The notes beneath the pieces are model-generated. The model was not told where the DNA came from and searched no databases. It saw only the letters and a list, made by a program, of their open reading frames with translations. From Cliona cf. orientalis (Eukaryota > Porifera > Demospongiae > Clionaida > Clionaidae): a DNA stretch of 64,000 nucleotides. Position 1 is the stretch's first letter, and every line of letters starts with the position of its first letter. Positions 1-64,000 of this stretch are shown here, one piece after another. Position numbers and translations under genes: made by a program. The stretch covers positions 2,356,001 through 2,420,000 of the forward strand of contig OZ005696.1 in assembly GCA_963930775.1 (NCBI GenBank), in the 5' to 3' direction.

Positions 1-47
1 ATTTTGTTGTGTTAACTGGTAACATATCCCTACTTCTATCACGTCAG

Positions 48-3000
48 GTTCATAATGCTCACGACCTGGAGCATGTAATGGAGCTTGGTAGCAAAAACCG
101 TTCAGTTGGAGCTACGCTAATGAACGTTGACTCCTCTCGCTCTCACTCTATCTTCTCAATTGACATTGAAATGATGGAGAGTGGGGAGGATGGGAGGGAG
201 AAGCTGAGGGCAGGAAGACTCAACCTCGTCGATCTGGCCGGCAGTGAGAGACAGTCCAAGACTGGGTCCACAGGTAATGGAGAGAGAGAGAGACCACATA
301 CTATAATTTTTTTTTTACTGCATTGTACTCCAAATATAAGTTTTTGTACTAGGAGGTATTGTTTGTGCGCCATACAATAGATGTGTATGTATTTTGGCAC
401 TTCCTCTGGTGTACAAACCCTCAAATTGTTAATGTTGAGGTTGTTAAAGAGAGAGAGAGAGAGAGAGAGGGATAGGGAGCACAAGCGCACACGCAATGGG
501 CTCATGGCTGCATCAAATATGCAATACCCAATGATTGTATTATCTGCTTTATATTATGCTTCATAATATAATCTACTGTACATTAGTTAGTGTGAGCCTA
601 TAGTACATTTATATCTCTTCAGGTGAGCGTTTGAAGGAAGCCACGAAGATCAACCTGTCTCTCTCTGCTCTTGGTAACGTCATCTCTGCTCTGGTGGATG
701 GAAAATCGAAGCATATCCCTTACCGTGACTCGAAGCTGACCAGGCTGCTCCAGTCCTCACTCGGAGGCAATACAAAGACACTCATGGTGGCATGTGTATC
801 ACCAGCCGATAACAACTATGATGAGACGCTTAGGTGAATATACATGCAATGCATGTACATGTACCGTAGTGTACTGGGCAAGCGCCCACTCCTGGATAAT
901 TACGTCTCGTGTACCACATTTCAAGGGGCCACTGTAGCAGCTTCTATACTAACGTACATGTACATGTATGAAATTTTGATCCCGGGTAAGCGCCCATGCG
1001 GGCCAAATCACAAATTATGTTTAAGCGCCCATGGGGACACTACAGTAGTTATATGTACATGTACGTGTGTAGTGCTACATGTGCATGTAGGTATGATTAT
1101 GGGTAGTCCCTTCTATGATTTGAAAAATCCACATTTTGTGGGGCTCCAGCCCCCAAAGCCCTCCCAGTACCTATTTCCAAATTTGGGGGAAAAAATTAGG
1201 AAATTAATTGTGTACTTGAAGCATCGACACATTGACATTATAATTCTGTTTTATTTTCTCACATACCCCCCCCCCCCCCCATTGTACATGCAATTAGTTA
1301 TGTTTTTGATGCCTGCATGTGTCCTCCTTACAGCACCCTACGTTATGCCAATCGTGCTAAGAATATCAAGAACAAGCCTCGTATCAACGAGGATCCTAAG
1401 GACGCTCTGCTGAGACAGTACCAAGAGGAGATACAGCAGCTTAAGCTAATGCTACTTGGACAAATGGACATACCTCCAGAACTAAAGGGTATGGTGTAAA
1501 TTACTAGAATCTGATGTACCGATAATAGTTAGGAAATGGTCTGTCCTCATTCCTCTTTCTCTCCCCCTCCCTCCCCACCCCTCCCTCTCTCTCTCTTTTC
1601 TGTCCCTCCCTCCTCCCCATTTCTCTCTCCCTCCCTTCCTCCCCCTAGGTGGTGATCCCTCTCAACTGGCGTCCCTGCTTCAGTCCCTCAAATCCCCTAC
1701 TCATTCTGCTGCAGTGCAGCCAGCCTCTTCCACTCAGCCCTCCCTCGATCAGCTCAGAGCGTGGGAAGAGGAGAAGGAAGCCTTGAGACGGTACCCGCAT
1801 ACCTACACAAAGCTATCTATAGGCATTTCCCTATTAAAAGAGTGCTGTGGTTTACAATACCTTAGAAATGTTGGAGGGAGAAATTTTAATATTCAAGTTT
1901 AGCTTTTATGCATGTCACTTTGCCAATATCTGAGTACTCATGCCGTCAAGGTACATGTAGGGTCTCAAAATACATGTAACCATACAGAGAGCACAAATTC
2001 AGTCCCAGGAAGTACAATGTCATATTTATTTTGTGTAAGGTACACGTACATGTGGCAGGTCAAATTTGTATTATAAAGTATATCATGACATGTATGGTAT
2101 ACACTGTGTACTATGGCTGAATAGATCGGTAGGTAGTCTTGCGGTTATAAACCTGTTAATGAGTACCTTTTAAAGGATGGAAAAGGACGGATAATGTGTG
2201 TGCCAACTAGTGTCCTAATCTCTTCAGGCCACTCCAGTGCTTCCCTAGTCCTAGAAACTTTCTTGTACACTGCTTGTTCACACATTGTTAAATAGTTCTC
2301 CGAGCAGCTCAATCCAAGAAATTCGCATAGAGCTTCCATTTCCTTTCTCGGATTGTGAACAAAGTCCGCATTGTGTATTTCAATTACGGTCAGGTTGCAC
2401 GTTTTTATCATGGTATGCACCGCCCTTATCTCACTGTGTAGGGCATTGAATGCATCTTTCATGATGTGGTCATCTTTCAGCTTGATCGTAGAGTTAACCT
2501 GCGCTTTTTGCCCTCTCTCCCCATTCACCCGAGCAACTTGATAAAGAACTCTCGTCGCAATGATATCGTATGGATTTCTAACCACGTGTATCACACGTAC
2601 TGGTACACGAATGACATCCACAAGCGAGCGATAGACGCGTCGAAATACGTCTGGTTGGTCGCGATAAATGTGTGACGTGCGTCCACCTGCCTTATCCCCG
2701 ATAACCTTCAAAGTACGAAACTTTCCATGCCATGATTCGGAGGTATTCAGTTTCAGCGAGTAGCCCTTCTTTTTAAAGGTGCTGTTCTCACTTCTCCACC
2801 CTGTTATTGCCTCTGTGTAGCTGTCTTGGTAGAGTGCATTAAAGAGGTGGGATTTATTTAGAAGGTAATCTTTACCGGTTGCTAACCTTCGAAAGACGTC
2901 AAATTCATGAGCGAGGATGGCATTTGGGTGGGCGTCGATCATACTGGCCACGATGCTGTGGCCACTTCGTGAGTATCCAATGAAGAATACGAATTTCTCG

Positions 3001-6000
3001 ACACCTTCTATGGATTGAGAAGTCAGAACTGGTGGAGCATAGGTAGCATTGGTTGCATTTTTCAACAGATTGGTGTGTCCCTCTGGCAGTGAGAGTTCAT
3101 ATTTATGTCCACTCATCTCTGATGAACTTCCATTGGTGTAAGAAGTGCTTAACAAGTGGAGTTTTGTGACAAGTGAAGTGTTTCCTGGGATGGTTCTGTT
3201 GGTAGATACATGTAGGTCATCTGGAGGCTGGCCAGCTGAGGCCAGATCTTTCTCTCCCCCTCCTCCTCGTCTCAGGTAAGTGATGAACAGCCATAGCAGA
3301 GAAAGTAGCAGGATAGAGATTGATGTCAACCTGACAACTGAGCTACGTCGAGGCATGACCCGACGGTTTGCACTTGCACTGTCAGCACAATTTGTAAACA
3401 AGCAAACGTGGTCACGCCCACAATGTAAACGGTCTGCAGCGCGGTTACTACTAAACACGTATAATTGTACTGTACGCCCTTTGAGCTGCACTATGCAGTT
3501 TACAGTGGTACATGAGGTATAGGCATGATATGAATTCCAGGGACTTCCTTCCCACGTCCATGTTTACAATTTGCAGTACTTTGACTTTGATCTGTCCAAG
3601 GCTTCAGTGGCAGAAATTTCCTAATATGGCAAGTACAGTGCTCATAGTCATAGCAATTTTAACCCAGTAGATGCCCCTGTGGAAGTAACTGCAGGAGTAC
3701 ATTGGGTAGACATTGATCATCCTTCGTTCAAATCATAGGGGAACTTTTGCCCTTCAAGCATATGTAGTCTCGCAAGCCATACCCCCCAATCCGATTGCGA
3801 GACTAATATAATTCAGGCACATCATACTTGCAGCTTTTCATATTGCAAAAGATCAGGGAGCATAATGACAACCAAGAAACACTAATACATGTACATGTAT
3901 AATATGACTCGTGCACGTACTCACTGTATGATCAAATAATATTATGCACACATTGTGACTGTGTGCATGTGTATAGGGAGTATGAAGCGAGGATTGCTGA
4001 GCTGAAGGAACAGTTTGGCCAGGAGCAGGCAGATAAGGCAAAGCTACAACTGGAGCTGGACAAACTGCAGAAGGAGTGGGATGAACAGCTACAGACACTT
4101 CAAACTCAGGTAAATCATGGGATGATCAGTACATGTATGAGTGTAGCAAACACTCTAGCTATAGGTTGATGGAGGTATCCTAATATTATTATGTGTTTCA
4201 GTAGCTAAGAATTATTGTGTTAACAAGGATTTATAGGAGGGCTACATGTAACTGCTTAGAAATGCGCACGCATATGCACACACACATGCCTGTACATACA
4301 CACACGTACACTCATGTGCAATACATGTACATGTACACTCTACAATGCATTCTGTTGCTCCAGGACCAGTCACTGCCCACTCTTCCTGGAGTCCCCTCAT
4401 CCACAACAGCTTCTGCAATGGAGCAACCACCAACTTCCGCTGGTGTACCCCTACCATTTGGTGATGCACATAATATGGCTATGGGTCAATTAGCGACTGC
4501 TACTGGTACTGCTGCTGTGCAAGGTGGAGGGAGTGGTGGATTGGAAGGAGTGGCCGGATCTGAGTTACCGGGAGTTGGTGGTGGTGTGGTTGGGGCTGGG
4601 GGGAGTGATCAGCAGATATTGAAGCAGCATGAGTTGGCCCTACAGCGACTGGAGGAGCTTCAGGGTGACATGATAGGAGGAGAGAAAGGAGGTATGGTAG
4701 GCCATCGTCGACCACAGCAGATTCATGTATACCTTAGCCTGTTCCCCACACCCATCTCAGCTTTTTATAGTGTTGCACCCACCTTTTCATTGTTGCGTAC
4801 TTTTCTACGTGAAGTATTGAAGACCAGGAATATATAGGCCTGGGGATGAGGCTACGCAAATTCCATATTCCATTCCAATTCCATTCCTGCATACTATTTC
4901 CATTGTCTCGAATATCACTGATCATATTATTGTGTAAGTACTGTAGTATTATTTACGTATGACCTATTCTCCTTGCATGCGTACATACAGGTGATGGTAG
5001 CCTTCTAAAAAGACTAGAGGAGCGTCGTCATGCTGCCGAAGCTAGGGAGGCACGTCTCAGAGAAGCTAGTAGCTTTCTGGATGATGATGGAATTATGGAG
5101 AAGATATTCAACTCACTCACAGGTACAAAAATGAATGATCACATGTATATACCCTTATACTGGTGCTGTGTGTAGTAGGGGTGGGTGTGTGCACACGTGT
5201 GTGGGGTACAATAATTACTAACCTAGATGTCATGTTATTGAGATTTTGAGTGGTAAAATTAGCGGTCTCTGCTAAATTGTGGTGCTGTACATGTATGTGT
5301 GAGTTACATGTAATAAGAACTCTCACAACAAACAATATTAATTGTGATTTATTAATTTCCTATGGTCCAACCCAGTTTTCACATGTATGTCATGTATGTA
5401 CATGTATCTTGTGTTGTACAGATGAAGTTCGTGTGAAGACACAGCACCTGGAGAGGACGCAGGCCAAGCTCCGATCAGCCGAGGAGGACAATAGTGACCT
5501 CCAAGCCGAGTTTGAAGTCGAACGAGAAGACTACCTCGACACAATTCGCAAGCAAGAGAGAATGATCAAACTCCAAGAACAACTCATTGGCACGATCGTA
5601 CCCTGCCTGAGAAGGGACTGTAACTATTTCAACATTGATAAGGTGAGGGGTGAGTGTGTATGGGATGACGATCACTCGCAGTGGATACTTCCAAAGTTGG
5701 TGGTATCTAAGACCACTTTAGTACCAGTCGACACCAAACCCTTACTTACCGATAGAAGAATGTCTTCTTCTTCACCGAACAAGATACCAAAGCATATCAG
5801 TTCACCGGATGTGCAATCAAAAGTTCCATCTAATCATAGAATACAACAAAACTATGGTTCAGGGGGGACCCAGGAACCTATGGTACAGCCATCCTGTTAT
5901 GATCAAGAAGAGGACAAGTACCACAAGCGATTGACAAAGATCGGGGGAGAGTCAGATTACTTCAAGCCAAAGAGAGCACTCGAGCTGCTGAATCAGGGTA

Positions 6001-6329
6001 AAAATGACGTCAATAAACCTCAAGAATATCGCGGATCGGGTAGCCTGCCTTCTCTCGATAGTGCAAGGAAGACTCATAGCACAAGCTCCATTGTGCCAAA
6101 TGCAGCGGCAGTGCATGGTGTTGAAGCGTTGGTTATGAATGACGGGACTTACACTAGGAGACCGGGAAAGCTACAGTCACTTCCAAAGCAGCCACCTAAA
6201 CCAGACCCACAGCTGTTTAGCCCACAGCATGAACCGAACATCATCGAAAAAGTTGAAAAGAAACTGTCAAATCGGAAGCGAACTAGTCTGGAGCCCCTGT
6301 CTGACCTAAAGCCTAAACGACCATTTTAG
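48..6329 (+). CDS. KIF17: Kinesin-2 family motor KIF17/OSM-3-like (5' end outside window)
   Basis: Homodimeric kinesin-2 motor, known in other animals for anterograde transport in cilia and dendrites. Eight exons are read here: 48-273, 623-833, 1334-1488, 1649-1790, 3977-4109, 4364-4691, 4991-5122, 5422-6329. Joined, they give 744 residues with no frame break. The motor part shows the switch I region ([20 protein letters not shown]), switch II ([17 protein letters not shown]) and the neck region ([20 protein letters not shown]). The continuation [20 protein letters not shown] is typical of KIF17 rather than KIF3. Coiled coils follow (exons 5-8), then the KIF17-specific tail motif [15 protein letters not shown] ending near [12 protein letters not shown], and a longer, lower-complexity C-terminus than in vertebrates. 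The motor N-terminus (P-loop) lies upstream of base 1. Exon 6 has a Gly/Ala/Thr-rich insert. The orthology call is from remembered family motifs, and I am confident of it. Confidence 0.93.
840..1330. repeat. KIF17 intron with repeated AAGCGCCCA motifs and a C18 tract
   Basis: The intron between exons 833 and 1334 has the motif AAGCGCCCA three times (about 879, 989, 1023) with flanking short inverted pieces, and a run of C bases near 1267-1280. This is probably a decayed small transposon. No coding signal is seen. Confidence 0.35.
2145..3356 (-). CDS. Type II membrane sulfotransferase, nested in a KIF17 intron
   Basis: Intronless 403-residue protein lying wholly inside the 1791-3976 intron of KIF17, on the opposite strand. 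It is a PAPS-dependent sulfotransferase of Golgi type. A short basic N-terminus is followed by one hydrophobic anchor (about residues 8-27) and a Ser/Thr/Asn-rich stem with several N-glycosylation sequons. The catalytic domain begins at [13 protein letters not shown] (residues 122-134), which matches the 5'-phosphosulfate-binding loop. [11 protein letters not shown] (254-264) matches the 3'-phosphate-binding motif with its Arg. I chose the Met at 3354-3356 because it places the basic-hydrophobic anchor at the extreme N-terminus. An upstream in-frame Met at 3491 would add 45 residues without a recognisable feature. The acceptor substrate (carbohydrate or tyrosine) cannot be told from sequence. 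Lack of introns suggests a retrocopy or an old intronless family. Confidence 0.85.
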   Translation of the reverse strand: MPRRSSVVRLTSISILLLSLLWLFITYLRRGGGGEKDLASAGQPPDDLHVSTNRTIPGNTSLVTKLHLLSTSYTNGSSSEMSGHKYELSLPEGHTNLLKNATNATYAPPVLTSQSIEGVEKFVFFIGYSRSGHSIVASMIDAHPNAILAHEFDVFRRLATGKDYLLNKSHLFNALYQDSYTEAITGWRSENSTFKKKGYSLKLNTSESWHGKFRTLKVIGDKAGGRTSHIYRDQPDVFRRVYRSLVDVIRVPVRVIHVVRNPYDIIATRVLYQVARVNGERGQKAQVNSTIKLKDDHIMKDAFNALHSEIRAVHTMIKTCNLTVIEIHNADFVHNPRKEMEALCEFLGLSCSENYLTMCEQAVYKKVSRTREALEWPEEIRTLVGTHIIRPFPSFKRYSLTGL

Positions 6330-6338
6330 CCACGTGTT

Positions 6339-6344
6339 AATAAA
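6339..6344 (+). promoter_or_regulatory. Polyadenylation signal AATAAA after KIF17
   Basis: A canonical AATAAA hexamer lies 10 bp after the KIF17 stop codon, so the 3' UTR is probably very short. Confidence 0.6.
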
Positions 6345-6600
6345 GGCAACCCGCTCACTTATTTTCATTTATACGATAGACTTCAACAATAATAATAATT
6401 ATTATTATGTGCATAATTATTTATCAGCTATCAATAATTAAATTTTTAATTTAATGAGGATGGTTGAACATCTGTACTGCACACACACGTGTGTATACGT
6501 GGTGACCTTTTTGCCATGGCGCAGGCTGTCTCATTCACAGCACGTGCACCCCTTGTCAGTTTTGTACGTACCTCTGATCCTGAATGACTACATCTCCTTA

Positions 6601-6834
6601 AGGGGGCTTGTCCAAAGTCCTTGTGGAAAAATTAACGTCATTATGACGTTAGGGGGGGAGGGGGTCTTAGTCCATGACGTTATGCAATTGCATTACTAGA
6701 AAAGTGGGCGGGACTCGCAAAAAGGGGCGTGGCTAACCGAACTGCTGTGACGCTAAGAGGAGGGGGGGAGGGGGGTAAAAAGTTAACGTCACAATGACGT
6801 TAATTTTTCCACACAGACTTTGGACAAGCCCCCT
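6601..6834. mobile_element. 234-bp MITE, copy 1 (TIR AGGGGGCTTGTCCAAAGTC)
   Basis: The ends are a perfect 19-bp terminal inverted repeat AGGGGGCTTGTCCAAAGTC, and complementarity continues for about 50 bp through an internal TTAACGTCATTATGACGTTA-type palindrome. Inside are two G-rich tracts and no ORF. The left flank is TTA and the right flank AAA/TAA, compatible with a short TA-rich target duplication. A second copy lies at 22214-22663. Superfamily is undetermined. The rest of 6330-7097 shows nothing recognisable. Confidence 0.8.
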
Positions 6835-7097
6835 AAATTAATAATTATTGTAATGATTTCATTATTGGAGACAGAAATGTAATCACAGCATAAGGTAAGC
6901 AGTTATTATGGAAAACAAGAAGCTATTACATAGTGACTCATGGCAACATTATTGTACATGCATGCATGACATCGTACATTCAGCAATGTATACAAAAATA
7001 AAAATCAACATAACAAAAATTGTGCACATGTGCATGGTATGGGAATTATTGTTAATGAGGCACGAGGTTTAAAATGCATGTATGAGGGTGACTTGTG

Positions 7098-7886
7098 TTA
7101 AATGTCACGACAAGACCTCTTTGAATTCGTAGCTTGCTCTTCCTCATGATCACCTTCGATGCTTTGTCGCTTTACAGTACCACGAGGCTGCTCCTGCACG
7201 CTCCTAGTAGCTGGGATACCAACTTCCTCGGCAGGAAATGAGAAAACATATGTTTCAAATGTCTGCCTTTCGATTTTCCCACAAATTTGGCCATAGATTG
7301 CTCTGAGTTTGTCCGCATCCTCCAGAGCATCGTGCTTGTGTGGTTTGTTATCGCGGCAGAGAACGTTGTATACGCTCGTCATCTTCAAATCACCCAAATG
7401 CCACGGTATGAGAGTCATTTGGTTATTGTATACAACCTGATACAAATCGGCGCAAACAACGTTCATATTGATGAGCTTCTGGGTGGAAACGTCACACCTT
7501 TTCATCTCACTAACAAGGACAGGGATATCATATGTTTGGTTGCAGTACCCAGCTAGAACAATCCTTCCAGATACCTGGGCTCGGATGGCCGATATTTCAG
7601 TGATCAAGTCATCCAAAACTTTATCCAAGGAGTATGCTTTCACCACCTTTGAGTTTCGCATCAGGCAGCGCTTTCCACCGATACTATCAATGGTAAAACC
7701 GTTGAACCGACTTGCTCCAGGTTGGAAATTTCTCTCAGGAAGCACATACTCACAAAATAGTTTACGCCCTGCTTGATTTTGTAGGGTTATCTGGCAGATT
7801 TCAGGAACAAAGCCATTTCGATTCAGACCAGTCGTAGCTATAGTGAGAAACACTATAACATCATCTGATTCACCTTTCTTCTCCAT
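7098..7886 (-). CDS. DnaQ-like (DEDDh) 3'-5' exonuclease-fold protein with damaged motif I
   Basis: Single-exon 262-residue protein of the RNase H-fold DEDDh exonuclease group, resembling animal TREX/PML-type exonuclease domains. Motif I, normally DxE followed by TTG, reads FLTIATTGL (residues 13-21): both catalytic acids are replaced (Asp by Thr, Glu by Ala). Motif II GYCNQTYDIPVL (113-124) keeps Asp120, and motif III HDALEDADKL (185-194) keeps His185 and Asp190. Two of the four metal ligands are therefore gone and catalysis is doubtful. The C-terminus is charged and Lys/Arg-rich, possibly a nuclear signal. A minus-strand acceptor (TATTGCAG) near 7925 suggests a spliced 5' leader. It is divergent from its paralogue at 9898-10923. 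The fold is fairly sure; cellular role unknown. Confidence 0.7.
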   Translation of the reverse strand: MEKKGESDDVIVFLTIATTGLNRNGFVPEICQITLQNQAGRKLFCEYVLPERNFQPGASRFNGFTIDSIGGKRCLMRNSKVVKAYSLDKVLDDLITEISAIRAQVSGRIVLAGYCNQTYDIPVLVSEMKRCDVSTQKLINMNVVCADLYQVVYNNQMTLIPWHLGDLKMTSVYNVLCRDNKPHKHDALEDADKLRAIYGQICGKIERQTFETYVFSFPAEEVGIPATRSVQEQPRGTVKRQSIEGDHEEEQATNSKRSCRDI

Positions 7887-9066
7887 GTCTGATAATGTAT
7901 TAGCTGATCAAAAATTTCAAACACCTGCAATATTTAATATAGTCATAAACTTTTGTATAATATTGGTATGGATATTTAATATGGGTAACACACTGTGTAT
8001 CAAAATTTGATCGATGCCCTAATTTCTGCAATTTAATTTGATTGGACAAAAGGAGTTAACGTGTCGGGTCGGCACTGCGCAAACTTGATAAATGACAAAC
8101 CGACGGAGTCTCGGCTCACGTAGCGAGACTTTCACGTGCGGTCGGAGTCATCGCTGATCATAGATACTTTTAGGCTACGCAGCGTAGTCTACAATATCTA
8201 TGTCAGAACTGGCGGCTACGTACCCCACAGTAATTCAGGTAAGCACTCACCGCGACCGATCGTTATCAAGGCATGGCAGAAGAACCCGACACGTGGCCTA
8301 GACAGAACGCGTTGTCCTTCAACCTTTCATACGTTACTGCGCAGGCTAAATAGATCACGCGCGTTTAGCGCGGGAAATAGGAACTCCTAATTATTATGCA
8401 AACACAGTAAACGTACATAGTGATACCATATGGGAATGAAACTAGCAGGGAATTTCAAAGTTTTTTTTTCAGGTGAATTGATTGCCTCACCATAATAACT
8501 CAGCTACCTCATACCTACCTGTCAGTCAGGTCTGAAAATTCAGGCTATTAATGGAGCGTACTACTGAAAGCCTCCTGCAGCTGCTTTTTTTACTGAGAAA
8601 TCTAAGCCTCCTGCTTTTATAGAAATCTAGATACACTAGGGGACCACCCTGGGAAGGTACCCATGTCACAATGATTACCTAAAGGTCACACATTCTGAGC
8701 ATGTGCTAAAATGCAAAATTCCAGTGATCTTCCCGATAATATTATAGGGGTGTGGCACTGTCACATAAGACTCCAATACTTCTTGATAGTCACCAAGTGT
8801 GCATTAGCCTCCTAAAAAGTTTGATATCCCAGAAAAACTAGGGGGATTTTCCCTGGGAACTACCCTGTTTATGATTACTTAACCACTATGATTATCATAA
8901 TTAATTGCAAACAATACAATGAATAATGTTATACCTGATTTGATGAGGGAATAATCCCAGGGAAACACCCTCATTCCAGTCGTCTCATTCTCAGACTGTG
9001 GATATGGGAATGAGACTGTCAAAGCAGCAAACTCTTATAAAAGGAGAGCAGCAGCATCCGCTATCC
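7887..9066. promoter_or_regulatory. Intergenic region between the two DnaQ-like paralogues
   Basis: This carries the 5' flanks of both divergent genes. 8040-8380 is CpG-rich compared with its surroundings and contains a minus-strand GGTGAGTG donor near 8250 that could belong to the 5' leader of the gene at 7098-7886. 8400-9000 is AT-rich with no recognised element. Confidence 0.4.
9036..9043 (+). promoter_or_regulatory. TATA box (TATAAAAG)
   Basis: TATAAAAG lies about 30 bp before a plausible transcription start near 9067. The inferred leader exon (about 9067-9166) ends at a consensus GTAAGT donor, and an acceptor TTGTAG ends at 9873, just before the ATG at 9898. The leader contains a 26-bp exact tandem duplication (9112-9137 and 9138-9163). 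Confidence 0.6.
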
Positions 9067-9348
9067 AGAAGCTACAGTAGTCTGATTTTGAAGAGTCCCA
9101 AGTAATAGCTATCAGAGAAACTCAGAAGATTGGATTTTCAGAGAAACTCAGAAGATTGGATTTGGTGTAAGTTACGAGGTAAAGCTTTTGGACAGTGTTG
9201 GATGTTATTACTGTAGAAAACAGTTAACCTTGACAATGTCTAGAATAACAATTACTATTGTCGAGGTCTTACTCTAATGTCTGAGGCATGGCAGGTGGCC
9301 CACTAAGCTTTTTTTTAAATTGACTCCATGTTAGATAAATATCAGGCT

Positions 9349-9818
9349 AGAGTAGCAGAAAGCTGCTCAAGAGTCTGGACATCATGGCTTAGGGGCCGTC
9401 CAGAGTTCTCCCTTAAGGCCTGAGTTTACACGTCAGTGGACCATGTAGTGTATGCATAATCATTTTGGGTTATTATGGAGCAGTTGCTACAGTATATTAT
9501 GCATGTGGAAATCTTTGCTAGACAAAATTAATGGGTTGTATTGCAGAAAACTTCATAGATAAAATGTTCGTCAATGTGCCATATTATCCTCTTAACAGAG
9601 TACAAATATTTTTGAGGAGCCTAGGTATAAATATTGGAAATGGTGAAATATTTCTCCTGGCAAAGATTTCCACCATCAGCATAATAAGATACCCATTTAG
9701 TCCACTGACTGTTAATTATTATAGCAAGATAGCTAGAAAGCAAGGTTATAGAGTGGCCTGAAAGCTACTCAAGGTCCTGGATATCAAAAGGCTTAGGGGC
9801 CATCCAGGTTCCTCCCTT
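9349..9818 (+). repeat. Direct repeat pair inside the 5' leader intron
   Basis: About 67 bp at 9349-9415 recur with roughly 80% identity by eye at 9748-9818. Both contain GCTTAGGGGCC and TCCAGRTTCYTCCCTT-like blocks. They lie within the inferred leader intron of the gene at 9898 and do not extend an ORF. Confidence 0.5.
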
Positions 9819-9897
9819 GATACCTTGCAAGCCACACACAATATTAACTAAACTATACCTATATTGCTTGTAGGACCTGTCACTCTAACAAACAAAT

Positions 9898-10923
9898 ATG
9901 GATCTTCGCATACCCATCTTAAAAAAGCCAAGTCATCAGTTGAAGAAATTTGAAGAGAATACTAACATCAAAGTGGTATACTTCGCAGTCGCTACCACTA
10001 GGCTCGGTCATGATCAAGATGCGAATTCGATATGTGAAATAGCAGCAATGGGAGCAGATGGTGATTCTCCATGGTCCATTGCAATACTCCCAAAAGGAGA
10101 ATTTACATCACAAGCATCAGACTACAATGGATACACATTAAGAACAGGCACAGATGGAAGAAGGCATCTTCTGCTGAATGGAATCAAAGTGGAAACATCG
10201 CCGCTTAAGCAAGGTCTTGATGATTTCATCCAATATTTACTACGTAAAGCTGATGGCTCACATACCACCGTGCTGCTGGGATGGAATTCTCGAGCATTCC
10301 ACATGAAACTACTCCTTCAAGCATTCAAACAATGTGGGGTTTCGATTAAAACACTTAAAGATGCTGGCATCTGCTATGGAGATCCCTTTTTGATGATAAA
10401 GGCAAGGAAAGAAAATTTTCCACAACTTTCAGGAATACCAAGCCTAAAATTGCCAGATGTCTACAACCATCTTCATCGACATGATGATTCTGAGTCTGAT
10501 TGTAAGAAACTTGATGCTTCCCACATCACTCAAATGTTGAAAGTGGTCATGTCATCACTAGATGTATCTGAAACACACTTGAAGGCAGCTCAGTGCATAT
10601 ATACCCTTACATCTGCGAAAAGGGTGCTTAAATACAACCTTCGTGTGAAAAGAAATCTAGAAAGTCTGAAAAAAGGCCGACTTTATTTGCCAGGTGGATC
10701 TCAAGGTACAATAAGTGAGTCCATGGCAAAAAAGATTGCCGAAAGTGGACTGAATTATCAAGACCTTAAGAAAACTTATCGTACACTTCGATGTGAGGGA
10801 CTTGAAGAACTCTTGAAAGCACCAAAAGATGGAGAACGCCAAGGAAAGCCACGTATTACTAGAGATCAACAAGTGATAGGCAAGATTGTGAGTCACTTTA
10901 AACAAAGGAATACAACGTCATAA
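9898..10923 (+). CDS. DnaQ-like exonuclease-fold pseudoenzyme
   Basis: Open 341-residue frame paralogous to the minus-strand gene at 7098-7886. Shared landmarks are the motif I strand YFAVATTRLG (residues 28-37), ICEIAAMGADG, an 'ExYNGYTL'-like segment and the motif II strand LLGWNSRAFHMKLL. All recognisable catalytic acids are replaced: motif I DxE is AxA, the motif II Asp is His, and no HxxxxD is found where motif III should be (KKLDASHI). The C-terminal third (about 230-341) is Lys-rich and has no counterpart in the paralogue. It probably retains a nucleic-acid or protein-binding fold without nuclease activity. The start at 9898 is the first Met after the inferred splice acceptor at 9873. 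Upstream, a TATA box at 9036 and a spliced leader are inferred. Function unknown. Confidence 0.68.
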   Translation: MDLRIPILKKPSHQLKKFEENTNIKVVYFAVATTRLGHDQDANSICEIAAMGADGDSPWSIAILPKGEFTSQASDYNGYTLRTGTDGRRHLLLNGIKVETSPLKQGLDDFIQYLLRKADGSHTTVLLGWNSRAFHMKLLLQAFKQCGVSIKTLKDAGICYGDPFLMIKARKENFPQLSGIPSLKLPDVYNHLHRHDDSESDCKKLDASHITQMLKVVMSSLDVSETHLKAAQCIYTLTSAKRVLKYNLRVKRNLESLKKGRLYLPGGSQGTISESMAKKIAESGLNYQDLKKTYRTLRCEGLEELLKAPKDGERQGKPRITRDQQVIGKIVSHFKQRNTTS

Positions 10924-11289
10924 CTTTTATAATTATAAAACAATGTATGTGTGCACTTGTTATGTAATTTACAAAATTCTTCGTGTGTATTGAGTTCTGT
11001 ACTTTCCCATTTTCATTTATCTGTCGGGACTAATCCAGTTTTGCTTGTTGATTTTATATTGGTGTGTGTATTAAAACTTCACATTCATATTTGTTGAGTT
11101 TTGTCAGAATCTGTCAAGTGGTGTCATGCAGTTGTGTCGCTGTGTACAATTTCAATAATGATACTATACCTTCAGTGATCTGACTGAGAGCCATGCATGC
11201 AAAAAGCATAGAGTACACTAGCTAGCTATTATACTATAGCATGTGTTTATAGTTAGCATAGCATATTAATTAGTATGGTTCTACGCTTT
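10924..11289. other. Intergenic space between convergent genes
   Basis: This 366-bp space separates the plus-strand exonuclease-like gene from the minus-strand Calx-beta/sushi gene. It is AT-rich and no element is recognised. The two genes are tail-to-tail. Confidence 0.4.
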
Positions 11290-14200
11290 CTAGCTATCAT
11301 CAGATTCTATGGTAAAGTGAAGGAAAATTTTTCTTCTAGATCCACACTGATCTCTGTTGTGCATAATCTTGAGGCGATGAGTGCCTGGCTCTATATTCTC
11401 TAGATCCACATCTCCATAGCCTGCAGTCACAATTAAGGATCTAGTCTACTATTAATAAAGTTAGCTGAATCAAACACTCAAATTCTGAAAGCACCTTTTT
11501 TTTGGACCTAACATTTTTTGCAGCTACACTAGCCAATTCAGGGAATGGAGAGACAGTGGGATAGTTTGGGACAAGCATAATAATAATATGCCAAGCAATT
11601 TGATCTATCCATAGTATTACTGCAAAGAACTGAATGAGAACTACACTCCTTCTGTTGACTATTATAAATAATTAGTAAGTTGGTACACAAAACTCACAAT
11701 CAAATCCTGGCTTGTTATCAAGTTTGCACCGAAATGTATTAATGTGCTTAGGTACCCCAGCAAACTCAACATGAATGCTGTTACCAGTCACCGTTAGCCC
11801 ACTGTTGATCAAGTGCAGCCCACAGAAGTCAGGATCATTGCTGATCTCAATGAAACTCTTCACTGTTGAGGTATCTCCAGTTAAGGTATTGGATGCCGTC
11901 ACTTTCAATGTGTACACTCCTGGCTTCATGTCCGGGAAGGTCATATTACCAGAATTACGGTTTGCAACTGGAAGCAGCAATAATTATAGCACTAGATAAG
12001 CTTAGTGTAATCATGATGGACTCCCAGCTGTACTGGGGTGTATTTTATGGTTGAAAATGAGGACCATAAGTTGTATTGGATAATAGAATTTACTTACAGT
12101 TTTCCAAAATGGAGTAGTCTCCAAATTCACAGAGTACAGCATCAATAGAGCCCATGGTCACAAAATTAACTGAAACATTACTCCCTCTAATTTGTGGAGT
12201 CCCATTCACAAACTGCACTCCAACAGGACCTGGCAGAGGTACGTCAATTGTTGCTGTGTAGTTGGATAAAATAAGATTGATCAAAATTTCTTACAGTAAA
12301 GAGATTGCATACAATACTATGACATTCACATAGTGTAGTGGCATATTACATGTATGTGTGAGTAACAGTATGATATTGCATAATGTCGTGTGTGTGCGCA
12401 TCGAGCTATATAGTAACATGATAATTATGTTCCTTTTCTATTCACATAAGGATTTTGCCAAAGTGTGTACTCTGGATTACTTACCCATGCAATACATAGA
12501 CATTGTTCACTTATCAACTAACCATGACAATTCCTGTATTCTCACTGTACGTGGCTTACCTTTGCACAAGGGTTCTGTTCCATTCCAGCTTCCATTCTCC
12601 AAGCACACTCTCTCATCAATACCGATTACCTCGAATCCAGCACTGCAGTTGTAGATAGCCACAGAATCTACCGACCGACTGTCGATGATCACAAATCCAT
12701 CGGTGATGTTTGGCAATACTGGACATAGAATCTCTGTAATGTTTGCAATACATAATGAATGCACAGGAGTGCAAAACCCTCACCGCAATACACGCATGCA
12801 TGACTCATGCACATGTAGATCTATATATAGTAGCTAGCATATCTAGTTCAATACTATGGTAGTATGCATCTAGTTCAATACATACCCTGCACCTGAGGTA
12901 CTCCAGCAGAGTCAGTGCATGATATAGGCTAGGGGGAAGGCACCTGCCTATGTCACTATAATAACTGAAAGCCTCTGTGACTACTAAAACTCAATTATGC
13001 ACTTGAGAGCCACTGCCTGTTTACACTGTCACTGCATTGATAACTGACCAGCAAGGCACAGAATGGCAACCACAGCTGCACACTATTATACCACTGGGCA
13101 GGACTTAACGTGACCACTCTTCCTTGATGCTTGGTAATCCTCAGATGCGTACTTTCTCTCAGACGACCCTTACCAGATGGACAAACGGACGGACGGACAA
13201 AAATCGCCAAACAATTGCAGTAACCCTCCGCCTACGCTTTGCGGCGAGGGTTAATAATAATTATCCTTTGATCAAACTCAGCATAAATTACTAATAAGCA
13301 TCATGACTGTTACTTCATGATTCCATTATTAGAGGCCAGTATACATGTATACTTTAATAGAATTGAGATGTGATTAAGTGCATAATAATATAATACCTGA
13401 GCATACAGGCTGATTCCCACTCCATATTCCCGGTATCACGCACTCTCTTTCTTGGTTTCCCATGATCCTGAACCCTCTCAAGCAGCTGTAGAGAGCTTTG
13501 GATGTTAATGCTCGTCCAGTTAGTTGAACCATTCCAAACTTAGGGTCTGGCAAAATGGGGCACATGATGGCTGCAGAATCCATATTCATTAATAACAGTT
13601 AAATGCCACAAATAATTTCCTCTTACCCTCGCATGTGGGATCTTGCAGTGTCCAGCTTCCATTCAATAGACACTGCCGGATGTTACTGCCAGCTATTTGG
13701 TATCCAAAATTACACAGGTAGATTACTAGTGAACCAGCTCGCTGCCCATTCGTGTAGGCAACTATGTTTCCATTGTCAGGCTCTCGTAGAACTACGCATA
13801 GATCAACTGCACACAGGCATGAGATAAAACAAGAAAGTGTATTCACATGTACAGTAAAGTTAATATTCATATGTACAGCAGTGTTAAAAATACTATTTGA
13901 AGAGAAATGCAGTAAGCATAACCTGGGGACTAGATGTTATCAACATCATTGTGCTACCATGATAGACCAACTAGCTAAATTAGCTATACGAAAATTTTAT
14001 TCCTCGCGCTCTCATAAACGAGTTAAGAAAGCATAGATAAATACTATATACCAGTTTCTAACTGTTAACTCATGTCAGATACAAAATTTTCTCACTGTCA
14101 TCATCCATAATGGACACGAATACTTGGCGCCGCTCTGCGACTTGCCCCAAGGAATTAAAGGTCATGACCGTCACTACAGCAGTCTCCGTCAGCTCTGGAA

Positions 14201-17200
14201 TATTATCGTTGATGGATATAAAGTTGAAGCACCTTTGCTGTGTGCCACTAAGAGAGAAGGTAGCATCAATGCTGAAGTAGTCCACGCCAGCTAAGGGAAG
14301 AGAAGGGGAGAGAAAAGGAAGAAGGGAGACTATGGAGTTTAACCATAATAGTATGCAAGCTCAGAACATCTACTATCTCACATACCATATTTATGCTAAT
14401 AGAACGCAATATAAAAAAAATGATTATGATTTTTAGATTTTCTGGCAAAGGTCGTCACACCCTCCATTAAAATACCCTATGAAAGATCCTAGAATGCAAA
14501 TTTTCTTGCGCTAATTGAGATCATGCATTTTATTAGCATAAATACGGTAATACTAGCCTTGTCCCCACGCTATAATAATATTATTATGTGTACTCCCAGA
14601 TTTTTTCTTCTGTGTGCATAATACTGAATCCTGGGAGTGGGTTGGTGCACTCATGACAATACTAGTAGCAATATTCTGTGGTGCTAGGGCCTTGAAAGCA
14701 GGATATAGCTATACATGTATGAGATCATCATGCAGGTTGTACTATAAATCAACCTAGTAGTGTCATAACTCACCTTCAGCATCTAAGTTTGAGGTCTTGA
14801 TGGAACCAGTTATCACTGAGTCAATGCCACTGACTAGTCTCACACAAATTGGGATGGAGATGTCATTCTCTCCAATAGCATAGGTAGTTTCCACAAAATC
14901 CAGAACTGCAAGTATGTATCAAAAAACTCATACATACCATCATAATAATATACTGGACAATAATATTTATCTGCAAATGCTATTTCTATCAGTGATCTAT
15001 GAATGCACGCACGTACTTACCATCATCATCTACGATAGTCAACTGGGATGTTATCAAGCTTCTCAAGGCATTGTTGGAGGAGTTCAGCTCCAGTATGATT
15101 CTCTCATTGGGCTCTGGTAGGTTATCATCATAAATTATGAGGTCAAAGCATTTCTCTTCTCCGCCTTGAATTGAGAATACTTGAATCAGCTCTTCGTAGT
15201 CGAAACCAGCTGAAGGAAATAGCATGTACAATGGTATAAAATTAATTGGAAGAGAGAGAGGGAGGTAGGAGGGGGAGGGAGAGACAGAGAGAGAGGGAGT
15301 GTATGTGCATACTGTAATGAAATTATTGTGAAATATAATACTCAGGTTGTACATAATACCTATAGCGGTAGAATTGGCAGTTCTCAGTATGCCCTGCACC
15401 ATGACTGTACTGTCGTCCATAAAAATCACACACACTCTTGAGGTACCATCATTCTCATTAATAATTTGATTAAAGTCACCAAACTGTGCTCCTATCAAAG
15501 ATGAAGAAACATGCATGAGTAGCTATGTTTAATTTCAAAATACTAGTATGCAAGTAGGTTCCATAGTTTTCCAGTATTTCAACACCCATCAATGAAATGG
15601 AAAGCATTCACTCACTTTCATCATCTTCCAGTATAGTAACTACAGCACTGGATGATGAGAAGTTTGACACCGTTCCACTAACTGCTGACATGACAACTTC
15701 AAATGTCTCATGTCCCTCATAAAGCGTATCGTTCAGGATTGGAATATTGACACAATCTCTATCTCCAGGAGAAATGAAGATCTCTCGGTATACATAAGTG
15801 TAGTCCTGATCAACAGTGGCACCATCTGAGTGTGACATTAAAGATAAGACACATATTATTTCACCCTGGGCTGGAGAACATGAAAATTGTAATATTATTT
15901 TGATAACTAAGGTCACTCAACTAATAATAATTTTAGCCTCAGACCCTGATTTCTTGCACACAGAATAAGGTGTGGTATGAGAGTATTAAAATTAAAAATT
16001 AATCCTGGACATGAAGCATCCATCAATCAGGTGGGTCCATTTTGTTGACGAGACCAGTTAATAAGCTTACTGGCAGCACTTGATGTATTTTGCGTCTGAA
16101 TAGCCACAGTTTCATTGGTGATTCCTCCCATGATGCAGATAGACAGAAAGCCACCATCTTCACGGATACTTTGAACAGAAGAAATGAAGGTGGGAGCTAT
16201 ATAGAGAACAAATGAAACACTGTATACTCAGAATATTTGGCCATTTGGACAACTATAAAATTCTTTCTTACTCACCAGCACGTACTGGACCACCAAAACG
16301 CGATTTGGAATCTGACAACCAAAATTTAATTTCTACCAAGATTTCCACCTAGCCTTATTATGGTGGCTATTTATCACTACACATTTTAGCTGTACTTACA
16401 GTCTTCATCCTCAATGACCACAGCCAGTGAATCGAGGATTTCTCCCCAGCGAAGATCCTCAAGGACCACAAGAAAGAACTCTCGGCCCTCCACCACTTGG
16501 TCGTTGATGATAGTGATGCTTCGACAGAATCGCTCTCCCTGTCCAAGTTCAAAGTACGTCTCAAATAGCCTTTCATAATCTGCACCCTCTGTAAATGGAT
16601 ACGATATATACATGCCTACATCGCTCTAGCTCATAAATGGTATCAAACTAGCCATTGTAATTGTACATACACGATTAGTGTAAGTAGCTAGGTATTGCAG
16701 GCATACGGCATGCATCGTGGGGTACATATGCCCTAGTGTGTGTTTGTGTGTAGCTATACCATCACTGTGTGAGTAGCTCCCAGGCTAGCAATCAGGATAC
16801 CTGTTGCTGGGGGACACGGTCTTCTGGGGCACCTCTCATCCATTCCCTTGGCGGTATAGATACCCAGGCTACGTCTAGCGTCTCCCTGACCCCCAAGTAC
16901 ACACACCATCACCGTGCCAGCAAATTCATCCACCACAAGGTCACCAGTCTTGAAGTGTGGCTCCTGGTTGGCTGAGAAAAAGCATGAATTTGTCGATACA
17001 CTATAAACCTGCCACCAGGATCCTGGAAAGACAGACTGTATTGTAAATTGCTGACTCAGCAACTACCTGTGTCCCTTTATCATATCTCCACTTTCAGGGA
17101 TGTCAGTTGTATTTTGGGGGAGGGGGGGGGGGGGCATGACTAGGACAAGACTATCAAATTTTTTATGCTGACTCACTAACCACACCATACTGAAAGCTTG

Positions 17201-17713
17201 GCCTTGACTATCCAGCCATTAGCTTAGCTGCTATAGCTATATACCACAGCCCATAGGCTTTAATCAAAGCTATGCTCGATTCCTTGCTTGACCATTTGAC
17301 TAGCTTCAAAATTTCGCCTAGGCTGCCGAAGTTGATCTCACTTTGACAAGTAGAAGTAGCTACAGTCGCCTCTGCTGTGTCTCCGGGGGAGTCCCCCTTA
17401 TGTTGAATCAGCCACGTCCCAAGGCTCAAGCTCCCGATCTTTTTCAACACACACGAGATCAAGAGCATGGGGACGAGGCTAGTGTCGAATAACCTTAGAA
17501 CTTTGTACTCACACTCAGCCCTTTTTTGGATGGCATGGTCGTCATTCAGTGAATCTATATGATGAGATAAAAGATTGCTTCTCATGACACTGATATTCTG
17601 TTCATGATAGACATAGATGGGTACGTACACACAGCTAGTTATGTCTTACCTGCTGGAAAAAGAAGTATTGTAGGGAGCAAAAGACCAAAGAGTAGCGTAA
17701 AACACGTGGACAT
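11290..17713 (-). CDS. Secreted Calx-beta / sushi multidomain protein, 17 exons
   Basis: Exons in transcript order: 17650-17713, 17513-17554, 16801-16971, 16400-16588, 16276-16311, 16071-16196, 15616-15825, 15360-15491, 15021-15209, 14774-14905, 14096-14290, 13627-13806, 13397-13570, 12560-12733, 12098-12253, 11698-11967, 11290-11420. They join to 856 residues. Exon 1 encodes a signal peptide (MSTCFTLLFGLLLPTILLF). Four Calx-beta-type domains follow, each split over two exons; their second halves end in VVIEDED, VTILEDDE, LTIVDDD and VSIMDDD. Then come three sushi/CCP domains, one exon each, with four Cys apiece (exons 12-14), and two copies of a C-terminal module of the pattern LCxFxxxxxxxNC..GxYTLKV. 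No membrane segment is seen, so it is probably secreted or matrix-bound. All 16 introns are phase 1. The order resembles adhesion or complement-like proteins of invertebrates. The last exon is the least certain; without it the frame ends at a stop near 11672. Confidence 0.82.
12761..13252 (-). mobile_element. Non-autonomous DNA element, copy 1 (TIR AACCCTCACCGC)
   Basis: The element sits between sushi exons 13 and 14 of the gene above. Its ends are AACCCTCACCGC and GCGGCGAGGGTT, with a CCGTCCGTCCG-rich segment inside one end. A second copy in the opposite orientation is at 27541-28010. They share the interior and also a GCACAGGAGTGCA end on one side, which fixes that border. No ORF. Superfamily unknown. 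Confidence 0.72.
14385..14547. mobile_element. 163-bp palindromic MITE with TA flanks, copy 1
   Basis: The ends form an inverted repeat (CCATATTTATGCTAAT and ATTAGCATAAATACGG) flanked by TA on both sides, as for Tc1/mariner-type MITEs. A related copy is at 49998-50156. It lies in an intron of the Calx-beta/sushi gene. Confidence 0.65.
17216..17490. repeat. Interspersed repeat in intron 2 of the Calx-beta/sushi gene
   Basis: The segment carries GGGGACGAGGCTA at one edge. That motif recurs at about 4841, 14555 and 40493-40560, so it is probably a terminal motif of a repeat family. A frame runs through it but has no domain resemblance, and only the exon at 17513-17554 nearby is used. Confidence 0.4.
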
Positions 17714-18590
17714 AGCTAAGCAGAACAGCTATAAACTTGTGCTGCATGTACCACAGTGCTGATGCTGATCAGGTTGATGGCTTTCACAGCACATGGACTG
17801 ACAGTGAGGTATTATCAGTTATCAAATATCACTATCTGCCAAATTGGTATGCTACATCATAACCAAAACCACGTTCTGTTATCAAGCTCAAGCTTAACAA
17901 ACTATACCAAATTTTCTTATATCTAAATTATCATGATACACTTTCTGCATAAGCTGCTGTTCCCCGTCCACTCCTCTCCCCCACCCCATCAAAAGGTATC
18001 TATGCCCCAGATTGATCAGCTGTCACTATCTACATGCATGTCTCTGATATCAAGAAACTACATGTAGTGAGAAGACTCCTTGCAGTGTACATAGAGAGCA
18101 AAGGATAGGATACTCCATTGAACTCTTGTCACTGTGTAGCCTGAGTATTGAATAATGCTATATACCTGAAGATGATATTATTAAAGCTATAATAAGCCAA
18201 GTGCAGGCTTTCCTGTCACCAGTGATTCTGTCAGTATCATTGGCCACCTGGCTGCGCGCGCAACCACCCACGCATTCGCGCTGAATATTGATCGAATGCG
18301 TATGCGCATGCAAGGAAGCCGTAAATTAAAGGAAGTTCAAAGGGCACGGATGATTATCTCATGGTAATATTGTTGAAGTTGCTGTTTGTATTCCTGTCAC
18401 CTGTTTCCCTCTCTAGGCGACCCTAGACCGACCCTAGCGGGTAGACTGACAGCACTGCTTGTGTTACCAGCATCAGGCTAGCTATAAAACTGGAGTCCTT
18501 GTGGCCTTTGAGGGCATATGCATAGCTATCTATAGCCTGATACCTCAGCCATAAAGCCGCGAGTCAGTACCCTGAGTGTAACCACTTAAA
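17714..18590. promoter_or_regulatory. Divergent promoter region
   Basis: 877 bp separate the start codons of two head-to-head genes that both encode secreted or surface proteins. A TATA box for the plus-strand gene is at 18483. 18240-18310 is locally GC-rich (CTGCGCGCGCAACC). No other element is recognised. Confidence 0.5.
18483..18489 (+). promoter_or_regulatory. TATA box (TATAAAA)
   Basis: TATAAAA lies about 100 bp before the ATG of the beta-helix gene at 18591. A start of transcription near 18515 would give a leader of roughly 75 nt. Confidence 0.55.
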
Positions 18591-20663
18591 ATGTTTACTC
18601 AGTTTAGAACTTTCCTTTTCCTATTCGTCTTCAGTGCCGCTGTTGGTGACGTGGTGTGTGAGACATTCACAATCGTACCAGCAGAGAGCTCCACACTCTG
18701 TCCAGACCAAGAGATCTGCTACACACTAAATGAGTATGTCTCAAATTCTAGTCTCAGCTCAGATTTGGACACCATCACACTGGAATTTCAGCCTGGTACA
18801 CACACCCTAGATATTCCACTTGCAGTAAATGGCATTTCTTCATTTACAATGAGAGGAATAGACACCACAACTCTGGAGTGTGAAGAAAGGTTCAGTATGG
18901 CATCTACTATAGACGTAATCTTGCGTGGCATGACGTTTATCAACTGTGGTGGTCGAGAATCAATATCTGAAAACAGCATTAGTGCTGTTACAAACTTAAT
19001 TTTGAAAGATTCTTTGTTTCAAACTGATGAACCTTACTACATTCAGCGCACTACCAACATACAGATCATCAATAGCACCTTCACTCGTAGTCCTAGAGGT
19101 GTCTTATCCATTGATAACACTGCATCTGTATTGATTAGGAATTGTACCTTTTCGGACAACATTGAAGCAACTTTTGTTACTAGTGCAATCAATGGACTAG
19201 TATCAAGTGGTGGACCATCATCTTCAGTCACAATTGAGGCTACTATCTTCAGGAATAACCACATGCAAACAATTGGAGCATTTCAAGGAAGTGGCCACAG
19301 ACTTACAGTAGTTAACAGCACTTTTGTTGAGAACAGTGGTGGTCCATCGGGTGCTGGAGCCATATACTCGGATTTCGAATCAGTGACAATTTCGAGAAGT
19401 GAATTCAGTGGAAATTATGCTCAGGACAGTGCTGGGGCCGTGACCATCACAGGAGGAAACACTGTTGCAATTATTACGAATAGGACTGTGTTCTTTAACA
19501 ATACAAGTATTGGGGGAAGGACATCTGGAGGAGCTGTGGATGTACAGTCAGCTGAAAGGAGCATCATTACAGTTGAAGATAGCAGTTTTCGATTTAATAA
19601 CGGGACATTTGGTGGTGCATTTGGATTTATCACATCAGATGATTCATCTATTTTATTCAGTGATTGTAATTTCACCCAAAATACCGGTAGCAATCAAGCA
19701 AATATTAATGGAGGTGCAGTAGAAATACTGGGAGATAACGTATCTCTTTCAGTGCAGCGCAGCAGATTCAGTGGTAATACAATTCCAGGAAGTGGAGGAG
19801 CAATGCATCTACATGGAGATTTACGTATGGTGTTGATTAACGAGAGCATTTTTGAAAACAATAGTGCCAATGATGCTGGAGCCATATCTGTGTTTTATTT
19901 TGGGCAGAGCACTGATTCTACATTGAAAATCGCTAATAGCATCTTTACTAGCAACAATGCTGATATCAGTTGTGGCGTGCTAAGTGTTTCATCATCACTA
20001 TTATGTCAAGAGCACTTGTTGCACAGCCGAACCATACAAGTTATTTCAAGTGAGTTCATATCAAACACTCAAAATCTAAGTAATCAACTTGGTTCTGGAG
20101 CAATTTGCTTTTCCTACACCAATGCCTCACTAGTCAACAGCATCTTTAGCAGAAATTCACAGAGAGCGTTAACAGTACGGGAAAATGGGGTCACCGTAGA
20201 CATGTGCATCTTTAACGATAACTATGTACAGAGAGATGGTGGAGCTGTATATGGTAGAAACATCAATGGTACATTCAATCAATCTGTATTCACTAACAAC
20301 AGAGCAGGATCCTCTGGAGGAGCAGTGTATCTGACCGAGAGCCAAGTAGCATTTTATGACTCAACCTTCAGATCCAACGTTGCAGCCAGAGGGGGAGCAG
20401 TAGCTATTGATAATGGCCATGCACTGGAAATTGATGATTCTAATGTCTTTTCCAATAATACATCTACTCTTGGGAGTGTTATCAGTGCCTGTGATGATAC
20501 AAAGATTGACATTAATGTTTCTAGCCATCTTATTGCCAGTGTCGATTCAACTACCAGTAAAACGTGCGTCATCTATTTGAACAATGCAAAATCAACCGTA
20601 CAAATGTCACTTATGTCATTTACCATTTTCATAAGTTCAGTGATTATCTTAGTATTGTTTTAA
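18591..20663 (+). CDS. Beta-helix (PMP-like) surface protein, probably GPI-anchored
   Basis: Intronless 690-residue protein. It starts with a signal peptide (MFTQFRTFLFLFVFSAAVGD). The body is a right-handed parallel beta-helix made of about 20 repeats of roughly 20-30 residues, with recurring FxxN and GGAV/GGAI motifs (SGGAVDVQ, NGGAVEIL, GSGGAMHLH, SGGAVYLTES, RGGAVAID). These are the hallmarks of the polymorphic membrane protein repeat, also found in expanded families in sponges and other invertebrates. Many N-glycosylation sequons are present. The last 20 residues are hydrophobic (SFTIFISSVIILVLF) and reach the stop with no cytoplasmic tail, as in a GPI-attachment signal. Likely an extracellular recognition or matrix protein; no catalytic motif is seen. 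Divergent from the Calx-beta/sushi gene. Confidence 0.8.
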   Translation: MFTQFRTFLFLFVFSAAVGDVVCETFTIVPAESSTLCPDQEICYTLNEYVSNSSLSSDLDTITLEFQPGTHTLDIPLAVNGISSFTMRGIDTTTLECEERFSMASTIDVILRGMTFINCGGRESISENSISAVTNLILKDSLFQTDEPYYIQRTTNIQIINSTFTRSPRGVLSIDNTASVLIRNCTFSDNIEATFVTSAINGLVSSGGPSSSVTIEATIFRNNHMQTIGAFQGSGHRLTVVNSTFVENSGGPSGAGAIYSDFESVTISRSEFSGNYAQDSAGAVTITGGNTVAIITNRTVFFNNTSIGGRTSGGAVDVQSAERSIITVEDSSFRFNNGTFGGAFGFITSDDSSILFSDCNFTQNTGSNQANINGGAVEILGDNVSLSVQRSRFSGNTIPGSGGAMHLHGDLRMVLINESIFENNSANDAGAISVFYFGQSTDSTLKIANSIFTSNNADISCGVLSVSSSLLCQEHLLHSRTIQVISSEFISNTQNLSNQLGSGAICFSYTNASLVNSIFSRNSQRALTVRENGVTVDMCIFNDNYVQRDGGAVYGRNINGTFNQSVFTNNRAGSSGGAVYLTESQVAFYDSTFRSNVAARGGAVAIDNGHALEIDDSNVFSNNTSTLGSVISACDDTKIDINVSSHLIASVDSTTSKTCVIYLNNAKSTVQMSLMSFTIFISSVIILVLF

Positions 20664-21053
20664 TCATTGTGTAATAGTTTGCTAAGTGCAACATTCTAAT
20701 CAAGCTACTTACCTAGATGATTCCTGGACCAGGGTATGCCATTAATTTTGATTTCGTGCTGATCCTCAAAATTCAATTGATTAATCACTAGGGTAGTAAT
20801 GGATGTGGCTAATATCAGAAGTCGGGGTGCAAAGGACAGGATGCATAGAGCCTCTTATCTTTCAATTGATACAGACTTCCTGTCACCAGTGCATGACCTA
20901 GTTTCCTGTGGTAAAGCTTCAAAGGCTACAGAGCCAGTGTATTAATACTATCATGATATTATAATATTATTACTATAATATGCCGTAATGGCTAAAATTT
21001 TGGGATCTTAAAGCTGAAAATCCAAATAGAGTCTAAGATCCCTCACTTGGGCT

Positions 21054-21064
21054 CAGTGGCATCG

Positions 21065-21095
<31 letters not shown>

Positions 21096-21463
21096 TGCAT
21101 ATGGGTTCATTTGCACCCAGTCTATATCATGCACCAGTGCACCCCATCCTATGCATGTGTATACAGTTTTGTTGTTTACCCTATGGCCTGTCACAGTATG
21201 TATGCATAATAATTTAATATTATTTCATCACACTGTCACTGCCAGTAATGTAACATGTCATGTATTATTATAATTGTCACTAGTACATGATGTACACAGA
21301 CGGTATAGTACCTAGAGTATTAATTAATAGTAAAATTTAATAGTATTTAAGTACTCTACATGTATACTATAGTACACTTCCGCTAGCTTTATGCATCCAC
21401 CTGTGCGGTTACCAAGTTTCAATAACTTGCACCCAGTTAAACAATTGCCAAGAGACGCCACTG
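21054..21463. mobile_element. hAT-like non-autonomous element with 8-bp TSD
   Basis: The ends read CAGTGGCATC and GAGACGCCACTG, an inverted repeat starting CAGTGGC. It is flanked on both sides by the identical 8-mer CTTGGGCT (21046-21053 and 21464-21471). An 8-bp duplication with CAGNG ends is the hAT pattern. A run of about 29 G residues begins near 21067. No transposase frame. Confidence 0.82.
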
Positions 21464-22213
21464 CTTGGGCTCTGCTAATGAAGTATTGAATATCAATATC
21501 AATACTGCACTAGAATTATTATATTGATAGTGCATAAATTATACTCTGCTTAGTGCAAACCGCTTGGAGTCTAATTATTGTTCATTGCTGAGTTAGCAGT
21601 TGTTCGAGCTGCAATAGAATGCTTGTGTTGTTGACGACCTTTACCTACGCATTATGCATGATAATAATATTATTATCATGTTTTGTTTATATAATGATCT
21701 TGCACATGTGGCTGTGATGTTATAGGTATAAATAGTACATAACAATATAGTGTCTGGTCAGGCTAAATGCCCCCAGTCTAGGGCTGGTACATTTTGCTGC
21801 GATTTTGGCTTAAAACGCGTTTTGCGAGTACTAAATATTGCGATTTGTACGCGATAATGGTACAAGGTCGACACATTCTAAAGTTCTATAGTATGTTGGG
21901 GCGCTTCAGCATATATATACCATTGGGTTTGGGTTTGGGTTTGGTAATCTTGGTATACTATTCAATAGCTACTACATCTACTTCACCAAACAATGCAAAA
22001 GAATCGTATGCCATAAACAATCAGTGGCGGCCAGCATAATAATATAATAGTTCCTGCTTTTATTAAATATATGATACCTCAGTCACTTAATTAGATCTCA
22101 TGCATCTTATCTGCACAATGTGATGGTTATAATGAGATAAAGAAAAAAAATCCTGGGTGACGTTAACATAGTATGCACCAGGACAGGAAGAATTCAATAT
22201 TTCCCCATGGTTA

Positions 22214-22663
22214 GGGAGCTTGTCCAAAGTCCTTGTAGAAAATTAACGTCATTATGACGTTTGGGGGGGGGGGGGTGGAGGGGGTTTTCGTCCATGACGT
22301 TTTGCTTTAGGTGTGATTATGCATTCTTGCGGTTGAATAAGTCTAGACATGCCTCCAGCAGTGTCAAAATTGCATTTTAGTGACAGCTGTGCACATGTCA
22401 AGCACTACATAGCTAAAAGTGTGCACATAGCTACAGGCAAGCAAGAAACGCACAGGTATATGCAATGAATCCATGAAGACATATCTATAGCTCTATTGAA
22501 TACAAGTGAATACAAGGCTAAATGGAGCAGAATCAGAGTTTCAGTGTTGAATGTATGCTGAAATGCTGTGACGTTAAGAAAGGGGGGGGGGAGGGGGGGG
22601 TAAAATGTTAACGTCATATAATGACATTGATTTTTCCACAAGGACTTACTGGGACAAGGACCC
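22214..22663. mobile_element. MITE, copy 2 (same family as 6601-6834)
   Basis: The ends GGGAGCTTGTCCAAAGTCC and the matching right end (ACAAGGACCC) are imperfect versions of the TIR at 6601. It is flanked by TTA on both sides (22211-22213 and 22664-22666). The subterminal AACGTCATTATGACGTT palindrome and two G tracts are conserved. It is longer than copy 1 because of about 200 bp of extra interior. Confidence 0.75.
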
Positions 22664-24526
22664 TTACTGCAGTAGCTAACAGTTTTCTAGAAGGCCCATG
22701 CACTGCATACCTTCTTGGAATTTATGACATAGCTATTATAGGTATGCATGCACCATCAACGATAATTAATTGGTCTCTATATATACGTAGGACTTCCCAA
22801 CTTCCTGTGTTATGTATACAGGTACAGGAGTATGCTATTGATAATCTAATAATCAACTATTCAACTATTATTAATTAGTGCATGTATATTATGGCTTTGC
22901 ATAGGTACACCAACCTCATCAGAGTCCATTCTAAGTAAAACATTTTATTAGAATTTCAATTGCTCTGCAGCTCTGCATGGGCATGCATAGCCTAGCCTCA
23001 ACTAAACTTAGCCAGTACATAATTTATATTAATTAAGGCTTTTGGTGCATGCATGCAGAAGCCACGTGCACAGTATTAACTAAAAACATGCATGCTTACA
23101 AATTAAACTCCAGGAACTCAAAATTGCTTAGGAAGCTCATGTAGCTATAATTAGAAGTTAGCTATAGTTCCAATTATTGTCACACTATATAGTTAGTAGT
23201 CAGTGACATTCAGTAGAATCAGTATATACTCCCATGGGACTCTTCAGGAAAGTTTGTCTATATTATACCATACAGCATGTGTGTCATCAAGTAAGCTTTA
23301 ATTTACTTAGGCTTTTGTTCCATGTGAAGTTCACATTCTCACCAAGCTTGCCTCAAGACACCTGTGTTACATGTATCATTAAATTTTGACAGATGTGCCA
23401 CCCCAGCCAAACTCTCCCCCTGACACTGTCTTCGACTCAGATCAGCCCTCATGCATGCAGAGAGGATCTTGAATCCAGAATTCAGATGGTACTTGAAACC
23501 CAGCTCTGCCTCATTGAATAAGAAAAGAAATTTATTATAAAGCGTTCTAAATTTCAGGTACACATATGTGCTGGATATTAACACAGGAAGTATGTACATG
23601 AGATAGCTCAGGCTTGGTATGCAAGCAGTGGGAATATTAGTGCAAGCATCTGTTATCACATGTACACTACTCTATGCATAACATCAATTGAGGGCAATAT
23701 TGCTTAGCAACCATTCTCTAGGGTACCATGTAATAATAATACTCTAGGGTATACATAATAATTTTGACAATTTCCATACACCACTGGCAAGTTTACATGT
23801 ACCCATAGATACTATTATAGGGTTGATAGCACAGGAATGCCTATATAATATATGGAAGAACATGTAAGTCATACACTTATTAAATTTTATGGGCTATAGA
23901 TTGTGAAGATTGAGATTCTCAACAGCTTCATGTGGTTGCCATGAAGGTAAAATCATACTATATATACATAATATGTATAAGTGCTTAGAACACGAGATCG
24001 ATTCTGGCGATTTTCGTGCCAACAACAACGACGACGACAGATAAGACAAACCAATTGCTTCTCCCCTTGCGCATGCGCGCAGGCTAATAAGCAGCTCTAA
24101 ACTAGCTATAGTAGTACGTCTGGCCATGCATATTAATTATAATGGTGCAATAATATTACAGTTTTACTCTAATAAGATTATGACATTCAATGACATACAA
24201 TGTATACTATTATATGTATACAATGCAGGAGTGCAGTTTCATGTTGCTGTGGTAATGAATGGCATGAAATATGACGATATTATAGTTGCAGGCATGACAA
24301 AAGAAATGAAAGGGTTGTTGGCATGGATCAGAGGGGTATAGCTATAATATAATAATATGTAGCTACAACCGTATTGAACTGAAGTCAGATCTGAAGTATT
24401 AATACAATATTATAGTCGATAATGTGACTGCATGATTAATATAATAATATGATATTTATGCAGTGCTACTGACGTTGCAGGTTGTTGATGAATAATTATT
24501 ATGATGATGACTTTACCTATTTATGA

Positions 24527-25951
24527 TTAAAATACTGTGTCTCCAGCAATGCTGTTACTCATGCTGAAAAATTTCATATGTTTCTCATACTCCACAAAAC
24601 CCATGTTTTTCATTAACTCTTTGCACTTTGTGTTTCGCCATTCCACAGCCGCCTCTGGGATCAAACCATCATCCTGGATAAGTTTACTAATGTGCTTCAC
24701 TAGCAGTTTAGCAAGTCCTTGTCGTCGATACTTCTCTGTGACATAGAGATGGGCAAGTTGTCCAAAGTTATGTTGCATACACCAGGCCACAGGTGTGTCT
24801 GGATCTGCCTCTGTGAAGATACCAACACTGTGAAATTTCTTAATCAGAGATCTGAAGTTGTTTCTCCTGGCTTCTAAGCTTTCTGAATATGGCCAGTAGT
24901 CTGCCACATATTCAGCGTGGTGCTCTTCAAGGCTTTTCATCATTAATCCCTCAGGACAATCCCTATAATAAGCGTAGTATTTGCGTCAAATTAGTACGCT
25001 ATATATATTATTTTGAACACTGGTTTTATTTGGGGACTCATGATGAGTGATAACAATGGCAGCAATGCCAATAATCATGAATAAGCATCAGAATGTGACA
25101 GCCATGGGTAAATAATGTATACTTACAGTGGCTCTTTGAAGGCTAGAGGATGATAAAACTGACAGACACGGATTGTATTGGAGAACTTTGCAGTTTCATC
25201 AACATCAGTGAATGTTAGATTCTCGATCAGATCATCAGCTACTGTACGTTCAACTGCAAAAAATTATGTGCACTATGTGATAGTACTGCTATAACTGTGA
25301 TCAAAGTGCTAAAAACTGTATACTAGTTACTGTATAATCTTATAGTTCATGCATGCTCATATTATGCTCAATAATTGCCTGCTGTCATGCAGTGTCATAC
25401 CTAAAATAATGTTCTTATCCTTCGAAAAAATCAGTTTTGTGCCGGCAAGCAAGTTCAATAAATCTTCACTTCTTGATGTGTAGCAACAAAAGAACTGCAT
25501 ATTAACACAAGACACATTATTCGGCTGTGTACAAAAATGTCTATAGTAAGCGATAGGATAATAATTAAACGCATGCATGCAATGGAGAGTAGGTAATTCT
25601 TGGAACTTGCTTGGCTATATAATATACAGTGTTAATTGCATACTTATAGTAAGCAAAATAATAATACATACCCACTGACTGAATGCTCCTTTATACTTGC
25701 AAACAACAGAAGAGAACTCTGGCCATCCATTGGTATACACACTTCCATCAAGTTTTCCACTGGATATGTGATGAATTGTCCCCAATACCTAAGATGAGAA
25801 AATAATGACAATAAAATAATAGTGTTGCTCTAGCACACACCAAAGGCTAACTTACTGAAAGTGACTCTGGAATAGCCTGCTTCAATCTTGCAGCAACCTC
25901 ATCCAATAGATGTGGCTGGATGTGCACAACTCCATTAGCTAAAGTTCCCAT
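24527..25951 (-). CDS. Glycine N-acyltransferase-like protein, copy A
   Basis: Five exons in transcript order: 25856-25951, 25672-25788, 25401-25494, 25127-25253, 24527-24962; 289 residues. The N-terminal half matches the GLYAT domain (IPESLSVLGTIHHISSGKLD, NGWPEFSSVVC). The C-terminal exon holds a GNAT/FR47-like acyl-CoA fold: SVGIFTEADPDTPVAWCMQ, then HLYVTEKYRRQGLAKLLVKH with the RRQGLA acyl-CoA phosphate-binding loop, then a final MGFVEYEKH strand. Members conjugate acyl-CoA to glycine or other amines; the substrate here is unknown. Start is at the first Met of exon 1, shared with copy B. Very close to copy B (29692-31109). Confidence 0.85.
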
Positions 25952-26582
25952 CACAGTGATGCAGTTAACAGTATAGCTCACTCTTTCAAACGTGAATTCA
26001 GTATGACTATGATAGTTCAATGATCATGCATGCAAAGCTTGCTACTTCAGAGCTGGTGCAAAACTATTTTACACATCTATGAGTCTCGCCATTTATAGCA
26101 GTTCATTGCATTCCAAATTCTGATAAGAACCACAAAGGATGTGGCAGCTTAATTAATTGCCTGTTCCTTATTGGCCATGGTGATGAAAGGTATAATGTAG
26201 CAGGTGTGCATGGTCAGATCCCTGGAATGTGTGGGAGGAAGCCGTGTTATGATGGACAGTGCATGCTATGTGAGCTTGGTGCCAGGAACTTGGAAGGAAA
26301 TGATGTCTAAAGTTTATGACACCTTGTAACTATAACTAAGTGCTGCTTGTTATACCCATCCTTTCCTAGAACAGGTACTATGAGATTGATAGCTATAATG
26401 TGCCTTAACATGCACTTTTAAACAATAATTAATAACTGTAATTGTGCTGTTTATTATTCACAAACTGGCTTTGACGTATTAGTTTAGTAGTATTATGAGA
26501 ACTATCTGATGTGGAGGTAGTATGTGCAACTGAAGTAACCCACGTTAGTTTAATATGATCCATTGCATGGAGGCTTATCCTC

Positions 26583-26830
26583 TCAGGGCCTGGCTACAGG
26601 TACTTGGACTCATGGTCATGGCATGTAGACTACTAAATGATAGTATAGGTGATCAACATTATTGGACTATAGCTATTATACTATAGCAATCTGTGATGCT
26701 TTCACTGTCGTGGTAGCTTCTCAAGCCTAGTATTGGGGGTACCAACCCCATGTGCACATGCGTGCCTGTGTGAAATCTTGCGACTTTTGCGAAGGCTCGC
26801 CCTGCACAGATGATTTTCATCACCACTAGT
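26583..26830. repeat. 250-bp interspersed repeat, copy 1
   Basis: Matches 44071-44325 along its whole length with scattered differences, including TACTTGGACTCATGGTCAT and GGTACCAACCCCATGTG. It lies in the GLYAT array at both places. Confidence 0.65.
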
Positions 26831-27540
26831 ATAATATTATTATTATTATTGTTCTTGAAGTTGCATATAATATTATAGAAACATACATCATGATGATGAT
26901 GGTGCTTGGAGTAACACCAAGAGCCTTTGTACCTTGCATGATATTATTATACAATGTCTTTATTGTACACCTATGCAGATTGTTGCTATGTCAGGGACCT
27001 AGCTTCCTGCCAATAATACCTACTACTGTAACTGTATCATACAGTAGGCGACATGTGCGGTACCATGGTATACTAAAATCATGCACAGACTGACTGGCTG
27101 CATGCATGGTGATCATTATTAACCCATAATTTTTGATGTATTTGGAAGGTCTTTGCATAGTAATTTTGATACCATGGATAAGGTTAAAGATAATGGGCAT
27201 TATGATAGTACAATTATCAATCCTAGATCACCAACCACTTAAATTTATGATAGTGCAAACTTCTACTATTAAATACGATAGACCATCTATGTAGTTGGAT
27301 CCGAAACTAGACCAATTGCAACTAATTTAGAAGCTGTATATAGTATGAGCTAAGTGCTGCTCAGTGCTGGTTAGATAATATAGTGCAATTAATTTTATTT
27401 GAACTGTTAATGGTATTGTGGTTTTAAAATCCCACACATGGACACAATCAAAATGCTTTCCAGAGTAATTGCCATTTTAAGGGTTCTGCTGAATATTAAT
27501 ACAATGTCATAACCTATAAGTGCAATGTAAACATATTACT

Positions 27541-28010
27541 AACCCTCACCGCAAAGCGTAGGTGCGGAGGGTTACTGCAATCGTTTGGCGATTTTTGTCC
27601 GTCCGTCCATCTGTCCGTCCGTATGGTAAGGGTAGAAAGTGCGCATCTGAGGATTACCAGGTATCAAGGAAGAGTGGTCACGTTAAGTCCTGCCCAGTGG
27701 TAGCTGTGGTTGCCATTCTGTGCCTTGCTGGTCAGTTGTCAATGCAGTGACAGTGTAAACATCTTAAGTGCATAATTCAGTTTAAGTAGTCACAGAGGCT
27801 TTCAAGTGATATAGGCAGGTGCCTTCCCCCTAGCCTATATCATGCACTGACTCTGAAGAAAATTGGAGTACCTCAGATGCAGGGTATGTATAATATGGTA
27901 GTATGTATCTAGTTGATATTGAGCAGGCATACACACTGAGACATGCTATAGATCTACATGTGCATGAGTCATGCATGCGTGTAGCGGTGAGGGTTCTGCA
28001 CTCCTGTGCA
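27541..28010 (+). mobile_element. Non-autonomous DNA element, copy 2 (TIR AACCCTCACCGC)
   Basis: Inverted relative to copy 1 (12761-13252). Starts AACCCTCACCGCAAAGCG, followed by a GTCCGTCCGTCC-type stretch, and ends GCGGTGAGGGTTCTGCACTC. The interior is alignable with copy 1 along its length. No ORF. Confidence 0.72.
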
Positions 28011-28472
28011 CCATAGAAAGAGTATTCTAAGATACAAGTTTAATATATAATTGTGTGTAATACAATGACACAGATCTGAGGTGTCAGTTCCCTCAAGGTG
28101 ATATACTTAAATTAATATACATTATCTCAGATTGCGCCAACCATATATTCAACAGTATAGTGTGACATCTGGTATGTGTCAGTCCTTGAAATACCTTCTA
28201 TAATCTATCTTCTACAATATTATATAATACAGTGCATGAGTCTACATACATGTAGTTACTTTACCTGGAATGATGCATAGTACGTAACTTGGGCATTTCC
28301 AAGAGAATCCTAATATCATGGTTAACTATTAATTTGCAATTGTTTTGTAGTCTATTTGTGGTTACATACTGCATGTTACTGTAACAGTACTATCATCATC
28401 TTGATCTGCCTTGATTTGTATGGCCAACATTTGGCTTTTCTCGATGCATCCCATAATATTGTAGGATTCTTT

Positions 28473-28567
28473 ACTGAAAGCGACTCAGGAATATTCTGCT
28501 TTACTTTTGTCATAGCTTCGCCCAGTAGACATGGCTGTAGGAGCATAAGGTCTCCTTCACAGTACAA
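28473..28567 (-). pseudogene. Orphan GLYAT exon 1 relic
   Basis: The minus strand reads LMLLQPCLLGEAMTKVKQNI then PESLS followed by a GT donor (GTAAAG). This corresponds to exon 1 of copies A-C (LLDEVAARLKQAIPESLS). No exons 2-5 are found to its left before the next repeat, so it is a leftover of a lost or rearranged copy. Confidence 0.6.
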
Positions 28568-28926
28568 TAGTCAAGTGATTAATATCTTAGAAAATAATAA
28601 TTATCAACTGTGAAGTGAGAATAAAGTGCCAAGCTTGCATATGGGCCTCTTATTACACTGGTTTGATGTTTGATCCTTGTATCCTATTTCTATCAATAGT
28701 GATATTGCTGGAAGAGTAGCGATTCCAGGAAGAAGACCAACAAAGTAAACTTCAATTTCCCTTCAAGAAACATTTTTGATAAGAACATGCATGCCTGTAT
28801 TGCTGCAATCATGATGCCTACTGTAGTTACAGTGTTATTGCATGCCAAGAGATCAGTGAATTCTGTGGCCGATTGGTCAGGGCCGTGGGGAAAAAACATG
28901 GTAACCATGGAAATGCATAAAGCGCA

Positions 28927-31900
28927 AACCCAGCTCTGCCTCATCAAATAAGTAAAGAAATTTAGTATGAAGCCTTCTAAATTTCAGGTGGACATTAACA
29001 CAGGAAGTATATGCATGAGGCAATTCAGGTTTGGTATATGCAAGCTTCTGTTATTGTACTTAAACACTTATCTATGCACAACATTAATTGTGGGCAATAT
29101 TGCCTAGCAACCATGTGGTATTCTCTAGGGTACCATGCAATAATATACTCTAGGGTATACAATTTCCATACACCACGGGCCAGTTTACATATACCCATAG
29201 ATATTAGGGTTGATAGCACAAGAATGCTTATATAAGTCATGCACTTATTTATGGGCTTTATATAGATTGTGAAGATGAAGATTCTCAACAGCTGTGATCG
29301 CCATGAGTTTAAAATCATACTATTATAATAAATTGTATCCAGACTAGCGCTGGTGGCTATTTTATTAATAAGCAGCTCTTCAATGATGGATCAGACTTAG
29401 ACTGTGGTAACGAATGGCATGAAATATGATATTATATAGTTACAGGTATGATAAAAGAAATGATTCTGAAAGGGTTGTTGGTATGGATCAGAGGAGTAGC
29501 TATATAATAATATGTAGCTACAACCGTATTGAATTGAAGTCAGATCTGAAGTATTAATTATTATAGTCGATAATGTGACTGCATAATTAATATAATAATA
29601 ATTTATTATCATTTTATGCAGTGCTACTGATGCTGCAGGTTGTTGATGAATAATTATTATGATGATGACTTTATGGATTACTTATTTATGATTAAAAAAC
29701 TGTGTTTCCAGCAATGCTGTTACTCATACTGAAAATTATCATTTGTTTCTCATGCTCCACAAAACCCATCTTTTTCATTAACTCCTTGCACTTTGTATTT
29801 CGCCATTCCACAGCAGCCTCTGGGATCAAACCATCATCCTGGATAAGTTTACCAATGTGCTGCACTAGCAGTTTAGCAAGTCCTTGTCGTCGGTACTTTT
29901 CTGTGATATAGAGATGGGCAAGTTGTCCAAAGTTATGTTGCATACACCAGGCGACAGGTGTGTCTGGATCTGCCTCTGTGAAGATACCAACACTGTGAAA
30001 TTTCTTAATCAGAGATCTGAAGTTGTTTCTCCTGGCTTCTAAGCTTTCTGAATATGGCCAGTAGTCTGCCACATATTCACCATGGTGCTCTTCAAGGCTT
30101 TTCATTATTAATCCCTCAGGACACTCCCTATAATGATAGTAAATAATATGCATAGTATTTGAGTCAAATTAGCACGCTATATAATATATTATTTTGTACA
30201 GACTGCTTTCATTTGCCGACCCATGATGAAATCTTATAGTGATAACGATGACAGCAATGCCAATAATCATGATGATACATCAGAGTGTGACAACCATGGG
30301 TAAATAATATTGTATACTTACAGTGGCTCTTTGAAGGCTTGAGGATGATAAAACCGACAGGCACGAATTGTATTGGAGAACTTTGCAGTTTCGTTGACAT
30401 CAGTGAATGTTAGGTTCTTGATCAGATCATCAGCTACTGAACGTTCAGCTGCATGGTAAAAAAAATGTGCGCACTGCGTGATCGTATTGCTGTGACTATG
30501 ATCAAAGTGCTAAAAACTGTACACTAGTTACTGTAATAATCAGTTCATGCTCATGATCAATAATTAGTGGCTGTCAGTGTCATACCTAAAACAAGGTTCT
30601 TATCCTTTGAAAAAATCAGTTTTGTGCCGGCAAGCAAGTTCAATAGATCTTCACTTCTTGATGTGTAGCAACAAAAGAACTGCATATTAACACAAGGCAC
30701 AAAGAGTATATTATTAAATTAATAATGTCTAAGTGACATTAAATGAATTGGAAAGTATAGGTAATTCTTGGAACTTGTTTGGCTATGATAGATCTGTGTA
30801 CAGTTTATTTACATACTTAGTAAGCATACATACCCACTGACTGAATGCTCCTTTATACTTGCAAACAACAGAAGAGAACTCTGGCCATTCATTGGTATAT
30901 ACACTTCCATCAAGTTTTCCACTGGATATGTGATGAATTGTTGTCAATACCTGTGAAGAAAAACAATGATATTAGTGTTGTGTTGCTATAGCACACACCA
31001 AATGCTAGCTTACTGTGAGTGACTCTGGAAGAGCCTGCTTCAATCTTGCAGCAACCTCATCCAATAGATGTGGCTGGATGTGCACAACTCCATTAGCTAA
31101 AGTTTCCATCACAGTGATGCAGCTAACAGTTAGCTCACTCTTGCAAATATGAATTCAGTATAATATTATATGACAGTTCAGTGATCATGCAAAGCTTGCT
31201 ACTTCAGATCAAGTGCCGCACAAACTAGTGTTGCATATCTATGAGTCTCATCATTTATAGCAATCCATTCCATTCCAAATTCTGACACAGAAGAACCACA
31301 AAGGATGTGGGCTTAATTACCTGTTCCTTATTGGCCATGGTGATCAAAGGTATAATAATATTATAATATGTAGCAGGTGTGCATGGTCGGAATCCTGGAA
31401 TGTGCGGGAGGAAGCCATGTTATAGTGTGGCTGTGTGAACTTGGTGCCAGGAACTGGAAGGAAGTGATGTCTATAGTTTATGACCTCTTGTAACTATGCA
31501 GCTGCTTGTTACTTTTCCTTTCCTGGAACAGGTATATATAGCTATTATTATACTGTGCCTTAACACTTGTTTAATTAACTGTAATTGTGCTGTGTGCACA
31601 CCTATAGCTATGTCCGTTTGGTACCACTGACTAATATAAGGTATTTTGAACCTTTATAAGCTGAAAAAGAGATTTTCAATTTTAAATTTGGTAATGAGAT
31701 ATCGCTGTTTACCACAAAAGATGTGGGGGAAAACAAATCGAGTGGGCATGCATGACATATCGTATGCATTAAAAACTCATTGTGGAAACCTTATTATGGG
31801 GGTAGTACGATGTACCACAGGGGCAACAGTTACTGTAACTTTACGTAAGTCTACAACTATTTTGAGCCTACGTGACTGAATGCCATTTGGTTACTGTCCA

Positions 31901-33090
31901 TGAAATTGCAGGGTTTTTTCCAGGAATACGACAGGCCAGTAGTTTATGATCCCTCTGTGGCGAGCAAGCAGATGGCATTGCTTGGTGCACCATGTAATTA
32001 GTTATTTCTTTTAATGTGTATTTTACTCTGATCTTGGCCATGATCAACCTCAAATCCCACTTCCTTTCTGTGCTACTATAATTATCATTGTCTTTAACAT
32101 ACAGACCCCTAACTTCAATGCCAAGGATATCATAATCAGTGGCCTATAAGCTTATGTTGTCCCTAATAATTATAATACTAGAATAAAAGAGAACATTGCT
32201 AATAATTAAAGCATGCATGCTACATTAATAAGCTACTAACTCAAAGTTAAAATTTTCCTGGTACTATAGTCTGATATAGCCATTGATCATGGTCCCTTAC
32301 CTTCCTCCTTTAATTAGTGGGCTGCCATAGAGGCTATAGAGCTGACTATCATTGGGTTGCTCCTGGACCAATAATCTGGGTTTGGAACTTCCTTTTCTTA
32401 GCACCTATTATACTGGAGCTATTCCCAGAAAAACCACATGCATGTACAGTTATGATCTACATTATACTCATAATACGTAAATACCAGGAGTACTCCTGGT
32501 AATCCCTAAAGAGGAAGCTATAGCAGTTTATGGTTAACTTAATGCGTAAAGAGGAAGCTAACCGTTAATTGTTCTTGAAGTTGCATAAAAACGTGCATCA
32601 TGATGATGATGGTGCTTGGGGTAACACCAAGAGCCTTTGTATATATAATATTATACCTTGCATGATATTATATAATGTCTTTATTGTATATACACCCATG
32701 GCATGATGCAGACCGTTGCTATGTCAGGGACGTACCTTCCTGCCAACAATATCCTATAGCTACTACTGTATAACTGCATCATACAGTAGGCGGCATGTGC
32801 AGTACGGTACTATGGTACACTAAAATCATGCACATGCAGACTGCCAGAGAGTCTGGCTGGTGATCGTCATTAACTTTTGCTATTAAATACGATAGAATCT
32901 GATCCGAAACTAGATCAATTGCAACTAATTTAGAAGCTGTATAGCATGAGCTAAGTGCTGCTCAGTGCTGGTTAGATATGGTGCAATGTATTTGAACTGT
33001 TAATGGTATTGTGGTTTTAAAACCCCACACATGGACACAATCAAAATGCTTTCCCGAGTAATTGCCATTTTAAGGGTTCTGCTGAATACT
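28927..33090. repeat. Segmental duplication unit 2 (carries GLYAT copy B)
   Basis: Counterpart of 23490-27495. Landmarks CCCAGCTCTGCCTCAT at the left and ATGATGATGATGGTGCTTGG about 32600, matching about 26890, are in the same order. Divergence in non-coding sequence is visibly higher than in the exons. Confidence 0.75.
29692..31109 (-). CDS. Glycine N-acyltransferase-like protein, copy B
   Basis: Exons 31014-31109, 30834-30950, 30586-30679, 30322-30448, 29692-30127; 289 residues, same exon sizes and phases as copy A. Differences from A are few: for example TNEWPEFSS for TNGWPEFSS, RACRFYHPQAFKEPL in exon 4 and KQMIIFSMS near the C-terminus. The GNAT loop YRRQGLAKLLVQH is intact. It is the B member of the duplicated segment. 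Probable cytosolic or mitochondrial acyl-CoA:amine acyltransferase. The initiator lies in METLANGVVHIQPHLLDE. Confidence 0.85.
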
Positions 33091-33234
33091 AACACAAAAA
33101 TAATAAATAAGATCTCTTTTATAATCAAAGATTTATATTTACCTTATGATAAACTTCAACATATTATTATGAAATTAATATTGATAACTATTATAATGAT
33201 TGCATATTATACCGGTAATACATTTGACATAAAA
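31110..33234. other. Gene-free stretch between GLYAT copies B and C
   Basis: The left portion and 32570-33090 belong to duplication unit 2. 31620-32560 is AT-rich and shows no element I can name. Confidence 0.45.
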
Positions 33235-35180
33235 TCATGAATTATTTGACATTAGTGTGATTCCAACAGTATTGCTGTTACTGGTGCATATGCAAAAGAA
33301 ATTAATGTGTTTTTCATGCTCCACAAAGCCCATCTTTTTCATTAACTCCTTGCACTTTGTATTTCGCCATTCCACAGCAGCTTCTGGGATCAAACCATCA
33401 TCCTGGATACGTTTACCAATGTGCTCCACTAGCAGTTTAGCAAGTCCTTGTCGTCGGTACTTCTCTGTGACATAGAGATGAGCGAGGTGTCCAATTGGAT
33501 ACTGCATACACCAGGCCACAGGTGTGCCTGGATCTGCCTCTGTGAAGATTCCAACACTGTGGAACCTCTTAATCAGGGACTTAAAGTGGTTAGTCCTGGC
33601 TTCTAAGCTCTTTGAATATGGCCAGTAGTGTGCTACACATTCAGAGTGGACTTCTGCGAGATTTTTCAGAATGAATCCTTTTGGACACTCCCTACAAGTA
33701 ACAGAGAAAATATGAAAATATGAAAGGAGTCAATTAATGCATGCTTGACATGCACTTCTCTTAATCTCGAGGTCACGATAGTGATCTAGATTTTGCGTAT
33801 GGCTAATAATAATATGCTTGAGCAAGCTGGGACCATACTAGTCTACGTTATTGATGGTTATAATAATTATTATGATGGCTATAAACCTTATGATTTATGT
33901 AATTATTGTATACCGGTAGTAAAATACCTACCGGAGCTCTTTAAAAGGCTGAGGATGGTAGTACAGACAAGCACGGATGGTAGTAGTGAACTCCGCATTT
34001 TCATCGACGTCAGCAAACTTGAGCCTTTTAATCAGTTCATCAGCAACAGTACTTTCAACTGCATGATATTGTAAATTCATAAGACTTAGTATAGTGTCTT
34101 AAAGTGGCTACAAAACATTCCAAGCAGTTACCGTACCTTTGCAGTGTGAATTTTGTAATAGTCGCGGTCCATTATAATTATAGCTATGCCAACAATTTCA
34201 AGCAATTAGCTATTAATATTATTACCTGAAATGATGTTCTGATCCTTTGAAAGAATTGATTTTGTGCCAGTGAGCAACTTCAAGAGATCTTCACTTCTTA
34301 AAGTGTAGCAACAAAAGAACTGCATTAAAACATAATCATTATCATTGGATGTTCGGTGCCAGATAACTAGATCAGATTCTGTACTATACCCATTGACTGA
34401 ATGTTCCTCTATATTGACAGACAACAGAAGAGAATTCTGGCCATCCATTGGTGTACACACTTCCATCAAGTTTACCACTGGATATGTGATGAATTGTTGC
34501 TATTACCTGTATTTAATATGACATTGTCATAAGCATGTTTGTACATAGCAACAAATACTGCGATGAGCCGATATGATTGGTCAGGAGGAGGTGTCTATTT
34601 CTTGTAGACACCTGTACAAAATTCATAGCTTGAAGTGCATGAGGCCAGGCTTGGTTGTATCCATGGATACAAAAATGGAGACAGCAGCCTAGCAGCCTAA
34701 TTGATCAGCACCAATATCCAAATACCTGCGGTTGAGTACACACAACCACAAGCCACCCAGACATTTAATACGCATGCGCGATCGCGATGCTATTAGTAGG
34801 TGGAGTCCGGTCCGTTTGCAAGCTCCCAAGCTATCGGCGATTTGCCAGTGTTGTTGAGACCAGTTCTTCTAACATCCATCGTACATTCTATTTATTTTTT
34901 GCTGTAGACGTAATACTTCTATAGCGCCGCCGAGATTCTACCATAGATCATAGATTATATAATCTATGCATAGATAGACTATGATTCTAGCTACGTACGG
35001 CGCGTAATTATTCATCACGTAGTTTATTAAAATTAATATTAAATTTTAGTAGATACTGGTATGTGGTTCACCGTTGGAACTTACTGAGATTGACTTTGGA
35101 GTATCTTTCTTTAATTTTATCACAACTTCATCCAATAGACGTGGCTGGAGTAGCACAACTCTATCAGCTAAGGTCTCCAT
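33235..35180 (-). CDS. Glycine N-acyltransferase-like protein, copy C
   Basis: Exons 35085-35180, 34390-34506, 34226-34319, 33932-34058, 33235-33691; 296 residues. A further ATG directly upstream (35181-35183) would add one Met. Sequence is more divergent from A and B (RVVLLQPRLLDEVVIKLKKD in exon 1; FFCCYTLRSEDLLKLLTG in exon 3), but every splice junction and phase agrees. The acyl-CoA loop YRRQGLAKLLVEH is intact. The C-terminal extension (CICTSNSNTVGITLMSNNS) is longer than in A and B. Intron 1 (34507-35084) is the longest of the array and carries a GC-richer patch near 34760-35000. Confidence 0.84.
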
Positions 35181-36051
35181 CATGCAGTGACAGTCACTCT
35201 GCTGTTAAATCACCACAGCATGGATGGGTATATATACCTTCTGTAGTGTCCGAGCACTTCAGCAGCTAAGACACTTAGAATGATAGTACGTAGCAGAAAT
35301 GCTAATCTTTCAGTGGGAAGAACAGTACAGCTGCTAGCATTAATTAATTTTACCTCTTGGAACTAATCAATAGAGAGTGGAAAATACAATGTCATGCACC
35401 TCATTCTAAGAAAAATTAATTATACAGTGACACCATAATTATTGTTATAGCGACCATAATATGGCCAGGATGAAGTTCTTTAATAGCTTCCACAATAATT
35501 GAAGCCTGATCCATCACAGTGACTATAGAGAGGAATGCTAATTTACTCATATCAGACTACATACCAAGAACAAATGTCACTGACAGATGTCAAGAACAAA
35601 AAGGTGCTAACCAGACCATATATGGCTTGCTACATGAACTTCTCAGGAAATATAATATTATTATGATTAACATTGCTCAACAGGAAAAGAATTTAGCACT
35701 ATAATAATATGCTAGGTAACATGGCATCATAGCAACTGCAAACACTGTGGTCAAGCCATGTACATGCAGTGCAATGGTAGGCTAGGGAATGGGAGAATCC
35801 ATAGCAACTTACTTTCCTGAAAACAAGCAATAGTTGCCGACAACCAAAATCATGTTTCATGCAGACTATCTCGCTGGCCAGTATCCAGCGTGTTTGATCA
35901 GAAAGCTAGGGCTCATTACATGTAATAGCTAGTGTATTAACTATAATTAAGATTAGTACACAAACACAGGTCCATAAATAAGGTGACCATCATGTTCATG
36001 TTGCATTTTCAAATAGCTACATGAGCCAGAGTGACATTATAGTCTTGATAC

Positions 36052-38247
36052 TTAACATAAATGCCTAACATATCTGAATTTTGCATGTTCCACAAAACCA
36101 AATCTTTGCATTAGTTTCATGCTACCCTCATTGTAATCATCAACGTTGACCTGTGGTGTTAACCCATCAGCTCGAATACACCTGCACATGTGCTCCAGGA
36201 GCAGGGAGGCAAACCCTCTTCTTCGATACTCTTCTGTAATGAAGAGATGGCAAGGCTGACCATAGGGATACTGCACACACCAGCCTATGGGTTCATCTGG
36301 CCTCTCTCGAGAAAATAGCCCCACACTGTGGTAGTTTTCAATCAATGTTTTGAAATATGAATGTTTTGCAAGTAAGTTATCTGAGTGGGGCCAGGTTGAA
36401 GCAACAATATCTGAATGTTGTTCTTCCAATTGTTTAAGAATAATTCCATCTGGGTACATCCTGTAATTATACAGTTTGCACAATATAAGACTTATAAGGA
36501 TAATTAATGTATATACTTTTGCAATGAGTGAACATGTTATACCTAGATCATCTGTTATCCACATAGCTAGAATAGATTCCCAAGGCACACCAAAACACCC
36601 AAAATTAATTATTATCCCGTGCGCATGTGCAGTAACTTAAAGGGGTAAAAGCGATTGATTTTGTCTGTTTGTCATCAATAGTCAGTACGAAAATCGCCAG
36701 ATCTCAGGTGAGATCTACTAGTAGGCACCTGAGCGACTTATAGCTAAACACCACTGGTCCACTAATCCATCGAAATCGTTCAAAATAATTTAGCTTTATT
36801 ATGCAGCATATGGGGTATGTGCTATAGTTTTTGGCATTCTTAGCCCGATTAATATTGGAATATATTATTATACCGTAGTTAATCTAATGTATGAAAAAAC
36901 TTTCAATTTATTCGTAAAATGCTAATTTATTACATTAAATTGGATCATAAGTTGTATTCAATAACCACGGTATAACTGTCAATCACATGGGAAAGTAACT
37001 TACGGGGAGGCTTTTAGCTGAGTAGACGGAGGCAGGTAGTATGTATAAACATAATCATGAGATGTCACATCTTCTTGATAACTGAGGCTTCTCAATAATG
37101 TATCAAGGATATCATCTTCAACTGTAATGTTAATTAAAAGTTAATAATAATAGATGACATATTTAACTTGGATGTACATGTATCCGTAGTACACAACAAT
37201 CACCTAATATCATCCACCTCTGTTCTGATGAAAGCAGTCTTGCTTCATGGAGTAATTTGACGACATCTTCAGCTTTGAAAGTATAGCAATAGAGACACTG
37301 TGCCAAACAATAATAATTATATGAAATACTCGACCATATCCCCAGTATCATGGTGCATGTGGTAAAGGGTCGTCAATAGAATGCGTACACATGGTCCATG
37401 TGGAACAGGGTCGTCAATAGAATGCGTACACATGGATACCGGCACCAGAAATCATGTCTAAGAACCTCGATAGTGACAAGCCTTTCGATGCTTCAATCAC
37501 AGAGACGAACTCGACAGCGCAGTACACCTTCCGAACTTCAGGTTGGTTGCGGCATGTATGCTGCAGTCTCGCGGGCCAGCCCCTTCACAGTGATGCATGC
37601 TATATATAGCGCAAGGCTAGCTTTATTTATCCACGGCATTACATAAGCCAAGAGAATGCATGAAGTTCGGCTAGTGGTACTTACGGAGAAAGTAGCACTC
37701 AGCTTGTAATGTATTCGCTGGATACACGCATAAGATACTGTACATATCTATCGATTTTCGAGTCCCAGAAAGTCTCCAGCGAGGCTCTGAGTTTTCTCAT
37801 AATTACCTCATATGTTGCATCATAATTTCATCATAACTTCACCATAGGTTACGCCATAATTACCTCATAACTACAGAAAAGTAAATTGCTACTGGGGATA
37901 TAATTAACAGGATTTATAGACTCGGACCTACATACTCTCAACTCCACAATACATGCTACAATCAATACAAACCTGATGAAATAGCACATCATCACTACGG
38001 CACACAACAGCAGAAAATTCTGGCCATCCATTAGTGTATATCTCTGCACCTTTCAGCTTGCCACTGATCATATTGTGAATAAGGGCCAACATCTAAAAAA
38101 AAATACAAAATCAGGTTACGGTTCAAAGAACCTGGCCAGGAAATGAAGCTATTAACCACTTACATGTATAGATTTTGGAGCATCTTTCTGTAGGATACTT
38201 TTGAGCTCATCCAACATAGGGGGTTGCAGAAGAGTCACCTTGCCCAT
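36052..38247 (-). CDS. Glycine N-acyltransferase-like protein, copy D
   Basis: Exons 38164-38247, 37973-38092, 37204-37297, 37004-37121, 36052-36460; 274 residues. Clearly a separate subfamily from A-C: exon 1 MGKVTLLQPPMLDELKSILQ, exon 3 CLYCYTFKAEDVVKLLHEAR, GNAT region GLFSRERPDEPIGWCVQYPY and loop YRRRGFASLLLEH. The GLYAT signature NGWPEFSAVVC in exon 2 is kept. The intron between exons 2 and 3 contains a 41-bp tandem duplication near 37354-37436. 35184-36051 upstream of copy D's 3' end shows nothing recognisable. Confidence 0.83.
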
Positions 38248-38689
38248 GGTGCTATATTATATAATAGCACATGTCACTTTGCCTATACGATTACATCATT
38301 TCCTGTATGTGATTATGTCTTGTCAGCAATGTCAGTGCTGCTACAAGTCTCTCAACTGTCGTTTCAAAGCTTAAGAAAGACATTCCCAAATCGCTGCCAG
38401 TAAGTTTAATGTCTTCAACGGTTGTTGTACGTATACATGATATGTTAATATTATTAATAACTGGAAAATTGATATATCTGAAATCACTATCTATGGGGCC
38501 ATTTTTGGACCTTGATCGCTTGATCAAATTTTGATCCCGGTCGCGGGCGTCAGTACAGCAGGTATATATGTGACCACACCTTGGTCTGGGGTACCAGCCC
38601 CTTTGCAAGAGAGAGGAAGGGTCTGGTAACATCGCTATACCCACGTTGTGCTCGTGTCTGGAATGTAGACATGGCCAATCAGATCACAG

Positions 38690-38846
38690 CAGGGGCGTAG
38701 GAAGATGGTTTGGTAAAGGGGGGCTCTATAGATCTATAGGCAAGGGCAGCATGATCAGTGTGTATAAAATTGAGCCTAGCTATGTAACTATCAGAAAACA
38801 TAGGGGGGCACCAGCCCCCGGAGCCCCCATGGTTCCTACGCCTATG
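38690..38846. mobile_element. 157-bp element, CAGGGGCGTAGGAA ends, 5-bp TSD
   Basis: The ends are CAGGGGCGTAGGAA and TTCCTACGCCTATG (two mismatches in 14). It is flanked by CACAG on both sides. It belongs with 56207-56676 by terminal sequence. It lies in intron 1 of GLYAT copy E. Confidence 0.7.
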
Positions 38847-40487
38847 CACAGTGTGGTCTAGCGTGTGACCGCCATGTGCAATACTTGCTCACACTATGCA
38901 TGGTCGGCTTTGAACTGTGCCAGTAAATAGTGCTATGATCATTGGTGCATGCACGATGATTTTTGGCTAGCACTGCAGCCACTTGAGTTGCAGTCCACAA
39001 TGTAGTAAAAAAATTACATTCATAACATTCCACTTGCACAAGAGTAATAATTATAGCAATGTTAGACCCTTCCTCTTTCTTGCGAAGGGCCTGGTACCCC
39101 AGACTAGTATATATATATATGATCTCAATCCACACAGATTTTGGGAACCTTTCAACATATGAGCCTAGGAAAACTTAAGGGAAATGTATTCACTAATGGA
39201 TGGCCAGAATTTACAGCTGTGATTTGCCAGCATGATGGAATATTCATTCAATCGGTAATTCACATTCCTAACCTTTAGAGCTCTAGAGCACATATTTTCT
39301 GAGACAATTTATTGATTGTTTGTGACATTCCGACTATACATATAGCTAGATGCTGTAGTCGTCCAGGGAAGTCACTAAAGAGCGGTAGAGTGGCGTAGCA
39401 CTGCTCTTAAAAAGCCATTTTGCAATTGATGTGGTCTTTTAAAACCACAAACACCCTTTGATGTTTAACCACAGCACCGCTCTTTGATTTTGCTGTAGTG
39501 ACTTGCCTGTCGTCCTCAGGGCCCAGAGATCTTGTGATCTGTCGATTTTTGTATTGATTACGATATTGAATTGAATGGCAACAGAATTAATGACCAAACT
39601 GATTAATTCACCCCTTGCACTGGCATGCACATTGGGGGCAATAAAATTTAATAATAATAATATTATTGAGAACATTTTCTTCTCTTTTGGTGATTAAGGC
39701 GCTGGACTGCTATGCTAAAAGTGGAGAGGATCTCTTGAATTTACTTGAAGATGCAAAGTTGACTGCTTCGGGGCAAGAATGGATGTTATGGGGTAATAAT
39801 TTGAATACCTCAGTATACCTATTCCTTCACGCAGCAGCTACTCAATAATACGTGATTCTTTTGATTGCGGATTGCGAGTTTTTATATAAGACGCAATCAA
39901 AAGAATTACAGGAAAAAGATACACAATGTGACCACACCCTTTATGTTTAAGCTCTCATGCGTATGCGTGCTAGCGATCGCAAACGTACACGCATCTCGAT
40001 CTCACACATGTTCGATCTACTTGCATATAGATCGTCAAGAACAAGTTTTCATCAATTCTTCAAGCCAACTGTCAACCTACCAACCTCCAGCCAAGCACAA
40101 CTGTCACTCGATCAAGTAGTATAGTATTCTGTTAATACTGAGCCCACCCTACATGCATGCAGCCTCACAAACCATGCCATTCTGGTTAAGATTGAGGGTG
40201 TGGCTTTCCCGTTTGGAAATTTGCAATCATTAGAATTGTAATCTGGCTTGTATAGCACCATTATGATAATGATTCGCAATCATTAATTTTAACTACACAT
40301 TCAAAATCCAATCTACAGTACCGTATCCCTTGGCGCATGCGCCGTAGGGTCATGGTATGTAGTTGTTCTGTGTGTCTGTCTGTTACCACAAAATTTGCTG
40401 CCTATATATACATCGAAAACAAGGTGTCATAGGGTTCTTCAAGGTTTTGTTGTGCTATTATTATGATAGTGCTTGTTGTTCTAGTAG

Positions 40488-40566
40488 CCTCATCCCCAGT
40501 TTTCCCCTCTTTTTGTTCTCACATGCGTGAACAAAAATCAGGGAGACTGGGGACGAAGCTAATAGT
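40488..40566. repeat. Short palindromic element with TAGCCTCATCCCCAG ends
   Basis: About 79 bp form one hairpin: TAGCCTCATCCCCAG on the left and CTGGGGACGAAGCTA on the right, with GTTC-loop-GAAC in the centre. The same terminal motif occurs near 4841, 14555 and 17475. Confidence 0.55.
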
Positions 40567-41418
40567 TTTCATTGACCCATGCATGCATAATTATTTTTTG
40601 TACAGTGGATGCTGCCATTGGAGATGAGTTGATAGAGAATGTAAAGCTAAGGCGTGATAACGAAAAGGTACTCAGATTTGCTACAATCAACTTACTCTAC
40701 CTTCCAGATACTGCTGTTGAAAAATTTCAGTAAGTTGATCATGAGTACTTATTGTTGCTATAATTATAAGCTACAGTGATAAAAAAAACATAATAATATT
40801 ATTATTATAGAATGTGTATCACATGTCCCACTGGGTTTAAGCTGATGAAGTTAGAAGAAAACCACTGTGAACTTATTGCTCCTTACTGGACAGGCATTGA
40901 TGATTTACAAGCTAAGCAAACACTGTTCAAAGTACTGATCAAAATTTTTCACAGCGTTGGACTATTTACTGAAGAGGATCCTAACACTCCAATAGCATGG
41001 TGTGTGCAGTACCCTAATGGATGGCCTGCCCACCTCTATGTGACAGAGCCTTATAGACGGAGGGGATTTGCCACCTTGATCATGAAACACATGTGCAAGT
41101 GTATCCTAGAAGATGGACTCATCCCAGGGGTGGCTGTTCAGAAGCAGAATCTCATAGCAAAAGATCTGATGGAGAAGATGGGATTTGTGGAGAACAGCAA
41201 GTATTGTACGCTAAAGAGAGTTGCAGTGCCCAAATTATAGTGATATTCATAAACAATAATTATTGTGCTATTAAAATCACAAAAATTATCACCTAATGTT
41301 ACAGTCATGTAGTGGTTCTTACCGTACATGACCATAACAAGTGGTTGACCAAAGCCACAGTGCTAGTCACGTCAATCACATACCAGTATACAAATGACCA
41401 TCATACATAATAATAATA

Positions 41419-41641
41419 CGGTCGAACCCAAGTCCAAACAAAGGACACTTTGGGACAAAAAAAATTCAGCTGTTTCGTCCCTTATAGAGAGGTTGTCCTC
41501 TTCTCGGAGGTTCTCAATGAATAGAAACTATTAATAGGGAATGGTAGTTTTTGGGACCCCAAACAGTGTCCCCTATAGAGAGGTTTAATATGTACATACA
41601 GTGTCCCTTTCTCGGAGGGTCCTTTATTAGAGGTTCAACTG
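41419..41641. mobile_element. Pogo/Tigger-like MITE (degenerate left end)
   Basis: TA-flanked; the right end, read inward, is CAGTTGAACCTCTAATAAAG and the left end is CGGTCGAACCC. It has interior TATAGAGAGGTT and TCGGAGG blocks on both halves. It fills most of 41241-41852, which contains no gene. Confidence 0.55.
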
Positions 41642-41852
41642 TATGTCGTTTGTATATAGCTAATAATTATCATAATAATAATTATAATAATGATTGTGAC
41701 ACTCATAACTTAATAATAATATTACAATAAAAGACCCAAAGTAAAAATTAATAATAATGATAATGTGTGTCATAGTTACTTGTGTATATTATTATACCAT
41801 GACAGGTTTATGGTAATAATTCTCAAAGATCATTAGCTATAATTAATATACA

Positions 41853-42600
41853 TCAACACCATCCAGCACCAATCGCAATATAATCACTACTTCCATACTT
41901 GATAAAGCCCAGCTTTCTCATTAGCTCCTGACTGCCATTATTGTCAGGATCAACTGAGACTACTGGCACCAAGCCTTTTGCCTCAGTGAGCTCACACACA
42001 CGCTTCATCATTAAGCTGGCAAATCCATTTCTCCGAAACTCCTCTTTCACGTACAGATGAGCTGTTTGACCAAACACATACTCTGTACACCAAGCAACTG
42101 GAGTGTCTGGATTATTTTGAGAGAAAATCCCAACACTGCTCAAGTGTTTGATGAGGTTTTGAAAGTGTAATTGGTTTTTGCTGGAAGACTGTCAAAATAG
42201 GGCTAAGCTTGCGCCAGATCTTTGGCACGATGTTCTTCCACACTTCTAACTATAAACCCATCAGGACATGGTCTAGTAAAAGTAAGAAATAGGAATCAGC
42301 ATCAAGTGTACTTTGACCACAGTTACCTTAGCAGAGCTATGGAATTATTTCTTACTAGCATTTGCTGATTGATTTTGGGAGGTAGAACTCGTCATAGGTA
42401 ACAATCTGTACTGGCATAGAATCATAAGCTGGCTTTAAACCATCTTCCACTGCATGCTTTTGCAATGGTACTGTTGACTGTATCATAATACGTGAGAACA
42501 CATGCATGCAATCACATAATACCATGGCTAACACAACCCAATTAATGGCACAAGTATGCATACGGAAGAAATCATGATTATTATCCCCTATAATAATACG
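41853..42600 (-). pseudogene. GLYAT-like copy G, truncated pseudogene
   Basis: Homologous to the 3' part of copy H (46942-47557). Exon 5 (about 41853-42273) has a 2-nt insertion (GAAAGTGTAATTGG against GAAAGTAATTGG in H). Exon 4 (about 42356-42477) has a 4-nt insertion (GCATGCAG against GCAG). Homology with H ends near 42640, so exons 1-3 are absent. An uninterrupted frame remains only for the last 96 residues of the GNAT domain. Confidence 0.75.
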
Positions 42601-42936
42601 GCTCATTGGAAGGAGGACCAGCTTTGATTAAGTATTACCAACACTACTAGCGTGCGTTTTGGAGCCTGCACAGAGCTTCAGGGTAGGTACCGAAAAACGA
42701 CGCTAGCTACGGCACTCTAGGGTGCCGTACACTATGTAGCTGAGGCGCTTTTTCGAGAAAGCAACTATTCGCTTGGCTAGCGCGTGCTATTCCCATAGAG
42801 CGTAATACATTCGATTTCCACCAACGGGCGTGACAGGAACCTGGCCGGAACTTCCTGAAAGGGCGCTGAATATCATTTGCATATCATTAAAATGCCTGCA
42901 CACGTTCGCGTGGAACCCTCCTATAGCTAGTACTAT

Positions 42937-44022
42937 TGTTCTGGGAGGGGTATTCATTTTATGTGGGGGGGGGGGGGGGTGTCTTTTATTGCAGGAGGGG
43001 TGGGCCATTTCTTGGGGTACCGGGTGTAAATATTAAGTGCCAGCCACGCCCCCACAAGCACAGAGAGCAAAGGTCACGTGATCAGTTGCTGTCCTGTAAT
43101 AAGGTGAAAGGTCAATGATACTATGCTTTAAATGGAAACCTTTCTTTTATGGCTGTGAATCCAACGCTAATGTATTTGATGGTTATGAAGGTCTTATTAT
43201 TGAAGAAAGCTTGTAAATGCTCACATCTTGGATCGTGGAAGATTTGAGAGCTATCTGATCAATGCTGTGGCGCCAGTTGTTATCATGCGGATTTGCTGGG
43301 AAAATCAGATGGTTAGGGATATACTGCTATTATTGGCTTAACATGTATGTATGGTGATTTTAAGGGATTCTGGACTAGCTGGATACGTCGTAGTTTTGGA
43401 TAACGAGATGACTCAGACTTAAAAGCAAATCAGGCCGCCAATCATCTGATATATTACATGCACCTTCAGCAATGAACTTCTGGCATTTGAAAGCACCTCT
43501 GATCATGCATGCATGCAATGATATTATACATTTAGGCCTCTTATTATGGACCTTTCAGTGGTGATGCTATTAAATCACTTTTATAGAATTTTAATGATCT
43601 CACAGACCATCAGATGGCTCTCAAATCTTCAATGATCAAGAATGAGAATATTTACCAGTTATCCGAAGTTCATAGACCTTCACAACCGTCCAACGATATT
43701 GGATGGATAGCTTTAAAAGGTTTTCCATTTAAAGCACTGTATCATTGACCTTTGACCTTGTATATGGCGGCAACTGATCACGTGACCTTTGTTCTCTGTG
43801 TGAGGGTATGGCTGGCACTACACCACACCCCATGCCAATAAAAAAACTACCCCCAAGAAATGGCCCGGCCACCCCTCCAATAATTATAAGACTACCCCCT
43901 TATGAAATGGACACTAACGGAAGATCCGTCTCCGCCCCCCCCCTCCCCCAAAAAGAAAATGGTTACCCCTCCCAGAAGAAAACTACCCCCAAATAGAATG
44001 GATAGCTACCCCTCCCAAAACT
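42937..44022. mobile_element. Foldback element with about 330-bp inverted arms
   Basis: The ends read TGGGAGGGGTATTCATTT and, at the right, ATCCATTC-like then TACCCCTCCCA inverted. The arms pair over roughly 42937-43270 and 43600-44022, sharing AGGTCACGTGATCAGTTGC, AATGATAC and GATTTGAGAGC blocks. No transposase. There is a G run near 42966. 42640-42936 and 44023-44573 carry no gene. Confidence 0.75.
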
Positions 44023-44070
44023 ATACTATACACTATTCATAATTATGACACTAATATATATACTGCCATA

Positions 44071-44325
44071 CCTCAGGGCCTGTACTTGGACTCATGGTCA
44101 TTGCATGTAGACTACTCAATATTATAGTAGCTATAGGTGATCAACGTTATTGGACTATAGCTATTATACTAGCAATCTGTGATACCTTCACTGTCATGGT
44201 AGTTTCTCAGGCCTAGCTATTGGGGTACCAACCCCATGTGCGCATGCATGCCTATGTGCTTTCAATATGACTTTGGCGAAGGCTCGCCCCACACAGATGA
44301 TTTTCATCACTGCTAGTTATATTAG
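44071..44325. repeat. 250-bp interspersed repeat, copy 2
   Basis: Same orientation and content as 26583-26830. It is not explained by the GLYAT coding duplications. Confidence 0.65.
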
Positions 44326-44573
44326 CACATATCAATACACATACTTGCAAGCAATCGGTTCTATCTGCCTGTCAGCATAAAAATTTCCTGATCCTGATAT
44401 CTTGGCACCTGAGTGACTTGTAAGTGCAACAAAATTGTCAAGAAACTTCCTCCATAATTATTTATAAATATTACATGTATTAGCTCAGAACGCACTCATC
44501 TCCACACGTGCTTGTGGGCGTTCCTGTGCCTACGATTACATCATTTCCTGTATGTGATTATGTCTTGTCAGCG

Positions 44574-46188
44574 ATGTCAGTGCTTCTACAAGTCTCTCAA
44601 CTGGATGAACTCGTTTCAAAGCTTAAGAAAGACATTCCCAAATCGCTGCCAGTAAGTTTAATGTCTTCGACGCTTGTTGTACATGATATGTTAAAATAAT
44701 CCAGGGGAGTCTGGTCACAGATTCGCATTTGCAATGTACATGCAACCCAGCTCAGTAGTCAACCCGCTGAGTCAGCAATACGATGCGCGATAATAAAATA
44801 CACATTCCGCGAAAATCGTGGCCAACCGTGAACGTCTCTGTTAATAACCCATCTGGAAACTTTGAAGCCAGTGACATATTATCTGAAGTTTAAATTCTAG
44901 CCGTCTGGAAATCTTAGGCCGGTAGCATGTAAAATACAAAAGTCATTAAAGTCTATATTGAATTAGCTATAGGTATGTATTCCGCTAGTCCGGGTCACTG
45001 CGGGTGCTAGCCCCTTCACAACTATGAGTATTAATAACTTCTCATGTAAATCATTTTGTTGTGTGAACTCAGGTATTGGGAACTATTCAACATATCATTC
45101 TAGGAAAACTTGAAGGAAAGGTGTTCACTAATGGATGGCCAGAGTTCACAGCTGTGATCTGCCAATGTGATGGATTAATCTCTCAATCTGTAATTCATAC
45201 TCTTAATAATTAGAGTACATACCCGGCTGCTCCCACTAATAACTTGTATGATAGCTAGCTATTACCGGTAATAATAATTTCACCCCTTGCACCTGCATGC
45301 CTGTACGGGGGTATATAATAAACATTAATCATTGTCAGATCTTTTTTTTCTTTTTTGTGTAATAATAATATTATTATGATCAAGGTCCTGAGCTGCTACG
45401 CTAAAGGTTGTGAGGATCTCTTGAATCTACTGGAAGGTGCAAAACTGACAGCTGTGGGGCAAGAATGGTTCTTATGGGGTGAATGTCTTAGTATACCATG
45501 CACGCTATAGCTATAATTATACTCAAGTTAACAGGATGTTCATTCTTAATATTGTTTATTTTTATAGTGAATACTGCCATTGGAGATAAGCTGATAGAGA
45601 GTATAAAGCTTAGAGATTATGACAAAAAGATACTCAGATATAAAACAATTCACCTCCTTTACCTTCCAGATGCTGCAGCTGCTGTCGGGAAATCTCAGTA
45701 GGTTGAGCGATTAGTATTAGTGCTAATAGTATAGGCTATACTAATATTATTAAATTTTGATACTCATAAAAAATTTATATTATAGAATATTATGTCCCAC
45801 TGGATTTAAGCTGAGGAAGTTAGAAGAAAAGCATTGTGAGCTAATTGCTCCTTACTGGATAGGCATTGACGATTTACAAACTAAGCAAACATTCTTCGAA
45901 GTATTGATAAAAAATTTTCACAGCGTTGGACTATTTACTGAAGAGGATCCCAACACACCAATAGCATGGTGTGTGCAATACCCTAATGGACGACCTGGCC
46001 ACCTCTATGTGACAGAGCCTTATAGACGGATGGGATTTGCCACCTTGATCATGAAACACATGTGCAGGTGTATCCTAGAAGATGGACTCATCCCAGGGGT
46101 GGCTGTTCAGAACCAGATAGCGAAAGACCTGATGGAGAAGATGGGATTTGTGGAGATGGATAAATATTGTATATTAAAGAAAGTATGA
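44574..46188 (+). CDS. Glycine N-acyltransferase-like protein, copy F
   Basis: Exons 44574-44651, 45073-45189, 45385-45478, 45568-45697, 45786-46188; 273 residues. Exon 1 MSVLLQVSQLDELVSKLKKD, exon 2 NGWPEFTAVICQCDGLISQS, exon 3 VLSCYAKGCEDLLNLLEGAK, and GNAT exon SVGLFTEEDPNTPIAWCVQY with loop YRRMGFATLIMKH. Closest relative in the window is copy E, and the two form a plus-strand pair. All frames are intact. An upstream in-frame ATG at 44508 exists, but the shorter start matches the family. Cofactor is acyl-CoA by family; substrate unknown. Confidence 0.84.
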
Positions 46189-46374
46189 CTTAGCTGATAC
46201 AGCTGCTATTTATTGTACATATATAAAATTAGTATGCATTTGAACTTGGCAAAACGCACCCCTAGGCACGTCCACTCGAATACTCATGATCATGATCAAG
46301 TGGGCGTTCCACAGTTCTACACATTACATCATTTCCAGCATATGCAGGATATGTGACATGATAGATATCAATAT

Positions 46375-46644
46375 CTCAAGGGTGCAAAAGTACAGAGCTG
46401 CGTATGGAAGGGTGCAAAAGGTCAAACCTGCAAATTCAAAAGCTGTGGATGGCACATTAAACTATTATTATAGAGTACAAAGTCAAAAGTACAGTATTAA
46501 TTGATAAACTAGTTCCTTGAATTTACAGGTTTGACCTTTTGCACCCTGCCATATGTAGCTCTGTACTTTTGCACCCTTGAGTTTGCAGGTTTGACCTTTT
46601 GCACCCTTCCATATGCAGCTCTGTACTTTTGTACCCTTGAGTTT
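46375..46644. repeat. 60-bp minisatellite with an inverted third copy
   Basis: Two direct 60-bp units (46517-46576 and 46577-46636, about 90% identical) plus an 8-bp partial carry TTTGACCTTTTGCACCC and CTGTACTTTTG. A third unit is inverted at 46375-46439, so the region can fold into a stem. Confidence 0.75.
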
Positions 46645-46705
46645 GAGTTTTGATAATTTTGTCACGTTTGGATTGCCATACCAATCTCATCACGTCAGCA
46701 ATGCA

Positions 46706-46776
46706 AGGTGTACACGTATCAGTGCTGCTTCAAGACTAGTCTTGAAGAAGCACTGAATCAGATTCATACACCTTCC
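46706..46776. repeat. Palindrome centred on CTTCAAGACTAGTCTTGAAG
   Basis: A near-perfect hairpin with arms of about 30 bp, outer blocks AAGGTGTA and TACACCTT, and inner core CTTCAAGACTAGTCTTGAAG. It lies in the gene-free 46189-46941. It is probably a small MITE relic. Confidence 0.55.
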
Positions 46777-46941
46777 AAGTGCATGCTAAAAGAACTCTGG
46801 GCACAAGAATAATAGCATAATAAATAAATAATGACAAAATTGAAATAGTTAGGACCAATAGTTAATACATAAAGGTCAACATTATAATATGTTTTAATTG
46901 CTATACAGTAATTATAGTACCTTGAAAGTGTTTACACTACA

Positions 46942-48641
46942 TCAACACCATCCAGCACCAATAGCAACATAATCACTACTTCCGTACTTGATAAAGCCCA
47001 GCTTTCTCATTAGCTCCTGACTGCCATTATTGTCAGGATCAACTGAGACTACTGGCACCAAGCCTTTTGCCTCAATGAGCTCACACACACGCTTCATCAT
47101 TAAGCTGGCAAATCCTTTTCTCCGAAACTCCTCTTTCACGTACAGATGAGCTGTTTGACCAAACACATACTCTGTACACCAAGCAACTGGAGTGTCTGGA
47201 TTGTTTTGAGAGAAAATCCCAACACTGCTCAAGTGTTTGATGAGGTTTTGAAAGTAATTGGTTTTTGCTGGAACACTGTCAAAATAGGGCCAAGCTTGCG
47301 CCAGATCTTTGGCATGATGTTCTTCCAAACTTCTAACTACAAACCCATCAGGGCATGGTCTAAGAAAAAGGAATCAGTATCATGCGTACTTTGACCACAG
47401 TTACCTTAGTAGAGCTATGGAATTACTTCAAATTCTTACTGGCATTTGCTGATTGATTTTGGGAGGTAGAATTCGTCATAGGTAACAATCTGTACTGGCA
47501 TAGAATCATAAGCCGGCTTCAAACCATCTTCCACTGCTTTTGCAATGGTGCTGTTGACTGTATAATAATACATGAGAGCACATGCAATCACATAATACCA
47601 TGGCTAACACAACCTAATTAATGGCACAAGTATGCACATGGAAGAAATCATGATTATTATCCCCTATAATAATACAGCTCATTGGAGGGGGGACCAGTTT
47701 GATTATTACACTACTGCCCAGTTACATGTATAATATTATTAGTTTATTCTTCAATGTTTTTACTTTTTTGAGTAACTCTAGATCTATGGACCGGGATAAT
47801 CACCAGACAAGGTATAGTACAGTGGAACCCCTCTATAAGGACACCCCTGAAATTTAATGAGGACATCTCCTTAATTAATCTGGACACTATAAGCCGTCTG
47901 GAATAGAGGGATTCCACTGTAAATCTATAGACTATAGTATAACAATTTATGATGTATACCTTCCATATACACTCGCTTCCATTCATTCAAAACTCTACAA
48001 TGGATCAATAGAGGAATAAGGGTCTCTGATGACTGTGCATAGCACATAATTTCATCCTGTACATAGGTGCATGACAATATTATCAAACAAAGTGGGCATT
48101 AGCTGACTACCAAGATTCCCTGAATTTAATTTTCCCACCGTGCCCATATCACCTTTCACTAATTCTCTTGTGTGCGGCAGTCTTAGACTCACCCATTCTT
48201 CAACTGGACTGTAGCAGCAGATTACAGCGGAAAACTCTGGCCATCCATTGGTGAACACTCTTCCCTTGAACTTGTCACAGTTTGAATTGTGAATAGCAGC
48301 CAGGACCTCAATGATTATGACAATGCATGGACAAGAAATAATAATAATTATCCACCAGCCACACTTGACGATACTTAATTAAGGACAATGAGAAACTTGA
48401 TGCCCCCCCCCCCAAATACCACAGTTCCAAAACTTGTATTCTATGGACAATAACGAACCATAGCAAAGGGGAAAACACGGATAGGGATTATTTATACAAT
48501 TTCATGATTCTGCACATCCTATTGAAAATTTTGACTTACTATAGCTGACTTGGGTATATCTTTCCTTAGTTTGGCTTGAAGTTCGTTCAGGAGAGAGGAA
48601 TTAATGAAAACGACACCATGATCCGAAGAGTCCTCACTCAT
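46942..48641 (-). CDS. Glycine N-acyltransferase-like protein, copy H
   Basis: Exons 48540-48641, 48193-48306, 47960-48056, 47440-47557, 46942-47359; 282 residues. It starts MSEDSSDHGVVFINSSLLNE. The GLYAT signature NGWPEFSAVICCYSPVEEW is in exon 2. The GNAT exon has SVGIFSQNNPDTPVAWCTEY and loop FRRKGFASLMMKR. Exon 3 (DEIMCYAQSSETLIPLLIHC) is unusually divergent and one codon longer, but fits the shared phases. It is the parent of pseudogene G. Its start codon is 84 bp from that of TRMT6, transcribed the other way, so the two probably share a promoter. Confidence 0.82.
47820..47919. mobile_element. 100-bp pogo/Tigger-like MITE
   Basis: TIR CAGTGGAACCCCTCTAT and its inverted partner CAGTGGAATCCCTCTAT, flanked by TA on both sides. 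It lies in an intron of GLYAT copy H, close to exon 3. Confidence 0.75.
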
Positions 48642-48725
48642 AGTTGGTGGGTGGAGCTACATGGATAACCACGCCTATAACCTGAAAGCCCCTCCCCATT
48701 CATGCTTTAATACACCACGTGGAAA
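48642..48725. promoter_or_regulatory. 84-bp bidirectional promoter between GLYAT-H and TRMT6
   Basis: Only 84 bp separate the two divergent start codons, leaving little room for anything but a shared core promoter and short leaders. No TATA box is seen. The sequence is locally GC-richer (GGTGGGTGGAGC, AACCACGCC). Confidence 0.55.
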
Positions 48726-51700
48726 ATGGAGTGCATTTCAGAAGGAGGTATGGTGCTAGTGCAGAAAGAAAAGTCCTACAGGACATTTGTCTTGAAGAAA
48801 GGAAGGTGAGCTAGTGTCTATATAGAGTATTGAAACATTCATGCATGACAAATAAATTTTATATGATTTATATTTGTAGAAAGCTGAGTCTGGAGAAGCT
48901 ATCATTTTACCCCGACAATGCATTTGGCTGCCATTTTGGCAGCAGCTTTCAAGTGGAGAAGCAGCAACTGGTGCCTGTATCCAGTGCTGGAAGATGGAAA
49001 TTCGGAGGTACATGTACATACGAAGTCTGACCAGGGCAAGAGAGAGAGAGATTCGAAAAAGACAGAGAGAGAGGGATAGGAAGAGAGGGAGGGATGGAAG
49101 GAGAGAGAGTCAGAGAGTGTTGTGTGATTCTCTTTAATAGGATCAAGTGCAGAGTCTGTATCTGGCAGTGATAATCGTGACATAACGGACGACGGAGCCT
49201 CTCAGGAGCTCACAGAAGAAAACATAGCAGAAATGAAAGGTCAAGGTGCAAGTGGAAAGGTACGTCCCCATCATTAGAATCAATGAGCATGCAAGGTACA
49301 TGTACATGTGCATGTAATTTTGATTTGTTTTGTATGTACATGTACATAGGATATTGTTGACTCCATGATTGAGCACAGTAGCACATTTAAAGTGCGAACA
49401 AAATTCTCGCAGGAAAAGTACATTAAGAAGAAAGAACGAAAGTGAGTATGAAGCAACAGCATTGTTAATAAATAATGTTGGTGACATAATTTGTATTATG
49501 GATCTGTGCCAGCTTCTGAATTAAAAACGTGTATCTCTTGATGATGATATTTTGTGCAGGTACATTCCTGTGATCAGGATACTGAGGACGACTACCAAAC
49601 TGCTGTGTGAGATGTACCACGACAGAGCTCCTTCAAAGACATGGTATGCTGTATACGCTGCAGGTGTAATGCTATGGTAGAAATAATTATTCACAAGTTT
49701 ATACAACTCTGTGCATGTATCAAGAAATACATGTACATGTACATTGTAAGATACCTCGTTCTGACCAATCAGACCACAGCTAGTGCTTGTTACAACTACA
49801 CATATCTCATAATATTATGAGTATGACATTGTTTATTTGTCTGTGCATGTGCACAGCTTTCTTCGCAGTGATGCCCTTGCTCAGATTCTCTCATTGAGTA
49901 ACGTTCATGCTCGCTCCAGCCTGCTGGTGATGGAGACCACACAGGGACTGCTCACTGGAGCAATGCTAGAGAGAATGGGAGGTACATATTATTGGTACCA
50001 TCGTATTTAAGCTAATAAAATGCAATGTCTAATTAGCGCAGAAAATTCGTGTTCTAGGACTTTTCGTGATGTATCTTAATGTAGAGTGTGATGACCTTTA
50101 CCAGAAAATCACGCAAAAGTTATTCTTTTAGCATGCATTCTATAGCATAAATACAGTATATGCATAATGTTATATACCACCAATTATCTGCCAATTTTTT
50201 TTTTTTTTTTAATTCCTCGCTGGTATTTACAGCAGTTGCATATACATGTATGTATGGTATTGGTGATGTTTCGGATGACTGACCCAAACAAGCTAGTTTT
50301 GTGTTCACAAACATTAACTCGAGAATTTGTTGACCCTTTACCATACTACCAAGACCTAATAATCAAACTGCAAATGTCACCCTATAACAATTGTCCATAA
50401 TAATTATAGAATCAATACTGAGGCTTAGTACAGATTTTGCAATCTTACATGTACATTTATGTATGTCTATAGGTTATGGAAAGTAGATTCAAGTTTTCTA
50501 TGGTGATTTTCCAGTCAGGTAAAATTAATACTGGTGCATGCTTATGTGCATAATCGTATCTTGAAGTTTGCTTGACAAAAATACTGCACATGAACGCAAT
50601 GTAATAATCAGTTGCTCATCCATAGGAACATTCTTGAGAGTTTTGGCCATCTTTCCGAGAGTGACAAGTCGATCTTGATGAAGTATCCCTTTCATCGCGT
50701 CGGTTCCCTCCTCACTGCAGAAGAGGCTCAGTGTTCCTCCATTGTAAGAGACACCCTGGCTAGCAAGACAGAGGGGGATGGACAAGCTAACAGGCTACAG
50801 CTAGTGCAAGCCGAAGCAAGGTTGGAGGATATCAAGAAAGTTACCGAGACTTCAAAGGTATGATGGAAATAGAGAGGAAAAGAGAGAGGGGAGGGAGGGA
50901 AGGAGAGTGGTAGAATGAAAAGGAAAAATAAAGAGAGAGAGATTAGGCAAGTTTTCTTTTGGGGGGGGGTGTACAAAGGTAACACGTCGGGAGGAATTCC
51001 AGTCCCCATGGGATGCTGGGGAGCCAAGGGACATTGAGGCTCCCAGCATTGGCCCCCAAGCTTATAAAGGGGGGCCATAGGTCAAAAGGTGGGCCAGGAG
51101 TCTCGTATTGTCAGCCTATAACTACATGTACTTCTCGGCCCTATAATCGTAATAATTATTAATATTACGACATATATTATAAGGTGGAGGATTCTGTTAC
51201 TTCAATGGCGGTAGAGGAGAGAGGAGAAGCACTGCCACCAGCCAAGAAGGCTAAGCTCGGTGATGGTGACTGTAGTAGTAGGGACGACATGACTCCTCCA
51301 CTGAAGCAGATGAATGATGACAGTGCAGCACCTGAAGGAACAGAGCATGCCCATTCTGATGTTGCTATGGATACGAAGTTGCCAGATGAAAAATATAAAT
51401 ATGAAGATCAGCAATGCGGGGTAAGCTTGAAATTATGCGGTGTGTTGAATATGCATGTACATGTACAGTATCGTGTATTTTATGCTTACTCACTGTAACA
51501 AACACACAATGTCATGTGCATCTCTAAAGGAGAGGGTTGAGAGGAAGAGAGCTAAAGAAGAGGCCTATAAGGAAGCAGAGGAGCTCCTTCGCCAGAGGGA
51601 AATGGATGGGTAATTAATGCTTGTGGATCATTTACAATTATACTTGCATGAGTGTTAGTATTAATTTTAGCACTGAAAAGAAAATTATCGATACTGGTGT

Positions 51701-53327
51701 TGATCGTGTACAGTCCAACCTCAATTATCCGAACCCCTTTGGCCAAGGGGAAATATGGAACCGTTCGGATAAGCAAAAAGTTCGGATAATGTTGACCACA
51801 CCCACTAGATCAATCATGCATGCAAAAACGTAATTTATCGAGCAATTTGACGATTTTAATCCCATCCTCGATTGATAGAACGCTTACCATGCGTTTCTTT
51901 TACTTGTTTGAGCGTTAAAACTAGATTTGATAGCAGTGCAGCAGCTAATTCTCGCGTGGCAACGACGCGACGTAGGTTTACTGCGCATGCGCAATCCAGT
52001 CACGTGGTTACAATGTGTACTTTGACCATGAATTTTCTTTGCATCTCGAGTGCGGATAATCGAGGTTGGACTGTACATGTATGCCTGGTCATGTGATAAC
52101 TTCCCATTGTGCTCATGTGCTCCCTTGTGTGAGGAAAGTTAGTAGACTGAGCATGGCTATTTGGACAATAAGCTTTAAAATTGTATTATGGTTTGTATTT
52201 TGTGTGAGTGACAAGTACATAATACACAATGCAGCATGTGATAATAAAAATAATTGTGATCTTGTGTCTCTACTGGTCCCGTGAGTCGTGTGACTTACAT
52301 GAGATTATGTACGATGTTTGTACGAGCTAAGATTTTAGTACATGTACATGTACAAGGAGAATGAAGAATACCCAATGACTAAATGAAGCAATGATGGCAT
52401 AGGACCTAGCTTTGTATGGGAATAGCTATTAGTAGGATTATTTCTTCATGTTGGGGTATACATGTATACGTGTACCTAATAATATTATTATCTGTAGCAT
52501 TGTTATTCATGTACATTGTATGTTTGAAATTGCATGCAAAATGGTACCATATGCATGTTACTATGCTCATTCACTCATTTACTATCTGTATCTCCCCCTC
52601 CCCCCTCCCGATCCCCTTCCCTCTCACTGTCATGTCACTCTCATATGCACAACACACTCGCCTATACACATGCACATGCACATGCACACGTTCATATAGG
52701 TTGGTTATTGTGAGTCGGTTTCATCCTGAGCCGGTTCTGATGTCTCTCATTCACTTTGTTGCTCCATCCAGACCAGTCGTCGTCTACTGCAACATACTAG
52801 AGGTATGGAATGTCAGTAGGTCTCCACACAGTCACTTGCCATGATGTTGTGCCTATACATTACTATGATCAAAGATTGGCCTTGTTTCTAATGGATATGT
52901 GGATGTATGTATAATATGGTATTGTGCTACCTTCTAATAACTGTAGCCTCTGGTCCAATGCTACAAGAGTCTGAAGGAGTCTGGACACACATTCAGCGTT
53001 CAACTATCAGAGACTTGGACAAGGCATTATCAGGTAATTATAATGCACTTGTGCGTGGAGGTGCTGCACGGTGTGTGACTGAAATGAGTGCACACTTGTG
53101 TGTTCGTGTTCACTCTCTCTCTCACATTGTAGATGGCATGACAGCTATAGTGTGGATTTACCTGTACATGTATGTATAATGTCATGGAACATCATAATAT
53201 AATCATTAATAATTGATTTTCATTGTACCTTTTCCCCCACTAGGTTCTTCCAGAGCGGACTCACCCTGAGATGTCCATGGACAGTCGTAGTGGCTATATA
53301 CTCCACACCACAAAGATACAGAAATAG
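48726..53327 (+). CDS. TRMT6: tRNA m1A58 methyltransferase non-catalytic subunit, with an in-frame TAG
   Basis: Exons: 48726-48805, 48880-49007, 49141-49259, 49350-49441, 49560-49643, 49857-49981, 50473-50518, 50626-50857, 51184-51420, 51530-51609, 52700-52802, 52947-53033, 53244-53327. They join to 498 codons plus stop, close to the length of human TRMT6. Diagnostic stretches: NRDITDDGASQELTEENI, KYIKKKERKYIPVIRILRTT, SDALAQILSLSNVHARSSLL, VMETTQGLLTGAMLERMGG, VSRFHPEPVLMSLIHFVAPS, LSETWTRHYQVLPERTHPEM. TRMT6 binds tRNA and pairs with catalytic TRMT61A in the nucleus; it lacks a working SAM site. Codon 214 (50484-50486) is TAG within the conserved exon 7 (GYGK-stop-IQVFYGDFPVR), while every other exon is open and in phase. 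Confidence 0.9.
49998..50156. mobile_element. Palindromic MITE with TA flanks, copy 2
   Basis: Related to 14385-14547: the ends CCATCGTATTTAAGCTAAT and TATAGCATAAATACAG pair imperfectly, with TA on each side. It lies in the TRMT6 intron just before the stop-bearing exon 7. Confidence 0.6.
51711..52073. mobile_element. 363-bp pogo/Tigger-like MITE
   Basis: TIR CAGTCCAACCTCAATTATCC at the left and, at the right, the complement of CAGTCCAACCTCGATTATCC, flanked by TA on both sides. The AACCTC-ATTATCCG end is characteristic of pogo/Tigger-type elements. It lies in the TRMT6 intron between exons 10 and 11. No transposase. Confidence 0.85.
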
Positions 53328-53615
53328 TCCTGATTCATTTTTATGCATTCACAATTCAGGTAAAGTCATAATTCTGCATGGTTACATGTGTTTATTCACG
53401 ATCCAACTAAGTTATACAATCATATTATTGTACTACATACTCTGATTCCAATTATGTGATATAAATAATCACTTTCTTAAATAATTTTACTTTTGGGCAC
53501 TTACCTAGGATAATAGCATTTACTATACACTGAGCTGCACTTTACTTTTTATTTTTCTGCGGTTATGTAACCTATGAGGTACATGTACATAGTTCTGTGG
53601 CCACTTAATACAGAC

Positions 53616-54044
53616 CAGGGTTTCATTTAGGATTTTCGTCAAGGGGGGGGGGGGGGGGGGGGCAAACGCAACAATTACAGAGTTAAGAGGGGGCAAGGAT
53701 TGTACTAGTGTTTTTTATCAGCCAAGAATAACATAGTACTCATAACTTGTTTATACTAGAGGGGTCTGGGGCATGCTCCCCCAGGAAAATTTTTATTTTT
53801 TAACTGCTGAGACTGTTTCTGGTGGCTTCTGAGACCTGTCTTGTCAGTGATATCCACTGGTTCCCCTCCCTTTTGATACAATATGTCTCCTGCCGCACGG
53901 AGCGCGTAGCTGAGAAAAATTTGTCTCAAAAAAGTGCCTATTTGTCATTATGCACATGTATTGCGTATATGGTTTGTGGCTATTCTCAAGGGGGGGGGGG
54001 GGGGGGGGGGAGTGCCCCTCCCCGCCCCCCTAAATGAAACCCTG
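53616..54044. mobile_element. 429-bp element with perfect 16-bp TIR and 5-bp TSD
   Basis: TIR CAGGGTTTCATTTAGG and exact inverse CCTAAATGAAACCCTG. Flanked by CAGAC on both sides (53611-53615 and 54045-54049). Two long G runs are symmetric just inside the ends (near 53645 and 53990). No ORF. The rest of 53328-54985 has only an ACAT microsatellite near 54620. Confidence 0.8.
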
Positions 54045-54619
54045 CAGACCGAGAAAACTTCACATAGAGTATAATATAACTATCCAGCAGATACATTAGT
54101 ATGTTACCTTTCAACGTAATATCGCTATTGAAATGCCCTTTACCAATAATACTATTGGGATGTGGTGCATGGCCTGCCACACGTAACCCTGGCCCCCTGT
54201 AAATACAGGCAATAGGTATTGCCAATAAAAAAAATCGCAGTGTTTGTGACGCTCATGGGCCTTACCAAACACATGATGAAGCCAATTTATCGACAATTTA
54301 CCCCTGGACTTGTCACCAATCGATTACAGCTGTGCTTGCCAGTCACTCAGATGCCTAGATCTCCAGACCTGATGATTTTTGTGCCGATGACAACAGAGGT
54401 ACAAAGTTTAACACCTCATGCATGCAGTATTTGTCATATTTATGTATGGGCCTTATACCGAAGCATAATATACTGAAGACAATTTCTACTATTTCAACAG
54501 GTTAGTTGTGCTTATGAATCGCTCAGATGCTTAGATCTCCAGCCAATTGGCTGGCAATGATGGGGTTGCCCTTACGCATGCGTAGATGAGGTAATTATTG
54601 CATTCCAAAGCATGAGTGA

Positions 54620-54642
54620 CATACATACATACATACATACAT
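54620..54642. repeat. ACAT microsatellite
   Basis: About six copies of ACAT in a row. Confidence 0.8.
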
Positions 54643-54985
54643 TGAATAAGACCATGTTGCCAAATTAGATGTCTCGCACTAACACACTCGGCAATATTAT
54701 TAAATTATTTTGTATGGAAGCTGCAACTGTAATATTGATCCCTCAATTGAAATGTTGTGTATATGTTAAGCTGGTAGTGGGTGTTTGCCCTGGACTTTGT
54801 GCCTATTAAATTTTCTAGAAGCCAAGAAAGCATAATGTCATCATTGTTGCTACCAAATATTAATACAAGAATAATAAAATTTTATTAATTTTTATCAAAT
54901 TTCAAATGTTCATAATGTACTAGGATCAACTCTACATGCAGTATAGTACAATGTCATACAATCATGTAACTGTACAAACCACTAA

Positions 54986-57900
54986 CTAGCTAGTACATGC
55001 AGTGTTTTCCAAGCTGGATCTCGTAAGAATTGATGCGACATACACAGAATGTGATCTTTCATCAGTATCTGTTTTTCCTCCTGCAACTAGTAGCTTACCC
55101 GATGGAAGCATAATGCAAGCACAATCGAACACTGTTTCAGGGAGTTCACCCACCTTTACCCATTGATTACTACGGGGATTGAAGACATGAATGTGTGCAC
55201 ATAATTTGCTACTCTTCAGCTTCATTCTTTCAAAAACTGAACTCGGTGATCCTTCAAGTCTTCCACCAATAGTAACTAGCATTTTTCCAATTGAGAACAA
55301 TGTACTTACATAGAACGGAAGATCTGGAAGTGCTGTCCAAATTGTTAAGTCATGATGACTCTTATCAGAAATGGCACTTGCAATCAGTGCAGGGAGTGAC
55401 ACACTGGTAATTGACTTGGAGGAGGTAATCATACCATGAGTAAGAAGTGTAATGTATAATGTTTCCCCAATAATAACTGTTCTGGCGGTGTTTCCTTCAA
55501 ATGGAAGAGGTGGTGCTTCATACCACTGTTGCGCATGTGTGTCAAGGATATACACAGCTGAAGTACTTGTACCCGATGCATTTACGCCACCAGAAATAAT
55601 TAAGTAATGCTTGTAACCATTACAACCAAAACGGAATAAAGCTGTTGGTAAGGGAGGGTATGGCTGGATCCACTGTTGAGAGCTGCTGTCCCAAGCCATA
55701 ATAATGTCAACTGGAACAGGCCGTACCTTACTTCCTTTGTCAATACCACCTACTACAATCAACTGTCCGTCCAGTACTGTGGTGATAAAGCTTGACATAG
55801 GTATCTCTGGTAGGACAGTCCAAGTATCAGTGACTGGATTGTACTGACAAACTCTATCCGGAGTTCGACAATAGACTAGATTATCTAGAACAACGGCAAC
55901 ACCAGGATATACATCTCTAGGTGTATTATTTTTGCTTGTCCATCTGAAAGACAATGGAAAGTATAACTCGTCCTCCTCCTGCTGTGTAATGGATGTGTAC
56001 AGTATCACATGGATGCATGAAATTTCTACCCTATCTAACATTATAACTTCAGCCCACTTAATAGATACACCCCAATACCAGACACATAATGATATTATAA
56101 CATTGTCAGAATCGACCTCCAATCAAGGACGTATTAGGAACTGTGTGTACGAGCAAGCTCTATGCTATGAAATATTGGGGTCATCTATGTGTGTCAGCCT
56201 AACCATCACTGGCGTAAGAACCAGGGGGGCTGGGGGGGGGGGCAATTGCCCCCCCCCCCCCAGTCATAAGATTGGGGGGGCAGAGCCCCTCTGATTTTTA
56301 GACTGCTGTACAAGCCAGGGGGTGGGGCTCACCCTCTGAGGTTTGCACTTTTCTTTTTCATCCGTTGCCACAATCAGGGTTGAGTTATTCATGATTGTGG
56401 TGTATCTTCCCCACGGTGTGTAGATATCAATAATTGTCACATGTGAACACAGATCAGTAGTCACTACAGATCTGTGTTCACATGTGACAAGCTAAGAGTC
56501 CAGAATGTCCTCGAAAATGCACTAGAAAAGCTCTCAGAAGGTCTAAAACTCCAAAATTTTCCTGGGGGAGCATGCCCCCAGACCCCACTAGCTTTCGCGC
56601 GCTATGCGCACGTAAAGCGAGTCTTCACCTGCTTACTTTCAGCCCCCCTACTCAAAAACATCTTCCTACGCCACTGACCATAGCCCATGTTTCGTGATCA
56701 TACACATGCCTGTGTGGTTGTAGGTATGCATGCTGCAACAGTGTCTGGTTAGAACTACCCCACCAAGGGACTACCACAGTTAAACTTTTGTTTCGATACA
56801 ATCAAGCCCCCTCAGAAAGGGTCTTAGACTAATGAGTGTAATTTTTAAATTTAGCTAAACTCTATGAGAGCAAGGAAAATTGGTATAGTATGGCCAGTAT
56901 ACAGTGCTCATGGATAATGTAACAAACTAATGCAAGTGAAACATAAGTATCAGCTCTGCACACACAAGTACTCGTGTGAGCACACACATGCATGTACTCT
57001 AGATTCTAAAGGTGAAAAATGCAGCTTATTTTACATGTACCGCTAACTGTTCTTCATTGCCTTTCTTTATGAAAGAAACTTACTAACATTCACCAAAAGT
57101 CTTATACATAAAGAATAATAATATCTGTTGTTTTACTGCCTCTCTTTGTTCAATAAACTCATAAATGTTCATCATACCAATTATTTGTTTTTTAGCTTGC
57201 CTCCTTTTGCTACTATCGTATGGCGGAGAATTTTCGTGGGGGCTAATTTTGTGGAAAGTCTGAAAAGGCCCTCAAAATTGATTTTGAAATTCGTGGTTTT
57301 ACATTTCATGACAGCAACCAGTCCAGCGGCGTGGCACTGCTGCACAAGCGATGATGTAATCGATACACGCACTCGCGATCTTCTTTGTTACTATTAACTT
57401 ACTAAGCCATACCTACAGAGACTTGGACAAATAGCATGAGATAGAAGGATATTAGTGTTGAAGACGCTACCAGCTGGATGACAATGGCTACTGCTGCTTG
57501 CTAATACTGGAAAGTGCTGGCCGCACTGCCACGATGTTTGTGGCCACACCCATCATCATGGACCCCCGATCGCATACCGTAGGCATTAATTTTCACGGGT
57601 GGGAAAATTTTGTGACTGCCAAGTCAACCACGAAAATAACGAAAATTAGCACCCCACGCAAATTACCCGCCATACGGTATATGGTGCAATAATTGAATCC
57701 CAATGTACATGTACATGTAGTATGCATACGCACAAGTGCTCTCATGTGCGTGCATCATACATGATATTGTATCCATACCTCATAAGTCACTACCTCACTA
57801 TTCGCGTGTATTTAAGTTACCGGTGAGCGATACTTTAATACTAAGCCATGGTGTTGCAAACACCATACAACGCTTAAGTGTGGGCACAACACTAATACAT

Positions 57901-58106
57901 GCATTTATAGCTGATGGTACCTTCATTTTGTCAAGTTCACTCCACAATGTTTCAATTTCTTCTTTTGTCACAGTGTCCAGGACCTATATCCGTGTGTGCA
58001 TGAGAGGTATACACCTATTGAGGCAGTATCTGGTGCTTATCAGTTGTGTACCAATCACTACCACAGTAAGAGGAGAGAAGGTTCTATACTGGGCACAATA
58101 TTCTCC

Positions 58107-58142
<36 letters not shown>

Positions 58143-59408
58143 GCCCAGTGCCCAGAGCAGAGGGGTTCCACTGTACTGTAACCCTTGTTGGATGTTGCCC
58201 ACCATTATGACTCTCTTGTGTGTGTATGTAGCTATGTGTAGTACCTGAAACGTGTCAAGCCTCCTTTCAATGGAACGTATCCAATCTTCCTGCAATGCTA
58301 GTTGTTTTTGAAGAATTCTTATCTCATCATCTTTCTTCTGCAAACATTCATCTTGAAAAGCATTTTCATGTTTTAACGTAGCATTCTCCTCGTCTCGTTC
58401 ATACAACTGTTGAAGTACTTCTCGTTTCTCATCTTCCTTGATCAACATCCGCTGCATTAATTCCAGCTTATTAAGAGTCCTATACGTAGGACTTGATGCA
58501 TTTGCCGATATTTCATCTAGTTGTTGAACCAGTTCTTCGGCTGAAGGACGGTTAACAGGAAGATTTTGGAGACAGTTGCTGGCTAAACATATAAGAGGGT
58601 GGTCGTCACTTCCTAGCATACTCGATAGAAAATCAAAAGCATATTCTCGTCTTTCAATCTCAGAAAGACCACTAACTCTTCCTGTTTGTGGGTCGGTCTT
58701 TGTTGCAGCCTTAAGTTTTTGTCCAGGAAACTCTTGAGTTAGAGCGAATAAGGCGATATTGCCGAAAGAAAACACATCAAGAGAAGTATTGTACTTTGTT
58801 ATTTCCCCCATGGCTTCGGGTGGCATGTAAACAATATTACCAGGACCTCTGGTCATTGTGGCAGCTAGCTGATTTGGTTTGAGATCGATTATCCGAGCAA
58901 CTCCCATATCTCCAATTTTTGCAACTAACCCAGAGTTGAGAAGCACATTTCTGGCGGTGAGGTCTCTATGAATGATAGGTGGCAACTGGCTGTGTAAATA
59001 AAGTAGACCTCGAGCAATATCAAGAAGGAACGATTGCTTCATAGCTAGTGGAAGACGTTTGGTCGACTCGAGTAGCTCATGAAGGCTCATTTCCAGGCAC
59101 TCCATGACAAGGGATGGCACTCTTGATCCTGGTAAAGAGCACACTCCCAAAAATTGGACAATATGTGGGTGGCGAAGTGTACTCATCAACTTGCACTCGT
59201 TAACGAATGTTGTAGTTAAGTGTTGGAAGTCATCGTTGTTGGTACAAAATTGTAGTAGATCTTCGTGTATCATTTTGGCAGCACACACGGCTCCGGGGAT
59301 TTCCACTTCCTTCACATATCCATAGGCTCCTCTACCCAGCTCGCGACCAGTTGGCTGAACGTCTGGTAAGAAAAAAGGCTGTAGGTCAGCAGGAAGATCA
59401 AGATCCAT
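54986..59408 (-). CDS. Protein kinase - coiled coil - Kelch protein
   Basis: Three exons: 58245-59408, 57921-57983, 54986-55981; all introns phase 0; 740 residues. Exon 1 holds a tyrosine-kinase-like (TKL-type) kinase domain: glycine loop GRGAYG (25-30), AxK lysine Lys45, catalytic loop HRDLTARN (147-154), activation-loop start DMG (167-169) in place of DFG, and PPEAM. A coiled coil follows from about residue 315 to 388. Exon 2 adds 21 residues (VLDTVTKEEIETLWSELDKM, then Lys). Exon 3 is a Kelch beta-propeller (QYNPVTDTWTVLPEIP, GGIDKGSKV, LLVAGGKTD). The catalytic residues needed for activity are present, so the kinase is probably active despite DMG. The small exon 2 was found because the plus-strand paralogue has a matching 21-codon exon. 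Head-to-head with that paralogue (60013-62463). Confidence 0.83.
56207..56676. mobile_element. 470-bp element, CASTGGCGTARGAA ends, 5-bp TSD
   Basis: The ends are CACTGGCGTAAGAA and TTCCTACGCCACTG (inverse CAGTGGCGTAGGAA). Flanked by ACCAT on both sides. Internal G/C runs near 56229-56282. It lies in the intron of the kinase-Kelch gene, upstream of its Kelch exon. Same terminal family as 38690-38846. Confidence 0.75.
57216..57677. mobile_element. 462-bp TA-flanked MITE
   Basis: The left end TCGTATGGCGGAGAATTTTC pairs with the right end, whose inverse begins CCGTATGGCGGGTAATTT. Both halves then carry GTGGGG and GCTAATTTT blocks. TA on both sides (57214-57215, 57678-57679) is compatible with a Tc1/mariner-type MITE. 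It lies in the last intron of the kinase-Kelch gene. Confidence 0.7.
58111..58141 (+). repeat. Run of about 30 G
   Basis: Uninterrupted G tract in the intron between the kinase exon and the small exon 2 of the minus-strand kinase-Kelch gene. On the minus strand it reads as a C run and could be misread as a poly-Pro coding stretch. Confidence 0.8.
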
Positions 59409-60012
59409 TTTGATAGCTGAGTCAGCGCAACTTGTTGGCGGATGGGGGGCGTATATGGGGGCGAGGTTAGAGCTGAGTCAGCATTGCGGTGCACTGGCTC
59501 AATTTTCGCGGATTCCGCGAAACTTGAATTAAATTAATTGTGCGTCATGCATTTACCTTCTCATGTGATAGAACAATCAACTTTCTAAGTATATTATAAT
59601 GATAATGATATTGGCACCTGGCACTTTGTGAGAGTAAAGGTGATCATACACATAACTTTGGGAACAATAGGCAGTGACTAATGCAGCCAATATTAACAAT
59701 ACATACAGGACAATGCCATACCTTGGAATAGCTATTTCTAGGATTGTTTCTGTCTGAATGTAACCTTCCAAGTGTATCATAACATTGTTGTGTGTTTGGA
59801 AATGGGCCAATGCTGTCACTCATGATGGTATGACAACCATAAAACGTTTGCTCACATGCTTACACACACATAGATATTATATGCAAGCAGACACACACAT
59901 GTTTAGTAGCATTCTGCTTGTACATGTACATGTAGCTACAGTGCCTCTTTGTAGTTAGCATAATGTTATGACATGTCCAGTGCATGCAATAAAATAAATT
60001 TGATGCACTTAG
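59409..60012. other. Region between the divergent Kelch genes
   Basis: 604 bp between the ATG of the minus-strand kinase-Kelch gene and the first recognised exon of the plus-strand paralogue. It would be expected to hold the kinase exon of the plus gene, yet no kinase motif is seen in any frame. The minus strand contains one hydrophobic frame (59577-59819) that I do not accept as a gene. Confidence 0.5.
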
Positions 60013-62463
60013 TGTGCCTCCATTAACAACCGTCCATCTGCCAAAGATCTTGTGGAGAGACTTAGCAGCATTCCTGCTGAAGATTCTGATGAGGATTTTG
60101 AAGTGCTTGGAAAGTTGGATTTAGTAAAGGGAATGTTAGACCTCAAAGAGGAGAACAAACGCTTATCTGATCAGGTGTCTACTTTATCACAGCAAGTGTC
60201 CTCTGTCGAAGAAGAGTGTAAGAGGAGCATGCGTGATCGGATAGATGCTATTGAAGGGAGGCTGAATGAAGCACAGGTACTTAGCCTACTATGCATGTAT
60301 GTATGTTGTTAGCTATGCACACGTGTATGTGTACGTGTAGGCCAAAACGATTATGCCCTTAAGAATATACATTATAGTATTACTATGTAACTTACATCCA
60401 ATGCTGTTAGCTACCTTAAATACATTATACATGTGCATGTACATGTATAATAATATTATGTCCAATACAATGTAACATTGTATACAACAAAGGACCATTT
60501 AAGTTAAAAACTATATGTACCACTAAGTTTGTACTACAGTGTACCTCAATCGGAATGACTCTTATGTACACAGGCACAAGGGACTGTTGGAGATGAGGAG
60601 GCAGAGTCACTCAGGGGCCAGCTGGATAAGATGAAGGTGATCAGAGTTTGCCTCATAATATTATTATTATAGCATGTACAGCTAGCTGTGAGATTTGAAA
60701 GTGAAAAGAAAAGATAGCTAATTGGTGAGAGTATTTTACCAGAATTCAGAAGGTTCCAGCCATAGGGTCAAATCCTGCCTGAAATTTATTTTCCTTCAAT
60801 TCTTAATCGTTGACTGTTTGTAGCACCTGGACTTACATTAATTATCAAAAACTAATCATGCAGGTACTAGCTATCTTTCATGTGAATTTGGGTTTTAGCT
60901 AATGGCCCTAAAATACAAACGATAACACTGTAGCTATTGGTGTTAAAGTTTGTCAGAATTTAGTACTTGCAAACACATTTTAAGTCAAAGTTATTAACCT
61001 TGATGATACTTGCCATCCTAAAGATCATTGGATGTGATTGTCCGTATGTTAATAAGTTGTAATCTGATAGGGGAGATAGGTGGTTAGCTATACAAACAAA
61101 GATTTGTGCCACGGTAAACAACGTTGGTCCCAACACTAGTATACACTTACTATATTATTATTGTTGATAATGCTGCACACTGAAAACTGTAAAGTGAAAC
61201 CATAGGCTAAGCGTGTTATGCTACCTACGGTTTTGTTTTATGTATAAGCAAGGTTTATGTTTGTAAGGAGAGATTCTTAGCTTGTGCCTAATAAACACTA
61301 CTTTCATCAAGTTTCATGCTGCTATTACAGCGTCATGCATAAAACTGTATACCGGATAGATGGAAATTTTTGTCCTGTGCAACGGTTGCATAGTGGACAT
61401 GGCAACATTGGCGAATTTTATTCAGTGAAGATTTCCACTTATATACGGTACTACAATGTGTCAATTTTAATTTTGCTTTAATACTTGACAGATCTTACCA
61501 GATGGACTACATTTTCCCTTGTCATTTGAATGGAACAAAGAAGCAAGTATGCACCAGGGAATGCGATTTGGCACTGCCATCGTCGTGGGAAACCATGTCT
61601 ACTGTCGATCATACAATGTCGTGTATCGGTATGATCCAGCCACTGACACATGGATAGTCTTGCCAGACGTGCCTGTTACGCTCTTTTCAATTACATCACT
61701 GAATGGACAGTTGGTAGCAATTGGTGGATTGGATGAAGGTAGTAGGATTACTACTAAAGCCAAGACGATTTATGCTTGGGATGGTGATAGTACTAGCTGG
61801 AAATGGACCGCACTGCCTGGTAATCCCTCCCTGCCCTCTGGAGTGAGCCGTCCAGGATGTGGGAGCTATGAGCACTACTTGATAGTGGCTGGTGGGTATG
61901 GCAGCAGGCTATTCTTGTCTTCTGTGGCAGTCTTTGATACAAAGGAAGGAAGTTGGTATAGCGCTTCTCCACTTCCAGAAACTGGTGATATTATCGGAAC
62001 TGTAGTCATAGGTGAACATTTGTACCTTCTACTCAGCCAAGAGGGGTTAGTGAAGCCTACCAAGGTGATCTTGACTGCATCTATGCAAACTCTAGCAACA
62101 CAAGCAAAATCTGGCAAAAATGAAGGTTCCTCGATCTGGAAGAAGCTACCAGATATTCCTGACTATATCGTGACCGGAATATTCTCAATTGGCAATAACA
62201 TGCTTTTGGCCATCACTGTTGGCGATGGACCCTTTCAGAGAATACCGGTAATGGATATGCTGCCAATAGCCAGAGCAGATATTCACATTTTCAACCCCTA
62301 CATTAAGCAGTGGATGAAGGTGGGGGAACTTCCTGAAGTGATGATCAGGTGTGCTTGCACTATGCTGCCAAGTGGTAAGCTGCTGGTGGCTGGAGGATCT
62401 ACTGGAGTGAAGGTCGGGCAGAAGCTTGTGAGCTCGGTCTACACAGCTAAGATCCGTCGATAG
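60013..62463 (+). CDS. Coiled coil - Kelch protein with a kinase-domain remnant (5' end unresolved)
   Basis: Exons 60013-60276, 60574-60636 and 61492-62463, all phase 0. The first opens after a CACTTAG acceptor with CASINNRPSAKDLVERLSSI, which matches the very end of the paralogue's kinase domain (CLQNLPVNRPSAEELVQQL). A coiled coil (DLKEENKRLSDQVSTLSQQV) follows. Exon 2 is a 21-residue linker (AQGTVGDEEAESLRGQLDKM, then Lys). Exon 3 is a Kelch propeller (YRYDPATDTWIVLPDVP, IGGLDEGSR, LLVAGGSTG). The upstream base triplet is an in-frame TAG, so either an unseen 5' exon is spliced on, or translation starts inside the coiled coil (the ATG before LDLKEENKRL). The paralogue has no intron at this place, so loss of the kinase part by deletion is the likelier history. 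Confidence 0.72.
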
Positions 62464-62674
62464 ACATCTTTGAATATCAAGTTGATAATACTACAGTATT
62501 ATTAATTCTGTATGGCAGGTACTGATGTGTGTACACATGTTTGGTGCACTTTGTGTAAAATTTAATACGTACATTCATGCACAGTGTGCAAATGCGCATG
62601 CGCAATAAGATGACAAGGGTGGTATTAGGGCGTGGTTTACATGACCCTTTGCTAGCTTGGTTTTAGCTGCTGTA

Positions 62675-62680
62675 AATAAA
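62675..62680 (+). promoter_or_regulatory. Polyadenylation signal AATAAA
   Basis: Lies about 210 bp after the stop of the plus-strand Kelch gene and 65 bp before the next start codon. Confidence 0.5.
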
Positions 62681-62744
62681 GCATAGCCATTCATTCTTGT
62701 ATCATCGCCTGGTGTTGCCGAAGAAAATTACCAAACCAGCAAAA

Positions 62745-64000
62745 ATGTCTGAGTCTCTCAGCCCGAGGCTGAGTCCTACTACCTCAGGTCCTTACCACCA
62801 GCCGCTGTACATCAACGCGGACGCCGAACAGGAATTTAAATTCACCAAAGTCGACCTGAGAAAGACAGAATCACTGGGATCTGGTTCACATAGGGCTGTC
62901 GGCAAAAAAGTGCCCGACTCTCTCATTCCGAGGCAGAGTCTTACTCAGAATCTCCCAGGCCCTGGCTCTCAGTATCACATGCCACTATATGTCAACACTG
63001 CAGCCAGTGACCAACAGGAATTTAAGTTCACCAGAATCGAGCTGAGAAAGACAGAAACATTGGGGTCTGGTTCTTACGGGGCTGTCTGTATTGCCAAGTG
63101 TGACGAGCTCCTGTGTGCTGCTAAGCTTCTCTTTACGGTGCTCTTTGACATGGACGAAGGTCCGGTCTCACCCAGGCTCTCCCCACGCATCAACAGACCC
63201 CATCGAATTCCACTGAGGAGGTTCGAACAAGAGTGTCGATTTCTGAGTCAGATCAAACACCCCAACATCGTCCAATATCTAGGTACATATCGCGATCCAG
63301 ATTCCCGGGCCTTGGTACTCCTAATGGAGCTCATGGATGAAAGCCTCACCCACTTCCTCGTTCGAATGTCTGTCCCTATACCTTATCACCTTGAGGTTGG
63401 AATTTCGCATGACGTAGCAGTAGCTCTAGCGTACCTTCACTCCAATAACATCATCCACCGAGACCTCTCCGGTAACAATGTCCTCTTGATACATGGCTGT
63501 CGAGCTAAGGTGTCCGATTTTGGCATGTCAACGCTGGTTACAAATCCTAGCGGCAACTCTCGTACTGTATGCCCTGGAACACCCGTCTATATGCCACCTG
63601 AAGCTCTAAATGAGACACCCAAGTACAGTGAAATGCTAGATAGCTTTTCTTTTGGAGTTGTGGTGCTTCAGATCTTGACACGAGAATTTCCAAATCCCAC
63701 GGATCGTTTCACCGCCATGAAGGTCCCACATCCACAGCAACCTAACGTGATGACGGAAGCAAAATTCGATGTTCCGGAGAAAGTGCGTCGAAAGGAACAC
63801 ATTGATATGGTTCGTCAAGATGAGCCGCTTTTAGACATTGTCCTGGATTGCTTGAATGACAGAGATTCAGGAAGACCATCCGCCAGTACCTTGTGCTCGA
63901 GGCTAGAAGCTTTGAAAGCATCACATCGCTACGTTGAGAGCCACGCAGATCGTCTTGATCTAGAAATTGTCGAAAGGAGGATAACGGCTGCTCGTCAAGA
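62745..64000 (+). CDS. Protein kinase, duplicated glycine-loop region (3' end outside window)
   Basis: Open for 418 codons to the window edge. Start at AAAAATGTCT, the first Met. Residues 5-54 and 60-115 are two versions of one segment (QEFKFTKVDLRKTESLGSGS then HRAV; QEFKFTRIELRKTETLGSGS then YGAV). Only the second leads into a full kinase domain: glycine loop GSGSYG (107-112), AAK lysine Lys127, HRDLSGNN (238-245), DFG (258-260), PPEAL (284-288), and the GRPSA end near 377. The first version breaks off after the loop and resembles a decoy. An insert of about 25 residues lies after the lysine strand (VSPRLSPRINRPHRI). The end of the visible frame (SHADRLDLEIVERRITAARQ) looks like the beginning of a coiled coil, so a Kelch domain beyond the window is likely by analogy with its neighbours. 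Confidence 0.85.
   Translation, partial: MSESLSPRLSPTTSGPYHQPLYINADAEQEFKFTKVDLRKTESLGSGSHRAVGKKVPDSLIPRQSLTQNLPGPGSQYHMPLYVNTAASDQQEFKFTRIELRKTETLGSGSYGAVCIAKCDELLCAAKLLFTVLFDMDEGPVSPRLSPRINRPHRIPLRRFEQECRFLSQIKHPNIVQYLGTYRDPDSRALVLLMELMDESLTHFLVRMSVPIPYHLEVGISHDVAVALAYLHSNNIIHRDLSGNNVLLIHGCRAKVSDFGMSTLVTNPSGNSRTVCPGTPVYMPPEALNETPKYSEMLDSFSFGVVVLQILTREFPNPTDRFTAMKVPHPQQPNVMTEAKFDVPEKVRRKEHIDMVRQDEPLLDIVLDCLNDRDSGRPSASTLCSRLEALKASHRYVESHADRLDLEIVERRITAARQ

Follow-up and report, generated by a model that had tools for sequence, protein, structure and literature searches.

A kinase–coiled coil–Kelch gene family with variable propeller pockets in the sponge Cliona cf. orientalis

Two of the three neighboring genes described here, A and C, are by their sequence members of a greatly expanded family of soluble-looking proteins that run from a protein kinase through a coiled coil to a Kelch propeller. 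They lie towards the end of the window, that is, the whole 64,000-nucleotide stretch of contig OZ005696.1 that was analysed. The fusion is repeated genome-wide, the catalytic motifs are retained and the genes are clustered; the kinase is near-fixed, and Kelch variation is focused in the loops that form the pocket. A diversified repertoire of cytoplasmic recognition kinases is the best reading of these features and, on sequence evidence, probably the correct one.

Gene organization in the window

The features are as follows.

Gene A, whole: 59408-54986, minus strand, kinase plus coiled coil, linker exon and Kelch, 740 amino acids
Gene A, exon 1: 58245..59408, minus strand, ATG, kinase domain (approximately 59348-58521) and coiled coil, 388 codons, donor GT at 58244
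Gene A, exon 2: 57921..57983, minus strand, 21-codon linker ending LDKMK, phase 0
Gene A, exon 3: 54986..55981, minus strand, Kelch, 331 codons plus stop
Gene B, first exon: 60013..60276, plus strand, final kinase-domain residues (NRPSA...) followed by coiled coil
Gene B, linker exon: 60574..60636, plus strand, 21 codons ending LDKMK, phase 0
Gene B, Kelch exon and stop: 61492..62463, plus strand, 44% identity to the Kelch exon of A
Gene C: 62745..64000 and on past the window, plus strand, kinase domain (approximately 63048-63905), with the coiled coil beginning in the window

The predicted exons of gene A (388+21+331 codons) have GT/AG borders in phase 0. Domain searches, which the sequence-only reading had proposed as a check, find Pfam kinase and Kelch models in the open frames of A (Pkinase, 2.6e-35; Kelch_1, 9.1e-19), and the catalytic motifs read HRD and DMG. 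The heptad signal of its coiled coil was equalled in 2 of 300 shuffled sequences, and the PDB matches of its Kelch exon are KLHL proteins and designed Kelch propellers.

Gene C is a single open frame of 919 codons running from 62745 to the window-equivalent position 65504, and contains kinase (Pkinase, 1.5e-38), coiled coil (heptad signal equalled in 1 of 300 shuffles) and Kelch. The rest of the coiled coil, the Kelch region and the stop codon (window-equivalent 65502-65504, in L031) lie beyond the window. The earlier surmise that a third kinase shares the plan of its neighbors is thus borne out.

Gene B had been counted as a further full gene of this kind, for which we find no support. Its Kelch frame is recognized by Pfam (Kelch_1, 1e-15). 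When the kinase sequences of A, C and L040 served as tblastn queries (E values up to 10), no kinase domain was found upstream of it, the hits being the A and C kinases themselves, a repeat of part of C's start, and chance-level fragments. Gene B is a sister of A and C that keeps the coiled coil and Kelch only, and not a full member. The proposed cluster of kinase-coiled coil-Kelch genes accordingly holds for A and C and not for B.

The models of A and B depend on predicted splicing, which leaves room for the notion that kinase and Kelch are separate genes that merely lie side by side. We give it next to no credence. Both domains occur without an intron, by position and frame, in gene C and in at least 79 further frames; 12 of 12 sampled frames matched by one query only proved on reading to hold both; and five genes have a linker exon, 63 or 57 bases long, at the same position. 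Since all three parts of C lie in one frame, separate genes fail as an account of the architecture. The linker exon had been described as a conserved 21 codons; this length and the LDKMK ending are shared by A and B, and in L002-L004, the three relatives that were read, the exon is 19 codons long.

Kinase kinship

The best PDB match of the A kinase is TNNI3K, and that of the C kinase is TYK2, followed by IRAK4. The two lists include TNNI3K, IRAK4, BAK1, CTR1 and roco4 together with TYK2/JAK2, and for A also MAPK7 and WNK1. Assignment to the TKL group, as first suggested, is likely rather than certain, since TKL kinases and JAK-family tyrosine kinases stand side by side in both lists. Pfam scores above the cut-off in A and C and the retained motifs point to putatively active enzymes.

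The family in the genome

At least 80 frames, gene C included, were matched by both a kinase query and a Kelch query in a genome search. Wnt matches at three places mark the genome as an animal's; a search with a silicatein-type pattern, meant as a sponge marker, gave 0 hits and is uninformative. All 30 one-frame genes examined by pattern matching have HRD and DFG motifs, and Pfam detected kinase and Kelch or propeller models in all seven one-frame proteins submitted to it. BTB and BACK were absent from these seven and from the frames of A, B and C, and the same frames and proteins gave no NACHT, WD40, Roc-COR, ankyrin, death or LRR domain. Among the matches listed there are 325 kinase places, of which 225 lie no more than 20 kb from another.

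The plan is not uniform in every copy. For four of the 30 best Kelch matches, B among them, no kinase was seen in what was read. L052 shows a weak coiled-coil signal, and that of L060 exceeds the value for the protein's own Kelch region by a small gap (1.07 vs 0.98). In a hydropathy scan for membrane spans, ten of 31 proteins had a 19-residue window scoring at least 1.6. The idea that every related kinase carries Kelch was rejected on reading three further kinase places: L077 does have a Kelch exon besides its kinase exon, and L075 and L076 have an A-like kinase followed by a proline-rich region and, as judged by eye, a second, tyrosine-kinase-like domain. Stops inside some matches mark broken copies, and comparison of L036 with L078 indicates an apparent frame change at the end of Kelch. 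The kinase is 100% identical at two places.

A constant kinase and a variable Kelch pocket

Variation was analysed in 22 genes of this much larger family, chosen as close paralogues: C14 (eight genes, tandem), C5 (eight genes, tandem) and six Kelch exons that form a third set; for one of these six, L020, no upstream kinase was found. Kinases were compared for 16 of the 22. Median identity is 0.946 for the kinase and 0.798 for Kelch in C14, and 0.944 and 0.758 in C5; the corresponding median dN values are 0.028/0.126 and 0.029/0.147.

In KLHL3 the betaB-betaC and betaD-betaA loops give the substrate pocket its shape (PMC9022995), and we assigned the predicted pocket and faces from sequence motifs and this published description. 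Replacement changes in Kelch fall largely in the D-A and B-C loops (236 of 339.5 in C14; 231.6 of 386.6 in C5; 0 of 10000 permutations in each). All hypervariable Kelch sites lie in these loops (17/17, 16/16 and 12/12 in the three sets; total 45/45), with loop borders drawn by eye on an alignment that had already been seen. A rule blind to variability placed 29 of 36 such sites in the pocket, seven in strands and none in far-face turns over the three sets, again with 0 of 10000 permutations in each. Hypervariable sites are thus concentrated on one binding face, predicted from motifs, and in the sets examined the most variable propeller positions fall in the predicted partner-binding pocket, as a built-in repertoire of recognition proteins would predict. 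Near-fixed kinases in two sets and a hypervariable pocket face in three add evidence for Kelch as a self-contained sensor, which the sequence-only reading had proposed without them.

Pocket-loop omega, with local dS and by a counting method rather than a codon model, was 0.96, 1.26 and 1.41 in the three sets with the eye-drawn borders, and 0.88, 1.13 and 1.37 under the blind rule. Codons GG+1/A-1/A-2 gave 1.42, 1.82 and 1.67. Under the blind rule far-face turns had values of 0.48, 0.80 and 0.25 and strands 0.86, 0.61 and 0.43 in C14, C5 and the third set, so that the contrast with the pocket is weak for the turns of C5 and the strands of C14. Since pocket dN/dS of about 0.9-1.4 is not clearly above 1, positive selection on the pocket is suggested and not proven.

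Relaxed constraint, with Kelch decaying or free and the loops varying simply as loops, would fit the whole-Kelch omega of about 0.8 in C14 and C5, the broken copies (internal stops and the L036/L078 frame change) and the value for the C5 far-face turns. We regard it as improbable, because the loops of the opposite face are free of hypervariable sites in all three sets and have replacement rates of 0.24, 0.57 and 0.07, against 1.06, 1.07 and 0.58 for the pocket; frames of 700-900 codons moreover remain open, and the GG and W anchors are largely retained.

Local mutation or gene conversion, rather than selection, could also make pocket codons variable. Synonymous rates are uneven, being raised in the C14 pocket loops (1.10 vs 0.42-0.57 elsewhere) and higher in the far-face loops of C5 (0.98 vs 0.85 in its pocket loops), which tempers the pocket omega values above. 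A custom PHI-like test pointed to recombination (0 of 500 permutations for C14 and 11 of 500 for C5). Slow pocket-loop codons, those with at most two residues, have synonymous rates of 0.80, 0.76 and 0.29 in the three sets vs 0.47, 0.67 and 0.41 for other Kelch codons. The rise is therefore inconsistent across sets, which weakens this explanation, and we consider it very improbable.

Comparison with known systems

TNNI3K, IRAK4 and the plant receptor kinases BRI1 and BAK1 are among the closest solved kinase domains. The latter two follow a sensor-kinase logic, and human LRRK2 joins a kinase to a propeller. The sponge proteins differ from the first group in lacking ankyrin, death and LRR domains by Pfam and in carrying Kelch at the C-terminus. 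The LRRK2/ROCO proteins resemble them in that the roco4 kinase is among the PDB matches of A, and differ in that the sponge family has no Roc-COR by Pfam and has Kelch rather than WD40.

KLHL proteins (BTB-BACK-Kelch adaptors of Cullin-3) share the propeller type, with KLHL2, KLHL12, KLHL20 and Keap1 among the PDB matches, and the B-C and D-A loops that shape the KLHL3 pocket (PMC9022995) are the variable loops here. Unlike KLHL proteins, the sponge family has a kinase where BTB/BACK would stand (0 of 7 with BTB or BACK). The HNWD NLRs het-d and het-e of Podospora likewise have a propeller sensor, whose hypervariable sites evolve under diversifying selection on a predicted interaction surface (PMC12222747). 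These are HET-NACHT-WD40 proteins of few loci, whereas here kinase, coiled coil and Kelch form a very large family. Kelch is also mentioned on a few tyrosine kinases of Entamoeba histolytica (PMC2939887) and on one Leishmania major kinase described as "unique" (PMC1266030); these are few proteins, and the passages on them make no mention of a coiled-coil plan or a repertoire. We found no paper on a kinase-Kelch family of sponges or other animals in the open-licence literature searched, and the text of PMC4772301 does not mention Kelch.

A possible recognition repertoire

As a repertoire of recognition kinases, the family might operate as follows. The Kelch pocket of each protein would bind its own partner, whether foreign, self or altered-self; binding would alter the oligomeric state that the coiled coil determines; and the kinase domains would thereby be brought together and fire a shared downstream pathway. 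Specificity would be diversified and output constant, as in germline-encoded innate recognition families.

The pockets may instead have diversified for endogenous partners or allorecognition rather than for invaders, the targets being many self proteins or markers (in cell-cell or symbiont recognition, or as developmental scaffolds). This predicts identical pocket variability. The pockets of KLHL proteins bind endogenous degrons (PMC9022995), and a fungal allorecognition system of WD40 propellers with hypervariable sites is known (PMC12222747). Family size, clusters and very recent duplicates (the two places with identical kinase) resemble birth-and-death of the defence type; this is not decisive, and we rate diversification for such partners as unlikely, though deserving serious consideration.

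Returning to the recognition repertoire, we would suggest, tentatively, that a recognition repertoire arose inside the cells of an early animal lineage: perhaps several hundred (an estimate) germline-encoded kinases, no two sharing a hypervariable Kelch pocket, in the role that NLRs and receptor kinases have in plants. If so, this would be an undescribed kind of animal recognition system, with a single soluble protein as both receptor and signalling enzyme, and Kelch would join the propellers diversified for recognition, alongside the fungal WD40 receptors. With a constant enzyme as its output and a small domain whose pocket varies at predictable, already identified residues, the family makes directly testable the question of how the cells of early animals may discriminate internally between friend and foe or self and non-self.

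Gene models and domain architecture

The three loci studied in the window, G000:C8:2356001-2420000, were modelled as follows.

Gene A, minus strand: exons 59408-58245, 57983-57921 and 55981-54986; GT/AG borders, in phase, 740 residues
Gene B, plus strand: 60013-62463, head to head with gene A; coiled coil, linker and Kelch kept
Gene C, plus strand: single open frame of 919 codons, from the start codon at 62745 past the window end to a stop at window-equivalent 65502-65504

By Pfam, gene A has both a kinase and Kelch repeats, gene B has Kelch repeats and gene C has a kinase. The sequence-only reading had joined kinase, coiled coil and Kelch in gene A, and the in-phase splice model and the Pfam matches bear this out. 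It had also suspected the same plan in the third kinase, and the frame of gene C does contain a kinase, a stretch of approximately 240 residues with a coiled coil, and a Kelch domain. Because gene C needs no splicing, kinase-coiled coil-Kelch is real as a protein plan, and the alternative of two separate genes fails for the architecture. The linker exon of 21 codons, described as conserved, is indeed common to A and B, ending in LDKMK in both, but the corresponding exon in three relatives (L002-L004) has 19 codons, with a GT donor.

Gene C carries an internal duplication at its 5′ end, in which a 74-bp repeat (62827-62900 and 63013-63086; 85% identical, spacing 186) covers an N-terminal part that includes the glycine loop of the kinase. 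A near-perfect 28-bp inverted repeat with a loop of one base (56434-56490), possibly a transposon remnant, lies in intron 2 of gene A.

In seven one-frame members (kinase and Kelch in a single uninterrupted frame), Pfam at 1e-5 returned kinase and Kelch or related propeller models only, with BTB and BACK absent. HRD and DFG were present in all 30 one-frame genes read; the active-site motifs of gene A are HRD and DMG. The PDB neighbours of the gene A kinase are headed by TNNI3K, followed by TYK2, BAK1, CTR1, EGFR, roco4, MAPK7 and others, those of the gene C kinase are TYK2, IRAK4, LIMK2, BRI1, MAP3K12, RAF and JAK2, and those of the Kelch domain are KLHL proteins, Keap1 and designed Kelch propellers. 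The coiled-coil heptad signal was reached by 2 of 300 shuffles for gene A, 1 of 300 for gene C and 0 of 300 for the related locus L060, the three genes tested in this way. Among five one-frame genes scored, the signal was weak in L052 (maximum 0.87), and that of L060 was 1.07 against 0.98 in its own Kelch region.

Gene B

The first recognized exon of gene B begins within the end of a kinase domain (NRPSA) and runs directly into the coiled coil. A tblastn search of the whole 64-kb window (E up to 10), with the gene A, gene C and L040 kinases as queries, found no kinase domain for this gene; it recovered the gene A and gene C kinases, the duplicated beginning of gene C, and fragments with E of about 1 or more. 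The best reading of gene B is thus a coiled coil-Kelch gene or a copy truncated at its 5′ end, although a kinase exon might lie beyond the window. Lacking a kinase, it could possibly act as a regulator or decoy within the family.

Family size and clustering

Wnt matches at three places mark the genome (216.8 Mb, 149 contigs) as that of an animal, the Wnt model having matched none of 14 control genomes; a silicatein-type pattern gave no hit. The genome was searched with five queries, each search scoring the best candidates only, and the numbers of matches are lower bounds. Kelch queries gave at least 123 (A) and 129 (C) matches, and kinase queries at least 108 (A), 130 (C) and 136 (L036); merged, these amount to at least 236 Kelch and 325 kinase places. 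Among the 236 listed Kelch places, at least 80, gene C included, share an uninterrupted frame with a kinase match, judged from position, reading frame and the length of the frame. For a further 71, a kinase match lies outside that frame but on the same strand and under 10 kb upstream, and 85 have no kinase among the matches listed. Frames of at least 700 codons number at least 159 by kinase, and at least nine more by Kelch only. Before the L036 kinase search, 93 frames lacked a listed partner (46 Kelch frames of at least 600 codons and 47 kinase frames of at least 700), and all 12 drawn from these at random (six of each) contained both domains when read.

Among the best 30 of the at least 123 gene A Kelch matches, a kinase was read or listed upstream in 26, in several as a C-lobe piece only; none was found upstream of L005 (gene B), L015, L020 or L026. 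In L006 the kinase pieces lie in frames without a clean join. Another kinase place lies within 20 kb for 225 of the 325, among the matches listed.

Kelch is not universal among related kinases, being present in one (L077) of three further places read. The other two, L075 (G000:C19:5583000-5589100) and L076 (C5:2246000-2252700), have, reading the domains by eye, an A-like kinase followed by a proline-rich stretch and another domain, which is tyrosine-kinase-like; they apparently represent another multi-exon family built on a related first kinase. A broken-looking relative of gene A (L049; G000:C1:761900-764600) has stops within both its kinase and Kelch matches, as expected of a birth-and-death family. 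Outside the window, a 2925-codon open frame (G000:C17:2316562-2324877) holds at least ten tandem kinase-domain matches with no stop, and a 1326-codon frame (C2:7894805-7897624) at least three.

Divergence of kinase and Kelch

The kinase was compared in two sets of eight tandem one-frame paralogues, on contigs C14 and C5. Median kinase identity is 0.946 (C14) and 0.944 (C5), and median Kelch identity 0.798 and 0.758. In the kinase, dN and dS have medians of 0.028 and 0.11 (C14) and 0.029 and 0.14 (C5); in Kelch the medians are 0.126 and 0.16 (C14) and 0.147 and 0.20 (C5). In the very recent pair L036/L078 the kinase is identical across 304 residues and Kelch differs at 18 of 297, in part by what looks from the sequence like a frame change at the Kelch end.

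Hypervariable sites and selection

A third set, on C4, comprises six Kelch domains that are each encoded by a separate exon, as in gene A (L009, L012, L017, L019, L020 and L025); a kinase piece was found upstream of all except L020. Sites were called hypervariable with at least five different residues among eight genes (C14, C5) or four among six (C4). With loop borders drawn after the alignment was seen, all such sites (17/17 in C14, 16/16 in C5, 12/12 in C4) fall either in the loop that follows the double glycine (B-C) or in the one preceding strand A (D-A), loops that make up 95/289, 93/280 and 93/286 of Kelch sites; they hold 236 of 339.5 (C14) and 231.6 of 386.6 (C5) Kelch replacement changes. 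These loops matter because, according to PMC9022995, the KLHL3 substrate pocket takes its shape from six betaB-betaC loops together with the betaD-betaA loops.

Since the borders had been drawn in this way, the test was repeated with site classes set blind to variability, by fixed offsets from the GG and W anchors, a rule that omits blade 1 of C14 and C5, where GG is missing. Strand names we take from the Kelch motif rather than from structure, and partner contacts in Keap1 are presumably made by residues at the same offsets. The pocket class then contained 12 of 15 (C14), 8 of 10 (C5) and 9 of 11 (C4) hypervariable sites, strands contained 3, 2 and 2, and opposite-face turns none in any set. 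The concentration of replacement changes under this rule was matched by 0 of 10000 permutations in each set.

Omega by site class (blind rule in brackets)
Class	C14	C5	C4
Pocket loops, local dS	0.96 (0.88)	1.26 (1.13)	1.41 (1.37)
Offsets GG+1, A-1, A-2 pooled	1.42	1.82	1.67
Opposite-face loops	0.43 (0.48)	0.58 (0.80)	0.35 (0.25)
Strands	0.58 (0.86)	0.47 (0.61)	0.32 (0.43)
Kinase + coiled coil (C14 and C5)	0.40	0.29

The pocket-loop replacement rate (1.06 in C14, 1.07 in C5) exceeds the synonymous rate that these genes show over kinase and coiled coil (0.48 and 0.60). Synonymous rates are themselves elevated in two places, the pocket loops of C14 (1.10) and the far-face loops of C5 (0.98); multiple hits, recombination or alignment error near indels could account for this. 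A PHI-like test for recombination gave 0/500 (C14) and 11/500 (C5) permutations.

Relation to known systems

Kelch-bearing kinases are mentioned in two sources, a few in Entamoeba (PMC2939887) and one in Leishmania (PMC1266030). In two sponge transcriptome studies, kinases appear separately from Kelch genes or Kelch-type propellers among the genes that respond to microbial signals or niche, with no fusion described in the passages on them (PMC6208332, PMC11000336). No description of a kinase-coiled coil-Kelch family was found among the open-licence papers searched.

Among the systems compared, the closest analogue by function appears to be the HNWD receptors of Podospora, whose sensor is a WD40 propeller in which hypervariable sites evolve under diversifying selection (PMC12222747). 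The proteins described here are placed outside both the HNWD and KLHL families, because Pfam scans show neither the NACHT and WD40 of the former nor the BTB/BACK of the latter. Considering together the fusion, the active-site motifs, the sequence-predicted coiled coil and the pocket variability, all read from sequence, we infer a mechanism in which the Kelch pocket would bind a partner, perhaps microbial, self or symbiont, control may be exerted via coiled-coil assembly, and the kinase output would be common to members.
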